Positions 1 through 64,000 of a DNA stretch of 64,000 nucleotides are shown here, piece after piece. Within the stretch, counting starts at the first letter, position 1. Each line of letters opens with the position of its first letter. The position numbers and the translations under genes are program-made. Where the stretch lies: positions 3,038,001 through 3,102,000 of the forward strand of contig NZ_CP094970.1 of NCBI RefSeq assembly GCF_025790165.1. The letters are read 5' to 3'. This stretch comes from Solicola gregarius. Lineage in GTDB: Bacteria; Actinomycetota; Actinomycetes; Propionibacteriales; Nocardioidaceae. A model generated the notes under the pieces. The model did not search any database and had not been told where the DNA came from. It saw only the letters and a list, made by a program, of their open reading frames with translations.

Positions 1-189
1 GCGCGCGTACGTGAGGCGATGAGCGCCCTGCTGGACAACGCGATCCGTGCGTACCCGGTCGCGCCCGAGGGCCAATGGTGGGCTCCCGCGGCGTACGGAG
101 GCACCGCGCCGACACCGGCAGAGGCGCAGCGGCTCGACCGGGAGGAGAAGCGCCGGCGCGCGGAACGCAAGGCGGCTTCGGCGACCTGA
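1..189 (+). CDS. C-terminal end of an unidentified protein (5' truncated by window edge)
   Basis: The reading frame is open from the first base to a TGA at 187-189, giving the last 62 residues of a protein whose start lies outside the window. The fragment has a Trp/Pro-rich stretch (EGQWWAPAAYGG) followed by a strongly charged tail rich in Arg, Lys and Glu, ending KAASAT. I do not recognise the family. Codon use is ordinary high-GC coding sequence, so a real gene end is likely. About 90 bp separate it from the next gene, which has its own promoter-like sequence. Confidence 0.55.
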   Translation, partial: ARVREAMSALLDNAIRAYPVAPEGQWWAPAAYGGTAPTPAEAQRLDREEKRRRAERKAASAT

Positions 190-216
190 CGATGCGTCTG
201 GCCCGGGTCACAGATA

Positions 217-245
217 GTGACATCCGCGCCGGCCACGGTTAGGGT
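217..245 (+). promoter_or_regulatory. Probable sigma-A type promoter of the SLC13 transporter gene
   Basis: GTGACA at 217-222 and TAGGGT at 240-245 are separated by 17 bp, the standard housekeeping spacing. The -10 fits the actinobacterial TANNNT pattern. A leader of about 30 nt follows, with an AGGAGG-like ribosome site just before the ATG at 281. This is a motif match by eye only. Confidence 0.4.
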
Positions 246-280
246 CCTGCTCGACCGGCTACACGCCTCGAGGAGGACCC

Positions 281-1855
281 ATGTCAGAGTCCAACCCGAT
301 CGGTCGCGCCGCGACGTACCGCACCTTCGACGAGGTGCAGGAGACGTTGAGTCCGGCCGAGCAACGCTTCGAGCGCGGCCGCCGCACGATCGGTCTGATC
401 GCCGGCCCCCTCGTGGGGATCGTCGTGTACCTCCTGTGCGCGCCGCTGGACGCGCCGCAGCAGCGCCTCGCCGGCATCCTCAGCTTCGTCATCATCTACT
501 GGATCTCCGAGGCGATTCCGATCCCGGTGACGTCGATGCTCGCGATGTGCCTGATCGTGGTGACGAACGTCGCGCCGGCGGACGACGTCTTCGCGCTGTT
601 CGGGAACTCGACGCTCTTCGTGTTCATCGGCGGGTTCATCATCGCGGAGTCGATGCGCAAACACGGGCTCGACCGGCGATTCGCGTTCGCGATGCTGAAG
701 CTGCCGTGGGTCGGCGACTCGACCGTTCGCATCATCGTCGTGTTCGGCGTCATCACCGCGTTGTTGAGCGGATTCGTGTCGAATACGGCGACCGCCGCGA
801 TGATGATGCCGATCGCTGCCGGCATGGTCGGGTTCCTGGCCAACCTCCTCGTCACCCAGTCGGGCGAGCATGCGGATCCCAACCGCTTGCGCTTCGCGAC
901 CGCGCTGATGCTCATGACCGCGTACGGCGCGAGCGTGGGCGGACTGCTCACGCCGGTCGGCAGCCCGCCGAACCTGATCGGCCGCGAGTTCATCGAGCAG
1001 AACACCGACGAGTCGATCCCGTTCTTCACCTGGATGGTGCTCGCGTTCCCGCTGGTCGTCCTGATGTTCCTTGCGCTGTGCTTCCTGCTCGTCCGGTTGA
1101 ACAAGCCCGAGGCCAAGCGGATCGAAGGCGTCGAGCAGTACGTACGCGACGAACACGCGAAGCTCGGCACGATGGGCGCCGGCGGGCGCAACACCCTGAT
1201 CGCGTTCGGTGTCGCGGTCGCCTTGTGGGTGTTCCCCGGCGTGGTCGCGTTGTTCACCGGCGGCGAGGGCGAGTTCTACGACGAGGTCGCCGCGCACCTC
1301 GACGAGGGTGCGGTCGCGATCATCGCCGCCAGTCTGTTGTTCGTGCTGCCGATCGACTGGTCGCGACGCAAGTTCACCATCACCTGGAACGACGCCGCCC
1401 GCATCGACTGGGGAACGATCCTGCTGTTCGGCTCGGGAATCGCGCTCGGCGGGCTGCTCGGCTCGACCGGGCTCGCGAAGACGATGGGTGACGAGATCAG
1501 CGACCTACTGGGAGTTTCGTCCCTGCTCGGCCTGACGATCCTCGCGACGGTGATCGCCGTGGTCATCAGCGAGACGACGAGCAACACGGCCAGCGTCGGC
1601 GTCGTCGTACCGATCATCATCCCGCTCGCCGACGCAGCCGGCGTCAACCCGGTGATCCCTGCCCTGGCCGCGGTCTTCGGTGCCTCGTTCGGCTTTATGC
1701 TGCCGGTGTCGACGCCGCCGAACGCGATCGTCTACGGCACCGGCATGGTGCCGATCACCAAGATGGTGCGCTCGGGCATCGTGTTCGACCTGGTCGGCAT
1801 CGTGATCATCGTCGCGGGCGTGATGGGCATGGCGACCCTGCTCGACCTCGGCTGA
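281..1855 (+). CDS. SLC13/DASS family anion (di/tricarboxylate or sulfate) transporter
   Basis: A 524-residue polytopic membrane protein of the divalent anion:sodium symporter family. The diagnostic pair of Ser-Asn-Thr motifs is present: SNTATAAMMM near residue 167 and SETTSNTASV near residue 430. Each is followed by its partner helix-break motif, GSPPNLIG near 227 and STPPNAIVYG near 476. In VcINDY these residues form the sodium- and carboxylate-binding sites, so active transport is expected. A hydrophilic N-terminus of about 35 residues precedes the first helix. The ATG at 281 has a strong purine-rich site just upstream. Substrate cannot be decided from sequence; C4-dicarboxylates are the commonest for this subgroup. 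Confidence 0.9.
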   Translation: MSESNPIGRAATYRTFDEVQETLSPAEQRFERGRRTIGLIAGPLVGIVVYLLCAPLDAPQQRLAGILSFVIIYWISEAIPIPVTSMLAMCLIVVTNVAPADDVFALFGNSTLFVFIGGFIIAESMRKHGLDRRFAFAMLKLPWVGDSTVRIIVVFGVITALLSGFVSNTATAAMMMPIAAGMVGFLANLLVTQSGEHADPNRLRFATALMLMTAYGASVGGLLTPVGSPPNLIGREFIEQNTDESIPFFTWMVLAFPLVVLMFLALCFLLVRLNKPEAKRIEGVEQYVRDEHAKLGTMGAGGRNTLIAFGVAVALWVFPGVVALFTGGEGEFYDEVAAHLDEGAVAIIAASLLFVLPIDWSRRKFTITWNDAARIDWGTILLFGSGIALGGLLGSTGLAKTMGDEISDLLGVSSLLGLTILATVIAVVISETTSNTASVGVVVPIIIPLADAAGVNPVIPALAAVFGASFGFMLPVSTPPNAIVYGTGMVPITKMVRSGIVFDLVGIVIIVAGVMGMATLLDLG

Positions 1856-1868
1856 CCCGGGGACTTCG

Positions 1869-1968
1869 CCCCGCGGATTACCATGGGCCCATGGTAATCC
1901 GCGCCGCTACCCAGCAAACTTGGTACGTAGCGGCGCAGTTTGCTATGGGCCCATGGTAATCCGCGGGG
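1869..1968. repeat. 100-bp composite inverted repeat with nested and interleaved arms
   Basis: Outer arms of 24 bp (1869-1892 and 1945-1968) are perfect reverse complements. The left arm belongs to a perfect 32-bp palindrome at 1872-1903 centred on GGGCCC. Inside lie two further arm pairs in crossed order: GCGCCGCTAC (1901-1910) with its complement at 1927-1936, and AGCAAACT (1913-1920) with its complement at 1937-1944. If transcribed, the crossed order would allow a pseudoknot. It fills the gap between the SLC13 gene and the DinB gene. Its TTACCATG/CATGGTAA core recurs in the element at 32231-32318. Confidence 0.85.
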
Positions 1969-1974
1969 TAAAGT
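1969..1974 (+). promoter_or_regulatory. -10 box of a probable leaderless transcript (DinB gene)
   Basis: TAAAGT ends six bases before the GTG start at 1981, placing the expected transcription start on the start codon. No Shine-Dalgarno sequence is visible. The same geometry occurs before guaB3, the semialdehyde dehydrogenase and guaA in this window. No good -35 is visible. Confidence 0.45.
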
Positions 1975-1980
1975 GAGCCG

Positions 1981-2496
1981 GTGCGATTTCTTCCGGAGCC
2001 GTCCGACCAGCTGAGCGATCCGGCCGAGCTGTTGCCGGCGTACCTCGACTTCTACCGTTCGACCCTGCTGGCCAAGCTCGACGGGCTGTCCGACGACGAC
2101 CTACGCCGCAGCATCCTGCCGTCGGGCTGGACGCCGCTGGAGCTGCTCAAGCACCTTACGTACGTTGAGCGGCGCTGGCTGGTGTGGGGATTCGAGGCAG
2201 AGCCGGTCGACGCGCCGTGGGGTGACCACGACCCCGACACCGAACGCTGGCACGTCGACGCCGACGAGACCCTTCACGGGTTACGCGCCGAGTTCCTCGA
2301 CCAGTGCGAACGTTCCCGGTCGATCGTCGCCGCTGCCGACCTCGGCGACCGGGCGAGTGTCGGTGGGCGATTCGCAACCGTCGACGAGGCGCCGTACCTG
2401 AGCTGGATCCTGTTCCATCTCGTGCAGGAGTACGCCCGCCACGTCGGTCACCTCGACGTCGTACGCGAGCTGCTGGACGGCTCGACGGGGGAGTGA
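1981..2496 (+). CDS. DinB/DUF664 family protein
   Basis: 171 residues with the four-helix DinB-like fold pattern: PAYLDFYRSTLLAKLDGLSDDDL, then GWTPLELLKHLTYVERRW and a C-terminal LVQEYARHVGHLDVVREL. The three metal-ligand histidines typical of the superfamily fall in LKHL, ILFHL and RHVGHLD. Members are thiol transferases (mycothiol- or bacillithiol-dependent) or uncharacterised; the exact reaction is unknown here. The GTG start follows a -10 box directly, suggesting leaderless translation. The 3' end overlaps the convergent membrane-protein gene by 49 bp. A second family member lies at 8224-8724. Confidence 0.8.
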   Translation: MRFLPEPSDQLSDPAELLPAYLDFYRSTLLAKLDGLSDDDLRRSILPSGWTPLELLKHLTYVERRWLVWGFEAEPVDAPWGDHDPDTERWHVDADETLHGLRAEFLDQCERSRSIVAAADLGDRASVGGRFATVDEAPYLSWILFHLVQEYARHVGHLDVVRELLDGSTGE

Positions 2497-3380
2497 GTCT
2501 CTTCACCAGAGGCATTGCTGCGCATCACCAGGCGTACCGAGACGACGAGTGCGAGGCCGGTCGCCACCACGAACGGCACCAGCCAGTCGGCGGGCGCGTT
2601 CGTCGGTTTCGCCGCCAGGACGAACACGTCCCAAGCGGGTCCGAGGCTGTCGGAAACGGTGGCAGGCGGACTGAGCATGACGCCCAGGTAACCCGCGGCC
2701 ACGAGCGCCGGGGCCACGATCCAGGCGAGCACAACCGCTGCCGGCCACGCGAGCAGCCGTACGTAGGGGCGGACGCCGATCACCACCAGCCCGAATGCCA
2801 GCAGCGCCGCACCCGCGTACCCGATCGCCTTCGACACGAGTTCGGATTGGCTGTACGGGTCGATGCTGAACACCACGTAGCTCAGCCATGGCGATAACGC
2901 GCCGGCGAGCCCGCACAGTGCGATGCCTAGCGGAACCCGTCCGAAGTATCCGCCGGCACCGAACAGCCAACCGAGCAGGGTCGCGCCGGACGCAGTTGCC
3001 ATCAACGCGGCGAGCACCGAGGCATCGCCGTCGTTGCCGAGTTCGGCGTTGCCCAGGACCGAGGTCGACCAGATGCCGGCGACGAGCACGGCGCACGCGA
3101 GGCCGGCGAACGACGCGGCGAGCGTCGTAGCCGATCGTCCGTCCGAGAGCAACGTGAGCAGGCCTGCGCAAGCACCGCCGCCGACGCCGCCGAGTACGAG
3201 AAGCGCGAGCTGGTCGGTCAGCAGCGGTAGCGCGACCATCTGGTCTGCGACAGAGTACGCGTCGGCACCGGTGACGTCATCGGCGGCACCGCCGATCAGC
3301 CACGGCAGGTAGCCGACGATCCACCAGACGAGTGCCGACGCGGGCGCGATGACCGGTACTGGAACAACGGGTTTGCGCAT
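2448..3380 (-). CDS. Multi-pass membrane protein of unknown function
   Basis: 310 residues with about eight hydrophobic segments rich in Ala, Leu, Gly and Val, and a hydrophilic Ser/Thr-rich C-terminal tail. No transporter or enzyme signature is evident. The ATG at 3380 is preceded on its strand by GGGAG at good spacing. The C-terminal 16 codons are antisense to the last codons of the DinB gene. That overlap makes the tail unusual but does not argue against the gene, because the upstream hydrophobic frame is clearly coding. Confidence 0.7.
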   Translation of the reverse strand: MRKPVVPVPVIAPASALVWWIVGYLPWLIGGAADDVTGADAYSVADQMVALPLLTDQLALLVLGGVGGGACAGLLTLLSDGRSATTLAASFAGLACAVLVAGIWSTSVLGNAELGNDGDASVLAALMATASGATLLGWLFGAGGYFGRVPLGIALCGLAGALSPWLSYVVFSIDPYSQSELVSKAIGYAGAALLAFGLVVIGVRPYVRLLAWPAAVVLAWIVAPALVAAGYLGVMLSPPATVSDSLGPAWDVFVLAAKPTNAPADWLVPFVVATGLALVVSVRLVMRSNASGEETHSPVEPSSSSRTTSR

Positions 3381-3458
3381 TGTCTCCCTCTCGTACGGAG
3401 CCTTCGCGATCAGCCTGCGGCAATGCGCCCGTCCGCGTCATGAGTACCGGCACTCAGC

Positions 3459-4442
3459 TCAAGGTGCGTAGGTCGTGTACGAGAAGCGGTGCGCGGGATC
3501 GTTGATCGAGTCGAGCGCGGCCAGGTCCGCTGCGGTCGGCTCCCAGGCGCCGGCGCGTACGTTCGCGTCGACCTGTTCCGGTCGGGTCGCGCCCGCGATC
3601 ACGCTCCCCACGGTCGGCTGCGCGGCCAACCCGCCGATCGCGACGTCGAGGATGCCGATGCCGCGCTCGTTCGCGTACGCCTCGAGCGCCTCGACGCGGT
3701 CGAAATCGGCGCTGTCGAGCCGGTGGCTCTGCCGCTCGAGCCCGAGCCGCGAACCCGTCGGGGCGGCCTCACCGCGGCCGTACTTGCCCGTGAGGAGCCC
3801 GTACGCGAGCGGGAAGTACGGCAGCACGCTCACGCCGATCTGCTCGGCGGCGGGTACGAGTTCGAGCTCGGCCGTGCGGTTGTACAGCGAGTACTCGTTC
3901 TGCGCCGAGATGAACCGCTGTGCGCCGGCCGTACGTGCGGCCCAGTCGGCGTCGATCAGCTGCCACGCGGTGAAGTTGGAGCAACCGAGATAGCGGACCT
4001 TGCCCTCCGCGACGAAGTCGCTCATGGCCTCGAGCGTCTCCTCGATCGGCGTCACGAGATCGGGTGTGTGCAGCTGGTAGAGATCGATGTGGTCGGTGCC
4101 GAGTCGGCGCAGGCTCGCCTCGACGGCGCGGCGTGCGTACCGGCGCGATGCGCGCGCGCCCCAGTCGGGCCCGTTGGCGCCCTGCATGTCCATGCCGAAC
4201 TTCGTCGCCACCACGACATCGTCGCGGCGGGAGCCGAGCGCCTTGCCGAGCATGGTCTCGCTCTGGCCGATCCCGTACGTGTCGGCGGTGTCGAACAGCG
4301 TGATGCCTGCGTCGATCGCCGCGTCGACGACGGCGTTCGTCTGTGCCTGGTCGATCCGGTCGCCGAACGCGTTGCATCCGACACCGACCACCGACACCAT
4401 CAGGCCACTGTCGCCCAGCGGGCGGTAACGCATCTCAGTCAT
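3459..4442 (-). CDS. Aldo/keto reductase
   Basis: 327 residues forming an NADPH-dependent AKR barrel. The catalytic tetrad is visible: Asp in TLFDTADTYG, Tyr in the same segment, Lys in VVATKFG and His in LYQLHTPD. The cofactor-site segment SVIAGATRPEQVDAN is near the C-terminus. It resembles the YghZ/perakine-reductase-like group of general stress aldehyde reductases; the natural substrate is unknown. Two candidate starts exist, MTEM at 4442 and MRYRPLG at 4433; the latter matches the usual family N-terminus. It diverges from the NmrA-like gene, sharing a 137-bp promoter region. Confidence 0.85.
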   Translation of the reverse strand: MTEMRYRPLGDSGLMVSVVGVGCNAFGDRIDQAQTNAVVDAAIDAGITLFDTADTYGIGQSETMLGKALGSRRDDVVVATKFGMDMQGANGPDWGARASRRYARRAVEASLRRLGTDHIDLYQLHTPDLVTPIEETLEAMSDFVAEGKVRYLGCSNFTAWQLIDADWAARTAGAQRFISAQNEYSLYNRTAELELVPAAEQIGVSVLPYFPLAYGLLTGKYGRGEAAPTGSRLGLERQSHRLDSADFDRVEALEAYANERGIGILDVAIGGLAAQPTVGSVIAGATRPEQVDANVRAGAWEPTAADLAALDSINDPAHRFSYTTYAP

Positions 4443-4508
4443 GCGCCGAGCCTATGCGGCCGGTGCAGGTACGACGCGCACCCGGTACTCGAGTGAGCCA
4501 GCACACCA

Positions 4509-4539
4509 TTGACCTGAACCAAAGTTGAGTTTCTAGGTT
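4509..4539 (+). promoter_or_regulatory. Promoter of the NmrA-like gene with repeated TTGA words
   Basis: TTGACC at 4509-4514 and TAGGTT at 4534-4539 are 19 bp apart, slightly long for a sigma-A promoter. Within the spacer, TTGAGT repeats the first hexamer, and GAACC/AGGTT half-sites flank it. This is compatible with a MarR/HxlR-type operator, but no regulator gene is adjacent. Confidence 0.35.
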
Positions 4540-4579
4540 GGGCGCGAACCATCCATCCAGCACGAGAGCGGAGACATAC

Positions 4580-5431
4580 ATGCCGGAGCAGACGATCCTC
4601 GTCACGGGCGCGACCGGAACCATGGGCGGAGCGGTCGCCCGCCAGCTCGCCGGTACGGGTACCCGGGTACGAGCGTTGGTGCGCGATCCCGATACCGCGA
4701 CGCTTCCCGAGGGTGTCACAACCGTGCAGGGTGACCTGTCGAAGCCCGGTGGGCTCGAGCCGGCACTGGTCGGCGTCGACGCGGTCTTCCTGATGTGGCC
4801 GTTCCTGCGCTCTGCCGGCGCGGGCGACGTACTCGACGTGATTGCCCGACATGCCCGGCGAGTCGTCTACCTGTCGGCCAAGGGCGCGCGGCCCGATGTC
4901 GTCGACGACGACAATCCGATCCTGCGCTTCCACGGAGAGCTCGAGACGGCGGTGGAGCGGAGCGGTCTCGAGTGGGTGATGCTGCGACCGGCCAGCTTCG
5001 CCAGCAACACATTGGGCTGGGGGCCGCAGTTCCGTACGGGCGTCGTACGTGCGCCGTTCGCGTCGCAACCGCGCGCGATGGTCCACGAGGCAGACGTCGC
5101 CGCGGTCGCCGTGCGTGCCTTGCTGGATGACGACCTCGTCGGCACCCGGCCGGTGCTGACCGGACCCGAGTCGCTGACGACCGCCGAACAGGTTTCGGTG
5201 ATCGCCGAGCAGTTGGGTGTCGCCGTGCGGTACGAGGAGATCGCGACGGAGGTCGCCGCGTCGAACGCCCGCGCGGCCGGGATACCGGACGACCTGGTCA
5301 ACGCATTGTTCTCGACCGACCGGGAGTTCGAGCCGCAGGACACGACCTCCGACGTCGAGGCGATCACCGGACGTCGATCGAGATCGTTGCGAGATTGGGC
5401 CCGCGACCACGCCGAGGTGTTCGTCGGCTGA
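4580..5431 (+). CDS. NAD(P)-binding NmrA/azoreductase-like protein
   Basis: 283 residues with an N-terminal Rossmann motif TGATGTMGGAVARQL (residues 8-22) and the atypical short-chain dehydrogenase layout of NmrA/HSCARG proteins. The classical YxxxK catalytic pair is not evident, as expected for redox-sensing or NAD(P)H:quinone-type members. The segment RPASFASNTLGW around residues 140-150 is typical. It may act as a dinucleotide-dependent reductase or a redox sensor. The ATG at 4580 was chosen because the Rossmann strand begins immediately after it and GAG-rich sequence precedes it. Confidence 0.8.
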   Translation: MPEQTILVTGATGTMGGAVARQLAGTGTRVRALVRDPDTATLPEGVTTVQGDLSKPGGLEPALVGVDAVFLMWPFLRSAGAGDVLDVIARHARRVVYLSAKGARPDVVDDDNPILRFHGELETAVERSGLEWVMLRPASFASNTLGWGPQFRTGVVRAPFASQPRAMVHEADVAAVAVRALLDDDLVGTRPVLTGPESLTTAEQVSVIAEQLGVAVRYEEIATEVAASNARAAGIPDDLVNALFSTDREFEPQDTTSDVEAITGRRSRSLRDWARDHAEVFVG

Positions 5432-5437
5432 TCGGCG

Positions 5438-6379
5438 TCAGGCCGCCTCGGACGTAGTGGCCACGCGCCGGCGCATCGCCCTTCGTACCAGCAGGACCGC
5501 CGCCGCGACCGGGATGGCGAGAACCAATGCGAACGGCAGGACGGCGCCGATGACCGTCGCGAGGCCGGTCCACGCCTTCTGCAGACCCGACCAGCCGGCG
5601 CCCAGGCCAGCCAGGAAGCCCGCCTCATCCTCGTCGACGGGCTTGGGCTTCGGCGCCGATGCTGCCGGTCGGATCGACACGTCGACGGTGGCGGTGGTCG
5701 TACGCTCCTCGAGCGACTTCTGCTGCGCCTGCAACGACTCCAGGTCGGCCTCGCGCTCGCCGAGGACGGACTCCAGCCGGATCACGTCGCCGAGGCGCTC
5801 CGCGCGGCCGAGCAGTAGGCGGATGCGGCGCAGGCTCGACTTCGCGTTCTCGACCCGGCTGTCGACGTCGACGACCTTCTCGGTGACGTCCTGCGCCGAC
5901 TGCTCGCGCGAGACGACGCTGCCGGCGCCCGCCGACGAGGCCATCGCTTCGTCGAACGAGTCGGTGGGGACGACCAGCTGAAGGTGCACCCGTGCGAGGT
6001 CGCCGTCGTTGCCCGTCGTCGATTGCTCGTCTGCCACATATCCGCCGACGCCCTCGATCTCGTCGATCACCGAGTCGCGCGCGGCGGCGACGTCCTTGCT
6101 GGTCAGGTCGAGGCTGCCGCGGCGTTCGATCGCGCGGTCCTCGAGTGCGATCGTCGAGACGTCGTTCGACGCCCCATCGGCGCCGGCATCGGCGTCTCGG
6201 GCAGCGGACTCGTCGGAACCGCGCTCCTGCTGGGCGCCGCCCTCGAGGGCCGAGTCGCCGGCCGCGCTCGAACCGCCGTCGCCGTCCTCGCTGCTCGAGC
6301 ATGCCGCGAGCCCGAACAGTGCCGCGCACACCAGCGCGGCGGCGCGTACCACTACCTGTCGATGAACCCTGCCCGCCAT
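5438..6379 (-). CDS. DUF4349 lipoprotein
   Basis: 313 residues. The N-terminus has a lipoprotein signal ending in LAACS near residue 26. An Asp/Ser/Gly-rich linker follows, then the DUF4349 core (RGSLDLTSKDVAAARDSV through VSREQSAQDVTEKVVDVDSRVENAKSSL). Next come a coiled-coil stretch (LESVLGEREADLESLQAQQKSLEER) and a C-terminal transmembrane helix with a basic cytoplasmic end. So the protein would be lipid-anchored at one end and membrane-spanning at the other. Function of DUF4349 is unknown; envelope association is the only safe statement. It ends six bases from the convergent NmrA-like gene. ATG at 6379 follows GGGGAG. Confidence 0.85.
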   Translation of the reverse strand: MAGRVHRQVVVRAAALVCAALFGLAACSSSEDGDGGSSAAGDSALEGGAQQERGSDESAARDADAGADGASNDVSTIALEDRAIERRGSLDLTSKDVAAARDSVIDEIEGVGGYVADEQSTTGNDGDLARVHLQLVVPTDSFDEAMASSAGAGSVVSREQSAQDVTEKVVDVDSRVENAKSSLRRIRLLLGRAERLGDVIRLESVLGEREADLESLQAQQKSLEERTTTATVDVSIRPAASAPKPKPVDEDEAGFLAGLGAGWSGLQKAWTGLATVIGAVLPFALVLAIPVAAAVLLVRRAMRRRVATTSEAA

Positions 6380-6528
6380 GACCGCTCCCCAATCGGATCG
6401 TTCGATTGTGAATCGGACGCACGGGGTCGGTGGTCGGTTCCGGTGAGTCGAGCGCCACATGGCGTGCCGGAACGCTGCGTACGGTGCGCTCGTTCGTCCA
6501 GGCGTTGGGTACGCGAGCAAGGAGTGGG

Positions 6529-6966
6529 ATGTCCGACCGTTCGAGGCGCTACGACATCGCGTTGGTCGTCGTACGCGTGGTGCTCGGCCTCGTGTTCGTC
6601 ATGCACGGCTGGCAGAAGTACGACACGTACACGATCGACGGTGTCGAGTCGATGTTCGACGGGATGGGCGTGCCGTTCGCGTACCCTTCCGCAGTCGCTG
6701 TGACGATGCTCGAGCTGGCAGGTGGGGTGGCGCTCGTCATCGGCGTTCTCACCCGACCGATCGCCGTGCTGTTCGCGCTGAACATGGCCGGTGCGCTCTA
6801 CTTCGCGCACTGGGACGCCGGGTTCTATGCGACCAACGGCGGCTACGAGCTGGTGCTCGTGCTCGGCGTGCTGAGCGCGATGTTCGCGACCGTCGGCGCA
6901 GGGCGGTACAGCGTCGACCGCTGGCTCGAGAACGGTCGTACGCGAGTCTCCTCGATGGCCGGGTGA
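6529..6966 (+). CDS. DoxX family membrane protein
   Basis: 145 residues with four hydrophobic helices. The DoxX signature RVVLGLVFVMHGWQKY is near the N-terminus, followed by MLELAGGVALVIGVLTRPIA and MAGALYFAHW. DoxX proteins are small inner-membrane subunits linked to thiosulfate/quinone chemistry or, in mycobacteria, to a superoxide-detoxifying membrane complex. No partner is adjacent here. AAGGAGTGGG lies directly upstream of the ATG. The 3' end is 12 bp from the convergent SDR gene. Confidence 0.85.
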   Translation: MSDRSRRYDIALVVVRVVLGLVFVMHGWQKYDTYTIDGVESMFDGMGVPFAYPSAVAVTMLELAGGVALVIGVLTRPIAVLFALNMAGALYFAHWDAGFYATNGGYELVLVLGVLSAMFATVGAGRYSVDRWLENGRTRVSSMAG

Positions 6967-6978
6967 CGTCCGGCGTGG

Positions 6979-7752
6979 TCACCGGAACCGCGGCGTGCCG
7001 GCGAGTCGTCCACCGTCGATCGTGAGGACGCTGCCCGTGACGAACTCCGAGTCGTCGCCGCACAACCACAACGTGGCGGCAGCGACCTCGTCCGGCCGTC
7101 CGATGCGTCCCACGGGTACTGCCGCGGCGACCCCCGCTTGTGCATCCGCACCTGCGCGCTCGAGCTGCTCGGTGAGGATCGGGCCTGGCGCGAGCGCGTT
7201 CACCCGTATCCCCTCGGCGGCGTAGTCGAGGGCGGCGGTCTTCGTCATGCCGATCATCGCGTGCTTCGCAGTGACGTAGTCGGCGAGGCCGCTCACCGCC
7301 TGCAGGCAGGCGGTCGAAGCGATGTTCACGATGGAGCCGCCGCCGCTGTCGAGCATCGCGCGGATCTCGTACGTCAGCGACAGGAACAGGCCCCGCACTC
7401 CGACCGCGAGCGCGGTGTCGAACTCTTCGGTCGTCAGCTCGGCGAGTGGTCTCGGTCGGCCGGTGTGCGCCGCGGCAGCATTCGCGGCGAAGTCCAGGCG
7501 TCCGTACGTACGCATCGTGGTGTCGAGGAGTTGCGCGACGGCGTCGTCGGCCGCGACATCGGTCGGCACGACGAGTGCCTTTCCGCCACGGCCCTCGATC
7601 TCGTCGCGGACGCCCTCGAGCGCGTGCACGTCGCGCGCGGCGAGGACGACACCGGCGCCCGCCGCGGCGAACGCCCGCGCGGTTTCCGCGCCGATCCCCT
7701 TGCTGGCGCCGGTCACCAGCGCGACGCGGCCCGCCAGTTCGGGCGCGCTCAC
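6979..7752 (-). CDS. Short-chain dehydrogenase/reductase
   Basis: 257 residues, classical SDR. The cofactor motif TGASKGIG is near residue 14, the catalytic Ser lies in NIASTACL and the active-site pair is YVTAK. The C-terminal end GSVLTIDGG is typical of the FabG-like group. The usual NNAG structural motif reads ANAAAAH, a mild departure. Substrate unknown. The GTG start at 7752 overlaps the stop of the upstream SnoaL-like gene (GTGA), so the two are co-translated and probably act on related substrates. Confidence 0.85.
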   Translation of the reverse strand: MSAPELAGRVALVTGASKGIGAETARAFAAAGAGVVLAARDVHALEGVRDEIEGRGGKALVVPTDVAADDAVAQLLDTTMRTYGRLDFAANAAAAHTGRPRPLAELTTEEFDTALAVGVRGLFLSLTYEIRAMLDSGGGSIVNIASTACLQAVSGLADYVTAKHAMIGMTKTAALDYAAEGIRVNALAPGPILTEQLERAGADAQAGVAAAVPVGRIGRPDEVAAATLWLCGDDSEFVTGSVLTIDGGRLAGTPRFR

Positions 7753-8129
7753 TGAGGAGGCGCCATGATCGGCGACAGGTGCATACTCGCGAGCTGCCAC
7801 CGGCCGGCGTCGCGTACGAGCACGTGCGTGGACCGGAACCGACCGTTGTTCGCCTGCCCGTGGTACGCCGCCTCCTGGTCGTGCACTCCGACCACGACCG
7901 CAGTGTCGGCGTAGACCCGGGCCGTGGTGTCGACCCAGTTCAACGACGACGTCACGAGGTCGCCGTTGCGGTAGCGGTCGAGCCACTGCGTCCGGTCGAG
8001 GATGAATCCCAGCGGGCCGACCAGCAGGAAGTCGTCGACCACCATGCCTGCCAACGTGTCGACGTCCGCAGCCTGTTCGGCCGCCGCCCAACGCTGCCCG
8101 AAATCCTCTATGTCGCCTATGTCGCTCAT
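7749..8129 (-). CDS. SnoaL/NTF2-like (DUF4440-type) protein
   Basis: 126 residues with the NTF2-like cone-fold pattern: an N-terminal helical FGQRWAAAEQAADVDTLAGMV, then DDFLLVGPLG, RYRNGDL and a C-terminal VRDAGRWQLASMHLSP. The last is the hallmark end of ketosteroid-isomerase-like proteins. Such proteins are small isomerases, cyclases or ligand-binding partners. It is first in a two-gene unit with the SDR, coupled by a 4-bp overlap. Start ATG at 8129. Confidence 0.8.
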   Translation of the reverse strand: MSDIGDIEDFGQRWAAAEQAADVDTLAGMVVDDFLLVGPLGFILDRTQWLDRYRNGDLVTSSLNWVDTTARVYADTAVVVGVHDQEAAYHGQANNGRFRSTHVLVRDAGRWQLASMHLSPIMAPPQ

Positions 8130-8223
8130 CTCGGCTCCCCGTCACGACAAGGACGCATGCGGATCATGCGTCGCCTCGTGAACTATTATCCGGTGTAACC
8201 GAATTCGCCGTTCTTCGCAACCC

Positions 8224-8724
8224 TCAGGCGCCCGTGGACCCGTCGGCCAGCTCGCGCAGGATGTCGAGATGCCCGTTGTGGCGCGCGGTCTCCTCGACCA
8301 GGTGGTTGAGGATCCAGCGCAGGTTCGGATGGAAGTCGCGCAGGGCCTCGACGCTGAGGGTGTCGAGGTCGACGTCGGCGACGAGTTCGTCGCAGCGCTT
8401 CGTCTGCTCGCGATAGGCGGCGATCACCTCGTCGGCGGTCATCGACAGGGCCTCGGTCATCTCGCCGTCGGGGTCCTCCTCGGTCCAGGGGCCGAGGTCT
8501 TCACCGCCCAGGAACCTCGTCTCGATCCAGTCGAACTCGACCCAGCGCAGGTGGTTGAGCAGCGATGCGGGATTCGTCAGTGGCGACGTCGGCACCGGTG
8601 CGGCCACGACGAGCTCGTCGCTGAGGCCCGCGACCTTCTCGATTGCCGTCTCGCGGACGTACGCGAGCATGGTCTGCAGGATGGAGCGCTCGTCGAGCGC
8701 CGGCGGAGTGTCGGTACGTGTCAT
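8224..8724 (-). CDS. DinB/DUF664 family protein
   Basis: 166 residues. It carries the DUF664 pattern [20 protein letters not shown] in the middle and [22 protein letters not shown] at the C-terminus. These supply the three histidines of the DinB metal site. It is a paralogue of the 1981-2496 protein; both end in a LREL/VREL-D-GSTG tail. Mycothiol-dependent S-transferase activity is known for some actinobacterial members but cannot be assigned here. The start at 8724 was chosen because it gives the usual family N-terminus; the frame continues open upstream into element 8744-8905. Confidence 0.85.
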
Positions 8725-8743
8725 GCGCCCACCATGTCGCACA

Positions 8744-8905
8744 GGCCGTGTCTCCGCATACCCCGTCGGCCCGCGTGCCTCCGCATCCCGACCGGCTGCG
8801 TTGCGGTCACTCGAAGGAGGACCGGCTACATCATCGCTCCCGCGCCTTGCCGGATCGGGCGCGGACACCCGCTCGCTGATCGAAGCGGCATGCGGAGACA
8901 CGACC
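8744..8905. repeat. Variable-arm element, copy 1 (162 bp)
   Basis: It begins GGCCGTGT and ends ACACGACC. The terminal arms CGTGTCTCCGCAT (8747-8759) and their exact complement (8890-8902) form a 13-bp inverted repeat. The interior matches the reverse complement of the element at 41271-41500 in several blocks: GCGTGCCTCCGCATCCC, CTCGAAGGAG, TCGCTCCCGCGC and CGGGCGCGGA. It lies between the divergent DinB and tsaD genes, so part of it may belong to their promoter region. No open reading frame of its own is convincing. Confidence 0.8.
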
Positions 8906-8947
8906 TACGCCGCGCGGCGTACAGCACATATTGCGGTGCACAATGAC

Positions 8948-9994
8948 ATGGTGAGCGAACCGAAGGTGTTGGGCATCGAGTCGTCGTGCGACGAAACGGG
9001 CGTCGGCATCGTCTGCGGTACGGAGCTGCTGGCGAACGCCGTCGCGAGCAGCGTCGAGGAGCACGTGCGCTTCGGCGGGGTCGTGCCCGAGGTCGCGAGC
9101 CGCGCGCACCTGCAGGCGATGGTGCCGATGCTGGAGAAGGCGCAGGCCGACGCGGGCATCGGCATCGAGGAGGTCGACGCGATCGCCGTGACGAGTGGGC
9201 CCGGGCTGACCGGCGCCCTGCTGGTCGGGATCGCTTCCGCGAAGGCACTCGCGCTCGCGTACGACAAGCCGCTGTACGGCGTGAACCATCTCGTCGGGCA
9301 TGTCGCCGTCGACCAGCTCGAGCACGGGCGCCTCCCGACGCCGTGTGTCGCGTTGCTGGTGAGCGGCGGACACACCTCGCTGCTGCTGGTCAACGACATC
9401 GCCACCGACGTACGCCTGCTCGGCGAGACGATGGACGACGCGGCAGGGGAGGCGTACGACAAGGTCGCCCGCCTGATCGGCCTCCCGTACCCCGGTGGCC
9501 CGCACATCGACAAGGCGGCGGCAGACGGCGATCCGAAGGCGATCGCGTTCCCGCGCGGGTTGACCGCGCCGAAGGACCGCGAGCGGTACCGGTTCGACTT
9601 CTCCTTCTCCGGCTTGAAGAGCGCGGTCGCGAGGTGGGTCGAGGCACGTGAGGGTTCGCCCGACGGCCTTCCGGTCGCCGATATCTGCGCGTCGTTCCAG
9701 GAGTCGGTGTGCGACGTACTCACCGCGAAGACGATCGACGCGTGCCTTGCCAACGGCGTCGAGCACCTGGTCATCGGCGGTGGCGTCGCGGCGAACGGCC
9801 GGCTGCGGGCGCTTGCGGAGGAGCGTGCCTCCGCCGCCGGCATCGAGGTGCGCGTACCGCGCCCGGCGCTGTGCACCGACAACGGCGCGATGATCGCTGC
9901 GCTCGGTGCCGAGGTCGTACGTCGGGGTCTGCGGCCGTCGGCGCTCGACATCGCCGCCGACTCGTCGATGCCGGTCACGACCGTCGTCGCGTAG
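8948..9994 (+). CDS. tsaD: tRNA N6-adenosine threonylcarbamoyltransferase TsaD
   Basis: 348 residues of the Kae1/Qri7/YgjD family. TsaD transfers threonylcarbamoyl from the AMP adduct to A37 of ANN-decoding tRNAs, with TsaB and TsaE. The sequence begins [16 protein letters not shown], has the metal-binding HLVGH near residue 113, the ASKA-fold motif [12 protein letters not shown], the family block [16 protein letters not shown] and the nucleotide-site segment [13 protein letters not shown]. The usual neighbours tsaB, tsaE and rimI are not next to it here. The ATG at 8948 was chosen over the longer open frame, which runs back through the repeat element; GTG at 8951 is an alternative. Confidence 0.96.
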
Positions 9995-10020
9995 TCGTCC
10001 CCTAGTCGTCCCGTACTTCC

Positions 10021-10082
10021 CGCCGAGGTACGGATTCCCGCCACATGGGTCGCCCCTATTGGCAGGACGCCGTACCTCGGCG
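10021..10082. repeat. 62-bp palindromic repeat, GAGGTACGG family, copy 1
   Basis: Arms CGCCGAGGTACGG (10021-10033) and their perfect complement (10070-10082) flank a 36-bp centre. Two other copies with the same arms and exactly the same 62-bp span lie at 11513-11574 and 36629-36690. This copy lies just 3' of tsaD. There is no T-run, so it is not a textbook terminator. Confidence 0.9.
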
Positions 10083-10096
10083 GTTGTGGCCGGGCC

Positions 10097-10141
10097 GTCT
10101 CGGTCTCGTTCGTTGCTACCATCGACGAACAGGACCGAGAC
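10097..10141 (+). promoter_or_regulatory. Inverted repeat around the -10 region of the DUF6412-yidC unit
   Basis: Two 17-bp arms, GTCTCGGTCTCGTTCGT (10097-10113) and ACGAACAGGACCGAGAC (10125-10141), match at 15 of 17 positions. The 11-bp centre contains TACCAT, which fits the TANNNT -10 pattern. It ends 15 bp before the ATG of the small membrane-protein gene. Both a repressor operator over the promoter and a leader hairpin are possible. Confidence 0.5.
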
Positions 10142-10156
10142 CGAAAGAGTGAACCG

Positions 10157-10462
10157 ATGCTGCAGCTGCTCTGGGTGATGGCGCAGTCCGTCACGCTGAC
10201 GCTCGGCGTCGCGCTCGGTCCGTTGCTGCCGCAGTCTCCGATCCAGGTCCTCGTCCTCGTGCTCGTCGGCGCGGCGGTGCTCGCCCTGCTGGCGCCCTGG
10301 ATCCTGATCAGTCTCCTGCGGCGGCTGTCGCTGAGGCCACAGTGCCCACCGCCGCGGTCGAGTCGAGCCGACTCTCTCGGTCACCGGGTGCCGGGTGCAC
10401 CGGGCACCCCCGGCTGTGCGTTCGCGCGCGCCCCGTCCGTCGCCGCTCTCGCCATCGCCTGA
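10157..10462 (+). CDS. Small membrane protein, DUF6412-like
   Basis: 101 residues. Two hydrophobic segments (about residues 2-20 and 28-52) are followed by a Cys/Pro/Arg-rich tail with little predicted structure. It resembles the DUF6412 proteins that often precede a second YidC gene in actinobacteria; that family call is from memory of gene context and is moderate. Function unknown. It is probably the first gene of a unit with yidC, although 261 bp separate them. A long inverted repeat overlaps its promoter. Confidence 0.6.
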   Translation: MLQLLWVMAQSVTLTLGVALGPLLPQSPIQVLVLVLVGAAVLALLAPWILISLLRRLSLRPQCPPPRSSRADSLGHRVPGAPGTPGCAFARAPSVAALAIA

Positions 10463-10723
10463 GCGACGTCTCCCTCTGCTGCGTTCGCAGCCGTGCTGCC
10501 GATGCTTCATGTCGGTACGCCGCGTACGAGTTCGTCGCTCCCGCTGGCGCCCGTTGCCCACGCCCGGTGCCGTACTGCGACCAGGTGAATCTCGACCGGC
10601 ACACGCCCGGTCGGCACTGATCGCCCTGCTCCGCGACGCGCCCGGGCTCGTACGACCACAGGGGTAGCGCCGTCGTTGCGCGGCCGCTCCCACCAGCGCA
10701 CAGACTTTGAGGGACCGAAACTC

Positions 10724-11494
10724 ATGAACATCTATGACTTCCCACCGATCGAGGCATTGATCACGGCCGCCTACTGGTTGGTCACCAACCTGAGCGATCT
10801 CCTGCAACCGCTGGTCGGAGCACCGAGCGCGGCGGTCGCGATCGTCCTGATGACCGTCGCCGTACGTACCCTGCTGATCCCCGTCGGCAGATCGCAGGTC
10901 AAGGCCGGCATCACGCGGCGGCGTCTCGCTCCCAAGATCGCAGAGCTGCGTCGTCGGCACGCAAAGAAGCCCGAGCGGTTGCAACGCGAGATCACGGAGC
11001 TCTACGCGAAGGAGAAGGCATCGCCGCTCGCCGGTTGCCTCCCGGTGCTTGCGCAGATGCCCATCCTGATGGCCGTGTACGGCTTGTTCGTTCACCAGAC
11101 GATCAACGACCATCCCAACGAGCTTCTCGGGCACACGCTGCTGGGGGTTCCGTTGGACGTGGGACTCGTCGGCCAGCTCAACGCCGGTGCCGTGACCTGG
11201 GTATCCGGAGGCGTGTTCATCGCCATCGTCGTCGTTGTCGCCGTCGTCGCGCAGGCATCGCGGCGGATGCTCATGCCGCCGCAGACTCCGGAGGAGACCG
11301 ATCCGCAGCCCGGAGTCCCCGATCTCAGCGGACTCACCCGAGCACTGAGCTTCATGCCGTTCATGACCGCGGTCATCGCCGCGTTCGTACCGCTCGCCGC
11401 CGGGCTCTACCTGATGACCACGACTGCGTGGACGCTCGCGGAGAGAGTCGTGCTGAACCGGCTCCTCGGAGTCGCGCGTCTCGATGCGACCTGA
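10724..11494 (+). CDS. yidC: Membrane protein insertase, YidC/Oxa1/Alb3 family
   Basis: 256 residues. YidC inserts and folds inner-membrane proteins, alone or with SecYEG. Visible family features are the cytoplasmic loop KAGITRRRLAPKIAELRRRH with the conserved Arg/Lys cluster, the segment ASPLAGCLPVLAQMPILMAVYGLF and the last two helices around residues 205-240. The first helix region AVAIVLMTVAVRTLLIPVGRSQ places the conserved Arg in the groove. It is shorter than the main YidC next to rnpA/jag and lacks that neighbourhood, so it is probably a second, specialised copy. GAGGGA precedes the ATG. Confidence 0.9.
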   Translation: MNIYDFPPIEALITAAYWLVTNLSDLLQPLVGAPSAAVAIVLMTVAVRTLLIPVGRSQVKAGITRRRLAPKIAELRRRHAKKPERLQREITELYAKEKASPLAGCLPVLAQMPILMAVYGLFVHQTINDHPNELLGHTLLGVPLDVGLVGQLNAGAVTWVSGGVFIAIVVVVAVVAQASRRMLMPPQTPEETDPQPGVPDLSGLTRALSFMPFMTAVIAAFVPLAAGLYLMTTTAWTLAERVVLNRLLGVARLDAT

Positions 11495-11512
11495 AGGCCG
11501 GCGCGCACTCCG

Positions 11513-11574
11513 CGCCGAGGTACGGGCTCCCGCCCCATGGCGGCCTCTGATCGGCCGGAATCCGTACCTCGGCG
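11513..11574. repeat. 62-bp palindromic repeat, GAGGTACGG family, copy 2
   Basis: The 13-bp arms are identical to those at 10021-10082, again with a 62-bp span. The centre contains CCCGCCCCATGG, related to the CCCGCCCATGG of copy 3. It starts 18 bp after the yidC stop and lies upstream of the GH3 lipoprotein gene. It could act at the mRNA 3' end of yidC. Confidence 0.9.
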
Positions 11575-11629
11575 GGTGGTGGCGGGCCCGGTCGAGCGAT
11601 GCGAGTACGTGCGGCATGCTGGATGGCCT

Positions 11630-13252
11630 ATGACGTCCTTGCGTATGCGTACCGCAGCCGTGGTCGCGACGCTCGCCCTCGCGGCGACCGCGTGCTCCGG
11701 CGACGGCGGGTCCGACGAGTCGAGCGCCCAACCGTCCGACGGCGAGTCCGGCGAGCCGACCAGTTCGCCGAGCACACCGCCGGGCGACGACGCCGAGCCG
11801 ACGGGCTGGGGGCCGACCACCGCCGAGCTCGGCCGGGCGCGCTCGTACGTCGACGACCTGAGCGTCGACGAGCTCGCCGGCCAGCTGGTGATCGCCACGT
11901 ACGACGGCACGGAGGCCCCGGTCGACCTCGTACGCGACCTGCACCTCGGCGGGGTGATCGCGATGGAGCCGAACATCGAGTCGGTCGACCAGATCACGCA
12001 CGTCAACGACACCCTGCAGCGCGAGTCCGGGCGCGACTTTCCCCTGTGGCTGAGCGTCGACCAGGAGGGCGGCATCGTCAACCGGCTGAACGACACGATG
12101 ACGCCGTTCCCGACCTACATGACGTACGGCGCCGCCGACCGGCCGAAGGTCACGACGCGGGCGGCGCGGGCATCGGGCGAGGAGCTTCGCAGCGCCGGTT
12201 TCACGGCGGTGTACTCGCCCGACGCCGACGTCACCGCCGGGCCGCAGGACCCGACGATCGGCAGCCGGTCCGCCGGTAGCCGTCCGCCGCTCGTGTCCCG
12301 GACCGTGCAGGCATCGGTGCGCGGGTACGAACGGGCAGGCATCGCGTCAGTGATCAAGCACTTCCCCGGCCATGGCGCGCTGACCACCGACTCCCATGAG
12401 GCGCTGCCGACACAGCAAGAACCGCTGCGCCGCGTACGAAAGCGCGACTACCGGCCGTTCGTCGACGCGATCGACGCCGGCGCGCCGGCGGTGATGATCG
12501 GGCACGTCGACATCCCTGCGCTCGACGACGGCGTACCGGCCTCCCTGTCGCGCAAGGTGATCACCGGCGAGCTCCGCAAACGCCTCGGGTTCGATGGCGT
12601 GGTGCTCACCGATGCCATGAACATGGGCGCGATCGTCGACGAGTACGGCGCCGCCGAGGCCGCGGTCATGACCGTGCAGGCCGGCAGCGACCTGGTGCTG
12701 ATGCCCGCCGACACCGAGGCGGCGGTCGGTGCGATCGCCGCGGCCATCGAGTCGGGGGAGATCCCGGAGAAGCAGGCGCGCGACTCGGCGGCGCGGACGA
12801 TCGCGCTGCTGCTGCACGAGGATGCCCAGCCGAAGCCCGATGCCGGCCCGGGCGAGCACGTACGCGACTCGCTCGCCGCGTCGAAGGCTGCGGTGACGGT
12901 CGTCGACGGTCCGTGCAAGGGTCCGCTGGTCGACGGAGCCGTACAGCCGGTGGGCGACGAGGACGCGGTTGCCGCGTTCACCGCCGCCGCCGAGAAGGCG
13001 GGCTTGACGGTCGGCGGCGGACCCACCCTGACGTTCATCGGTTGGGGTGGCTCGTCGGGCAGCGGCGACATCGTCGTCACGACCGACACCCCGTACGCAC
13101 TCGGCGACAGCACCGCGAGCACGGCGAAGATCGCCCTCTACGGCGAGACACCGCAGGCGATGCAGGCTCTGGTGCACGTACTGCAAGGCAAGGCGGCGGC
13201 TCCCGGACGACTCCCGGTGCCGGTCGAAGGCGTGCAACGCCGAGGCTGCTGA
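11630..13252 (+). CDS. Glycoside hydrolase family 3 lipoprotein (NagZ-like beta-N-acetylhexosaminidase)
   Basis: 540 residues. A lipoprotein signal ends in LAATACSG, followed by a Ser/Asp/Pro-rich linker, then the GH3 barrel from about residue 65. The NagZ signature KHFPGHG and the catalytic dyad His in TDSHEALP are present. The nucleophile Asp lies in GVVLTDAMNMGAI. Gram-positive NagZ homologues remove GlcNAc from muropeptides outside the membrane during wall recycling. A C-terminal extension of about 150 residues follows, with TASTAKIALYGETPQAMQAL near its end, as in longer two-domain NagZ proteins. Start ATG 11630 begins the signal peptide. Confidence 0.88.
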   Translation: MTSLRMRTAAVVATLALAATACSGDGGSDESSAQPSDGESGEPTSSPSTPPGDDAEPTGWGPTTAELGRARSYVDDLSVDELAGQLVIATYDGTEAPVDLVRDLHLGGVIAMEPNIESVDQITHVNDTLQRESGRDFPLWLSVDQEGGIVNRLNDTMTPFPTYMTYGAADRPKVTTRAARASGEELRSAGFTAVYSPDADVTAGPQDPTIGSRSAGSRPPLVSRTVQASVRGYERAGIASVIKHFPGHGALTTDSHEALPTQQEPLRRVRKRDYRPFVDAIDAGAPAVMIGHVDIPALDDGVPASLSRKVITGELRKRLGFDGVVLTDAMNMGAIVDEYGAAEAAVMTVQAGSDLVLMPADTEAAVGAIAAAIESGEIPEKQARDSAARTIALLLHEDAQPKPDAGPGEHVRDSLAASKAAVTVVDGPCKGPLVDGAVQPVGDEDAVAAFTAAAEKAGLTVGGGPTLTFIGWGGSSGSGDIVVTTDTPYALGDSTASTAKIALYGETPQAMQALVHVLQGKAAAPGRLPVPVEGVQRRGC

Positions 13253-13267
13253 CCTCGCGTACGCGCG

Positions 13268-13334
13268 CCCCGTGGGCATGACGTACGAGTGGCGACACGC
13301 CGGCGTGTCGCGCCCGAACGTCATGCCCACGGGG
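13268..13334. repeat. 67-bp nested palindrome, GGGCATGACGT family, copy 1
   Basis: Outer arms CCCCGTGGGCATGACGT (13268-13284) and their exact complement (13318-13334) enclose a perfect 18-bp palindrome CGACACGCCGGCGTGTCG (13293-13310). It lies in the gap between the GH3 gene and the convergent sigma-factor gene, where a bidirectional terminator would be expected. No T-run is present. The inner palindrome and the GGGCATGACGT arm are shared with 16710-16771. Confidence 0.9.
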
Positions 13335-13352
13335 TGGGTGAGGCGACGGCGG

Positions 13353-14261
13353 TCAGCGGGGTTGTGACAGCAGCGCGATCATGTCGCCGACCTCGCCGAG
13401 GTGCTGCAGCTTGTCGGGGTTGATCTGGTTGCGGAGAGCGGTGACGGCGTCGTCTCCGATGTCGAGGGTCAGTACGCCCAGCACCAGGTCGTCGCCCGTA
13501 CGTAGGATCATCGCCGGCTGACCGTTGGCGCGCGTACGGTCCAGGCGAACGTCGAGCCGCTTCCCCTGACGCAGCAGCCCGAACAGGAACCTCGCCACGG
13601 CGCCGCTGCCCGTCACGGGGACGCGCACGGCAGGCGCCTTGCCGCCGCCGTCGCCGTAGAACGTGGCGTCTTCGGCGAGCAGCTGCTCCAGCGACTCCAG
13701 CTCACCACGTTCGATGGCGGCGAAGAACGCGTTGGCCAGCTCATCCTGCCGCTCGGCCGGCGCCAGCTGCGGCTGTTCCGCCTCGAGGTGTCGCTTGGCG
13801 CGGACGAGCAGCTGGCGGCAGTTCGCCTCCGACTTGTCCACGATCGCAGCGATCTCGGCGTAGTCGTACGCGAACACCTCGCGCAGCAGGAAGACCGCGC
13901 GCTCCACCGGCGACAGCTTCTCGAGCACCACGAGGAACGCCGCCGTGACGGTCTCCCCGAGCTCGATCCGATGCGCGGGATCTGCGTCGTCGTCGAGGAT
14001 CGGCTCGGGCAGCCACGGACCCACGTACGACTCGCGGCGTGCCCGCGCCGAGCGAAGCGTGTCGATGGCGACGCGGGTCGTCACCGTCGTCGCGTACGCC
14101 TCGGGGTTGTCCAGCGCGGTGCCGTCGGTGATCGACCGGTGTATGCGCAGGAACGCGTCCTGGACGACGTCCTCGGCTTCGCTGACGCTGCCGAGCATCC
14201 GGTACGCGATCGAGAACATCAAGGGGCGCAGCTCGTCGTGCTCGAGCGCGAGATCGGTCAT
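13353..14261 (-). CDS. ECF41-group RNA polymerase sigma factor with SnoaL-like C-terminal domain
   Basis: 302 residues. Sigma-2 (FSIAYRMLGSVSEAEDVVQDAF) and sigma-4 (LSPVERAVFLLREVF, then DYAEIAAIVDKSEANCRQLLVRAKRHL) are followed by a SnoaL-like extension of about 110 residues. All three ECF41 hallmarks are present: WLPEP in the linker, DGGGK, and NPDKL near the C-terminus. In ECF41 factors the extension replaces an anti-sigma factor and modulates activity. The divergent epimerase gene is the characteristic partner, and its promoter carries the ECF41 recognition sequence. GGAGGT lies directly before the ATG at 14261. Confidence 0.93.
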   Translation of the reverse strand: MTDLALEHDELRPLMFSIAYRMLGSVSEAEDVVQDAFLRIHRSITDGTALDNPEAYATTVTTRVAIDTLRSARARRESYVGPWLPEPILDDDADPAHRIELGETVTAAFLVVLEKLSPVERAVFLLREVFAYDYAEIAAIVDKSEANCRQLLVRAKRHLEAEQPQLAPAERQDELANAFFAAIERGELESLEQLLAEDATFYGDGGGKAPAVRVPVTGSGAVARFLFGLLRQGKRLDVRLDRTRANGQPAMILRTGDDLVLGVLTLDIGDDAVTALRNQINPDKLQHLGEVGDMIALLSQPR

Positions 14262-14285
14262 ACCTCCAGAAAAGCACAGCCGACC

Positions 14286-14312
14286 TGTCACAGGGCCCCT
14301 GGATCTCCCGTC
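14286..14312 (+). promoter_or_regulatory. ECF41-type promoter of the epimerase gene
   Basis: TGTCACA (14286-14292), a 16-bp spacer, then CGTC (14309-14312). This equals the ECF41 consensus reported for Bacillus and Rhodobacter members (TGTCACA-N16-CGTC). It faces the epimerase ATG at 14344, leaving a leader of about 25 nt with GAAGGAGAAC as ribosome site. Confidence 0.8.
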
Positions 14313-14343
14313 GAACGGGGAAACATCATCGAAGGAGAACATC

Positions 14344-15288
14344 ATGCGAGTCTTCGTAGCCGGCGCAACCGGCGCCGTCGGCCGTCCGCTGATCCGGATG
14401 CTCGTCGACGAGGGTCACGACGTGGTCGGCACCACGGGTACGCCGGCCAACGTGGATGCGGTCACCGATCTCGGCGCGACCGCGGTCGTCATGGACGGCC
14501 TCGACCCTGAGAGCGTACGCAGAGCCGTGGTCGAGAGCAGGCCGGACGTCGTCATCCATCAGCTCACCGCGCTGAAGGCGATCACGGGCAACATGCGCAA
14601 GTTCGACGCCGACTTCGCCGTCACCAACCGGCTCCGCGCCGAGACGACCGACAGCCTGCTCGCGGCCGCACGGGAAAGTGGCGTGAAGCGGTTCATCGCC
14701 CAGAGCTTCACCGGATGGACCAATCCGAAGGACCGTACGGGCCTCGCGACCGAGGACGAGCCGCTCGACCCGCATCCGACGAAGCACTCGCGCAACACGC
14801 TCGCCGGAATCGCGCACCTGGAGAAGGTGGTGCCGGCGGAGCCGGGTATGACGGGCATCGTGCTGCGGTACGGCTTCCTGTACGGGCCGGGCACGGGCCT
14901 GAACCGCGGTGGTGACATGTCGGAGCTGATCCGCGAGGGCAAGTTCCCGATCGTCGGCGGTGGCGGAGGGGTCTGGCCGATGGTGCACGTCGAGGATGCT
15001 GCGCTGGCGGCCGCTCGTGCGGTCGAGCACGGCGACGCCGGCCTCTACAACGTGGTCGACGACGATCCGGCGCTGGTGCGCGACTGGCTGCCCGCACTCG
15101 CCGCGGAGCTCGGGGCCAAGCCGCCGATGCGACTGCCCCGGTGGCTCGGCCGGGTGGTCGCAGGCGAGCACGCGGTCTCGTTGATGACCAGCATGCGCGG
15201 GTCGTCGAACGCGAAGGCCAAGCGCGAGCTCGGCTGGGAGCTGAAGTACCCGTCGTGGCGCGAAGGCTTCAAGCACGGCATCGGGTGA
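14344..15288 (+). CDS. NAD-dependent epimerase/dehydratase (ECF41 partner, COE class)
   Basis: 314 residues of the extended SDR superfamily. The N-terminal cofactor motif is VFVAGATGAVGRPLIRML. A YxxxK-like pair is not clear; the expected region reads HPTKHSRNTLAGIAHLEK, so sugar-epimerase chemistry is uncertain. ECF41 sigma factors are regularly found beside one of three enzyme types (carboxymuconolactone decarboxylase, oxidoreductase or epimerase), and this is the epimerase version. The gene is transcribed divergently from the sigma factor, and is the likely sole direct target in this window. Confidence 0.88.
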   Translation: MRVFVAGATGAVGRPLIRMLVDEGHDVVGTTGTPANVDAVTDLGATAVVMDGLDPESVRRAVVESRPDVVIHQLTALKAITGNMRKFDADFAVTNRLRAETTDSLLAAARESGVKRFIAQSFTGWTNPKDRTGLATEDEPLDPHPTKHSRNTLAGIAHLEKVVPAEPGMTGIVLRYGFLYGPGTGLNRGGDMSELIREGKFPIVGGGGGVWPMVHVEDAALAAARAVEHGDAGLYNVVDDDPALVRDWLPALAAELGAKPPMRLPRWLGRVVAGEHAVSLMTSMRGSSNAKAKRELGWELKYPSWREGFKHGIG

Positions 15289-15377
15289 CTCTCTGGCAGG
15301 GGATAGTCAACGCAACGGAAATCGTGTTTGCTGACTGTGGCGTACGACACGATCGACCGTTATCGAGAGGGAGCCCA

Positions 15378-16700
15378 ATGAAAAGAGCGTCGATGAATAT
15401 CCGCGTTGTTCTTGGCGCGCCCATTGCCGCGGGGCTCGTCGCGGCGGCGCTGGCCGCGTTGCCGGCGAACGCGGCGCCGTCCGACGAGGACGCGCCGCGC
15501 AGCATCTCCTACCAGCGCTTCGACGACAGCGACGAGTTCCTCGAGGGGAAGTTCAAGGACGTCCACCTGCGCGGCGACCGCCTCGCGCTCGGGCGGCACA
15601 CCAAGCGCTCGACGACCTACCGCGACCCGTTCGGCTCGAAGCAGATCCGTCGCTACGACGTGGGCAGCTGGACGTCGCCGGTCGTACGCCTCGGGTTCGG
15701 CGCGACACAGGCGGTGCCGTCCTGGAACGCGAAGACGCCGACGGGCAGCTGGGTGGAGACCCGCTTCCGCGGTCGCCATGCGGACGGCAGCTGGACGAAG
15801 TGGTACGTGATGGGTCGCTGGACCAGCGGAATGAACTTCAAGCGCGGCGACATCCACCGCACCTCGGTCGACGGACAGGGCGACGCCGACGGCACAGTCT
15901 GGACCGACACCTTCGCGGCCGAGGACGGCAAGGAGGTCGAGGCGTACCAGCTGCGCGTACGCCTGATGAGCCCACATGACGTTCGGAAGAAGAAAGTGCC
16001 GAGCGTCAGCGCCGTCGGCGCGATGGCGTCGGAGGACGCGGGCGACCCGGGGCCGACGAGCGAGCCGACCCTCGACCACGCGGTCGAGCTCGATGTACCG
16101 CAGTTCTCGCAGAACATCCACAAGGGCGAGTACCCCGAGTTCGGTGGCGGTGGGCAGGTCTGGTGCTCGCCGACGTCGACGACGATGGTGCAGTACTCGT
16201 GGGGCAAGAAGTATCACGTGAAGAAGCGGGAGCTCCGCGACATCGACGCGCCCAAAGGTGACCCGCAGGTCGACTACGCGGCGATGAACGCGTGGGACTA
16301 CGCGTACGACGGGGCGGGCAACTGGCCGTTCAACGCGGCGTACGCCTCGACGTTTGGTCTCGACACGTTCGTCACCCGGCTGCGCTCGCTCGCCGAGGTC
16401 GAGCGGTTCGTCGACGCCGGCATCCCGGTCGTCGTCTCGCTCGCGTTCACCGAGGAGGAGATGCCGGAGGCGGGTTACAGCACCGACGGTCACCTGATGG
16501 TCGTACGCGGCTTCACCGAGGACGGCGACCCGATCCTGAACGACCCGGCGTCGGACACCAACGAGGGCGTACGCAACGTCTACACGCGCGAGAACTTCGA
16601 GAACGTGTGGCAGAAGTCGTCCGAGGGTGTCGTGTACATCTACCACCCGAAGAACGTCGACCTCCCCGAGAACGTCGAGGGCGCGCCCGCCAACTGGTAG
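15378..16700 (+). CDS. Secreted C39-like cysteine peptidase
   Basis: 440 residues. A signal peptide ends near ANAAPSDE (residue 33). The first 200 residues form a beta-rich region (SWTSPVVRLGFGATQAVPSW, then GSWVETRFRGRHADGSWTKW) of the kind found before peptidase C39-like domains. The peptidase domain starts near 225 (LDVPQFSQNIHKGEYPEFGG). Catalytic residues are Cys in GQVWCSPTSTTM, His in STDGHLMVVRGF and Asp/Asn in ILNDPASD. It is predicted to act outside the cell on peptides or wall-linked substrates. No secretion or bacteriocin partner is nearby. ATG 15378 follows GAGAGGGAG. Confidence 0.85.
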   Translation: MKRASMNIRVVLGAPIAAGLVAAALAALPANAAPSDEDAPRSISYQRFDDSDEFLEGKFKDVHLRGDRLALGRHTKRSTTYRDPFGSKQIRRYDVGSWTSPVVRLGFGATQAVPSWNAKTPTGSWVETRFRGRHADGSWTKWYVMGRWTSGMNFKRGDIHRTSVDGQGDADGTVWTDTFAAEDGKEVEAYQLRVRLMSPHDVRKKKVPSVSAVGAMASEDAGDPGPTSEPTLDHAVELDVPQFSQNIHKGEYPEFGGGGQVWCSPTSTTMVQYSWGKKYHVKKRELRDIDAPKGDPQVDYAAMNAWDYAYDGAGNWPFNAAYASTFGLDTFVTRLRSLAEVERFVDAGIPVVVSLAFTEEEMPEAGYSTDGHLMVVRGFTEDGDPILNDPASDTNEGVRNVYTRENFENVWQKSSEGVVYIYHPKNVDLPENVEGAPANW

Positions 16701-16709
16701 CCACAACCG

Positions 16710-16771
16710 CGCTGGGCATGACGTTCGCGCGCGACACGCCGGCGTGTCGCGCGCAAACGTCATGCCCAGCG
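16710..16771. repeat. 62-bp near-perfect palindrome, GGGCATGACGT family, copy 2
   Basis: Two 31-base halves (16710-16740 and 16741-16771) are reverse complements at 30 of 31 positions, with no loop. The centre GCGACACGCCGGCGTGTCGC and the outer GGGCATGACGT word are shared with 13268-13334. It lies between convergent genes and supplies the TGA stop (complement of 16760-16762) of the methyltransferase gene. Confidence 0.92.
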
Positions 16772-17950
16772 GGCGGGTGGGGGCACCCGCCGGACCAGGT
16801 ACGCGCGGCCGGCGCCGTCGACCCGCGTCATCACGACCGTCGCCGGGTTCGCGCCCCGCAGCTTGAGCCGCGTGACCAGCCGCTCGGGCACGATGTCGAC
16901 GCCGCGCTTCTTGATCGTGAGCGGGCCGATGTCGCGTGCCCGCAGGGTCGCTCGCAGCTGCTTCTCCCGGTACGGCAGCTCGTCGAGCACCTCGTACGCC
17001 GTCGCGAACGGCGTACCGACGAGACGGTCGCTGCCGACGTACGCGATGTGCGGATCGAGCAGCCGGCCATCGACCAGGGCGGCTACCGCGGTCACGAGAT
17101 GGGCTCGGATGACCGCGTCGTCCGGTTCGTAGAGGTACCGGCCGGGGGGAGCCGTCGCGGCGCCGCCGGGATCATCCGACTCGGTCAGGGTCGCCGCGGC
17201 CGGCAGCACCGTAGCCCGTCGTCGGGCCGTCGCGAGCGGTGCACCCCACAGGCATGCCTCCACGAGGTCGCCTCCGTCGCTGACCCACTCGGCCTCGACA
17301 CCGGCGGGCACGAGGTCGTGGTCGATGCCGGGGGCGACCTTCGCCGCGGCGGATCCGTGCAGCAACGTTGTGACGAAGTCCCAGTCGGGTGAGCTCTGCC
17401 GCGGATCGAACGTACGGCCGCGCGCGCCGCGTCGTCCGGGATCGACGAACGCGATGCCGACGCCTGCGTGATCGACGCCGGTCGCGTCGGCCTCGATGAC
17501 GCTGCCCGGCAGGCCGAGCGCCGCAAGGTTGGCCGCGGCGAGCCGCGCTCGAAGCGGGTCGATGTCGACTCCGTCGGCGGCGACCCCGGCGCGGGCGAGC
17601 GCGATCAGGTCGCCACCGATGCCGCAACCGAGGTCGACCGCCGAGGCGATCTCGTGCCGTCGTACGCGCTGTGCTCGGTGCCGCGCGACCGGCGCGCGGG
17701 TCGCCTGCTCGAGTGCGTCGGAGGTGAAGTACATCCGCTCCGCGTCCGGGCCGAACTTCGCGGCCGCCTTGCGCCGCAGGCGTACCTGCTGGATCGCCGC
17801 GGCGACGAGGTCGGCGTCCTGCGTCCGTCGCAGACGGCTGCCCAACGCGAGATCGGACTCGGTGTCCGGCGCGGCGGCGGCCTCGTCCAACAGCGTCCGG
17901 CCGGCCGGTGTCAGCAACCGCTCGAACACGTCGACTCGCACAGGGAGCAT
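16760..17950 (-). CDS. THUMP-like domain class I SAM-dependent methyltransferase
   Basis: 396 residues. An N-terminal helical region (FERLLTPAGRTLLDEAAA) precedes the Rossmann-fold SAM motif VDLGCGIGGDLIALARAG near residue 115. An acidic loop ending VDIDPLRARLAAANL and the motif GIAFVDPGRRGARGR follow. The C-terminal 100 residues resemble a THUMP-like domain, suggesting an RNA substrate. The target is not known. The frame continues upstream to 17974, but ATG 17950 (MLPVRVDVF) is preferred because the longer start overlaps the CIRCE-like operator of groES. The gene ends inside the palindrome at 16710-16771. Confidence 0.85.
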   Translation of the reverse strand: MLPVRVDVFERLLTPAGRTLLDEAAAAPDTESDLALGSRLRRTQDADLVAAAIQQVRLRRKAAAKFGPDAERMYFTSDALEQATRAPVARHRAQRVRRHEIASAVDLGCGIGGDLIALARAGVAADGVDIDPLRARLAAANLAALGLPGSVIEADATGVDHAGVGIAFVDPGRRGARGRTFDPRQSSPDWDFVTTLLHGSAAAKVAPGIDHDLVPAGVEAEWVSDGGDLVEACLWGAPLATARRRATVLPAAATLTESDDPGGAATAPPGRYLYEPDDAVIRAHLVTAVAALVDGRLLDPHIAYVGSDRLVGTPFATAYEVLDELPYREKQLRATLRARDIGPLTIKKRGVDIVPERLVTRLKLRGANPATVVMTRVDGAGRAYLVRRVPPPARWA

Positions 17951-17967
17951 CCTCGCATCGCGGGCCG

Positions 17968-17994
17968 CTGGCACTCGGCTTGACCGAGTGCTAG
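17968..17994 (+). promoter_or_regulatory. Imperfect upstream CIRCE (HrcA operator) of groES-groEL
   Basis: CTGGCACTC, nine bases, GAGTGCTAG. Compared with TTAGCACTC-N9-GAGTGCTAA, the left arm differs at two positions and the right at one. TTGACC inside the spacer (17980-17985) and TAGATT (17992-17997) can serve as promoter elements, so HrcA binding here would cover the promoter. Confidence 0.7.
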
Positions 17995-18002
17995 ATTCTG
18001 CA

Positions 18003-18029
18003 TTAGCACTCTCACCTTGAGGGTGCTAA
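18003..18029 (+). promoter_or_regulatory. CIRCE element (HrcA operator) of groES-groEL
   Basis: TTAGCACTC at 18003-18011 is a perfect left arm. Nine bases later GGGTGCTAA (18021-18029) matches the right arm with one change. Together with 17968-17994 it forms a tandem pair in which the second lies near or downstream of the transcription start, as is usual for CIRCE. HrcA repression released by heat is expected; hrcA is not in the window. Confidence 0.92.
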
Positions 18030-18117
18030 CGGTCTCACCGGCGTACGACCCCCGCGACGGCGTATGCCCTGGCCAGCAGTTTCAGTCTGTACACGTGCGA
18101 AAAGGAAGGTCGACACA

Positions 18118-18414
18118 GTGTCGGTCAGCATCAAGCCGCTCGAAGACCGGATCGTCGTCAAGGCGCTCGAGGCCGAGCAGACCACCGCGTCGGGTCTGGT
18201 CATCCCGGACACCGCCAAGGAGAAGCCCCAGGAGGGCGAGGTGCTCTCGACCGGTCCCGGCCGCGTCGATGACAACGGCAACCGCGTTCCGCTCGATGTC
18301 GCCGTCGGCGACAAGGTCATCTTCAGCAAGTACGGAGGCACCGAGGTCAAGTACGGCGGCGAGGAGTACCTCATCCTCTCCGCCCGTGACGTCCTCGCCG
18401 TCGTCGAGAAGTAA
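18118..18414 (+). CDS. groES: Co-chaperonin GroES
   Basis: 98 residues. GroES caps the GroEL ring and is needed for ATP-driven folding. The family N-terminus [20 protein letters not shown], the mobile-loop region ([15 protein letters not shown]) and the C-terminal [17 protein letters not shown] are all present. The GTG at 18118, preceded by AAAAGGAAGG, gives the canonical protein. An in-frame upstream ATG would add 18 residues not found in the family. It is first in the operon with groEL and is controlled by two CIRCE sites. Confidence 0.97.
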
Positions 18415-18420
18415 TCCCGA

Positions 18421-20070
<1,650 letters not shown>

Positions 20071-20094
20071 CCGTCCCCGGCCTCTGAAACGCGA

Positions 20095-20135
20095 AAGCCC
20101 GGCGGACATCGGGCGTGCCGATGTCCGCCGGGCTT
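20095..20135 (+). terminator. Strong rho-independent-like terminator after groEL
   Basis: AAGCCCGGCGGACATCGG (20095-20112) and its perfect complement (20118-20135) form an 18-bp stem with a 5-nt loop, 25 bp after the groEL stop. The T-run is short, as is common in high-GC actinobacteria. Confidence 0.85.
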
Positions 20136-20203
20136 CGTCATCACCGCGGTTTGCGTCTCGACCCGTCGGTGACGACTTCGTGCGTCTCAACTCCCCAGCG
20201 AGA

Positions 20204-20222
20204 CAAGGTAAGGCTAACCTAT
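20204..20222. promoter_or_regulatory. IdeR/DmdR iron box upstream of the sigma factor gene
   Basis: The 19-bp word CAAGGTAAGGCTAACCTAT matches the iron-box consensus TTAGGTTAGGCTAACCTAA at 15 positions, including the whole AGGCTAACCT core. The only gene downstream in either direction without an intervening terminator is the sigD-rsdA pair starting at 20352. A comparable box precedes efeO in this window, supporting an iron regulator of the DtxR family. Confidence 0.7.
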
Positions 20223-20351
20223 CTGCCGCGCGGGTCGCAAGGCCGATCTCGCCAAGACACTGGCAACGGGTCCGGTTTCGTGCCACTGTTGACCCGCACA
20301 CCGCGCGTACGCGCGGGAGGGAGTTATCGACGCCGGGGGCAATGGCTGCTG

Positions 20352-20938
20352 ATGGTGACCAGCGATGATGTCGATCTGTCGCGCATTGTGACGCGTGCAC
20401 GACGCGACGACGCGACCTTGAACCTCCTGATGAGGGAGGTGCGACGGGTCTCGATCCGCTACTGCAGGGCCCGGCTCGGCACGTACCCGGGAGGCCGCCA
20501 GCTCGCCGAAGACGTCGCTCAGGAGATCTGCGTCGCCGTCCTGCAGGCGCTACCCACCTACGACGAGCGGGGCGTGCCGTTCGAGGCCTTCGTCTACGCG
20601 ATCGGCTCCCGCAAGGTGGCCGACGCGCAGCGCTCCCTGAGCCGCTCCCGACTCGTACTCGTCGACGAGATGCCCGACGAGGTCGACGAGGCTCCCGGTC
20701 CCGAGCAGCGCGCGGTCCGCTCGCGCGAGTTCGACGAGGCGGTCGACCTGATGGCCGATCTTCCCGACAACCTCCGCGAGGTACTCCTGCTGCGGGTCGC
20801 GCTCGGGCTGAGCGCGGAGCGTACTGGCGATACCCTCGGGATGAGCCCAGGAGCAGTACGCGTCGCGCAGCATCGCGCACTGAAGAAACTCCGGTCGATG
20901 TGTGATCGGACGACAGCGACGTCGGGAGGTGTACGAGC

Positions 20939-20942
<4 letters not shown>
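20352..20942 (+). CDS. sigD: SigD-type ECF RNA polymerase sigma factor
   Basis: 196 residues. Sigma-2 spans RDDATLNLLMREVRRVSIRYC through QLAEDVAQEICVAVLQAL and FEAFVYAIGSRKVADAQR. Sigma-4 is DLPDNLREVLLLRVALGL with the helix-turn-helix SAERTGDTLGMSPGAVRVAQHRALKKL. Together with the downstream RsdA-like gene and the guaB neighbourhood it matches mycobacterial SigD. The ATG at 20352 (or GTG at 20355) was chosen because upstream sequence loses coding character and holds the iron box. No clear Shine-Dalgarno is seen. The last four bases overlap the anti-sigma gene (ATGA). Confidence 0.88.
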
Positions 20943-23913
<2,971 letters not shown>

Positions 23914-23967
23914 CCGGCCGCGCCGAGACACACAACGGCCCGTACGGGCTCGCGTCTCGCGGACGTC

Positions 23968-23973
23968 TAGGCT
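23968..23973 (+). promoter_or_regulatory. -10 box of a probable leaderless guaB3 transcript
   Basis: TAGGCT ends seven bases before the ATG at 23981 and no Shine-Dalgarno sequence intervenes, so the transcript probably begins at or next to the start codon. Confidence 0.45.
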
Positions 23974-23980
23974 GATCCGC

Positions 23981-25084
23981 ATGGACATCGACATCGGGCG
24001 GGCCAAGCGCGGCCGCCGCGCGTACTCCTTCGACGACGTCGCGATCGTGCCGAGTCGGCGCACACGCGACCCGGAGGAGGTGTCCGTTGCCTGGCAGATC
24101 GACGCGTACCGCTTCGAGCTGCCGATCGTGGCCGCACCGATGGACTCGGTGATGTCACCGGAGACGGTCATCGCGCTCGGTCGTCACGGCGGTCTCGGCG
24201 TACTCGACCTCGAAGGGCTGTGGACCAGGTACGACGATCCCGAAACCCTCCTCGACGAGGTCGCGCGCCTCGACGGTGAGCGGGCGACGGCCCGGCTTCA
24301 GGAGATCTACCGCGAGCCGATCAAGCCGGAGCTGATCACCGCCCGGCTGAAGCAGATCCGGGAGGCCGGCGTCACCGTCGCCGGTGCCCTGTCGCCGCAG
24401 CGTACGAAGCAGTTCGCGCAGAGTGTCGTCGACGCGGGTGTCGACCTGTTCGTCATCCGCGGTACGACCGTCTCGGCCGAGCACGTCTCGGGGCAGACCG
24501 AGCCGCTGAACCTCAAGGAGTTCATCTACGAGCTCGACGTACCCGTCATCGTCGGCGGGTGCGCGACGCACCAGGCCGCCCTGCACCTGATGCGTACGGG
24601 TGCGGCCGGCGTACTCGTCGGCTTCGGCGGCGGCGCTGCGCACACGACCCGCAAGGTCCTCGGTGTCGCCGTGCCCATGGCCACCGCGGTCTCCGACGTG
24701 GCGGCGGCGCGGCGCGACTACCTCGACGAGTCCGGCGGCAGGTACGTGCACGTGATCGCCGACGGCTCCATCGGACGCAGCGGCGACGTGGCCAAGGCCG
24801 TGGCGTGTGGCGCCGACTCCGTCATGGTCGGCTCGCCGTTCGCGCGCGCCACCGAGGCGCCGGGCCGCGGGTTCCACTGGGGTGCCGAGGCATGGCATCC
24901 CGACCTTCCCCGCGGCGAGCGGGTCGACATCGGCTCCGTGGGGTCGCTCGAGTCGGTGCTGTTCGGGCCGTCGACCGTCCCCGACGGCACGATGAACCTG
25001 ATCGGCGCGCTCCGCCGGGCGATGGCGACGACCGGCTACACCGACCTCAAGGAGTTCCAGCGAGTCGAGGTCGTCGTCGAGTGA
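23981..25084 (+). CDS. guaB3: GuaB3 family IMP dehydrogenase-related protein
   Basis: 367 residues, an IMPDH-fold barrel without the CBS pair. It begins RAKRGRRAYSFDDVAIVPSRRT, characteristic of GuaB3. At the position of the catalytic Cys loop (SICTTR in GuaB) it reads GGGAAHTTRKVLG near residue 219, so the Cys nucleophile is absent. The mycobacterial GuaB3 likewise lacks it. Cyanobacterial GuaB3 proteins have been reported with IMPDH activity, but for this Cys-less form the reaction is unproven. It is conserved directly after guaB in actinobacteria and overlaps the nitrilase-family gene by GTGA. Confidence 0.92.
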   Translation: MDIDIGRAKRGRRAYSFDDVAIVPSRRTRDPEEVSVAWQIDAYRFELPIVAAPMDSVMSPETVIALGRHGGLGVLDLEGLWTRYDDPETLLDEVARLDGERATARLQEIYREPIKPELITARLKQIREAGVTVAGALSPQRTKQFAQSVVDAGVDLFVIRGTTVSAEHVSGQTEPLNLKEFIYELDVPVIVGGCATHQAALHLMRTGAAGVLVGFGGGAAHTTRKVLGVAVPMATAVSDVAAARRDYLDESGGRYVHVIADGSIGRSGDVAKAVACGADSVMVGSPFARATEAPGRGFHWGAEAWHPDLPRGERVDIGSVGSLESVLFGPSTVPDGTMNLIGALRRAMATTGYTDLKEFQRVEVVVE

Positions 25085-25917
25085 GCGGCCCACCGGACGG
25101 CCCGACGCCCCGCCCGCTCGTGGTTGCCGCGGCGCAGGCGGAGTCCGTCCCGGGCGATGTCGCCGCCAACGCTCGTACCGCGGCTGCCTACGTACGCGAG
25201 GCCGCCGACCGCGGAGCACGCGTACTCGTGCTGCCGGAGCTGTTCCTGTCCGGGTACGACATGCGCACCATCGGTGAGCGGCCGGAGCAGTGCGATGTCA
25301 CTGCCGACGCACTTGCTGACGCGCGACTCGAGACATTGCGCTCCGCCGTCGCAGACACCGGACTCGTCGCGCTGGTCGGCGCCTCGGTACGCCGCGGCGA
25401 CCGCCGTACGATCTCGCTGCTCGCGATCGACGAGGCCGTCCGGGTCGTCTACGACAAGCAGCACGTGTGCGGAGACGAGGCTGACCACTTCGTTGCGGGT
25501 GACGCGCGCTCGGTCCTGACGGTCGACGGCTGGCCGCTCGGGTTGGCGGTCTGTTACGACGGCTGCTTCCCCGAACACGCCCGCGCAGCGGCCGACGACG
25601 GTGCGCTCGCATACGTCGCGTCGGTCGCGTACGTCAGGGGCAGCGAGCATCGACGGGACCTGTACTACCGAGCGCGTGCCGTCGAGAACGGGATGTACGC
25701 GGTCGTCAGCGGGTTGACCGGACGCTGCGGCGAAGGTGAGTACGGCGGCGGAACCTCCGTCATCGACCCCGAGGGGCGCGTACTCGAACGCGTCCACGGT
25801 GGTGCGACCGGCCTTGCCGTCACGACGCTCGACGCAGCGGCGCTCGAGGCAACGCGGGCAGAGCACACGATGTACGCCGACCACCGCGCGTCGCTCGGCC
25901 CGCTCGTCCGACACTGA
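25081..25917 (+). CDS. Carbon-nitrogen hydrolase (nitrilase superfamily)
   Basis: 278 residues. The Glu-Lys-Cys catalytic triad is visible: Glu in VLVLPELFLSGYD, Lys in VVYDKQHVCGDE and Cys in LAVCYDGCFPEHAR. The alpha-beta-beta-alpha fold ends with the expected C-terminal strand TGLAVTTLDAAALE. These enzymes hydrolyse amides, N-carbamoyl compounds or nitriles; this group is closer to aliphatic/omega-amidase than to true nitrilases. Substrate unknown. The GTG at 25081 overlaps the guaB3 stop, so the two are co-translated; this coupling suggests a purine-related amide but does not prove it. Confidence 0.87.
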   Translation: MSGPPDGPTPRPLVVAAAQAESVPGDVAANARTAAAYVREAADRGARVLVLPELFLSGYDMRTIGERPEQCDVTADALADARLETLRSAVADTGLVALVGASVRRGDRRTISLLAIDEAVRVVYDKQHVCGDEADHFVAGDARSVLTVDGWPLGLAVCYDGCFPEHARAAADDGALAYVASVAYVRGSEHRRDLYYRARAVENGMYAVVSGLTGRCGEGEYGGGTSVIDPEGRVLERVHGGATGLAVTTLDAAALEATRAEHTMYADHRASLGPLVRH

Positions 25918-25978
25918 CGCACCGAGCACGCACGTCCTGCAACGATGTGACCTCGGTCGCGGCGGGTCGCGTACCTGC

Positions 25979-25997
25979 TGAGGATAGGCTAACCTCG
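25979..25997. promoter_or_regulatory. IdeR/DmdR iron box at the efeO-efeB promoter
   Basis: TGAGGATAGGCTAACCTCG matches TTAGGTTAGGCTAACCTAA at 15 of 19 positions with an intact TAGGCTAACCT core. The box contains TAGGCT (25985-25990), which could be the -10 itself, so metal-bound regulator would block polymerase. The efeO ATG follows 33 bp later. Confidence 0.85.
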
Positions 25998-26030
25998 GTT
26001 CGTTCACCCCACCGTCCGACGAGGGAACCG

Positions 26031-27185
26031 ATGACACCTCCGCACGTACGCGCAACACTCGGCGCGGCCGCCTGTCTCCCGCTGCTCCTCGGCGCGGTGG
26101 CGTGTGCCACCGACAGCGAGGTCGAAGGCTCGGGTGGCGAGAACGGCGCGATCGACGTGACGGCGAGCGATGACTCGTGCTCGCTCAGCCGCACCGATCT
26201 CGACGCCGGTCCGAACACCTTCAACGTGACCAACGACGGCAGCCGCGTCACCGAGTTCTACGTGTACGCCGAGGGCGACCGGATCATGGGCGAGGTCGAG
26301 AACATCGGCCCCGGTCTCTCTCGCAAGCTCGTCGTCGACCTCCCCGCCGACGGGTACGAGGGTGCCTGCAAGCCGGGCATGGTCGGCGACGGCATCCGCG
26401 CGGACATCGACGTCAGCGGCGAGCCCGCCAAGGATCTGTCCGACTCGGCCGAGCTGAAGCAGGCGGCCGACAGCTACGAGCGGTACGTGCAGTCGCAGAC
26501 CGGCGCCTTGGTCGAGAAGACCGACGACTTCGTCGCGGCCGTGAAGGCGGGCGACGTCGACAAGGCCAAGGCGCTCTTCCCGGTCGCGCGTACGTACTGG
26601 GAGCGCATCGAGCCGGTAGCCGAGAAGTTCGGCGACCTCGATCCCGCGGTCGACGAGCGCGAGCCGGATGTCGAGCCAGGCAGCGAGTTCACGGGTTACC
26701 ACCGCATCGAGAAGCAGCTGTGGGTTGCCGGAGACACCAAGGGCATGGGCCCGATCGCCGACCAGCTACAAACCGACATCGACGAGATCGTCCGGCTCGC
26801 GGCGGAGTCGCCGCTGACGGCGCTCGAGCTCGCGCAGGGCTCGAAGAACCTGCTCGACGAGGTCGCCACCGGCAAGATCACCGGCGAGGAGGACGAGTTC
26901 TCGCACACCGACCTGTGGGACTTCAAGGCGAACATCGAGGGCTCGAAGGCGGCGATCGCGGCCATCCGGCCGGTGCTCGAGGAGCAGGATCCCGACCTGG
27001 TCGCACTGCTGGACGAGCGCACCGCCGCGCTCGAGACGGAGCTGAACCAATACCAGAACGCCGACGGAACCTGGAAGTCGTACGACGAGCTGTCGAAGGC
27101 GCAGATCAAGCGGCTGTCCGACGCCGTCGCCGCGGTGAGCGAGCCGATCAGCCAGGTTGCGGGAGTCGTCAGCGAGAGCGTTTGA
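26031..27185 (+). CDS. efeO: Iron uptake system lipoprotein EfeO (cupredoxin plus M75 domain)
   Basis: 384 residues. A lipoprotein-like signal ends ACLPLLLGAVACATD. An N-terminal cupredoxin-like domain (residues about 35-120, IDVTASDDSCSLSRTDLDAG) precedes the M75/imelysin-type domain. The latter carries the metal motif HxxE in TGYHRIEKQLW near residue 224. EfeO delivers iron to the EfeU permease in EfeUOB systems. Here efeU is absent upstream, where it normally lies. GAGGGAACC precedes the ATG at 26031. Regulation is by the iron box 33 bp upstream; efeB follows after 27 bp. Confidence 0.93.
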   Translation: MTPPHVRATLGAAACLPLLLGAVACATDSEVEGSGGENGAIDVTASDDSCSLSRTDLDAGPNTFNVTNDGSRVTEFYVYAEGDRIMGEVENIGPGLSRKLVVDLPADGYEGACKPGMVGDGIRADIDVSGEPAKDLSDSAELKQAADSYERYVQSQTGALVEKTDDFVAAVKAGDVDKAKALFPVARTYWERIEPVAEKFGDLDPAVDEREPDVEPGSEFTGYHRIEKQLWVAGDTKGMGPIADQLQTDIDEIVRLAAESPLTALELAQGSKNLLDEVATGKITGEEDEFSHTDLWDFKANIEGSKAAIAAIRPVLEEQDPDLVALLDERTAALETELNQYQNADGTWKSYDELSKAQIKRLSDAVAAVSEPISQVAGVVSESV

Positions 27186-27212
27186 GCGGCGAGCTGAAGG
27201 GCTGAGGCAGAG

Positions 27213-28523
27213 ATGGGCGCGAGCGACGACGATCGCGAGGGCGGAGCGGTTGCCCCGACCGGCATTCGGCGGCGTACGTTGTTCGGCGCCGCCGGAGCCG
27301 GGGCCCTCGCGGTCGGTGCCGGCGCGGGCTATCTCGCGCGCGGCTCGGCAGATGCGGCCGAGCATCCGGTTGCCGATCCCGACGCCGTGCCCGTCGACTT
27401 CGCCGGCGAGCACCAGGCCGGGGTCACCACGCCTGCCCAAGATCGGCTCCACTTCGCCGCGTTCGACGTGATCACGGACAGCCGCGACGACCTGGTCTCG
27501 CTCCTGCAGGACTGGACGGACGCCGCGCGCGACATGACGGCCGGCAACGAGGTCGGCAAGTTCGGGGCGGTTGCGGGGCCGCCGGTCGTACCTCCGGAGG
27601 ACACCGGTGAGGCGCTCGGGTTGCCGGCATCCCAGCTGACGTTGACGATCGGCTTCGGTCGTACGTTGTTCGCCAAGGACGGCAAGGACCGCTTCGGCCT
27701 CGCCGATCGGCGTCCCGAGCAGCTCGTCGACCTGCCGCACTTCTCCGGTGACCGGCTCGAGCCGGCCATCTGCGGCGGCGACATCGCGATCCAAGCCTGC
27801 GCGAACGACCCGCAGGTGGCGGTGCACGCGATCCGCAACCTCGCGCGCATCGCGTTCGGTCGCGCATCGGTGCGCTACTCCCAGCTCGGCTTCGGGCGTA
27901 CGTCGTCGACATCGGAGGCGCAGGTGACGCCCCGGAACCTGTTCGGGTTCAAGGACGGCACCGCGAACATCAAGCTGGAGGACACCGACACCGTCGAAGA
28001 CTTCGTGTGGGCACGATCGGGCGACGGCCCGACCTGGATGGACGGCGGCACGTACCTCGTCACCCGCAAGATCGCGATGCGGATCGAGACCTGGGACCGC
28101 GAGTCGCTGGAGGGCCAGCAGGGGATCATCGGTCGCGCAAAGGGGTCGGGCGGTCCCATGTCTGGCGGCGACGAGTTCGAGCCGCTCGACTTCGCCGCCA
28201 ACAGTCGTGACGGCGAACCAATGATCGGCGAACAGTCGCACGTACGGCTCGCGCACCCGGACTTCAACGGCGGCGCCAAGCTGTTGCGGCGCGGCTACAA
28301 CTTCGTCGACGGCAGCGACCAGCTCGGCCGGCTGGCCGCTGGGTTGTTCTTCATCTGCTACCAGCGCGACCCGCGAGAGCAGTTCGTCCGCATCCAGAAC
28401 AACCTCGCCGGCCTGACCGCCGACCTGATGAACGAGTACATCGTGCACATCGGCTCCGGGATCTTCGCCTGCCCACCCGGCGTGGGCAGCACTGGCTACT
28501 GGGGAGAATCGCTCTTCACCTGA
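27213..28523 (+). CDS. efeB: Dyp-type haem peroxidase EfeB
   Basis: 436 residues. A twin-arginine signal (TGIRRRTLFGAAGAGALAVG) directs the folded haem protein across the membrane. DyP motifs are present: GFKDGTANI with the catalytic Asp, the proximal haem His region SHVRLAHPDFNGG, and Arg in LLRRGYNFVDG. EfeB oxidises ferrous iron or haem-linked substrates in the EfeUOB iron uptake pathway; ferrous-iron oxidation coupled to uptake is the usual model. It is co-transcribed with efeO. The gene ends in GLTADLMNEYIVHIGSGIFA, typical of this group. Confidence 0.95.
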   Translation: MGASDDDREGGAVAPTGIRRRTLFGAAGAGALAVGAGAGYLARGSADAAEHPVADPDAVPVDFAGEHQAGVTTPAQDRLHFAAFDVITDSRDDLVSLLQDWTDAARDMTAGNEVGKFGAVAGPPVVPPEDTGEALGLPASQLTLTIGFGRTLFAKDGKDRFGLADRRPEQLVDLPHFSGDRLEPAICGGDIAIQACANDPQVAVHAIRNLARIAFGRASVRYSQLGFGRTSSTSEAQVTPRNLFGFKDGTANIKLEDTDTVEDFVWARSGDGPTWMDGGTYLVTRKIAMRIETWDRESLEGQQGIIGRAKGSGGPMSGGDEFEPLDFAANSRDGEPMIGEQSHVRLAHPDFNGGAKLLRRGYNFVDGSDQLGRLAAGLFFICYQRDPREQFVRIQNNLAGLTADLMNEYIVHIGSGIFACPPGVGSTGYWGESLFT

Positions 28524-28610
28524 ACGCGAAGCGACGAGAACGCCAGGGTGAACGAGGATCGGGATCTACGTACGAGCGTGCACTGAACGAAAAGGTCACC
28601 GAGGCAAACC

Positions 28611-28682
28611 CGAGATGTCGTCCGAAACCGCGGAGTCGCCACTGGGAAGTCTCCACGAGTCGCGGTTTCGGATCACATCTCG
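28611..28682. repeat. 72-bp inverted repeat after efeB
   Basis: CGAGATGT (28611-28618) and TCCGAAACCGCG (28621-28632) have exact complements at 28675-28682 and 28661-28672, with a two-base mismatch between them. The loop is 28 nt. No T-run follows either arm. It lies nearer the middle of the gap than the efeB stop. The outer CGAGATGT word recalls the CGAGATTT arm of 60938-61002. Confidence 0.85.
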
Positions 28683-28827
28683 TGGATCGATCACCAAACC
28701 GCGCACGTGAATCGGTGCAGCACTGACTCGGCGGTGCGGGATGATGACCCATGAGCGGAGGGACAGAACGTGACATCGGCCGTGTCACATTTGTTACCGC
28801 GGGGTAGCGCGGACGAAACCGGCTGCA

Positions 28828-28833
28828 TAGGCT
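28828..28833 (+). promoter_or_regulatory. -10 box of the semialdehyde dehydrogenase gene, probable leaderless start
   Basis: TAGGCT ends six bases before the ATG at 28840. The intervening GGGGG is too close to the ATG for an efficient ribosome site, so a leaderless transcript is likely. Confidence 0.4.
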
Positions 28834-28839
28834 GGGGGC

Positions 28840-30450
28840 ATGTCCGCCGACTCCCCGCAGCCCGACATCGACGCCGTCGCCGATCCGGAGCACGACGCCC
28901 GCGCCTCGTACGCGGTCGACCCGGCCCGCGCCCGGCTGCTCACCGGGTCGATCCGGGCGAGCGGGTCCCAGCACCGGCGCACGTACTCGCCGCTCACCGG
29001 CCAGGTGGTCGCGGACGTCCCTGTCTCGGAGCCGGCCGATGTCGATGTCGCGTTCGAGCGGGCGCGCGCCGCACAACGGTCGTGGGCAGAGACCGACTTG
29101 GCCCTGCGCTCGCGGCTGCTGCTCGACCTGCACGATCTGGTGCTCGACCGCCAGCGCGAGATCCTCGACCTGATCCAGTACGAGTCGGGCAAGGCGCGCA
29201 AGCACGCGTTCGACGAGGTGCTGCACGTGGCGTTGACCGCGCGCTACTACGGTCGTACGCTCAAGCGCCACCTGCGAAGCCGTAAGCATCCGGGTGTGTA
29301 CCCCATCCTTACGCGGGCCGAGGTCAACCGCATCCCGAAGGGGGTCGTCGGCCTCATCTCGCCGTGGAACTACCCGTACACGTTGGCGCTCTCCGACGGC
29401 ATCCCGGCGATCGCCGCTGGCAACGCCGTCGTGCACAAGCCCGACAGCCAGACACCGCTCACCGCGCTCGCCGGCATCGAGCTGTTCCGCGAGGCCGGCC
29501 TACCGGCCGACCTCTGGCAGCCCGTGTACGGCTCGGGCCGGGTCATCGGCACCGCGATCGTCGACCGCGCCGACTACGTCTGCTTCACCGGCTCGACCGC
29601 AACGGGTCGTACGGTCGGTGCCCGCGCCGCCGAGCGGGTGATCGGCTGCTCGCTCGAGCTCGGCGGCAAGAACCCGATGCTCGTCCTCGCCGATGCCGAC
29701 CTCGACCGAGCGGCCGAGGGCGCCGTACGCGCAGCGTTCTCCTCGTCCGGCCAGCTGTGCGTCTCGACTGAGCGGATGTTCGTCTCCGATGCGATCTACG
29801 ACCGGTTCGTCGAGCGCTTCGTCGCCCGCGTACGCGCCATGCGGCTGTCGCCGGAGCTGAGGTTCGACGCAGACATGGGCGCGCTGATCAGCGAAGACCA
29901 GCTGCGCACGGTCGACGAACATGTCCAGGATGCGGTCGCCAAGGGCGCGACCGTTCTCGCCGGCGGTCGCGCGCGCCCCGATGTGGGCCCGTTGTTCTAC
30001 GAACCGACGGTGCTCGAGGGCGTGACCCCGCAGATGCGCTGCTTCGCCGACGAGACGTTCGGACCCGTCGTGTCGCTGTACCGGTTCGGCAGCGAGGCCG
30101 ATGCGGTCGCCCGCGCCAACGACGGTACTTACGGCCTGAACGCCAGCATCTACACCCGCGACGTCACCCGGGCGCGTACGCTCGCGCGGCGGCTGCGCTG
30201 CGGCACCGTGAACATCAACGAGGGGTTCGCGGCGACCTTCGCCAGTCCCGACACTCCGATGGGTGGCATGCGCGAGTCAGGCCTCGGGCGTCGCCAGGGC
30301 GTGGAAGGCATCCACCGCTACACCGAACCGCAGGCCGTCGCAGACCAACGGTTGTTGCCGCTCGCGAGCCCTCGGTTCGTGTCCGAGGAGCGGTACGCGA
30401 AGCTGATGACCGGAGCGCTGCGAATCCTGAAGCGGACGCGCCGCGCATGA
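28840..30450 (+). CDS. gabD2: Succinate-semialdehyde dehydrogenase (NADP-type), GabD2-like
   Basis: 536 residues of the aldehyde dehydrogenase superfamily, oxidising succinate semialdehyde to succinate. Visible are the cofactor Asn in PWNYPYTLAL, the cofactor loop FTGSTATGRTVGARAA, the general base Glu in SLELGGKNPML, and the catalytic Cys in SSSGQLCVSTERMF. The N-terminal extension of about 40 residues and C-terminal basic tail fit the actinobacterial GabD2 group. It overlaps the GMC oxidoreductase gene by 4 bp (ATGA), so the two are one unit. Role could be GABA or general aldehyde catabolism. Confidence 0.9.
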   Translation: MSADSPQPDIDAVADPEHDARASYAVDPARARLLTGSIRASGSQHRRTYSPLTGQVVADVPVSEPADVDVAFERARAAQRSWAETDLALRSRLLLDLHDLVLDRQREILDLIQYESGKARKHAFDEVLHVALTARYYGRTLKRHLRSRKHPGVYPILTRAEVNRIPKGVVGLISPWNYPYTLALSDGIPAIAAGNAVVHKPDSQTPLTALAGIELFREAGLPADLWQPVYGSGRVIGTAIVDRADYVCFTGSTATGRTVGARAAERVIGCSLELGGKNPMLVLADADLDRAAEGAVRAAFSSSGQLCVSTERMFVSDAIYDRFVERFVARVRAMRLSPELRFDADMGALISEDQLRTVDEHVQDAVAKGATVLAGGRARPDVGPLFYEPTVLEGVTPQMRCFADETFGPVVSLYRFGSEADAVARANDGTYGLNASIYTRDVTRARTLARRLRCGTVNINEGFAATFASPDTPMGGMRESGLGRRQGVEGIHRYTEPQAVADQRLLPLASPRFVSEERYAKLMTGALRILKRTRRA

Positions 30451-32162
30451 CGACCGAAGACACCCGGGCGGGATTCGACTACGACGTCCTCGTCGTCGGG
30501 TCGGGCTTCGGCGGCAGTGTGACGGCGCTTCGCCTTACGGAGAAGGGCTATCGCGTCGGCGTGCTCGAGGCGGGCGCCCGGTTCTTCGACGACGACTTCG
30601 CCGAGACCTCGTTCGACAAGAGGCGGTTCCTGTTCGCGCCGGCCGTCGGCTGGTACGGCATCCAGCGCATCGACGTGCTGCGCGACGTGCTCATCCTGTC
30701 CGGCGCGGGTGTTGGCGGCGGGTCGTTGGTGTACGCGAACACGCTGTACGAACCGCTCGACGCGTTCTACCGCGACCGGCAGTGGGCCGACATCACCGAC
30801 TGGAAGTCCGAGCTGGCGCCGTTCTACGACCAGGCCAAGCGGATGCTCGGCGTCACCACGTACCCACATCTCACGCCGAGCGACGAGGTCATGCGTGACG
30901 TCGCCGGCGAGATGGGTGTCGGCGACACGTTCCATCCGACGCCCGTCGGGGTGTTCATGGGTACGCCGGGCGAGGCCGCCGACGACCCGTACTTCGGCGG
31001 CGCGGGCCCGGTGCGCAACGGCTGCCTCAACTGTGGCGAGTGCATGACGGGCTGCCGCCACAACGCCAAGAACACCCTGGTCAAGAACTACCTGTACCTC
31101 GCCGAGCAGGCCGGCGCGCAGATCCATCCGCTGACGACGGTACGCACGGTGCGCCCGCTCGCATCCGGCTACGCGATCGACACCCGGCGTACCGACAAGC
31201 GGTTCGGTGGCGGCGAGCGTACGTTCACGGCGGAGCAGGTGGTGTTCGCGGCGAGCTCGCTGGGCACGCAGCGGCTGCTGCATCGGATGCGCGACGAGGG
31301 GTTGCTGCCGGACATCTCCGAGCGGCTCGGCACCCTCACGCGTACGAACTCCGAGTCGATCCTCGGCGCGATCGGCGACAAGTCCTCCACGACCGACTAC
31401 ACCCAGGGCGTCGCGATCACCTCGTCGTTCCATCCCGACGAGACGACCCACATCGAGCCGGTCCGGTACGGCAAGGGCTCCAACATCATGTCGCTCCTGC
31501 AGACGGTGCTGACCGACGGCGACGGTGACCGACCGCGCTGGCGGACGTGGCTGAGCGAGCTGTGGGGGCAGCGCCGCGAGGTGCGCAACCTGTACGACCT
31601 CAAGCACTGGTCCGAGCGGGTGATCATCGCGCTGGTCATGCAGTCCGTCGACAACTCGATCACCACGTACACGAAACGCTCGCGGTTGACCGGCAGACGT
31701 AGGCTGACGTCCAAGCAGGGGCACGGGGCGCCGAACCCGAGCTGGATCCCGCTGGGCAACGAAGCCGTACGCAGGATCGCGCGTCGGCTCGGCGGCACGC
31801 CGGGCGGCACGATCGGTGAGCCGTTCAACATCCCGCTGACGGCGCACTTCATCGGTGGGTGTGCGATCGGGGCGTCGCCGGCGAGCGGTGTCGTCGACGC
31901 GTACCAGCGCCTCTACGGCTACGCCGGCCTGCATGTGGTCGACGGCTCGGCGATCAGCGCGAACCTCGGCGTCAACCCGTCGCTCACCATCACCGCACAG
32001 GCGGAGCGAGCGATGTCGTTCTGGCCGAACCACGGCGAGACCGACCCGCGCCCCGCGCTGGGGCACGCGTACCGCCGGGTCGATGCGGTGGAGCCGAAGT
32101 CACCCGTGGTGCCCGACGACGCGCCCGCGGCGCTGCGGCTGCCGATCGTGGGAGTCTCGTAG
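30447..32162 (+). CDS. GMC family FAD oxidoreductase (ChoD-like)
   Basis: 571 residues. The FAD-binding motif VVGSGFGGSVTALRLTEKG is at residues 12-30. A Cys-rich segment NCGECMTGCRHNAKNTL is near residue 195, and the C-terminal GMC signature GLHVVDGSAISANLGVNPS is near 500. The active-site His lies in AHFIGGCAIG. It matches the protein annotated as cholesterol oxidase ChoD beside guaA in Mycobacterium, whose true substrate is doubtful; oxidation of a sterol or other alcohol is possible. It is translationally coupled to the aldehyde dehydrogenase, so an alcohol-to-aldehyde-to-acid sequence is conceivable. Confidence 0.88.
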   Translation: MTTEDTRAGFDYDVLVVGSGFGGSVTALRLTEKGYRVGVLEAGARFFDDDFAETSFDKRRFLFAPAVGWYGIQRIDVLRDVLILSGAGVGGGSLVYANTLYEPLDAFYRDRQWADITDWKSELAPFYDQAKRMLGVTTYPHLTPSDEVMRDVAGEMGVGDTFHPTPVGVFMGTPGEAADDPYFGGAGPVRNGCLNCGECMTGCRHNAKNTLVKNYLYLAEQAGAQIHPLTTVRTVRPLASGYAIDTRRTDKRFGGGERTFTAEQVVFAASSLGTQRLLHRMRDEGLLPDISERLGTLTRTNSESILGAIGDKSSTTDYTQGVAITSSFHPDETTHIEPVRYGKGSNIMSLLQTVLTDGDGDRPRWRTWLSELWGQRREVRNLYDLKHWSERVIIALVMQSVDNSITTYTKRSRLTGRRRLTSKQGHGAPNPSWIPLGNEAVRRIARRLGGTPGGTIGEPFNIPLTAHFIGGCAIGASPASGVVDAYQRLYGYAGLHVVDGSAISANLGVNPSLTITAQAERAMSFWPNHGETDPRPALGHAYRRVDAVEPKSPVVPDDAPAALRLPIVGVS

Positions 32163-32230
32163 GCCGCGTTCGCCTCGGTTCAGTTCGACCTGGGCACTCG
32201 CTCGGGGTGAGGTCGGTTCCCGTCGATGTG

Positions 32231-32318
32231 CGTTTACCATGTAAACATGGTAAACGTGCGCCTTGCATGGCAGATTCACGATGCAAAGTGCACGTTTACC
32301 ATGCTTACATGGTAAACG
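32231..32318. repeat. 88-bp double-palindrome element
   Basis: Two 26-bp palindromes, CGTTTACCATGT with its complement (32231-32256) and CGTTTACCATG with its complement (32293-32318), flank a smaller hairpin. The latter pairs 32257-32268 with 32281-32292 at 10 of 12 positions. The whole is therefore also one long inverted repeat. It is AT-rich against its surroundings. The core TTACCATG...CATGGTAA is the same as in the element at 1869-1968, and the palindrome-hairpin-palindrome plan is similar. Confidence 0.9.
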
Positions 32319-32427
32319 TACGTCGGCCGTGGCGAAAATGCCGTGCGGAGCGGAGGTTTGCCGTGCAAGGCGCTCGCCGCCCGATGGGCAGTCCGGAACC
32401 ACGGAAGGGATTCCGGGACGCCCTCGG

Positions 32428-32470
32428 GCGCAAGGCCCAATCACGAGGGAGCGACAACTGGGCCTTGCGC
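32428..32470. repeat. Hairpin upstream of guaA
   Basis: GCGCAAGGCCCA (32428-32439) pairs perfectly with 32459-32470 around a 19-nt loop. It lies 210 bp before guaA. It may be the terminator of the upstream unit, though it is over 260 bp past that stop. Confidence 0.6.
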
Positions 32471-32667
32471 GGTGTACCGAGAGCGGCCCACCGGACCCGA
32501 TCAGGAGGGAGCCGTGACCGGGTCTACACAACACAACGACGCCGAACGAAGGGGGTTACGGCCGTTGTACGCAACGTTTGCGATCACTTTTCAATTAGCC
32601 GTCTCGCGTGGCGTCGGCGGCGTCGCGGCCCGGCTCACCGGGCCCGCTCGGTCGATGCACTGACCGA

Positions 32668-32673
32668 TAGACT
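32668..32673 (+). promoter_or_regulatory. -10 box of guaA, probable leaderless start
   Basis: TAGACT ends six bases before the GTG at 32680, and no ribosome site is visible between them. Confidence 0.45.
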
Positions 32674-32679
32674 CCGCTC

Positions 32680-34248
<1,569 letters not shown>

Positions 34249-34334
34249 GCCGAGTCTGGACTTCGGCGGCGAGAAGCCGCGTCATTGCATAGTCTGCTGT
34301 GGTCGGACGTCTATCTCGAGGGGCAGAACACCGG

Positions 34335-34925
34335 ATGTCGTACAACGTGCCGCCGCCGTCGAGCAGGCCGGTGTGGCCGATCGTGCTCGCGTGCCTCGTT
34401 CTGGTGGTCGGGATCGCCGTCGCCGCCGTCTTCGTCGGCATCAATCTCGGCGAGGACGACGACACGGCCTCGGGCTCGGTATCGGTCAGCGCGAGCGGCG
34501 ACGGTGAGAGCGACGAGCCGGCGGCCGGTCCGCCGAGCACGGTGGAGACCGTGACGGAGACCCCGAAGGACGAGCAGCCGGAGAAGTCGGCCGAGCCGCG
34601 CGAGACCCAACGCCCGCCGAAGGCGGTCGACGTACCGAGCGAGGTCGACTGCGGCGGCGACACCGCGGTGTTGGGCACCCGTACGCCCACCTTCGCGGCG
34701 GCGATCTGTCGCACAGGGCCGGGCACGTACGTCTATCGCGGCAAGTCCGACGGCGTCGCCGACGGCATCGTCTTGCAGGCGCAGCGCAACGCCGCTGGTG
34801 ACTGGTTCGCGACCAACAAGGGCTACGCGTACATCATTGACGCCGATACCGGGCGGCTCACCATTCGCAACGGTGCCAGCGAGGTCGTCGACAGCGAGAA
34901 CGCGATCCAGTTCAGCACGCGCTGA
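34335..34925 (+). CDS. Single-pass membrane protein with disordered linker, unknown function
   Basis: 196 residues from ATG 34335. A short cytoplasmic Pro/Ser-rich N-terminus is followed by one transmembrane helix (IVLACLVLVVGIAVAAVFVG, about residues 16-35). A linker of about 70 residues rich in Glu, Asp, Ser and Pro comes next, then a compact extracytoplasmic domain of about 80 residues with two Cys (EVDCGGDTAV and AAICRTGPGTYVYRG). The Cys pair could form a disulfide. I do not recognise the domain. It follows guaA in the same direction after 86 bp, in which a short GC hairpin is visible. Confidence 0.7.
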   Translation: MSYNVPPPSSRPVWPIVLACLVLVVGIAVAAVFVGINLGEDDDTASGSVSVSASGDGESDEPAAGPPSTVETVTETPKDEQPEKSAEPRETQRPPKAVDVPSEVDCGGDTAVLGTRTPTFAAAICRTGPGTYVYRGKSDGVADGIVLQAQRNAAGDWFATNKGYAYIIDADTGRLTIRNGASEVVDSENAIQFSTR

Positions 34926-35090
34926 CCGTTCGGGCGTCCGCTGGCGTTCTGTCACGCTTTCGGGCCGGCGCGCGTCGAGACTCCCGAGAGGTACGAAAGG
35001 GGGCCGCACACCGCCGCGCGGACGCCGGGATCGGCGACTCGTCTCGTCGCGAGGGAATCCTCGGGGCTCGTTGGCGGTTGCAACCACAAT

Positions 35091-36587
35091 GTGACGACCA
35101 CGAAGACAGCCGTCGGGCTGAGATCCGAACGCGGGCCGATCCTGCTCGCGGTGATGATCTCGATGGGCCTGATCGCGATCGACACCACGATCATCGCGAC
35201 CGCCGTGCCCGCGATCGTACGAGACGTGGGTGGGTTCTCCCAGTTCCCGTGGTTGTTCAGCATCTTCCTCCTCGCGCAGGCCGTCTCCGTGCCGATCTAC
35301 GGCAAGCTCGCCGACATGGTCGGGCGCAAGCCGGTCATGCTGATCGGCATCGCGGTGTTCGTCCTCGGCTCCCTGCTGTGCGGGGCGGCGTGGAGCATGC
35401 CGGTGCTCATCGCATCGCGGGCGATCCAGGGCCTCGGCGCCGGCGCCGTCGCGCCGATGGCGATGACGATCGTCGGCGATCTCTACTCGGTCGAGGAGCG
35501 CGCGCGGGTCCAGGGCTACCTGGGCAGTGTCTGGGGCATCGCGTCGATCGTCGGACCGACGCTCGGCGGGGTGTTCTCCGACTACGCGTCGTGGCGCTGG
35601 ATCTTCTTCGTGAACCTGCCGATCGGCGCGATCGCGGCGGCGATGCTGTGGCGCCGATTCGAGGAGCGGGTCGAGCGGCGCCAGCATCGCATCGACTTCA
35701 CCGGCGCCGCGCTGCTGGCCGCGGGGTTCTCCCTGCTGATCCTCGCGTTGCTCGAGGGCGGCTCGCGGTGGGGATGGACATCGGGAATCACGCTGACCGT
35801 GATCGCCGTCGGCGTCGCGCTGCTGATCGCGTTCGGCTTCGCCGAGCGCCGCGCTGCCGAACCCGTGCTGCCTCCGTGGGTCTTCACCCGCCGCGTCCTC
35901 GTCGGCGGCAACCTGGGGTCACTGCTGGTCGGCGCGCTGCTGATCGGCCTGACGTCGTACGTACCGACATACGCGCAGGGGGTGCTGAGCACCAGTGCCC
36001 TCGTCGCCGGCCTCGCCGTCGGCGCGATGTCGATGGGCTGGCCGCTGTCGTCGGCCTTCGCCGGGCGTGTGTACATGCGAGTGGGCTTCCGCAACACGGC
36101 CTTCATCGGCTGCTTGTCGGTGCTCCTCGGCACCTCGCTGATGCTGACCCTGGACGGCGACAGCTCGATCTGGTCGGTCGCGGCGTTCTGCTTCATCATC
36201 GGCGCGGGCCTCGGGTTCGTCGCCAGCCCCACCCTGGTTGCGGTGCAGTCGGTCGTGGGTTGGGAGCGCCGCGGCGTCGTGACCGGGGCGAACGTGTTCG
36301 CGCGGTCGGTCGGCAGCGCGGTCGGCGTCGCCGCGTTCGGCGCGATCGCGAACGCGACGATCGGGCGCCGCCTCGACGATGCGCCGGCGTCCGCGAACGG
36401 CGAGCTGCCGGAGACCGCCGACGACGTACTCAACTCGCTCGACTCCGGAGCGAGCGACGCCGTGAAGGCGTTCGTGCGCGATTCGCTCGAGCTCGCCTCG
36501 CACCATGTGTTCGTCGGCATCGTCGGCGTCGCGGTGTTGCTCGCGGTGAGTATCGCGTTGATCCCGCGGCGGGTCGACGCGCCCTGA
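35091..36587 (+). CDS. MFS drug transporter, DHA2 (EmrB/QacA) type
   Basis: 498 residues with about 14 hydrophobic helices. Motif D1-like MGLIAIDTTIIATAVPAI is in helix 1, motif A YGKLADMVGRKPVMLIG lies between helices 2 and 3, and motif C VWGIASIVGPTLGGVFSDY is in helix 5. These define proton-coupled exporters; the substrate cannot be inferred. The GTG start at 35091 is the only one giving a complete helix 1. No regulator of the TetR or MarR type is adjacent. Confidence 0.88.
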   Translation: MTTTKTAVGLRSERGPILLAVMISMGLIAIDTTIIATAVPAIVRDVGGFSQFPWLFSIFLLAQAVSVPIYGKLADMVGRKPVMLIGIAVFVLGSLLCGAAWSMPVLIASRAIQGLGAGAVAPMAMTIVGDLYSVEERARVQGYLGSVWGIASIVGPTLGGVFSDYASWRWIFFVNLPIGAIAAAMLWRRFEERVERRQHRIDFTGAALLAAGFSLLILALLEGGSRWGWTSGITLTVIAVGVALLIAFGFAERRAAEPVLPPWVFTRRVLVGGNLGSLLVGALLIGLTSYVPTYAQGVLSTSALVAGLAVGAMSMGWPLSSAFAGRVYMRVGFRNTAFIGCLSVLLGTSLMLTLDGDSSIWSVAAFCFIIGAGLGFVASPTLVAVQSVVGWERRGVVTGANVFARSVGSAVGVAAFGAIANATIGRRLDDAPASANGELPETADDVLNSLDSGASDAVKAFVRDSLELASHHVFVGIVGVAVLLAVSIALIPRRVDAP

Positions 36588-36628
36588 TCGGAATGGCCGA
36601 CCTTGCCACGGTCGCAGGGTGAAGTTCC

Positions 36629-36690
36629 CGCCGAGGTACGGATTCCCGCCCATGGCGGGCCGCTCATTGGCCAGAATCCGTACCTCGGCG
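36629..36690. repeat. 62-bp palindromic repeat, GAGGTACGG family, copy 3
   Basis: CGCCGAGGTACGGATT (36629-36644) is the exact complement of 36675-36690; the span is again 62 bp. The centre CCCGCCCATGGCGGG forms its own hairpin. It lies between the convergent MFS and ABC-exporter genes, 25 kb from the other two copies. Confidence 0.92.
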
Positions 36691-36717
36691 CACGCGGCCG
36701 CTCACGCGCACGCGGGG

Positions 36718-38463
36718 CTACCCGTGCCACGACCTCCAGAGCGCGGCGTACGAGCCGTCGCGCTCGACCAGCTCGTCATGGCTGCCGATCTCGCTGATCA
36801 GGCCGTCCTCGACGACGGCGACCCGATCGGCGTCGTGTGCGGTGTAGAGCCGGTGCGCGATCGCGATGACCGTACGACCGTGCAGCACCGCCGCGAGCGA
36901 ACGCTCGAGGTGGCGCGCCGAGCGCGGGTCGATCAGCGACGTCGCCTCGTCGAGTACGAGCGTGTGCGGGTCGGCCAGCACGAGCCGGGCGAGCGCGAGC
37001 TGCTGCGCCTGTGCATCGGTGAGTGCGTGACCGCCCGAACCGACGACCGTGTCGAGCCCGTCGGGAAGGGCGTCCGCCCAGTCGAGAGCGTCGACGGCGT
37101 CCAGCGCCGTACGCAACGTGGCATCACCGTCGGCACCGGTGTCGTCGAGTACGAGCGCGAGGTTCTCGCGCAGCGTACCGGCGAACACGTGGTGCTCCTG
37201 CGTGACGAGTGCGACCTGGCCGCGCAAGTCGTCGAGCGGCAGGTCGGTCAGTCCGACATCGCCGACGGTCACCCTCCCGCCCGACGGCGGGTGGATGCCG
37301 GCCAACAGTCGCCCGAGCGTCGACTTGCCGGCGCCCGACGGCCCGACCATCGCCAGGCGCTCGCCCGGCCGGAGCGCCAGGTCGACCCCGTGCAGCACCT
37401 CGCGTCCTTCGATGTAGGAGAAGCGCACCTCGTCGACGTCCAGGCGGTCGTTCGCCGGCACTTCGCCCGACGGCGAGCGGTCGTCGGGCACCAGCGTGAC
37501 GCCGAGTAGCCGGGCCAGCGAGGCGCTGCCGACCTGCAGCTCGTCCATCCAGCCGAGCAGCCGGTCGACCGGGTCGATCAGGAACTGCACGTACAGCGTC
37601 GCCGCGGTGACATCGCCGAGCGAGGCGTGCCCCTGGCTGTGCAGCCAGCCGCCGATGACCAGCGTCGAAACGGTCGGCACGAGATAGCCCATCTCGGCGG
37701 CAGGGAAGAACACCGTGCGCAGCCACAGCGTGTAGCTCTCGGCCGCGTACGACTCGGCGATGTCGGCGTCGATGCGCTTGCGGCGGCGGTCCTGCACGCC
37801 GAGGGTCTCGATGGTGCGTGCACCCTCGGTCGTCTCCGCGAGCGTCGCGTTGATCGAGGCGTACGACGCGTTCTCGCGCAGGTAGCCGTCCTTGGCCCGG
37901 CGAAGGTACCAGCGGGTGCCGACCCACAGGATCGGTACGCCGAGCAGGCAGGGGATCGCCACCCAAAGCCCGACCAGCAACGACGCGACGATCGTGAACA
38001 CGACCGTCACGAGCGCGATGATCGTCTCGGGCACGGCGTATCGCACCGACCAGCTCAGGCTCTCGACGTCGCGCGATGTCCGGGTGAGCAGGTCTCCGGT
38101 GCCCGCCCGCTCGACCACGCCGAGCGGAAGCCCGAGGGAGTTCTTCACGAAGTCCTCGCGGAGCCGGGCGAGGAGGTTCTCGCCGAACCGCGTCGACGCG
38201 AACCTCGCGTACCTCGTCAGTACGGTCTGCAGAGCGAGAGCACTGCCGATGATCAGCGCGATCTTGTCGATGTGGTCGACGGTGGTGCCGTTCTCGACCG
38301 CCTCGACGAGGTCGCCGATCATCCGGGGTACGACGAGCCCGACCATCGCCGCGAGCGCGTGCAGCCCGATGACGAGCGACAGCTCGCGTGGATGGTCGCG
38401 GGCGACCTGGCGGGCGTACTGACGCACGGTGCGCCGGTCTGCGACCGGCAGGATCTCATTCAT
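36718..38463 (-). CDS. ABC exporter half-transporter with intact Walker motifs but degenerate signature
   Basis: 581 residues: an N-terminal six-helix exporter domain (residues about 20-310) and a C-terminal nucleotide-binding domain. Walker A GPSGAGKSTLGRLL (near 371), Q-loop VTQEHHVF, Walker B TLVLDEATSL and H-loop AIAHRL are intact. The ABC signature reads ALTDAQAQQLALAR instead of LSGGQ. The partner gene has the opposite defect, so the two must form a heterodimer with a single competent site. The start overlaps the partner stop by eight bases, which favours equimolar synthesis. Substrate unknown; lipids, peptides and drugs are typical. Confidence 0.93.
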   Translation of the reverse strand: MNEILPVADRRTVRQYARQVARDHPRELSLVIGLHALAAMVGLVVPRMIGDLVEAVENGTTVDHIDKIALIIGSALALQTVLTRYARFASTRFGENLLARLREDFVKNSLGLPLGVVERAGTGDLLTRTSRDVESLSWSVRYAVPETIIALVTVVFTIVASLLVGLWVAIPCLLGVPILWVGTRWYLRRAKDGYLRENASYASINATLAETTEGARTIETLGVQDRRRKRIDADIAESYAAESYTLWLRTVFFPAAEMGYLVPTVSTLVIGGWLHSQGHASLGDVTAATLYVQFLIDPVDRLLGWMDELQVGSASLARLLGVTLVPDDRSPSGEVPANDRLDVDEVRFSYIEGREVLHGVDLALRPGERLAMVGPSGAGKSTLGRLLAGIHPPSGGRVTVGDVGLTDLPLDDLRGQVALVTQEHHVFAGTLRENLALVLDDTGADGDATLRTALDAVDALDWADALPDGLDTVVGSGGHALTDAQAQQLALARLVLADPHTLVLDEATSLIDPRSARHLERSLAAVLHGRTVIAIAHRLYTAHDADRVAVVEDGLISEIGSHDELVERDGSYAALWRSWHG

Positions 38464-40159
38464 CCTCGCCCCTTGTCACGACGCGTCGGTACGCGGGCAC
38501 CGACTCCAGCAGCTCGCGGTGCGTGCCGGTGGCGACGACCCTGCCTTCGGCGAGGAACGCGACGGTGTCGACCTCGTCGAGCAGTAGCGGGCTGGCCGTG
38601 ACGACGACCGTCGTACGCCCGACGCGCTGCTTGCGTAGTCGCTTGGCGATGCGCGCCTCGGTGTGCGCGTCGACAGCGGACGTCGGCTCGACCAGAATCA
38701 GCACGCCGGGGTCGGCCAGCAGCGCACGCGTCAGCACCATCCGCTGGCGTTGGCCGCCGGAGAACGACCTGCCGCGTTCGTCGATCTCCGCGTCGAGCCC
38801 TTCGGGCAACGCCTCGAGTACGTCCTCGGCCGACGCCGTGTGGATGGCTCGCATGATCTCGTCTGTTTCTCGGCGCCCGGACACGTCGAGCTCGTCGCGC
38901 AGACGCCCACTGAACAAGGTGCTCGCGGCGGTGTTCACCATCACCCGCTCGCGTACCGTCTGCCGGCGCAGGTCGGACAACGCGACGCCGTCGAGTGCCG
39001 CATCGCTTGCCTGGTAGTAGCCGAGCCGATCGGCGAGTGCGGCCGAGGAGGCGGGGTCGTCACAGACGATCGCGACGAGGTCGCCCTCCTCGGCGACGAA
39101 ACCCGACTGCGGGTCGGAGACCGAGTTGCCGGGCGGCTCCTCCTCTGGGCGGTCCGGATCGGTGAGCTCGGGGGTGAGCGACAGGATGCGTATGACCCGG
39201 CCGGCGGCGACGTTCGCCCGGATCATCTTGTTGGCGAACTCGGTTGCCGTACGCAGCGGGATCATCAGGAAGGTCGCGTACCCGTAGAACGCAACGAGCT
39301 CGCCCGGCGTGATCGTGCCCTCCATCGCGAACCGTGCGCCCAGCCAGACGACGAACACGACGAAGATGCCGGGCAGCAGCACCTGCAGGGCATCGAGCAC
39401 GGACTGCAACCTGCCCACGTGCACGCCGGCGTCGCGTACGCGCTGCGATTCGGTGACGTAGCGCCGGTGGAAGACCTCTTCGCCACCGATGCCACGCAGC
39501 ACCCGAAGCCCACCGACGATGTCTGCGCCGCGGTTGTTCAGCTCGCCCTGCAGCTCGCGGGCGTACATGTTGCGGCGCTGCAGCGGGCTGAGCAGGGGGC
39601 CGAGTGCGAGCAGCAGCAGCGGTACGCCGATGAGCACGATCAGGCCGAGCGTCACGGAGCTGCTGAGCAACAGTGCCGCGACCACGAAGAAGGCGACGAC
39701 CGAACCCGATGCGCGGCCGAGTACGTCGCAGGAGTTGCCGATGTTGGCGATGTCGTTCGCGCCGACACTGACCACCTCGCCGGTCGTGACCCGCTTGCGT
39801 AACGTCGAGCCGAGCTCCGTGGTCTTGTTGCTGGTGAGCTGGACCGTGCGGTACGCGGCGTCCAGCCACATCTGTACGGAGGCGCGGTGCCGCATGATGC
39901 CCGAGGCCGCCTGGACGACGCCGATCACGAGCAGCGCACCGGCCCAGTACGTGAGCCGTGACATGTCGTCGGACGCGATGCCCTGGTCGATCGCTCGGCC
40001 GATGATCGCCGGCATCAGCGCCTGGGCGACCATCCAGGCGATGCCCATGCTCACGGCGAGCGTGAGCGTGCGCCCCTGGTTGCGAATGACCCAGAGCAGG
40101 TAACGGACCGACGAGCGAAGGTCGGGCGTTCCTGGGTCGGCGAGGGGCAGGGTCTTCAT
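38456..40159 (-). CDS. ABC exporter half-transporter with degenerate Walker A/B and H-loop but intact signature
   Basis: 567 residues from ATG 40159 (MKTLPLADPGTPDL). Six helices are followed by a nucleotide-binding domain whose Walker A position reads AIVCDDPASSAALADRL, with no GKS/T. Walker B reads VLILVEPTSAVD with Val for Asp, and the H-loop region reads VVVTASPLLL without His. The ABC signature RSFSGGQRQRMVLTRAL is intact. The domain is therefore a non-hydrolysing partner for the next gene's product. The open frame continues upstream but crosses into the divergent GDPD gene, so 40159 is chosen. Confidence 0.92.
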   Translation of the reverse strand: MKTLPLADPGTPDLRSSVRYLLWVIRNQGRTLTLAVSMGIAWMVAQALMPAIIGRAIDQGIASDDMSRLTYWAGALLVIGVVQAASGIMRHRASVQMWLDAAYRTVQLTSNKTTELGSTLRKRVTTGEVVSVGANDIANIGNSCDVLGRASGSVVAFFVVAALLLSSSVTLGLIVLIGVPLLLLALGPLLSPLQRRNMYARELQGELNNRGADIVGGLRVLRGIGGEEVFHRRYVTESQRVRDAGVHVGRLQSVLDALQVLLPGIFVVFVVWLGARFAMEGTITPGELVAFYGYATFLMIPLRTATEFANKMIRANVAAGRVIRILSLTPELTDPDRPEEEPPGNSVSDPQSGFVAEEGDLVAIVCDDPASSAALADRLGYYQASDAALDGVALSDLRRQTVRERVMVNTAASTLFSGRLRDELDVSGRRETDEIMRAIHTASAEDVLEALPEGLDAEIDERGRSFSGGQRQRMVLTRALLADPGVLILVEPTSAVDAHTEARIAKRLRKQRVGRTTVVVTASPLLLDEVDTVAFLAEGRVVATGTHRELLESVPAYRRVVTRGEDE

Positions 40160-40279
40160 AGCCGAACCAGCGTAGGTTTGCGGGCATGTCGGGCGCGACA
40201 GGTTTTCGGGCGTTCGGTACGTCGTGAGGTTTGGCCGGGGAGGCCCGCACTCGGTGCGGATACTGATTGACTGACGGTC

Positions 40280-41299
40280 ATGACAGCTGGAACACCGGTG
40301 GTCATCGCTCATCGAGGAGCGAGCGGCTACCGTCCCGAGAACACGATCGCCGCGATCGACCTTGCCGTCGAGCTCGGCGCCGAGTGGATCGAGCTCGACC
40401 TGGTCAGCACGGCCGACGGGGTTCTCGTGATCCGACACGAGAACGAGATCTCGTCGACGACCGACGTCGCCTCGCGAGCCGGCTTCGCTTCGCGGCGTAC
40501 GACCCGCGAGGTCGACGGAGAGGCGCTGACCGGGTGGTTCACCGAGGACCTCACCCTCGACGAGCTCAAGTCGTTGCGCGCGACGGAGCGCCGACCCGAC
40601 CTCCGGCCGGCGAGTGCCCGCCACGACGGCCGGTACGACGTGCCGACCCTCGAGGACGTGTTGGCGTACGTCGGGATCGCCAACGCGGAACGTTCGACGC
40701 CGATCGGTGTCTATCTGGAGCTCAAGCACCCGACGTACTTCGCCGACCGGGGCCTCGATCTGGTCGGTCCGCTGGTGGCCGACCTCGACCGGCACGGCCT
40801 GCTCGTCGACGGTGCGCCGGTGTGGTTGGAGTCGATGGAGACGGGTGTCCTCCGCGATCTCGCCGGCAGGGTCGGCTGCACGCTCACGCAGCTGATGGCC
40901 AGCGGCGAACAACCGTACGACCTGACCGCCGCCGGCGACCCCCGTACGTACCGAGACCTGTGTACGCCCGCCGGCCTGGCCGAGATCGCGACGTACGCGC
41001 AGCGGATCGGTCCGAGCAAGGGCCAGGTCATTCCGCGGGGCGCCGACCGGCGGCTCCGGGCGCCGACCAGCCTGACCGCCGACGCGCACGCGGCCGGGCT
41101 GGAGGTGCACGTGTGGACGCTGCGCAACGAGAACGTGTACCTGCCCAAGGAACTGCGGCGGGGGACTTCGGGCCACGAGATGGGAGAAGCGGCCGCCGAG
41201 TATGCGGCGTTCTTCGACGCGGGTGTCGACGGCGTGTTCACCGACTTCGTCGACACCGCGCTTGCCGCTAGGTCGTGTTGGCAAACCTCGCGTCGATGA
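40280..41299 (+). CDS. Glycerophosphodiester phosphodiesterase
   Basis: 339 residues of the GDPD TIM-barrel family, hydrolysing glycerophosphodiesters to an alcohol and glycerol-3-phosphate. The N-terminal signature VVIAHRGASGYRPENTIAA carries the first catalytic His and Glu. ELDLVSTADGVLVIRHE supplies the second set, and the third metal-ligand region is GVYLELKHPTYF. It lacks an obvious signal peptide, so it is probably cytoplasmic. The last nine or so residues (RSCWQTSRR) are encoded by the repeat element at 41271-41500, whose sequence supplies the stop codon. Confidence 0.9.
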   Translation: MTAGTPVVIAHRGASGYRPENTIAAIDLAVELGAEWIELDLVSTADGVLVIRHENEISSTTDVASRAGFASRRTTREVDGEALTGWFTEDLTLDELKSLRATERRPDLRPASARHDGRYDVPTLEDVLAYVGIANAERSTPIGVYLELKHPTYFADRGLDLVGPLVADLDRHGLLVDGAPVWLESMETGVLRDLAGRVGCTLTQLMASGEQPYDLTAAGDPRTYRDLCTPAGLAEIATYAQRIGPSKGQVIPRGADRRLRAPTSLTADAHAAGLEVHVWTLRNENVYLPKELRRGTSGHEMGEAAAEYAAFFDAGVDGVFTDFVDTALAARSCWQTSRR

Positions 41300-41500
41300 G
41301 GGAGCGGGACTCCGCGCCCGGTCTGTCCCCCAGCCGCAAGGCGGCTGGGAGGTGCCCCCATTCGCGCGGGAGCGAAGTTGTAGTTGGATGCTCCTTCGAG
41401 CGACCCGTAACGTAGCCAGTCCCCCAGCCGCTTCGCGGCCGGGAGGTGCCCCCAGGGATGCGGAGGCACGCGAGCCGGCGCGGGGTTTGCCAACACGGCC
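41271..41500. repeat. Variable-arm element, copy 2 (230 bp) with two inserted hairpin modules
   Basis: It begins GGTCGTGT and ends ACACGGCC, matching the ends of 8744-8905 in the opposite orientation. Terminal arms CGTGTTGGCAAACC (41274-41287) and complement (41484-41497) are a perfect 14-bp inverted repeat unrelated in sequence to the arms of copy 1. Internally it shares blocks with copy 1 and has two extra modules, around 41326-41361 and 41420-41455. Each is CCCCCAGCCGC, a short loop, then a GC-rich arm and GGGAGGTGCCCCCA. Such CCCCCAG...GGGAGGTGCCCCCA hairpins are common in Streptomyces genomes. Confidence 0.88.
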
Positions 41501-41514
41501 TGGTACCGGGTGGG

Positions 41515-41715
41515 CTACTCGGACGGGATGAGCACCCAGGCGATCAGGTAGACGATGATCATCGACCCGAGGCCGAAGATGGTCGCGATGACGGTGATCA
41601 GTCGTACGACGTTGGCGTCGACGTTGACGTACTCCGCGACCGCGCCGCACACACCGCCGATCCAACGGTCGTCCGAGCGAACGAGGCGCTTGCGGGGCTT
41701 GTCGAGGTCACTCAT
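41515..41715 (-). CDS. Small PspC-domain membrane protein
   Basis: 66 residues, essentially a single PspC domain. It has the basic N-terminal RKRLVRSDDRWIGGVCGAVAEYVNV, followed by a hydrophobic C-terminal half (VRLITVIATIFGLGSMIIVYLIAWVLIPSE). PspC proteins sense or relay envelope stress. It is the last gene in a three-gene unit and overlaps the upstream small membrane-protein gene by eight bases. Its neighbours include a larger PspC protein and a PspC-histidine kinase, so it probably belongs to the same response. Confidence 0.85.
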   Translation of the reverse strand: MSDLDKPRKRLVRSDDRWIGGVCGAVAEYVNVDANVVRLITVIATIFGLGSMIIVYLIAWVLIPSE

Positions 41716-41914
41716 TGCGGGCCTTCCTACGGTGCGAAGCGATGGTGGACAACACGATGCCGACGATGCCGCCGACGATCAGGATCACGGGCACGGCGAT
41801 CAGGATCTCGCCGCGGTCGGCGTTCCCCTGGTCCCAGGCGACCCACAACCCGCCACCGATCAGCGTCGCGAGGCCGAGGACGAGGGACAGGGGGTCGAGC
41901 GGATGGCGTTTCAT
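41708..41914 (-). CDS. Small two-helix membrane protein
   Basis: 68 residues. Two hydrophobic helices (PLSLVLGLATLIGGGLWVAW and ILIAVPVILIVGGIVGIVL) are joined by a short charged loop and followed by a basic tail SHRRKARNE. The layout resembles LiaI-like small membrane proteins found with PspC/LiaF systems. ATG 41914 lies 37 bp after the stop of the upstream PspC gene, and its end overlaps the small PspC gene. No enzymatic motif. Confidence 0.75.
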   Translation of the reverse strand: MKRHPLDPLSLVLGLATLIGGGLWVAWDQGNADRGEILIAVPVILIVGGIVGIVLSTIASHRRKARNE

Positions 41915-41951
41915 GAGCGGCGAGGAGCGGACGAGCGAGCGTGGTAATCAT

Positions 41952-43133
41952 TCATGAGCGGGTCACCCTGATCTCTCCGGTTGTCTGTTCGAGGTCGAGA
42001 TGGAGCACCGGATCGGAGTCGGCCGGGTCGATGTAGTGCAGCGAGACCGGTGCGCCGTCGCTGGAGCGGCCGAGGATCTTGAGGCTGCCGGCATCCGTCT
42101 GGGCATCGACGTCGAGGTTCAGCCCGTCCGGTACGACGATCTCCATGCTCCCGACACCTTGGTCGAGCTTGACCGTGCGTCCGTCCAGCGACTCGAGATC
42201 GGATATCTCGGTCAGGTCGAGAACGAAGTTGCCGATGCCCTGTTCGTACGAGTCATCGATGTCTGATGCCAACGCCGGGTCGTGCCGTTCATCCCCGACC
42301 GTGTAGGTGGGAAGTACCGTCGTCAGCAGCATGAGCAACGCGAGCGGGATGCCCAGGTTCGCGAGCGGCCTGCCGTTGCCGTAGAACGTACCGACGAGCA
42401 TCCCCGCGCCCACGACGAGCAGGGCGGCGAGCGGGTAGTACGGCCAGTCGAACGACTCGGAGTCGATCGCCATGCAGGCGACGACGATGACCGCGACTGC
42501 CGTGGTGAGCCCGAACAGACGCCCGCTGTCGCGCCGCGGGTTACGCGGTCGCTTCTCATCGTCCGGCGGGTCCGCGTTCGGCGGACCCGTTGGCGGCGAT
42601 GAGCCGAGCGGCTGGGTCGCAGCGTCGTTGTCGGTCGTCGTCTCGACGGCGACGCCCGAAGCCTCCGCATCGACCGCCTTGGCGGCCGACCGGCGCTTGT
42701 TGTACGGCACCACGACGAAGATGTAGAACAGCGCGAGTGCGGCGAGAGAGACCGGGATGCTCGCGTCGACGAACGTGAAGCCCGACCCGAGCATGCTGGC
42801 CACGGCGATCGCGGCCGCAAGGAACAGGCCGATCCGTCGCACCTGCTCGCGGTCGACCGACTCGGGGAGATGCTGGTCAACGAGGCTCTCGTCCTCGTCG
42901 TCCTCCGGAACGAGCAGCCACGCGGCGACGTACACGATGACGCCGGCGAACCCGACGAACGCCAAGGAGGCCACCACGACGCGGACGACAACGGGGTCGA
43001 TGTTCAGATAGCGTGCGGCGCCCGAGCACACGCCGGCGACCATGCGGTCGTCCGCATTGCGGCGCATGGACGCGAGGGTGCGGACCCGGCGTGGGTCGAA
43101 CTCCGAAGCGTCGTCGGCAGATTGGTCGCTCAT
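41952..43133 (-). CDS. PspC-domain protein with LiaF-like membrane region and C-terminal toast-rack-like domain
   Basis: 393 residues. The N-terminal PspC domain is RMVAGVCSGAARYLNIDPVVVRVVVASLAFVGFAG (split: RMVAGVCSGAARYLNI, then VVRVVVASLAF). Several further helices and an acidic linker follow. The C-terminal 100 residues are beta-rich (LDQGVGSMEIVVPDGLNLDV, then DAGSLKILGRSSDGAPV), as in LiaF/DUF2154 toast-rack domains. It faces the PspC-kinase gene across a 143-bp divergent promoter, the arrangement of actinobacterial Psp/Lia envelope-stress loci. Start is ATG 43133 or, nine bases upstream, 43142. Confidence 0.85.
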   Translation of the reverse strand: MSDQSADDASEFDPRRVRTLASMRRNADDRMVAGVCSGAARYLNIDPVVVRVVVASLAFVGFAGVIVYVAAWLLVPEDDEDESLVDQHLPESVDREQVRRIGLFLAAAIAVASMLGSGFTFVDASIPVSLAALALFYIFVVVPYNKRRSAAKAVDAEASGVAVETTTDNDAATQPLGSSPPTGPPNADPPDDEKRPRNPRRDSGRLFGLTTAVAVIVVACMAIDSESFDWPYYPLAALLVVGAGMLVGTFYGNGRPLANLGIPLALLMLLTTVLPTYTVGDERHDPALASDIDDSYEQGIGNFVLDLTEISDLESLDGRTVKLDQGVGSMEIVVPDGLNLDVDAQTDAGSLKILGRSSDGAPVSLHYIDPADSDPVLHLDLEQTTGEIRVTRS

Positions 43134-43276
43134 GGCATCCATCGTGGCCCGCGAAGGCGTCCCGCACCATCGGGGTCGACCCTGAATCGCCCGGGTGGGA
43201 GCCGACATGGGGTCAGGGTCCGACCTGGGACAGTCCCGATGGCGCGCAGGCACGCGCGCGTGTGACGATCGGTTCC

Positions 43277-44566
43277 ATGACATCGACGGCGGCGGACGCG
43301 GCCGGCGGGTACGAGTACCGCCGCGCGTACCGTCCTGCCGACTCGCGGATGATCGGCGGCGTCGCCGAGGGCTTGGCCGCACACTTCGGTGTCAACGTGT
43401 TCTGGGTACGTCTCGCGTTCGTGGTCGCGACGTGGTTCAACGGTGTCGGCATCCTCGCGTACGGCCTGCTCTGGTGGTTGCTGCCGATCGACCCGGACAC
43501 CGAAGACCCCGATACGCCGGCCGGCATCCGCGCCGCGACCCGCCGCGGACTACGTACGCCGAGCGGCAGAGGACCGCAGGCGCTCAGCGACCCCGTCCAG
43601 ACGATCGCGTTGCTCGCCCTGGGCCTCGGTGTGCTGCTGCTGACCCAGGCCGTCGGGTGGGGGCTCGGCACGAGCGCCCTGATCCCGGTGCTCGTGGCGG
43701 TCGTCGGAGTCGCGCTCGTCTGGCGGCAGGTCGACCAGACCCGGTGGAACCGCTGGGTCACCCAGCCGACCGGGTGGGCGGCGGTGGCGCGTCTCTCGCT
43801 GGGCCTCGCGCTCGTTTCGGCCGCCGTCATCTTCGCGGTCGGGCAGCGCAGCGGCATGGATGCGCTGCTCGATGTGTCGGCGGTTCTGCTGATCGCGGTG
43901 ATCGGCATCGCGTTGCTCGTCGGACCGTGGATCTACCGGCTCACCCGGGAACTCGGCGCCGAACGTACCGAGCGCGCGCGTACGCAGGAGCGGGCCGATG
44001 TCGCTGCGCACCTGCACGACTCGGTGCTGCAGACCCTCGCGATCCTGCAGAAGAACTCTGACAACCCACGCATGGTGGCCACCCTTGCCCGTCGGCAGGA
44101 ACGCGAGCTGCGCGAGTGGTTGTACGGATCTCGACGCCCACCGGAGACGACCCTACGTGGCGCGCTCGACGCCGCCGCGTCACAGGTCGAGGACGACCAC
44201 GGTGTACCGGTCGAGGTCGTCGGCGTCGGTGACCTCGCCCTGAACCCGCACGGTGAGGCGCTCGTACGCGCTGCCGGCGAGGCCATCGTGAACGCCGCCA
44301 AGCACTCCGGTGCGGAGGCGATCGACGTGTACGCCGAGGTCGGAGGCGACGACGTCGCGGTGTTCGTACGCGATCGCGGCGCGGGATTCGACCCGGACGG
44401 TGTCGGGACATCGGAGGCGGGGACGAAGATGGGTATCCGCGAGTCGATCGTCGCCCGGATGGAACGACACGGGGGCACGGCCGAGATTCGAAGCGCGCCC
44501 GGTGACGGAACCGAAGTGAGGCTGTCGATGCCCCGGCATCGACTCGATGAAGGAGAAGAATCGTGA
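43277..44566 (+). CDS. PspC-domain sensor histidine kinase
   Basis: 429 residues. An N-terminal PspC domain (RAYRPADSRMIGGVAEGLAA, residues about 17-75) is fused to further transmembrane helices. A cytoplasmic HisKA_3 kinase follows with the phospho-acceptor His in AAHLHDSVLQTLAIL. The ATPase domain shows N-box AIVNAAKHSGAEAI and G-box FVRDRGAGFDPDGVG. The kinase probably reads envelope stress through the PspC domain and phosphorylates the adjacent LuxR-type regulator, with which it overlaps by GTGA. The ATG at 43277 starts the PspC domain; no strong ribosome site is visible. Confidence 0.92.
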   Translation: MTSTAADAAGGYEYRRAYRPADSRMIGGVAEGLAAHFGVNVFWVRLAFVVATWFNGVGILAYGLLWWLLPIDPDTEDPDTPAGIRAATRRGLRTPSGRGPQALSDPVQTIALLALGLGVLLLTQAVGWGLGTSALIPVLVAVVGVALVWRQVDQTRWNRWVTQPTGWAAVARLSLGLALVSAAVIFAVGQRSGMDALLDVSAVLLIAVIGIALLVGPWIYRLTRELGAERTERARTQERADVAAHLHDSVLQTLAILQKNSDNPRMVATLARRQERELREWLYGSRRPPETTLRGALDAAASQVEDDHGVPVEVVGVGDLALNPHGEALVRAAGEAIVNAAKHSGAEAIDVYAEVGGDDVAVFVRDRGAGFDPDGVGTSEAGTKMGIRESIVARMERHGGTAEIRSAPGDGTEVRLSMPRHRLDEGEES

Positions 44567-45228
44567 CGACACCCGCTAGGCCGAGACAGCCTGAGCTCCG
44601 GGTAGTGCTGGTCGACGATCACGCGCTGTTCCGCACGGGCGTACGTGCCGAGATCGACGGGTCGGTGGATGTCGTCGGGGAGGCCGAGGACGTCGACAGC
44701 GCGGTCGCGTCGATCGTCGAGCACCGACCCGATGTGGTGCTGCTCGACGTGCACCTGCCCGGTGGGGGCGGCACCCAGGTCATCGCCAAGGTGCATCGGA
44801 CGCTGCCGGAGATGAGGTTCCTGGCGCTGTCCGTCAGCGACGCGGCCGAGGACGTCATCGGCGTGATCCGGGCCGGCGCCCGTGGCTACGTCACGAAGAG
44901 CATCGCCGGCAAGGAGCTGGTCGAGGCCATCGGCAGGGTTGCCGACGGCGATGCGGTGTTCTCGCCGCGGCTGGCCGGATTCGTACTCGACGCGTTCGCC
45001 GGCACCATCGAGGTCGCGCAGGTCGACGAGGACCTCGACCGGCTGACCGAGCGGGAGCGCGAGGTGATGCGGCTGATCGCGCGCGGGTACGCGTACAAGG
45101 AGGTCGCGAAGGAGCTGTTCATCTCGATCAAGACGGTTGAGACGCATGTCTCGAGCGTGCTCCGCAAGCTGCAGCTGTCGTCGCGCCACGAGCTGACCCG
45201 GTGGGCCAGCGACCGCCGCCTGATCTGA
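44563..45228 (+). CDS. NarL/LuxR-family response regulator of the PspC locus
   Basis: 221 residues. The receiver domain has acidic pocket VVLVDDHALFRTG and phospho-acceptor Asp in VVLLDVHLPGGGG, with Thr/Ser and Lys in LALSVSD and GYVTKSI. The C-terminal LuxR helix-turn-helix is LTEREREVMRLIARG then YKEVAKELFISIKTVETHV. It is the partner of the upstream PspC kinase. The divergent promoter between 43133 and 43277 is its most likely target. Confidence 0.93.
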   Translation: MTTPARPRQPELRVVLVDDHALFRTGVRAEIDGSVDVVGEAEDVDSAVASIVEHRPDVVLLDVHLPGGGGTQVIAKVHRTLPEMRFLALSVSDAAEDVIGVIRAGARGYVTKSIAGKELVEAIGRVADGDAVFSPRLAGFVLDAFAGTIEVAQVDEDLDRLTEREREVMRLIARGYAYKEVAKELFISIKTVETHVSSVLRKLQLSSRHELTRWASDRRLI

Positions 45229-45246
45229 GCCGTACCCACGCGCGCG

Positions 45247-45313
45247 CCCCGTGGGCCGCGCATTTCAGCCCCGATTTCTGTGATTCGGGGGCTGAAAGGT
45301 GCGGCCCACGGGG
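45247..45313. repeat. 67-bp nested inverted repeat before zwf
   Basis: Outer arms CCCCGTGGGCCGC (45247-45259) and complement (45301-45313), plus inner arms TTTCAGCCCCG (45263-45273) and its complement with one inserted G (45286-45297). The first ten bases CCCCGTGGGC are the same as the arm of 13268-13334, and the span is also 67 bp. It lies after the response-regulator stop and 23 bp before zwf. Confidence 0.88.
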
Positions 45314-45335
45314 GTGGCGGGTAAGGATGGGGACC

Positions 45336-46790
45336 ATGGGTACGAATGACGCAGCCATGGGCCCCGACCATCCGTACGTCGTGGTGCTGTTCGGCGCGAC
45401 CGGTGATCTCGCGCAACGCAAGCTGCTGCCCGGGCTGCTGAAGCTCGACTGCTCCGGCTTGATCCCGGGCCTGCAGGTCGTCGCCTGCTCGCTCGACAAG
45501 CACGACGACGACTCGTTTCGTTCGTTCGCGCGCAAGGCGTGCGAGGAGTACGGGAGCCTCGAGGTCACCGACGAGGTGTGGGACGACTTCGCGAGCCGGA
45601 TCCGGTACGTGTCGCAGGACTCCGGCTCGCACTATCTCGCCCTTGCCGTCTCCGCGGCGGAGTCCGAGCTCGGGTCTGAGCCGCGGCGTCTGCACTACCT
45701 GAGCGTGCCGCCGAAGGCGGCTCTGGCGGTCGTGGCGACCCTCGACGAGGCCGGCCTCGTACCCCGCTCGCGGATCATCATGGAGAAGCCGTTCGGCACC
45801 GATCTGCGCAGCGCGATCGCGCTCAACGCGACGCTGCACCAGACCTTCGACGAGCAGCAGATCTTCCGCATCGACCACTTCCTCGGCAAGGAGCCGGCGC
45901 AGAACATCCTGGCGTTCCGGTTCGCCAACGGCCTGTTCGAGCCGATCTGGAACCGCAACTTCATCGACCACGTGCAGATCGACGTACCCGAGACGCTCGG
46001 CATCGGCACTCGGATCGGCTTCTACGAGGCGACCGGCGCGTACCGGGACATGGTCGTCACGCATCTGTTCCAGATCCTTGCGTTCATGGCGATGGAGCCG
46101 CCGACCGCGCTCGAGCCCGACTCGATCAGCGACGAGAAGTACAAGGTGTTCCGGTCGATGACGCCGATCGACCCGGCCAACGTCGTACGCGGGCAGTACT
46201 CCGGCTACCGCGAGGAGGACGGCGCGGCGGCCGACTCGGAGACGGAGACGTTCATCGCGTTGAAGGCCGAGATCGACAACTGGCGCTGGGCGGGCGTGCC
46301 GTTCTTCCTGCGGACCGGCAAGCAGCTGGCCGAAGGACAGCGGATCATCTCGATCGCGTTCCAGGAGCCGCCGAAGAGCATGTTCCCGGCCGGTTCGGGC
46401 GTCGGGGCGCAGGGGCCGGACCACCTGACGTTCGACCTCGCCGACGCGTCCAAGATGTCGTTGTCGTTCTATGGCAAACGACCGGGACCCGGCATGAAGC
46501 TGGACAAGCTGAGCCTGCAGTTCGCCATGCAGGACACCACGTACGCGGGCGACGTGCTCGAGGCGTACGAGCGGCTCATCCTGGACGCCATGCGTGGCGA
46601 CCGCACGTTGTTCACCAGCGCCGAGGGCATCGAGCGACTCTGGGAGATCTCCGAGCCGCTGCTCGACAATCCGCCGCCGGTACGGTCGTACCCGCCGGGA
46701 TCGTGGGGCCCGAACGCGATCCATCAGCTGGTCGCGCCGAATGCGTGGCGACTGCCGTTCGAGCGCGCCTGGCGTGAGGCGGGCGCCTGA
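45336..46790 (+). CDS. zwf: Glucose-6-phosphate dehydrogenase
   Basis: 484 residues. It oxidises glucose-6-phosphate to 6-phosphogluconolactone with NADP. The N-terminal cofactor motif is LFGATGDLAQRKLLPGLLKL, and the substrate/catalytic signature is RIDHFLGKEPAQNILAFRF near residue 180. EKPFGTDLRSAI precedes it. The C-terminal segment EAYERLILDAMRGDRTLF is typical. It stands alone, without gnd, opcA or tal, so it may be an additional isozyme. ATG 45336 with GGATGGGG upstream is preferred; ATG 45327 adds three residues. Confidence 0.94.
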   Translation: MGTNDAAMGPDHPYVVVLFGATGDLAQRKLLPGLLKLDCSGLIPGLQVVACSLDKHDDDSFRSFARKACEEYGSLEVTDEVWDDFASRIRYVSQDSGSHYLALAVSAAESELGSEPRRLHYLSVPPKAALAVVATLDEAGLVPRSRIIMEKPFGTDLRSAIALNATLHQTFDEQQIFRIDHFLGKEPAQNILAFRFANGLFEPIWNRNFIDHVQIDVPETLGIGTRIGFYEATGAYRDMVVTHLFQILAFMAMEPPTALEPDSISDEKYKVFRSMTPIDPANVVRGQYSGYREEDGAAADSETETFIALKAEIDNWRWAGVPFFLRTGKQLAEGQRIISIAFQEPPKSMFPAGSGVGAQGPDHLTFDLADASKMSLSFYGKRPGPGMKLDKLSLQFAMQDTTYAGDVLEAYERLILDAMRGDRTLFTSAEGIERLWEISEPLLDNPPPVRSYPPGSWGPNAIHQLVAPNAWRLPFERAWREAGA

Positions 46791-46856
46791 CCGAGACGCC
46801 GAGAATCGGTCGCGCGGGGGAGTCGCGGTCGCCGCGAACCTGCCAGACTCTTGCGT

Positions 46857-48014
46857 GTGAGCGACGTTCGTGGCTGGCAGCGGCGGCTCTCGCCGCTGTT
46901 GGACCCTGCCATCACGCTCGCGGTCCTGATCGTCTCGATGGTGCCGCTGCTACAGGGCTACGAGGACTCCGACGACCCGGTGCCCGGCTGGGCGTACGTG
47001 CTCGTACTCGCGCTGTGCCTGCCGCTTCTCGTACGCCGGCGTTGGCCGTTGGCGGTCGTGATCTGGTGCGGTTCACTTACCGTCGTGTACGGCGTCTCCT
47101 CGCTGCCGGACCCGAACGTGCCGTACGCCGGGCTCGTCGCCGTCTACACCGTGACTGCACACACCGACCGGGTGCTTGCGATCGTCACGGCGGTCGTGTC
47201 GGCCTTCTCGATCACGCTGTCGATGGTGATCGACTGGTCGCACGTCGATGCCGAGGACCTCACGGTCAACTATCTGATCTTCGCGACGGCATGGCTGCTC
47301 GGCGACGGCGCGCGCCGGCGACGCGATCGCGCAGCCGAGCTGGAGCAGCGCGCCGCCGACCTCGAGCGTACGCGCGCGGCCCAGGCACTCGCGGCAGCGG
47401 AGGCGGAGCGAAACCGGATCGCCCGCGACATGCATGATGTCGTCGCCCATCACCTCTCGATGATGGTGGTGCAGGCGGAGGCGGGTCCGGTCGCGATCGA
47501 GGGCGACCCGCGGCGCGCGGAGGAGGCGTTCGACGCGATCAGCTCCGCGGGCAAGGAGGCGCTAGTCGAGATGAGGCGACTGCTCGGGGTTCTGAAGTCC
47601 GAGGAGGCTGCGCCGCTCGCCCCGCAGCGTGGTGTCGCCTCGATCGAGCAGCTCGTCGACCGCGTTCGTGCGGCGGGGATCGACGTGCGCGTCCGTTGCC
47701 ACGTCGGGGATGAGCCGATCCCAACAGCAGTTGACGTCTCGGCGTACCGCATTGCGCAGGAGGCACTGACGAACTCCGTGCGGCATGGTCATCCGGACAG
47801 AGTCGACGTCACCGTCGAGCGGGGTGACGGGGCGCTGACGATCGAAGTCGTGGACGACGGTATCGGGGGCGTCGCCGAGCCCGGCGGGCATGGGCTGATC
47901 GCGATGCGCGAGCGTGTCGGGCTGGTCGGCGGCCAGGTCGAGGCGGGGCCCTGTGCCGACGGCGGCTGGTCGGTCCGGGCGACGATGCCGCTCGACGCCG
48001 GGGAGCCCCGATGA
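46857..48014 (+). CDS. Sensor histidine kinase (NarL-type partner)
   Basis: 385 residues. An N-terminal membrane region of about five helices (residues about 15-150) precedes a short coiled coil (AAELEQRAADLERTRAAQAL). The HisKA_3 domain follows with the phospho-acceptor His in ARDMHDVVAHHLSMMVVQ, and the ATPase domain has N-box AQEALTNSVRHGHPDRV and G-box VDDGIGGVAEPGGHGLIAM. Two starts are possible, TTG 46851 and GTG 46857; a CAGACT -10-like box seven bases before the GTG favours a leaderless GTG start. It is coupled by ATGA to the response regulator. Confidence 0.9.
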   Translation: MSDVRGWQRRLSPLLDPAITLAVLIVSMVPLLQGYEDSDDPVPGWAYVLVLALCLPLLVRRRWPLAVVIWCGSLTVVYGVSSLPDPNVPYAGLVAVYTVTAHTDRVLAIVTAVVSAFSITLSMVIDWSHVDAEDLTVNYLIFATAWLLGDGARRRRDRAAELEQRAADLERTRAAQALAAAEAERNRIARDMHDVVAHHLSMMVVQAEAGPVAIEGDPRRAEEAFDAISSAGKEALVEMRRLLGVLKSEEAAPLAPQRGVASIEQLVDRVRAAGIDVRVRCHVGDEPIPTAVDVSAYRIAQEALTNSVRHGHPDRVDVTVERGDGALTIEVVDDGIGGVAEPGGHGLIAMRERVGLVGGQVEAGPCADGGWSVRATMPLDAGEPR

Positions 48015-48682
48015 CGGTGCGGGTACTTCTTGCCGACGACCAGGCACTCGTACGCTCCGGCTTCCGGATGATCCTCGAGGCGCAGTCCGATATCGACGTG
48101 GTCGACGAGGCGGGCGATGGCAACGAGGCCGTCGATTTGGTGGCGCGTTACGAACCCGATCTGGTGCTGATGGACATCCGGATGCCGCGCCTCGACGGCA
48201 TTGCAGCGACGCGGGCGATCGTACGTGCGCACCCGAGGACGCGAGTGCTCGTGCTCACGACGTTCGACCTCGACGAGTACGTCTACAACGCACTGCTGGC
48301 GGGTGCGAGCGGCTTCCTGCTCAAGGACGTCGGGCGAGACGAGCTGGTCTCTGCAGTTCGCGTCGTCGCCGACGGCGACGCATTGCTCGCGCCGTCGGTC
48401 ACTCGCCGGCTGTTGAACGACTTCGTGCACGGCCGCAGCGTGCTGCCGTCGGAGCAGACAGGCGTCGCGGCGCCCGACGTACTGACCGCGCGCGAGCGCG
48501 ACACGCTCGATCTACTGGCACAGGGGCTCTCGAACGCGCAGATCGCCGAACGCCTCGTCGTCAGCGACCACACCGTCAAGACCCATGTGGGCAACGTGTT
48601 TCACAAGCTCGGCCTGCGCGACCGTGTCCATGCGGTGATCTACGCGTACGAGCGGGGCATCGTCAAGCCGGGAGCGAGCTGA
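48011..48682 (+). CDS. NarL/LuxR-family response regulator
   Basis: 223 residues. The receiver shows VLLADDQALVRSG and phospho-acceptor Asp in LVLMDIRMPRLDG, with conserved Thr in LVLTTFD and Lys in GFLLKDVGRD. The LuxR helix-turn-helix is LTARERDTLDLLAQGLSNAQ followed by IAERLVVSDHTVKTHVGNV. The kinase/regulator pair lies 0.65 kb from an MMPL transporter whose promoter region contains a perfect 10-bp-arm palindrome. Such pairs commonly control an adjacent exporter. Confidence 0.93.
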   Translation: MTVRVLLADDQALVRSGFRMILEAQSDIDVVDEAGDGNEAVDLVARYEPDLVLMDIRMPRLDGIAATRAIVRAHPRTRVLVLTTFDLDEYVYNALLAGASGFLLKDVGRDELVSAVRVVADGDALLAPSVTRRLLNDFVHGRSVLPSEQTGVAAPDVLTARERDTLDLLAQGLSNAQIAERLVVSDHTVKTHVGNVFHKLGLRDRVHAVIYAYERGIVKPGAS

Positions 48683-48690
48683 CCCACGGG

Positions 48691-49212
48691 TCACGGAACC
48701 GGCGTCGTGGTGCCCGATTCCCAGTCGGTACGTAGGATTGCGTACCCGACTGCGTCATAGGTCGCATCCGCGGACGGCCAGCCCTCTCGGTAGTACGCCT
48801 CCCGAACGAAGCCGCAGCGCTCGAACGTACGACGCATGGCGAGGTTGTCGACGCGCGCGGTGCCCTCGAACCGACGTGCGGTCGCGATCTCGTTGAAGAC
48901 CCACGCGGTGGCTGCCCGCAGGGCGCCGGTGCCGAGCCCATGGCCGCGTTCGTCGTTGGCGAGCCGGAGGTCGAGGATCGGGGTGTCGTCGGTCAGGTCC
49001 GCGAACCCGCACAGGCCGATGCGGCGTCCGGCGTACTCCAGCCAGAACGTCCGGTCGCTCTCGCTGGTGTACGCGCCGGCGTCCCATGCCTGGTGGATCT
49101 GCTCGACAGTCGGTCGTGGACGCGCGTGAAATGGCCAAGGGCCCTTGTGCACAAGGAACTCGGTGAGTGCGTCGCGGTCACCTGCGTCGAGCTCGGTGAG
49201 GGTGATGTGCAC
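48691..49212 (-). CDS. GNAT family N-acetyltransferase
   Basis: 173 residues of the RimJ/RimL-like acetyltransferase type. The acetyl-CoA loop is NDERGHGLGTGALRAATAWV near residue 95, and the C-terminal motif NLAMRRTFERCGFVREAYYR is diagnostic. Substrate unknown; protein N-termini or small amines are typical. Start is GTG at 49212. It lies between the kinase/regulator pair and the MMPL gene but on the opposite strand, and converges with the regulator gene nine bases apart. Confidence 0.88.
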   Translation of the reverse strand: MHITLTELDAGDRDALTEFLVHKGPWPFHARPRPTVEQIHQAWDAGAYTSESDRTFWLEYAGRRIGLCGFADLTDDTPILDLRLANDERGHGLGTGALRAATAWVFNEIATARRFEGTARVDNLAMRRTFERCGFVREAYYREGWPSADATYDAVGYAILRTDWESGTTTPVP

Positions 49213-49226
49213 GGTGCGATGGTACC

Positions 49227-49250
49227 GGTCTCCCCCACACGGGGGAGACC
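49227..49250. promoter_or_regulatory. Perfect palindrome, candidate operator between GNAT and MMPL
   Basis: GGTCTCCCCC (49227-49236), ACAC, GGGGGAGACC (49241-49250). It lies in the 117-bp divergent region between the GNAT and MMPL genes. A NarL-type regulator site is plausible given the nearby two-component pair; a hairpin in the MMPL leader is less likely because it lies about 80 bp before the start. Confidence 0.6.
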
Positions 49251-49329
49251 GAATTTGAGCCGCGTAGGCGATCCCACCGCGGCCGCGGATTCCTAGCGTG
49301 GTGGTGAGCCTTCGACCTGGGAGCTACCG

Positions 49330-51498
49330 ATGATCATCCGCAAGCTGACGAGAGTCTGCATCAACCACCGGAAGTCCGTGCTCGTTGCCTGGATCGCGAT
49401 CCTGTTCGCCGGGTTCGCGATGGCGCCGAGCGTGTTCGGCAACCTGACGTCGGACGCCGGAGAGGTACGCGACAGCGAGTCGGCCAGAGCCGACGCCGCG
49501 ATCGCGAAGGCCGCGCCGAGCGGAGACGAGTTCTTCGCGGTGGTCGACGGTGTCGACGTCGACGATCCCGCGGTGCGGGAGGACGTCACGCGTACGGCAG
49601 CCGCGGTGACGGCACTACCGGGCGTCGCTGCTGTTCGTACGCCGTGGAGCGGAGGCGACGAGCCGGATCGCACTGCGATCGCCGAGGACGGCAAGGCGCT
49701 CGCGCTCGCCGTCGAGTTCGGCCCGAACGTGGACGACCCGCCGATGGACGACGCCACCGAGCTGGTCGAGTCGATCGACGCGCCGAACGTGCTCGTCGGC
49801 GGCGGTGACCTGCTCGACGACGAGATGGACGAGCAGGCCGCGAGCGACCTCGCGAAGGCAGAGGTCATCTCGATGCCGCTGGTGCTGATCCTGCTGGTCG
49901 TCGTGATGGGCGGGCTGATCGCCGCGGGCCTGCCGGTGCTGATCTCGATCATCGGGGTCGCCACGACCTTCGGCGCGTTGTCGCTGGTCAGCCTGGTCAC
50001 CGACGTCTCGGTCTACTCGATCAACATCGTCACGATGCTCGGCCTCGGGATCGCGATCGACTATGCGCTGCTGGTGGTATATCGATTCCGTGAGGAGCGG
50101 CGTACGTGTCCGGACGTGGCGTCGGCGCTCGAGGAGACGATGGCGACGGCGGGGCGTACGGTCGCGTTCTCCGGGCTCACGGTCTCCGCATCGCTTGCTG
50201 GGCTGTTGGTCTTCCCCGACGCGTTCCTGCGCTCCGCGGGCATCGCCGGGATGCTGGTCGTGCTGTTCGTGCTCGCGGCCTCGCTCACGCTGCTGCCGGC
50301 GATCGTCGCGATGGTCGGTCACCGGGTACGCCCGGCGAGGCCGACGTCGAGCGATCGGGGCTTCTTCGTCGCCGTCACGGGTGCTGTCTCGCGTAGACCG
50401 ATCGTCATCTCGGTGACTGTGGCGGCCCTCCTTCTGATCGCCGCGGCGCCGTTCCTCGGAGCGCGGTTCGCGCAGCCGGACGGCCGGTCGCTGCCGGGGT
50501 CGTCGCCGAGCCGACAGCTGGAGTCGATCGTCGAGAGCCGGTTCGACGAGGCCGCGAAGGCCGATCCGATCACGGTGGTCGCCGATCGTACGATCGGGCC
50601 GGGCGACCTCGACGCGTACATCTCGACGCTGCGGGCCACGGAGTACGTGCATGCGGTGGCCGTACGCGACGGCGTGCCGGGGTTGACGGTGATCGATGTT
50701 GTGCCCGAGGGCGACAGCCAGGGCGAAACGGCTCAGCATCTCGTCGACGACCTCCGAGGCACCGATGCGCCGGTGCCCGTGCGGGTCACGGGTGACGCGG
50801 CCGAGATCGTCGACTATCGCGCGGCATTGGTCGAGCGGGCGCCGTATGCACTGGGGATCGTCGTGGTCGCGACGTTCGTGCTGCTGTTCCTGTTCACGGG
50901 CTCGATCGTCATCCCGGCCAAGGCGCTCGTGATGAACACGCTCAGCCTGGGCGCGAGCTTCGGCGCGATCGTGTGGGTCTTCCAGGACGGCAACCTGGGC
51001 TGGCTCTTCGGCACCGATGCGCTCGGCGGCCTGAGTCTGACGACGCCGGCCTTGATGTTGGCGATCGCGTTCGGGTTGTCGATGGACTACGAGGTCTTCC
51101 TGCTCGGGCGCATCGCGGAGGTGTGGCGGCGTACGGGCGACAACGACCGCGCGATCCGTGAGGGCCTGCAGCACACCGGGCGCATCGTCACCGCGGCGGC
51201 GGTGCTGATGGCGGTGGTATTCGCGGGGTTCGTCGCGGGCGGGTTCTCCCCGGTCAAGCAGGTCGGCGTCGGACTGATGCTGGCGGTGCTCGTCGACGCG
51301 ACGCTGGTGCGGATGCTGCTGATGCCGGCCGTGATGACGCTGATGGGACGGGCGAACTGGTGGGCACCGCCGTTCCTGCGCCGGCTGCACGACCGGATCG
51401 GTCTGCGTGAGTCGGCCGGCGCGCCGTTCGTACCCACCGACACGGACTCGGGAAGCGGGCCGGCGGGCGCGAGGGGACTCGCCGGCTCGCGGGGCTGA
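49330..51498 (+). CDS. MMPL/RND family membrane transporter
   Basis: 722 residues with two repeats of the RND plan. Helix 1 is followed by a large extracytoplasmic loop (residues about 35-175), then helices 2-6, the central cytoplasmic loop, helix 7, a second loop (about 375-500) and helices 8-12. The MMPL signature GLGIAIDYALLVVYRFREER lies near residue 240, and its counterpart AIAFGLSMDYEVFLLGRIAE near 585. Both contain the Asp-Tyr pair of the proton relay. Members export lipids, glycolipids or toxic compounds. Control by the upstream two-component pair is inferred from position. Confidence 0.92.
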   Translation: MIIRKLTRVCINHRKSVLVAWIAILFAGFAMAPSVFGNLTSDAGEVRDSESARADAAIAKAAPSGDEFFAVVDGVDVDDPAVREDVTRTAAAVTALPGVAAVRTPWSGGDEPDRTAIAEDGKALALAVEFGPNVDDPPMDDATELVESIDAPNVLVGGGDLLDDEMDEQAASDLAKAEVISMPLVLILLVVVMGGLIAAGLPVLISIIGVATTFGALSLVSLVTDVSVYSINIVTMLGLGIAIDYALLVVYRFREERRTCPDVASALEETMATAGRTVAFSGLTVSASLAGLLVFPDAFLRSAGIAGMLVVLFVLAASLTLLPAIVAMVGHRVRPARPTSSDRGFFVAVTGAVSRRPIVISVTVAALLLIAAAPFLGARFAQPDGRSLPGSSPSRQLESIVESRFDEAAKADPITVVADRTIGPGDLDAYISTLRATEYVHAVAVRDGVPGLTVIDVVPEGDSQGETAQHLVDDLRGTDAPVPVRVTGDAAEIVDYRAALVERAPYALGIVVVATFVLLFLFTGSIVIPAKALVMNTLSLGASFGAIVWVFQDGNLGWLFGTDALGGLSLTTPALMLAIAFGLSMDYEVFLLGRIAEVWRRTGDNDRAIREGLQHTGRIVTAAAVLMAVVFAGFVAGGFSPVKQVGVGLMLAVLVDATLVRMLLMPAVMTLMGRANWWAPPFLRRLHDRIGLRESAGAPFVPTDTDSGSGPAGARGLAGSRG

Positions 51499-51510
51499 CC
51501 GTGTGATGAA

Positions 51511-51570
51511 GAGTTTGGTGCGAATTGCACGTCTTGGGCGCCGTCCGGTGGTGCAATTCGCACCAAACTT
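51511..51570. repeat. 60-bp inverted repeat between MMPL and GntR genes
   Basis: AGTTTGGTGCGAATTGCAC (51512-51530) and its perfect complement (51551-51569) form a 19-bp stem with a 20-nt loop. It is notably AT-rich for the region. It lies between convergent genes, starting 13 bp after the MMPL stop and ending 10 bp before the GntR stop, the position of a bidirectional terminator. No T-run is present beyond AACTTTGTG. Confidence 0.9.
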
Positions 51571-51579
51571 TGTGCAGGC

Positions 51580-51948
51580 TCAGCGGTCGGACCAGCGGGC
51601 CTCGAGCAGCCGGGTCGCCTCGGGAAGGGAGAGGCCGAGGCGGCGGGCCAGCGCGGCGTACTCGGCGGCGGCGTCCTGTGCGCCGGAACCGTCGGTCTGG
51701 CCGAGCAGGGTGCTGGTGACGAACGTGCCCTTGCGGCCGTGTGTCTCGATCACCCCGCCCGCCTCGAGCTCGCGGTACGCCCGCGCGACGGTGTTGTTGG
51801 ACAGGCCGAGATCCGTGGCGAGCTGGCGTACGGTCGGCAGCTTCTGCCCGGCCTTGAGCTCGCCCGACGCGACGTGCGCGGCGATCTGCCGGCGCACCTG
51901 TTCGTACGGCGCTTCGGCGATGGAGGTGTCGACGACGATGAGGTTCAT
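51580..51948 (-). CDS. YtrA-type GntR transcriptional regulator
   Basis: 122 residues. A winged helix-turn-helix (APYEQVRRQIAAHVASGELK, then LPTVRQLATDLGLSNNTVARAYRELEAGGVI) is followed by only about 50 residues. This is the short C-terminus that defines the YtrA subfamily. It is the last gene of a three-gene unit with two membrane proteins and overlaps the preceding gene by ATGA. The expected operator is the inverted repeat at 53740-53780 before the first gene, making the unit autoregulated. Confidence 0.9.
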   Translation of the reverse strand: MNLIVVDTSIAEAPYEQVRRQIAAHVASGELKAGQKLPTVRQLATDLGLSNNTVARAYRELEAGGVIETHGRKGTFVTSTLLGQTDGSGAQDAAAEYAALARRLGLSLPEATRLLEARWSDR

Positions 51949-52844
51949 GAGGTTGGCTCCAGCGTACGGGCGAAGTACCACTCGGGAGCGGGTGCGTCTC
52001 TGTCCTCGCGGTTGACGCGTGTGACGTACATGCCCAGGCCGATCGCCCCGACCGCGTACATCGGGGCCACGCTCAGCGCCCAGGGGAAGCCGTCGACAGT
52101 GAGGTAGGCGTAGGTGCAGAGTGCCGACGCAACGAGGCCGATGATCACGAACTGGCATACGAGCAGCGAGCGAATCGCGAACGAGAGCAACAACTCACGG
52201 GCGACGTGGAGATCTTCGTCGACGACGGGCGACGCGTGCACGGTACGCCTCAACAGCAGGCAGATCCCGCCGACGGCGATCGCCCACAGCGCCGCGAGCG
52301 CCCCGCACACGATCGCCGCCTCGTCGTCGAAACGGCCCGTCAACCACCCGACGGCGACGGCCGCGAGCGCCACCGGCGCAGTCAGGACATGGCAGGCCAG
52401 GACTGCGTGCTCCCACCCGCGAACGTAGGTGCGAAGCGTGCGTGGCGTGACGGGCGCCGAGCGGCGTACCGAAGTGCTCGCGCATGCCGAGCGGACCGTT
52501 GCGTACGTCGAACCGACCGTGTGACCGATGAACACGGCAACGGCGCCGTACATCGGTGCGCCGAACTCGTTGATGATCGGCACGTCGAGGAACCCGAACA
52601 CGAGTGGCGCGGTGAAGCAGATCGCAATCTGCGTCGTCACCGCTGCCCATCGCAGACGTCGGGCGACTTGGCGTTGAAGCCACTGCGTGCCGTCATCGGT
52701 CAACGCCATGCCTGCGGGCGGGGTGAGTCGATCGACGAGCTTCATCGCTTGGCGATCGGCGCGCTTCCACTCGATGATCGTGAACGGCAGAGCGATCAGG
52801 AACGCGCCCCCGCAGAAGATGAGCCAATGCCAGGTCTCGCTCAT
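51945..52844 (-). CDS. Multi-pass membrane protein, paralogue 2 of the GntR unit
   Basis: 299 residues with about seven hydrophobic segments. It has a conserved-looking N-terminal helix (HWLIFCGGAFLIALPFTII), a cytoplasmic segment with VDRLTPPAGMALTDDGTQWL, and a C-terminus ending PEWYFARTLEPTS. The gene before it encodes a similar protein ending DPVWHFARTTGSTA, so the two are tandem paralogues. No ATPase is present, unlike classical YtrA operons that carry ABC transporters. Function unknown. Confidence 0.75.
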   Translation of the reverse strand: MSETWHWLIFCGGAFLIALPFTIIEWKRADRQAMKLVDRLTPPAGMALTDDGTQWLQRQVARRLRWAAVTTQIAICFTAPLVFGFLDVPIINEFGAPMYGAVAVFIGHTVGSTYATVRSACASTSVRRSAPVTPRTLRTYVRGWEHAVLACHVLTAPVALAAVAVGWLTGRFDDEAAIVCGALAALWAIAVGGICLLLRRTVHASPVVDEDLHVARELLLSFAIRSLLVCQFVIIGLVASALCTYAYLTVDGFPWALSVAPMYAVGAIGLGMYVTRVNREDRDAPAPEWYFARTLEPTS

Positions 52845-53725
52845 GCCGTGCTCCCCGTCGTACGCGCGAAGTGCCAGACCGGGTCGGGCAGCTGCCGCCA
52901 GCGGCGGTAACAGAGGAAGGCGCCGACGACCAGGGCGACCGGGCCGTATGCCGCGACCAGCTCGCCTCCGCTCGGCATCGGGCCGAGCGCGAAGGCGACC
53001 GCGGTGACGTACGCCAGCGGGGCCGAGAGCCAGAGTGCCTTGTGTAGTTGCTGGATCGCCGAGGCAGTGACGTACTCGCGTACGACGAGGCGCCGGCTAT
53101 CGTCGAGCGGGGGAGTCTGGGCGAGTACCCAGCGCTGTGCGAGCAGGCACGCGACTCCGATCGACAGCCAAGCCCAGACCACATAGACCGCGTACATCAC
53201 CCAACCGGGTTCGTCCATGCGGGCGGCATCGACGGAAAGTGGCACGGCTGCTGCCGCGAGTGTGCCGAGAAGCGTCGCTTGCGCCGTGCGCTCGAACGGG
53301 GACAGGTAGGTGGCGGCATCGCGCGGCGCGAGCGTCGCCACCCGGTGTGCGGCACGCGGAGTCCGGGCGGCTCCGGTCGCGGCGTACGTCTCGCCGATCA
53401 TGAATCCAAGGAAGAGCGCGATGCCCCATGCAGCCGGTCGCGCCGCGTCGGACAGCCGATCGGACACGTACATCGGATGGAAGGCGATGGTCACCAGCAC
53501 ATAGACGATCGCCGCGGCGCGGAAGCCCGCACGCCGACGCCAATAGAGCTCATCGAAGATCGCGTGCCGCGCGCCGGGGTCGAGCCTCAGGTCGGCGGGT
53601 GGTCGCAGTCCGCTGACTTCCTCACCGGTCTTGGCGGCCAGGTTCGTCCAGAAGAACCAGATGCAGGCGAGGCCGATCGCCGACATGAGAACGGTGTACA
53701 CCAGCCACTGCAACACCATGACCAT
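52841..53725 (-). CDS. Multi-pass membrane protein, paralogue 1 of the GntR unit
   Basis: 294 residues with about seven hydrophobic segments. Residues 40-60 (SGLRPPADLRLDPGARHAIF) occupy the same place as the TPPAG segment of its paralogue. Start ATG 53725 is preceded by GGAGG at six-base spacing. It is the first gene in the unit, overlapping the second by ATGA. The operator-like inverted repeat lies immediately upstream. No enzymatic or transporter signature was recognised. Confidence 0.75.
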   Translation of the reverse strand: MVMVLQWLVYTVLMSAIGLACIWFFWTNLAAKTGEEVSGLRPPADLRLDPGARHAIFDELYWRRRAGFRAAAIVYVLVTIAFHPMYVSDRLSDAARPAAWGIALFLGFMIGETYAATGAARTPRAAHRVATLAPRDAATYLSPFERTAQATLLGTLAAAAVPLSVDAARMDEPGWVMYAVYVVWAWLSIGVACLLAQRWVLAQTPPLDDSRRLVVREYVTASAIQQLHKALWLSAPLAYVTAVAFALGPMPSGGELVAAYGPVALVVGAFLCYRRWRQLPDPVWHFARTTGSTA

Positions 53726-53739
53726 CGCGCACCTCCGAA

Positions 53740-53780
53740 CGTTTGTACTGAACATTGTATCATCTGTCTCAGTACAAACG
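53740..53780. promoter_or_regulatory. Operator-like inverted repeat at the promoter of the GntR unit
   Basis: CGTTTGTACTGA (53740-53751) and its perfect complement (53769-53780) are separated by 17 bp. On the minus strand the spacer contains TACAAT, one base from the TATAAT consensus, with TTGCGT 18 bp upstream as a candidate -35. The repeated TTGTACTGA half-sites therefore bracket the -10 box, ideal for repression by the YtrA-type regulator encoded in the unit. Confidence 0.75.
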
Positions 53781-53796
53781 CAAGAGTCCAACGCGA

Positions 53797-54681
53797 TCAA
53801 GAGGCGGGAGGAAACACCCCCGCACGATGCAGCCGCCCCGGCAGGTCCCGACCGAGCACGCCGCGCAACCACTCGGCGACGCTGATCACCGCGTCGATGT
53901 CCACGCCGCTCTCTACACCCTCGCGGTCGAGCAGATACACGAGGTCCTCGGTGGCGATGTCGCCCGTCGCGTCCGGCGCGAATGGGCACCCGCCGATGCC
54001 CGCCACGGAGGCATCGAGTGTCGATACTTCAGACTCCAACGCTGCATACGCATTCGCGTAGCCGGTGTTGCGGGTGTTGTGCAGATGGAGACCGAGCGGA
54101 CGATCGAGGTCGGCAGCTCCGCGAAGCAGCCGATGCACCTGGCGGGGCACGCCGACGCCGATGGTGTCCGCGAATACGATCTCGTCCGCTTCGCGTATTT
54201 CGCCCGCGTACGCGAGAACCTCGCCCGGGTCGACCTCGCCCTCGAACGGGCAGCCGAACGACGCGGCGAGCGTCACCGTTACCCGACGCCCGTCGTCGTG
54301 CGCTCGCCGAATGATCCGCTTCGTCGCTTCGACCGAGTCGGCGACCGGGCAACCCTGGTTGCGCTCGTTGAACGTCTCGCTGACGCAGAAGGCCGCGTGT
54401 ACCTCGGGCACGTCCGTCGCGGCGAGTCGTTCGTACCCACGCTCGTTGAGTACGAGGGCCGCACGCGTCACCGGCGACGGAGCCTCGGCGAGTGCTACTA
54501 CCTTCTCGGGATCGGCCATCTGCGGTACGCGCCGCGCGCTGACGAAGCTGGCAACCTCGATGCGGGGCACGCCCGTCGACGCCAATCGCGTCACCAGCTC
54601 GGCTCGTACCGTCGGGTCGAGCACCTCGGGCTCGTTCTGCAACCCGTCGCGCGGTCCGACCTCGCAGATGTCGACCCGCAT
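53797..54681 (-). CDS. Hydroxymethylglutaryl-CoA lyase family protein
   Basis: 294 residues, a TIM-barrel lyase cleaving HMG-CoA-like thioesters. The N-terminal EVGPRDGLQNEPEVLD has the catalytic Arg and Asp; the active-site Cys is in GIGGCPFAPDATGDIATEDL. The metal motif reads LHLHNTRNTGYANAYAALE, with Asn where mitochondrial-type enzymes have HxHDT. That HNT form is seen in bacterial homologues linked to CaiB transferases, so the true substrate may differ from HMG-CoA. It is the last gene in the five-gene operon and overlaps the CoA-transferase stop (ATGA). Confidence 0.9.
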   Translation of the reverse strand: MRVDICEVGPRDGLQNEPEVLDPTVRAELVTRLASTGVPRIEVASFVSARRVPQMADPEKVVALAEAPSPVTRAALVLNERGYERLAATDVPEVHAAFCVSETFNERNQGCPVADSVEATKRIIRRAHDDGRRVTVTLAASFGCPFEGEVDPGEVLAYAGEIREADEIVFADTIGVGVPRQVHRLLRGAADLDRPLGLHLHNTRNTGYANAYAALESEVSTLDASVAGIGGCPFAPDATGDIATEDLVYLLDREGVESGVDIDAVISVAEWLRGVLGRDLPGRLHRAGVFPPAS

Positions 54682-55880
54682 CAGATCGCCCCGACGGACT
54701 CGAGCGACTTCCGCTCGTCGTCGTCCAGGCCGAGCAGGCCGCCGTACACCTCGTCGTTGTGCTCGCCCAGTTCCGGGCCCACCCACCGCAGCCGACCCGG
54801 CGACGATGACAGCTTCGGCGCGACGTTCTGCATCGACACGTCGCCGAGTTGCCGGTGTGTCATGGTGGCGATCGCTTCCCGGGCCGCGAAGTGGGGATCC
54901 GCGAGCATGTCCTCGGCCGTGTAGATCAGACCGGCGGGTACGCCCGCCGCATTCAGCCGCTCGAGTGCGTCCGACGCCGGCAGCGTCCTGGTCCACTCGC
55001 CGATCAGCCGGTCCAGGTCGTGTTGGTGCTCGCCGCGCCCGCGGTGTGTCGCGTACGGTCCCTCGGCCGCGAGCTCGGGCCTCTCCATGGCCTCGCAAAG
55101 ACGGGTGAACACCGTGTCGCGGTTCGCGCCGATGATGATCTGCGAGTCGTCGGCGGTCGGGTACGCGTTGCTGGGCGCGATGCCGGGAAGGATCGACCCC
55201 GTGCGTTCGCGGCGTACGCCGGCGTGCTGCCACTCGGGTACGAGCCACTCCATCAGCGCGAAGACCGCCTCGTAGATCGCCGTGTCGACGACCTGCCCGC
55301 GCCCGGAACTCTGGCGCTCGAGCAGTGCCATGACCGTGCCGTACGCGGAGAACGTCCCGGCGAGCGAGTCGCCCAGCGAGATGCCGACCCGGCTCGGCGG
55401 GCGGTCGGGTTCGCCGCTGACGTACCGCACACCGCCCATCGCCTCGCCGACGGAGCCGAACCCGGCCCGGCTCGCGTAGGGCCCGGTCTGGCCGTAACCG
55501 GTCACCCGGACGAGGATGAGACCCGGATTCAACCGGGCGAGCTCGTCGTACCCGAGTCCCCAGCGTTCGAGCGTGCCCGGCCGGAAGTTCTCGACGAGCA
55601 CATCCGCGGACGCGACCAGTCTGCGCATGACGGCCTGCCCGTCGGTGCTGCGCAGGTTGCAGGTGACCGACTTCTTGTTGCGGGCGATCACCGGCCACGC
55701 GAGCGAAACACCGTCGGCGCTCGTACCCCAATCCCGCATGGGGTCTCCGCCATCGGGGTCCTCCACCTTGATCACCTCGGCGCCGAAGTCCCCGAGCAGC
55801 TGGCCACAGAACGGACCCGCGATCAGCGAGCCCGCCTCGATGACGCGATATCCGTCGAGTGGGCCGTTCCGTTCGGTCAA
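54681..55880 (-). CDS. CaiB/BaiF class III CoA-transferase
   Basis: 399 residues. The family N-terminus GYRVIEAGSLIAGPFCGQLL, GDFGAEVIKVEDPDGGDPMR and the catalytic-Asp region LVENFRPGTLERWGLGYDEL are all present. Class III transferases move CoA between carboxylic acids; the human SUGCT enzyme of this class activates glutarate and HMG from succinyl-CoA. Beside an HMG-CoA-lyase-like gene and a carboxylate-type symporter, activation of an HMG-like acid is the natural proposal. The start is TTG at 55880, supported by GGAGG seven bases upstream and a TTGA overlap with the regulator gene. Confidence 0.9.
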   Translation of the reverse strand: MTERNGPLDGYRVIEAGSLIAGPFCGQLLGDFGAEVIKVEDPDGGDPMRDWGTSADGVSLAWPVIARNKKSVTCNLRSTDGQAVMRRLVASADVLVENFRPGTLERWGLGYDELARLNPGLILVRVTGYGQTGPYASRAGFGSVGEAMGGVRYVSGEPDRPPSRVGISLGDSLAGTFSAYGTVMALLERQSSGRGQVVDTAIYEAVFALMEWLVPEWQHAGVRRERTGSILPGIAPSNAYPTADDSQIIIGANRDTVFTRLCEAMERPELAAEGPYATHRGRGEHQHDLDRLIGEWTRTLPASDALERLNAAGVPAGLIYTAEDMLADPHFAAREAIATMTHRQLGDVSMQNVAPKLSSSPGRLRWVGPELGEHNDEVYGGLLGLDDDERKSLESVGAI

Positions 55881-56536
55881 GGTGTGTCCTCCGTAATGGT
55901 CTCGTTGGTCTCGCGGTCGACCGCGAAATGTGCTCCGCGAAGGTGAGCGGTCATGACCGCTTCCGCCCACACGCCGTCGCGCGCCGAGATGGCCCGCACC
56001 AGCTCGCGGTGCTGGGCGAAGCTGCGCGCCGTCTCCGCCTCGTCGTACTGGTGAAACGTGTGGCGCACGAGAGCTATCGCGATCACGCCGTCGAGAATGC
56101 TCGGTAGCAGCGCGTTGTCGGACGCTCGATGGATCGCTGAGTGAAACTGCAGATTCAGCTGGGTGATCTCGTCGCTCGCGTCGATTCGCCCCGCCGCGGC
56201 CGCCTCCATCGCGTCACACAACGCGATGAGGTGTGCAGTGTCGGCCGTGCCGAGCTCGGCGGCGCGACGGGCGGCGAAGCCCTCGAGGAGGGCGCGCAGC
56301 TCGAAGATGTCGTCGAGGTCGGACTGCGCGTACCCGGTGACGCGTGCGCCACGGTTGGGGGTGAGCTCGACGAGTCCATCACCGTGCAGGCGCCGGAGCG
56401 CATCGCGTACGGGGGTGCGGCTGGTGCCGAGCAAGTCGGCGAGTGGCCCCTCCCGCAGCCGGTCGCCCTCGCCGAACTCGCCGGTAAGAATCTGCCGGCG
56501 TAGCTGGTCGTACACCATCGAGACCGTGTCGTTCAC
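55877..56536 (-). CDS. GntR/FadR-type (FCD) transcriptional regulator
   Basis: 219 residues. The N-terminal winged helix is VYDQLRRQILTGEFGEGDRL then LADLLGTSRTPVRDALRRLH. The C-terminal FCD domain has the metal/ligand pocket residues in LNLQFHSAIHRASDN, and RHTFHQYDEAETARSFAQHR. FCD regulators usually bind the organic acid that their operon degrades. GTG 56536 is supported by GGAGG at seven bases and overlaps the symporter stop. Operator candidates with TTGTGTACACAA symmetry lie before the operon. Confidence 0.92.
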   Translation of the reverse strand: MNDTVSMVYDQLRRQILTGEFGEGDRLREGPLADLLGTSRTPVRDALRRLHGDGLVELTPNRGARVTGYAQSDLDDIFELRALLEGFAARRAAELGTADTAHLIALCDAMEAAAAGRIDASDEITQLNLQFHSAIHRASDNALLPSILDGVIAIALVRHTFHQYDEAETARSFAQHRELVRAISARDGVWAEAVMTAHLRGAHFAVDRETNETITEDTP

Positions 56537-58071
56537 GGGCGCACCTCCTGCATGCTCGGCGCCGTTGCCAGCGCCTCGGGCGTGACGTACTTCCCGGTGT
56601 CGGCGTGTCCCGTATCGCGGTTGGGGAGGAGCAGGGAGCCGATCACGCAGATCGCGAGGTTGAGCCCGAGTCCGATGAGCCCGCCGGGGATTCCGTGCCA
56701 GCCGTCGGAGCCCGCGATCGTCAGGATGCCTGCGAGCAGGGCGCCGGTCGCCATGCCGGCGAACACCGGCCAGGCCGACAGCCGCCGCCAGTAAAGGCCG
56801 AGGATGAACGCCGGTGCGAGCTGTGCGATCAGCTCCATCTTGAGCACGAAGATGTCGTACAGCGTGCTCGGCGGATTCCACGCCAGCAACAGAAGGACGC
56901 CGATGGCGAGGACGCCGACCACCTTGCCCACGAGCACCTGGCGCCGCTCGCTGGTGTCCGGGCCGATGTGGCGCGCGTAGATGTCCTTGGAGATCAGCGA
57001 GGAGAAGCTCAGCAACGCCGAGTCTGCGGTCGACACGATCGCCGCCACGACTCCGCCGAAGAACAGGATCATGATGATGTAGAAGAAGACATTGATATCC
57101 GCGACCTGGTTGGCCATCTTGCCGACGAGCTGCTCGGACTCGCCTTCGGACATCCCCGGGATCAGCTGGATGCCGATGATGCCGATCACGAAGACGACGC
57201 CGGTAGTGACCAGTGGCATCCAGGCCATGCCGGCCAGCGACCGTTTCAGCGTACGTTCGCTGCGCGCGGCGTAGATCCGCTGGATCGCGTGCGGGTACAT
57301 CGCCGCGCCGAAGCCGATCAGGACGATCATCGACAACCAGTTCAGGGACACGTCGAACTCGGGCACACCTACCTTGGCGGGATCGGTCTCACGCAGGTGC
57401 TCGGTGACGCTGCCCAGGTCGCCGCCGACCAGGTAGAGCGCGCCGAAGAGCAATGCGAAGATGCCGATCAGTAGGGCGATGCCCTGCATCACGTCGGTCA
57501 GCGCGACAGCACGCATGCCGCCGACCCACGAGTAGACGAGCATGACCACGACGAAGGCGAGCACCGAGGCCTGGTACGGGACGGTGTCGCCGGTGAGCCC
57601 GGACGTTGCCTGGCCCATCGCGACGAGCTGCTCCAACAGGTAGTTGCCGAGACCCCACAGCATCAGTCCCGTCGCGAGGATCGCCGTCGGAGTCGAGTTG
57701 AACCGGTGCCGGATCCAGTCGACCGGAGTCACGAAACCCTCGCGCTTGGCGACGACGTAGAGGCGCGGTGCGAAAAGCAGGTAGACCGCGATGATGCCGG
57801 TCATGAACGGTACGGACTGCCACCAGGAGAACCCGCTTCGGTACGCAGTGGGCGCGTAGCCGACCACGGCGTTGCCGCTGTATTGGGTGGCGTAAAGGGT
57901 GAAGAACAGCGCGACGAACCCGAGGCCCCCGCCCGCGAGGTAGTAGCCGCGCATGCTCTTGCCCGCGCCGGGGCGGTCGCGGCCGGCGAAGTAGCCGATG
58001 GCCAGCATCACCACGGCGTACGCGATCAGGACGACGACGCCGTCGGTGCCGGCGAATGCGAGGTCGTTCAT
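56533..58071 (-). CDS. Sodium:solute symporter (SSS family)
   Basis: 512 residues with about 13 helices. The family N-terminal helix, GRDRPGAGKSMRGYYLAGGG, and AIVSTADSALLSFSSLISKD near residue 345 (the sodium-site helix 8 Ser/Thr cluster) are evident. It belongs to the group paired with DUF3311 subunits (MctP/YhjB-like), which take up monocarboxylates and related organic acids. It overlaps both neighbours by 4 bp. Start ATG 58071. Confidence 0.92.
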   Translation of the reverse strand: MNDLAFAGTDGVVVLIAYAVVMLAIGYFAGRDRPGAGKSMRGYYLAGGGLGFVALFFTLYATQYSGNAVVGYAPTAYRSGFSWWQSVPFMTGIIAVYLLFAPRLYVVAKREGFVTPVDWIRHRFNSTPTAILATGLMLWGLGNYLLEQLVAMGQATSGLTGDTVPYQASVLAFVVVMLVYSWVGGMRAVALTDVMQGIALLIGIFALLFGALYLVGGDLGSVTEHLRETDPAKVGVPEFDVSLNWLSMIVLIGFGAAMYPHAIQRIYAARSERTLKRSLAGMAWMPLVTTGVVFVIGIIGIQLIPGMSEGESEQLVGKMANQVADINVFFYIIMILFFGGVVAAIVSTADSALLSFSSLISKDIYARHIGPDTSERRQVLVGKVVGVLAIGVLLLLAWNPPSTLYDIFVLKMELIAQLAPAFILGLYWRRLSAWPVFAGMATGALLAGILTIAGSDGWHGIPGGLIGLGLNLAICVIGSLLLPNRDTGHADTGKYVTPEALATAPSMQEVRP

Positions 58072-58346
58072 CGGGCGTCCTCCTCGAACTCTGCCGCGGC
58101 CTCGGCAGGCTCGGCGAGCGACCACCAGCGCAGGCAAGCGACGCAGAGAATGGCCGACAGCGCGACGGCGGCGACCACGCAGACCAGCAACCACAGGGGC
58201 ACACCGAGCACGATCGGGTCGATGGTGCCTTCGGGCAGGTAGAGCGGTACGCCGATGAGCACGGTCGCCGTGACGGCGACCCAGAGCGCGGGCATCCGGA
58301 TGGGCTCACGCGGTTCCACGCGCGGCCGGGACGTACGAGTTGCCAT
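58068..58346 (-). CDS. DUF3311-type small subunit of the symporter
   Basis: 92 residues. Two hydrophobic helices (ALWVAVTATVLIGVPLYL and WLLVCVVAAVALSAILCVAC) are separated by GTIDPIVLGVP. The basic N-terminus and acidic C-terminal tail EAAAEFEEDAR follow the DUF3311 layout. Such proteins are encoded next to SSS symporters and probably form part of the transporter. It is first in the operon; ATG 58346 follows GGAGGAG closely. Operator-like sequences are 40-115 bp upstream. Confidence 0.82.
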   Translation of the reverse strand: MATRTSRPRVEPREPIRMPALWVAVTATVLIGVPLYLPEGTIDPIVLGVPLWLLVCVVAAVALSAILCVACLRWWSLAEPAEAAAEFEEDAR

Positions 58347-58385
58347 CTCTCCTCCAAGGTCCCCGTGTGAGCCAGAACACGCCAG

Positions 58386-58399
58386 ATCGTACACAATCA
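58386..58399. promoter_or_regulatory. Operator half-copy O1 for the FCD-GntR regulator
   Basis: GATCGTACACAATC is an imperfect copy of the perfect palindrome at 58447-58462; GTACACAATC is shared. It lies 40 bp upstream of the operon's first start codon. Confidence 0.55.
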
Positions 58400-58446
58400 A
58401 CGCGGCGACGGGAACCTCTTCCACGAGAGTTCCGAACCGTCTCTGA

Positions 58447-58462
58447 GATTGTGTACACAATC
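58447..58462. promoter_or_regulatory. Operator O2 for the FCD-GntR regulator (perfect palindrome)
   Basis: GATTGTGTACACAATC is a perfect 16-bp palindrome with the TNGTNNNACNA pattern of FadR-family sites. It lies between the divergent symporter operon and pcrA, so it could affect either, but the regulator gene in the operon points to the operon. Confidence 0.7.
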
Positions 58463-58543
58463 GGGCAGGCGTCGTCTCCCGCCACCGCGTACGCGGGAGC
58501 CGCCCGAGCGTTGTCGGTCGCGGAACGTAGGCTGAGGGGCGAT

Positions 58544-60923
58544 ATGAGTCTTCCGTTCCCGGTTCCTTCTCAGTCGTCCGCCGCGCCCACGGAGACGACG
58601 GGTAGCGCGCCAGACGCCGGTCCGCCCGATCCGCCTCGCAAACGTCGAGGTCCGACCGCCGAGCAGCTGCTCGAGGGGCTCAACGACTCGCAGCGCAAGG
58701 CCGTCATGCACGAGGGCGGCCCGCTGCTCGTGGTCGCGGGCGCCGGCTCTGGCAAGACCCGGGTCCTCACCCGGCGCATCGCCTGGCTGATCGGGCAGCG
58801 CAACGCGCATCCCGGCTCGATCCTCGCGATCACCTTCACCAACAAGGCCGCCGCCGAGATGCGTGAGCGGGTGGCCACGCTCGTGGGTGGGCGCGCGAAG
58901 GTGATGTGGGTCTCGACGTTCCACTCCGCCTGCGTGCGCATCCTGCGCAAGGACGCCACGAAGTTCGGGTTCACGTCGTCGTTCTCGATCTACGACGCCG
59001 CCGACTCACGCCGGTTGATGACGCTGGTGTGCCGCGACATGGAGCTCGACCCGAAGCGTCATACGCCGCGGGCGATCCTGAACTGGATGTCGAACGCCAA
59101 GAACGAGCTCGTCGACCACGAGACGGCGGCATCGCGCGCCGGTAACGACACCGAGCGGGTCTACGCCGAGGCGTACGCCACGTACCAGCGCCGGCTCACC
59201 GACGCCAACGCGATGGACTTCGACGACCTGATCATGAACACCGTCAACCTGTTCCGGGCGTTCCCCGACGTACGCGAACAGTACCGGCGGCGCTTCACCC
59301 ATGTGCTCGTCGACGAGTACCAGGACACCAACCACGCGCAGTACGCCCTCGTCCGCGAGCTGTGCGACGACCCGGAGTCCGACCTGCTCGTCGTCGGTGA
59401 CTCCGACCAGTCGATCTACGCGTTCCGGGGCGCGAACATCCGCAACATCCTCGAAGTTCGAGGCCGACTTCCCGACGGCGACCACGATCCTGCTCGAGCA
59501 GAACTACCGCTCGACGCAGACGATCCTCGACGCGGCCAACGCCGTGATCTCGCGCAACGAGTCGCGCAAGCCGAAGAACCTCTGGTCCGAAGAGGGTCGA
59601 GGCGAGCGGATCGTCGGGTACGTCGCCGACGACGAGCACGCCGAGGCGCAGTTCGTGGCCGACGAGGTCGACCGGCTGACCGACGACGGCCTGGCCCGCC
59701 CAGGTGACGTCGCGGTCTTCTACCGCACGAACGCACAAAGCCGGGTGTTCGAGGAGGTGTTCATCCGTACGGGCATGCCGTACAAGGTCGTCGGCGGTGT
59801 CCGGTTCTACGAGCGCAAGGAGATCAAGGACGCCCTCGCGTACCTCCGGGTGCTCGTCAACCCGTCGGACGCCGTTTCGATGCGCCGCATCCTGAACACC
59901 CCCAAGCGGGGCATCGGAGACCGTGCCGAGGCATGTGTGGGCGCCTTCGCCGATCGGGAGCGCATCACGTTCTGGGAGGCGCTGCAACGAGCCGAGGAGG
60001 CGCCGGGCCTGGCCACCCGCTCGCTGAACTCCATCGAGAAGTTCGCCGGGATCATCCGTGAGGTCCAGGGTCTCGTCGGGGCGGGCGAGCCGGCCGACGT
60101 CGTGCTCGAGGCCGTCCTCTCGCGCAGCGGCTACCTCGCCGAGATCGAGAACAGCACCGACCCGCAGGACGAGACCCGGGTCGAGAACCTCGCCGAGCTG
60201 GTCGCGGTGGCGCGGGAGTTCGTCGCCGACGCCGCCCTGGTGAGCGACACCGAGCCCATCGACGAGGGCGACCAGACATTCGAGCCCGGCTCGCTCGACG
60301 CGTTCCTCGAGCGGGTGGCGCTGGTCGCCGACGCCGACTCCGTCCCCGACTCGCCGGACGGCGACGACTCCGGCGTCGTCACGCTGATGACGCTGCACAC
60401 GGCCAAGGGCCTGGAGTTCCCCATCGTGTTCCTCACCGGCCTCGAAGACGCTGTGTTCCCGCACCAGCGCTCGATCGGCGAGCCGAAGGAGCTGGAGGAG
60501 GAGCGGCGGCTCGCGTACGTCGGCGTGACCCGCGCCGAACGTCGGCTGTACGTCAGCCGCGCTGTCGTCCGGTCCGCATGGGGTGCGCCCGCGCACAACC
60601 CGCCGTCCCGGTTCATCTCCGAGCTGCCGACCGACCTCGTCGACTGGCGGCGTACCGAGGCGGACACCACGCGCTGGGAGGGTGGTGCCGTCACGACGCG
60701 CCGGACGGCGCCGATGCGCAGCGCGTCCCTCTCGTCCGCCGGGCGCAAGCAGCGGGCGGTCCCGAGCCTGTCGCCGGGAGACCGGGTCACGCACGACACT
60801 TTCGGGCTCGGCACGGTCGTCGCAATGGACGGCGAGGGCGACAAGCAGGTCGCCTCGATCGACTTCGGTTCCGAGGGCGTCAAGCGACTGTTGATGCGGT
60901 ACGCACCGGTCGAGAAGCTCTGA
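58544..60923 (+). pseudogene. pcrA: DNA helicase PcrA/UvrD1 with a single-base frameshift
   Basis: An SF1A 3'-5' helicase for repair and replication-fork maintenance. Walker A AGAGSGKTRVLTRRIAWLI is near residue 65, motif II is HVLVDEYQDTNHAQY, motif III GDSDQSIYAFRGANIR, motif IV LLEQNYRSTQTIL and motif V VTLMTLHTAKGLEFPIVF. The reading frame breaks after GANIRNILE: the bases CTCGAAGTTCGAG (about 59450-59462) have one A more than the expected CTCGAGTTCGAG. The second frame then runs without further damage to the stop at 60923. Removing one base restores a 792-residue protein of normal length. Because pcrA is important or essential and both parts are intact, assembly error is the likeliest cause. 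TAGGCT at 58528-58533 is a candidate -10. Confidence 0.9.
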
Positions 60924-60937
60924 GTCTCCGCCTATCC

Positions 60938-61002
60938 CCGAGATTTGGGATGCAACTGCTGATCCGCGGCCGGCAAACCGACCGTTACATCCCAGATCTC
61001 GG
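60938..61002. repeat. 65-bp inverted repeat between pcrA and the M23 peptidase
   Basis: CCGAGATTTGGGATGCAAC (60938-60956) pairs with 60984-61002 at 17 of 19 positions, the two exceptions being G-U compatible. The loop is 27 nt. It occupies nearly the entire gap between convergent genes, ending two bases before the M23 stop. No T-run. Confidence 0.9.
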
Positions 61003-61004
61003 CG

Positions 61005-61904
61005 CTACGGGTTGACGCCGTGGTCCTGCAGGGCGGTGTACGGGTCGACCGGATCGCCGCCTCCGGGGCGTACCTCGAGGTGCAGGTGGGGCCCGGTCAC
61101 GTTGCCGGTAGCGCCGACGGTGCCGATCTGGTCACCCGGCGAGACCGCTTGGCCCGAGCTCACGCTGATCGACGTCTGGTGGCAGAACCAGATCTCGGTG
61201 CCGTCGTCGAGGGTCAGCACGGTCTTGTTGCCGTACGCGCCGTCGTAGCCGGTCGAGGTGATCGTGCCCGAGCTGACGGCGACGATCGGCGTACCCGACG
61301 GCGCGGCGAAGTCGAGCCCGGTGTGGACCGTCGACCAGTACTGACTGGTCTCGCCGAACGTCGCCGTCAGCGTGTAGCCGGCGACGGGCAGCACCCACTG
61401 GCCGTCGGCGGTGGCCCGGGCCGACAGCTCCGCGCCCTCCTCGGCGGCTTTCTCGCGCTCTGCCTCGAGGCGTTCCTCGCGCTTCTTCTGCTCCTCGAGC
61501 AGCTCGTCGGCGTGGTCCTCGGACTTGGACGCGAGTTGCTTCAGCGCGGCCTCGCGCTGGCGGGCCTGCGTCTCGGCCTGCTTCGTCAGCGTCTCCCGGC
61601 TGACACTGCGGCTCACCTCGGGCGAGTTCGCGCGGGCGTACGTCGGCTGTGGAACCGCCATGCCGGAGGACAGCGATGACGGCTCGGCGGTGAACGTGTC
61701 GCCGAGCGGGTCGGACGTCGTGTGCACGACACCGATGCCGGCGGCGACGAGCGCTGCAACGCCGAGGATGGCGGGTACGGGTACGCGGCGGAGCAGTGGG
61801 CTCCTGCGCGACTTGGGCGCTCGGTGAGAGCGCCTCGACGACGCCTCCGCGCTCACGGGGTCGTCGCCGCTACCCCCGGGAGGCGACGGTAAAGCGGACG
61901 ACAC
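61005..61904 (-). CDS. M23 family peptidase, copy 1
   Basis: 299 residues. A basic cytoplasmic N-terminus, one transmembrane helix or signal anchor (VPAILGVAALVAAGIGVVHT, about residues 43-62) and a coiled coil of about 70 residues rich in Glu, Lys and Gln precede the LytM domain. Zinc ligands are visible in HTGLDFAAPSGTPIVAV and GPHLHLEVRPGG. The enzyme is a predicted wall-peptide endopeptidase, or an amidase activator. Start is GTG 61904 with GAGG eight bases upstream. A paralogue with the same plan lies immediately upstream. Confidence 0.92.
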   Translation of the reverse strand: MSSALPSPPGGSGDDPVSAEASSRRSHRAPKSRRSPLLRRVPVPAILGVAALVAAGIGVVHTTSDPLGDTFTAEPSSLSSGMAVPQPTYARANSPEVSRSVSRETLTKQAETQARQREAALKQLASKSEDHADELLEEQKKREERLEAEREKAAEEGAELSARATADGQWVLPVAGYTLTATFGETSQYWSTVHTGLDFAAPSGTPIVAVSSGTITSTGYDGAYGNKTVLTLDDGTEIWFCHQTSISVSSGQAVSPGDQIGTVGATGNVTGPHLHLEVRPGGGDPVDPYTALQDHGVNP

Positions 61905-61991
61905 AGATGGAACCTCGTGGTAGCGGACACGGAGTTGCCGACGCTACCAGTCGGTTCTGCGAAACCAAGAACGCGCGAGATGTGCCGATCG

Positions 61992-62849
61992 TCACGGCGT
62001 CACACCGTGCTCCTCGAGCACGGTGTAGGGGTCGACGCCGTCGTCGCTGCCGCCCGGATGGACCTCGAGGTGGAGGTGCGGGCCGGTGACGTTGCCGGTC
62101 GATCCGACGGTGCCCATCGGATCGCCGGGATCGACGGTGTCGCCGACCTCGACGCTCTGATCGGTCTGGTGGCAGTACCAGAGCTCGGTGCCGTCGTCGA
62201 GCGTCAGGATGGTGCGGTTGCCGTACGCCGGGTCGTACGCCGTGTCGGTGATCGTGCCATGGGCAACGGCGACGAGGGGCGTACCCGACGCCGCGGCGAA
62301 GTCGAGACCGGTGTGATACCCCGACGACCAGTAGGGGCCGGCCTCGCCGAACGTCGCGGTGATCCGGTAGCCCGCGAGCGGGAGCACCCATTGGGTCGCC
62401 TTGAGCTTCTTCGCCTGCTGCTGGGTCTTTGCCGCCAGCTCCTGGAGCGCCTGGCGACGCTGTACGGCCTGCTGCTCGGCCTGCTCCTCGAGCAGCTCGC
62501 GGTCGGCGTCACGGCTCGGGTCGAAGGCGCCGACGTTCGGATCGCGTGACGTCAGCGATCCTGCGGCGGCGACGTCGCCGCTCAGCGCGGGGTACTGGCG
62601 GCCGGAATCCGAGTCGCTGCCGGTTGCGGGCCCCAATGTCACCGCACCGACGCCGGCGATCACCAACGCCGTCGCGCCCGCGGCGATCGGCATCGAGAAG
62701 GCCGGTAGGGTGCGCTTCTTAGCCGTCGGTGCGGCGTGGGAGCGCTGCTTGTACGCGCGCTTGCCCCCCGTTGGTTTGGGGGCGCGGTGCGATGTGCGGG
62801 AGGCGCGTGATGGCGCGGCCTTGCGCTTCGGTGCGCGGCGCGACGGCAC
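61992..62849 (-). CDS. M23 family peptidase, copy 2
   Basis: 285 residues. The very basic N-terminus (about 45 residues with many Arg, Lys and Ala) is followed by a signal anchor (PIAAGATALVIAGVGAVTL), a coiled coil with Gln-rich segment LEEQAEQQAVQRRQALQEL, and the LytM domain. Zinc ligands are in HTGLDFAAASGTPLVAV and GPHLHLEVHPGG. It differs from copy 1 mainly in the linker. GTG 62849 is preceded by GGAGG at eight bases. Tandem duplication is evident; each copy has its own 5' region. Confidence 0.92.
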   Translation of the reverse strand: MPSRRAPKRKAAPSRASRTSHRAPKPTGGKRAYKQRSHAAPTAKKRTLPAFSMPIAAGATALVIAGVGAVTLGPATGSDSDSGRQYPALSGDVAAAGSLTSRDPNVGAFDPSRDADRELLEEQAEQQAVQRRQALQELAAKTQQQAKKLKATQWVLPLAGYRITATFGEAGPYWSSGYHTGLDFAAASGTPLVAVAHGTITDTAYDPAYGNRTILTLDDGTELWYCHQTDQSVEVGDTVDPGDPMGTVGSTGNVTGPHLHLEVHPGGSDDGVDPYTVLEEHGVTP

Positions 62850-62961
62850 GAAACGAACCTCCGGATTGCGGGCAAGACTCGCCAGAGAATAACGGAAACG
62901 ATACTGCGGGGGAAGCCCGGGCGTCCGCGGGTTGCGGATCGGGCCCGCCCCACGGCCCAGA

Positions 62962-63837
62962 TTACCCTTGACTCAGCGTCATCACCCGAACGCGTTCTGC
63001 GATCTCATCGGGGTGGGTACGCGCCACCCAGTGCCCGGCATCGACCTCGTGCAGCGTGAGGTCGTCGACGAACTGCGGGAGCCGGTGGTAGAGCGCAGGT
63101 ATCAAGAAGTCGTCGTGGATCGGCAGGATCACCTGGACGGGCACGGAGGTGCTGGCCGGTCGTTGGTGTCGCATCCGACCAATGGCATTCGCGCGATAGA
63201 GGCCGACGCCGTTGGCGCCGTCCTCGGCGAAGGTGGCGGGCCAATGCGGGTCGTCGCCGAGGCGCTGGGAGCGGTTGAGCGTCTCCTGCAGCCGGCCGCC
63301 GAACCGGCGGAAGACCCACTCGGGTACGAGCGGCACGTGGAACGCCGCGATGTACCAGGAATGGGCCGCCTGGCGGAGTGCGTCACGGGAGTGACCGGTC
63401 GTACGCGCCGTTCGCATGAAGTCGCCGAAGTGGTCGAGTGACGGCCCGCTGATCGACGTGAAGGAGGCGATGCGGCCACGCAGGCGGTCGTCGGTGGCCT
63501 CGCTGGTCACCGCGTCCCACAGCTGTACGGAGCCCCAGTCGTGCCCGATGAGGTGCACCGCGCCGCTCGGCGCGTGCGCGTCGAGGACGGCGACGAGGTC
63601 GTCGACGAGCCGGCTCGTCCGGTAGCCACTGCGATCGCGTGGCGCCGTCGACGCTCCGGCGCCGCGTACGTCGTACGTGACGACGAAGTGGTCGCTGCAG
63701 AGCCGCTCGGCGAGGGGGTCCCACATCTGTTGTGTGTCGGGGAATCCGTGCACCATGACGAGCGTCGGGCCTGAGGCGTTTCCGCCCGTACGGACGGCGA
63801 GGCCGACCTCGCCCGACCTGACGGTGTGCTCTGCCAT
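62962..63837 (-). CDS. Alpha/beta hydrolase (haloalkane dehalogenase/epoxide hydrolase-like)
   Basis: 291 residues. The oxyanion motif is VMVHGFPDTQQMW, and the nucleophile elbow LIGHDWGSVQLW has Asp as nucleophile. Epoxide hydrolases and dehalogenases use Asp, whereas esterases use Ser. The catalytic His is in HEVDAGHWVARTHP. In some actinobacteria this hydrolase is fused to a C-terminal SDR; here it is free-standing. ATG 63837 is preceded by AAGGAGAG. The divergent region upstream contains a DosR-type box. Confidence 0.88.
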   Translation of the reverse strand: MAEHTVRSGEVGLAVRTGGNASGPTLVMVHGFPDTQQMWDPLAERLCSDHFVVTYDVRGAGASTAPRDRSGYRTSRLVDDLVAVLDAHAPSGAVHLIGHDWGSVQLWDAVTSEATDDRLRGRIASFTSISGPSLDHFGDFMRTARTTGHSRDALRQAAHSWYIAAFHVPLVPEWVFRRFGGRLQETLNRSQRLGDDPHWPATFAEDGANGVGLYRANAIGRMRHQRPASTSVPVQVILPIHDDFLIPALYHRLPQFVDDLTLHEVDAGHWVARTHPDEIAERVRVMTLSQG

Positions 63838-63891
63838 TGCTCTCCTTGGGTCGCGGCGGTGACGTACCCGAATGTCGTGGGCGAATCCGAC

Positions 63892-63905
63892 GGGACTAAA
63901 GTCCA
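63892..63905. promoter_or_regulatory. DosR/DevR-type box
   Basis: GGGACTAAAGTCCA, extended on both sides, matches the 20-bp mycobacterial DevR consensus TTSGGGACTWWAGTCCCSAA at 17 positions. It lies between the hydrolase gene (start 63837, minus strand) and a gene starting at the window edge, and could serve either. Two NarL-family regulators are encoded in this window, but neither is obviously DevR. Confidence 0.65.
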
Positions 63906-63997
63906 CAACGCCTACGGAGCATATTCCCCGGTCGTGTGGCCACGACAACTCTCCCCGAGCATCCGGTCAGTCGCCAGCTTTAAGGACGGACAGCACA

Positions 63998-64000
63998 GTG
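63998..64000 (+). other. Probable start codon of the next gene (cut by window edge)
   Basis: The last three bases are GTG, preceded by AAGGACGG at 63982-63989, a good ribosome site at eight-base spacing. In related actinobacteria sucC often lies downstream of pcrA and M23 genes, so a succinyl-CoA synthetase is possible; nothing in the window confirms it. Confidence 0.4.

Follow-up and report, generated by a model that had tools for sequence, protein, structure and literature searches.

What kind of element can change its arms from copy to copy and still keep them paired? The question is raised by two sites in the genome of Solicola gregarius (G000, one contig of 4,915,757 bases), both lying in a 64-kb window, by which we mean the whole stretch of DNA that was analysed. 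The initial annotation described the two sites as two copies of an intergenic element that share their ends and several internal blocks, and in which the segments just inside the ends are entirely different and yet are complementary to the opposite end of the same copy. Reading of the sequence confirmed the common ends (GGCCGTGT...ACACGACC in copy 1) and blocks at both sites, as well as the differing arms: copy 1 pairs CTCCGCAT with ATGCGGAG (8752-8759 and 8890-8897), whereas copy 2 (41271-41500) pairs TGGCAAACC with GGTTTGCCA. The arms are thus paired as described, but the complementarity of the ends is not exact, since C8746 lies opposite A8903 on the plus strand and the corresponding minus-strand bases form a G.U pair. 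Similarly, copy 1 does occupy 8744-8905, but its limits are better set at the flanking CA and TA (Table 1).

The count of two proved to be far too low. The 162-base query gave 40 BLAST pieces in the G000 genome, and a covariance model (R1) found 39 copies in these 4.9 Mb at E <= 4.5e-10, with complementary ends in other copies too. The element, of about 165 nt, belongs to a dispersed family, most members of which measure 160-180 nt irrespective of their arms, the exceptions being nested insertions and long forms. Copy 2 is longer than copy 1 because two hairpins of about 37 nt are nested inside it. Such hairpins (of the GTCCCCCAGCCGC..GCGGCTGGGAGGTGCCCCCA type) recur at the same two positions in other copies, as if they targeted the element. 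A further candidate at 16711-16770, with a weak match in the R2 search (E 1.4e-4), was rejected as a copy: it is a bare, near-perfect 60-bp palindrome centred on GACACGCCGGCGTGTC, without the core. A blastn comparison of copy 1 with plasmids and phages gave no match at E 1e-5.

Table 1. Features of the two copies in the window and of the genes beside copy 1 (CM, covariance model; A3 and A7, alignments described in the text)
Feature	Position	Strand	Evidence and remarks
Element copy 1 with flanks CA (8742-8743) and TA (8906-8907) of the presumed target	8742..8907	minus (structured strand, presumed RNA)	CM matches 8741-8908 minus; fold z -6.9; missing at matched site in congener G001
Left arm GGCCGTGTCTCCGCAT	8744..8759	plus	13/16 like Arthrobacter IS5-family terminus GGGCGTGTCTCCTAAT, compared by eye
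Right arm, minus strand GGTCGTGTCTCCGCAT	8890..8905	minus	with next two bases (GC), 15/18 identical to same Arthrobacter terminus GGGCGTGTCTCCTAATGC, by eye
Conserved core, 5' side on presumed RNA strand, GCAAGGCGCGGGAGCGA	8834..8850	minus	alignments A3 and A7
Conserved core, 3' side on presumed RNA strand, CCGCAACGC	8798..8806	minus	alignments A3 and A7
Apical part between the core sides; differs among copies and families	8807..8833	minus	
Left neighbour gene, mycothiol-S-transferase / DinB-like; start 17 bases from element	8224..8724	minus	PF04978, 1.8e-35; start codon by eye
Right neighbour gene, tsaD	8948..9994	plus	PF00814, 1.6e-92; start codon by eye
Element copy 2	41268..41503	plus (structured strand)	CM matches; fold z -6.8; missing at matched site in G001
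GC-rich hairpin repeat nested in copy 2, first	41325..41363, limits approximate	unassigned	same kind, same place in L031, L033 and L035
GC-rich hairpin repeat nested in copy 2, second	41419..41454, limits approximate	unassigned	same kind, same place in L034

The element is mobile, as seen in copies missing at matched sites and in TA/CTAG flanks. In the congener G001, whose aligned DNA is mostly 75-90% identical to that of G000, we compared 13 junctions. Eight G000 copies, including both copies of the window, have no counterpart in G001, and one G001 copy has none in G000, with the flanks continuing in each case; two copies are common to both genomes and two junctions are unclear. At the copy 1 site, 166 bases in G000 stand opposite 2 in G001. 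Presence and absence also alternate in Streptomyces, in the 5′ region of a gene which, from its sequence, we take to be gatC: a copy is found in 5 of the 30 loci read by eye (31 genomes matched) and in none of the other 25. One Streptomyces copy in this region (L358) has lost the core and apex and kept the paired arms, as a short hairpin remnant. In one Ramlibacter strain, three copies look recent, with an identity of 98-99% over 274-289 bases.

The flank is TA, mostly within CTAG. This tetranucleotide begins 15 of the 24 copies in alignment A3, and is itself ten times rarer than expected from base composition in the 0.77 Mb around copies (0.28 per kb, expected 2.9); the whole window has it 10 times, against about 75 expected from shuffles. 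The presumed target duplication is imperfect: among 85 relatives, YTAR flanks both ends in 39 and TA both ends in 46, and many ends differ. As CTAG often holds a stop codon, copies adjoin genes exactly at TAG. Copy 2, for example, starts with CTAG, the TAG of which terminates the upstream ORF 40267-41271, and upstream genes in sense orientation end inside the element in 26 of 38 cases at the family loci and in 6 of 25 at loci from a scan with the core sequence pattern.

The outer ends of the element resemble those of insertion sequences, and not always of the same kind. The end class of copy 1 (GG.CGTGTCTCC) is similar to the ends of IS5-family elements of Rhodococcus (two) and Arthrobacter, which begin CTAGGGCGTGTCTCC... 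and have their inverted partners 928-952 bases apart beside CTA/TAG. Both ends of IS1648 of plasmid SCP2, an element that we take to be IS5-like, have CTGTCCGGCGGATCA in common with the Streptomyces copy L239 (86% over 29 bases), and a large Streptomyces arm class has CTGTCCGGCGGATCA in place, as in both IS1648 ends. An arm of L264, from a proteobacterial metagenome-assembled genome (MAG), matches the end of an IS630-family element found on two Cupriavidus plasmids, with 90% identity over 31 bases. Since the arms match IS630-, IS1648- or IS5-type ends depending on the copy, one core lies between ends of different transposase families. IS5- and IS630-type transposases of this sort duplicate TA.

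The terminal inverted repeats that the element has in common with autonomous insertion sequences were found in those of other hosts, not within G000. We rejected the idea of an autonomous partner in G000, as none of the three transposase domain models tried (PF01609, PF13358 and PF13586) finds one there; PF13586 is over the cut-off only in G041, at a locus that has a CTAGGGCCTGTCC end. The G000 copies therefore look like survivors of past activity, and movement in this genome would be a matter of its history only.

These ends could mean that the element is an ordinary miniature inverted-repeat transposable element (MITE), whose arms pair only because the transposase binds at both ends, whose transcript folds as a by-product and whose middle is a relic of common descent. 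The outer bases do match the termini of insertion sequences, whose own ends are variable further in, and according to reviews, MITE transcripts commonly form stable stem-loops (PMC2229807, PMC10969869). However, the middle is common to copies whose ends match different families of insertion sequences, which this reading does not lead one to expect.

The predicted structure is a rod of about 165 nt. Its basal stem of about 25 pairs takes in the ends and is followed by an asymmetric loop, another stem, the conserved core (GCAAGGCGC.GGAGCGA / CGAG.G.CGGCAACGC.GC), with conserved A-rich bulges, and a variable apical hairpin. For copy 1 (8741-8908), the folding energy of the minus strand is -104.9 kcal/mol, versus -77 (sd 4.1) in 200 dinucleotide shuffles (z -6.9); the plus strand reaches z -5.2 by the same measure. 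We took 38 G000 loci and aligned them as A1, without seven that are nested or truncated (L031, L033, L034, L035, L042, L043 and L045). An RNAalifold structure from this plain alignment was poor, with diverged copies misaligned in the arms, and was mended by using a subset and the other strand. The subset, A3, leaves out L026, L032, L036, L038, L039, L041 and L044 and holds 24 copies, aligned without reference to structure. On average, two of these copies differ by 16% in their core and by 44-49% in their inner arms. At the arm tips, the outer ten bases differ by 10-14% and the next ten by almost half, so that the bases just inside the ends, where the initial annotation had noticed the divergence, are the fastest-changing part of the family. 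The differences of the two arms are correlated (0.87).

One of the readings offered by the initial annotation was a structure under selection, and counts of covarying pairs support it. In A3, 96.0% of cells pair, and 27 of the 59 pairs have changed on both sides. None of 500 shuffles reached 27, and sliding the partner by 1-3 columns left 3-10; the covariation score was 0.320, whereas the slid alignments scored 0.043-0.071 and the shuffles 0.146 on average. Together with the fold of copy 1, this covariation means that the structure is not due to chance. A second alignment, A7, comprises 85 matches at E <= 2e-7 from 84 chosen sources and, like A8 and A9, was fitted to the structure, which inflates its counts, while the unfitted A3 gives the weaker ones. 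In A7, 93.1% of cells are paired, 57 of 59 pairs are double-changed, in all nine helices, and the score is 0.766 versus at most 0.103 when slid. In both alignments, conservation tracks the pairing. The pairs well inside the ends (helices 2-9) are double-changed in 36 of 38 cases, which argues against the view that arms pair for a transposase only.

The same kind of change is seen in place, in comparisons that use model-fitted alignments. The orthologues L344 and L345, which share a common insertion at the gatC locus, differ in 5 of 57 pairs, of which two are double changes still paired, two are one-sided changes to a wobble and one is a non-standard pair. L342 and L344 differ by 11 double changes kept paired and by 6 with a non-standard pair, and may be independent insertions at one site, which L344 and L345 hardly are. 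In the G000/G001 pair L314/L336 there are one double change, two wobbles and one break. The in-place arm changes look like compensatory evolution after insertion. Compensatory changes, by which structured noncoding RNAs are tested, were thus found in A3, in A7 and among orthologues. With Rfam 15, searched at gathering and relaxed thresholds at the element and its relatives, no family was over threshold at the element. Below threshold, there were a mir-1397-like match over the element in L195 (22.5 bits, threshold 70) and an sR36-like match beside it in L046; only RNase P RNA, elsewhere in L384, was over threshold.

Covariation would also be expected if the arms were copied from one to the other, by template switching or gene conversion in the hairpin. 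Double changes at one locus could have arisen in this manner, as at gatC and between L312 and L106, of which the arm reads GGTCGC or GGTTCC with matching partners; the model alignment of L312 and L106 is shifted by one base in the arm, which inflates the count, and we use only the arm change seen by eye. However, the one-sided changes kept as wobbles are not what copying would leave, and the difference between the two strands, set out below, speaks against it more strongly.

Either strand of the 31 aligned G000 copies was folded, and the one opposite to the plus orientation of copy 1 was the stabler in all 31, by a mean of 20.7 kcal/mol. Composition accounts for 8.5 of the 20.7 kcal/mol, and 30 of 31 copies exceed their own expectation. 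Folding favours the same strand in 86 of 87 relatives from the family (the exception is L080) and in 67 of the 76 copies of the pattern-scan set. The nine exceptions in this set are all Pseudomonadota, and eight of them are long forms of 226-277 nt, of which the two read (L240 and L244) hold two inverted cores. With L080 and these nine copies deviating, we rejected the notion of one consistent strand everywhere.

The departures from Watson-Crick pairing show the same asymmetry. In the 24 copies of A3, the wobble-type departures on the structured strand are 151 G.U versus 13 A.C cells. The 85 copies of A7, from many genera, have 450 G.U versus 39 A.C cells and 304 other mismatches, although many G.U columns are inherited and the cells are therefore not independent events. 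Counted by copy, G.U exceeds A.C in 84 of 85, with one tie and the reverse in none. For the arms alone, G.U is favoured in 56 copies and A.C in 7, with 22 ties; by region, the A7 counts are 100 to 14 in the arms and 350 to 25 in the core. The asymmetry is milder in the pattern-scan set, where the ungapped outer arms of the 76 copies have 42 G.U, 11 A.C and 36 other. The G+T fraction is 0.511 in unpaired bases and 0.547 in paired ones; as the unpaired bases are hardly rich in G+T, a simple mutational bias is unlikely to be the cause.

A double-stranded palindrome or a copied arm would show no such asymmetry, so the selected molecule is one strand. Copying would not yield wobble-type mismatches so strongly of one kind on one strand, and we hold it to be highly improbable as the origin of the paired arms. 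The bias to G.U on one strand, in arms and core alike, also speaks against an ordinary MITE, an explanation that we consider unlikely on these grounds taken with the covariation of the inner helices. Most simply, the selected strand is an RNA, the minus strand at copy 1 and the plus strand at copy 2; the G.U and energy evidence favours selection on RNA over both the copying of one arm from the other and a simple DNA palindrome. In DNA, G.T is likewise a mild mismatch, so strand asymmetry by itself fits RNA and single-stranded DNA alike, and the element could be a DNA hairpin of which a transposase recognises one strand, as with IS200/IS605 or REP. However, the ends match insertion sequences annotated as IS5 and IS630, with inverted termini beside TA, and we think such a hairpin very unlikely. 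The initial annotation had left the choice between a structured RNA, a DNA hairpin and copied arms; this now narrows to a minus-strand RNA (or another single strand), with copying disfavoured.

If the selected molecule is an RNA, it might regulate or terminate the transcripts of neighbouring genes, for example as a 3′ stabiliser or attenuator, and the intergenic position of the copies, often exactly at a TAG stop, would suit this role. However, copy 1 sits between two divergent gene starts, and the 174 copies that we placed with our own gene caller have no preferred orientation: 38 are sense to both neighbours, 55 antisense to both, 42 convergent and 39 divergent (placement took in 42 of 43 copies in one set and left out 1 and 3 edge copies in the others, and in 7 copies a called gene overlies the element). 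Antisense placement of the structured strand relative to its neighbours is at least as frequent as sense placement, which leaves no host transcript to account for it, and without a bias to sense a role of the RNA in attenuating or terminating neighbouring genes is unlikely. We thus rejected the terminator or attenuator function, and see only a slight chance for a regulatory hairpin of adjacent genes in general. Any function of the RNA would not be tied to these genes; most likely, it would act in trans through the conserved core, on behalf of the element or of a host protein.

The search of the genome and its relatives that the initial annotation had advised showed that the family extends well beyond S. 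gregarius. R1 detected it in 37 of 149 Nocardioidaceae genomes (8 of 26 genera) and R2 in 49 of 396 Actinomycetota genomes (34 of 237 genera), G000 being included in both and one R2 match lying in a locus of 47% GC. In these family and phylum searches, few candidates were scored per genome (19 and 7, respectively), and copy numbers are thus lower bounds. Among the matches listed, the core sequence pattern occurs mainly in Nocardioides and Streptomyces, but also in Ramlibacter, Thiomonas and Burkholderiales and Myxococcales MAGs. Not all pattern matches are copies: some fall in unrelated sequence, and no arm pair with a score >=10 is seen in 26 of the 123 listed; the pattern-scan set consists of the 76 of 123 with an arm score >=14 and a length of 140-320. 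In seven proteobacterial or myxobacterial genomes with copies, R2 gave 1, 2, 62, 2, 3, 19 and 17 matches, whereas it gave none in seven genomes whose pattern match was armless. Relatives were thus found in Betaproteobacteria and in a myxobacterial MAG. The 62 matches, many at contig ends, come from a 2.5-Mb assembly of a Burkholderiaceae MAG (G576, the source of L244) and represent the highest density seen. In the betaproteobacterial L240 (2008-2280) and L244 (2368-2640), both of 273 bp, two cores in inverted order lie between one pair of ends. The family is large and apparently without a name: we found no description of it in the open-licence literature, which is not proof of its absence from print. 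Its mobility, its insertion-sequence-like outer ends and its spread over phyla had escaped the initial annotation.

Several known systems share some of these properties. REP/BIME elements are dispersed hairpins of 20-40 nt with a GTAG foot, which are moved by RAYT transposases. The present element, likewise a dispersed hairpin, is about 165 nt long and has CTAG and inverted termini like those of insertion sequences, and we rejected its membership in REP/BIME because length and ends differ. IS5-family (IS1648-like) and IS630-family insertion sequences resemble it in terminal sequence and CTAG/TA flanks, but carry a transposase, and the core was not seen in five scanned loci of such sequences (L388-L392) or, by short motif, in L339. 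The closest described case is RUP of Streptococcus pneumoniae, a 107-bp MITE with IS630-Spn1-like ends and a TA target (PMC2229807, PMC3049150); both are short, noncoding and dispersed, with a TA target and IS630-type ends. In these sources, RUP is described in pneumococcus, whereas the core studied here spans phyla, its ends are like those of at least two families of insertion sequences and its structure is strand-specific and covarying, so that the two are set apart by description. BOX, Correia/NEMIS, ERIC, CIR and other bacterial MITEs are likewise intergenic, with long stem-loop transcripts; such MITEs are described as mostly A+T-rich, and the consulted portion of the review does not describe exchangeable ends around a conserved RNA core in them (PMC2229807). 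The element is thus of a known kind, a MITE, and differs in having a constant, covarying, strand-specific RNA core under exchangeable ends in several phyla.

Taken together, these results make it probable that the element is a non-autonomous mobile element with insertion-sequence-like outer ends and, inside, a conserved rod-shaped RNA under selection for pairing, one copy of a family of GC-rich MITEs with interchangeable ends around a conserved structured RNA core. The outer layer would imitate the terminal inverted repeats of insertion sequences that target TA within CTAG, the models being IS5-family elements for the ends in Actinomycetota and an IS630-family element for one proteobacterial copy. 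A transposase of this type, absent or undetected in G000 today, would once have moved the element in trans. The inner layer would be a rod RNA of about 165 nt, transcribed from one strand, in which the core is fixed, the apical hairpin varies and the long basal stem continues into the ends. Once inserted, the rod would remain under selection for RNA pairing, such that bases of the inner arms drift and the opposite side compensates. Such compensated drift, together with the recruitment of different transposon ends, could produce copies with different arms that still pair. More tentatively, and with somewhat less than an even chance in our estimation, the rod-shaped RNA may itself be the unit of inheritance: a selfish module that spread through Actinomycetota, Betaproteobacteria and Myxococcota via the ends of any CTAG-targeting insertion sequence at hand, and that acts in trans on a host or transposase protein via its core, independently of its neighbours.

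Bacterial MITEs are usually treated as shortened insertion sequences, with the ends as their defining feature. In the present family it is the middle that stays constant, in that one covarying RNA structure is found with ends of different transposase families across phyla. That pairing is kept by evolution while the ends change explains the differing yet pairing arms that were first noticed at the two sites. The family makes it testable whether small mobile DNAs of bacteria are vehicles of functional RNA, for which a ready covariance model, 39 copies in this genome and the 62 matches in one Burkholderiaceae MAG are at hand, and it opens the question of which protein, if any, the core binds. 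Our findings thus suggest that a mobile RNA has borrowed the ends of different transposons and in this way reached many bacteria.
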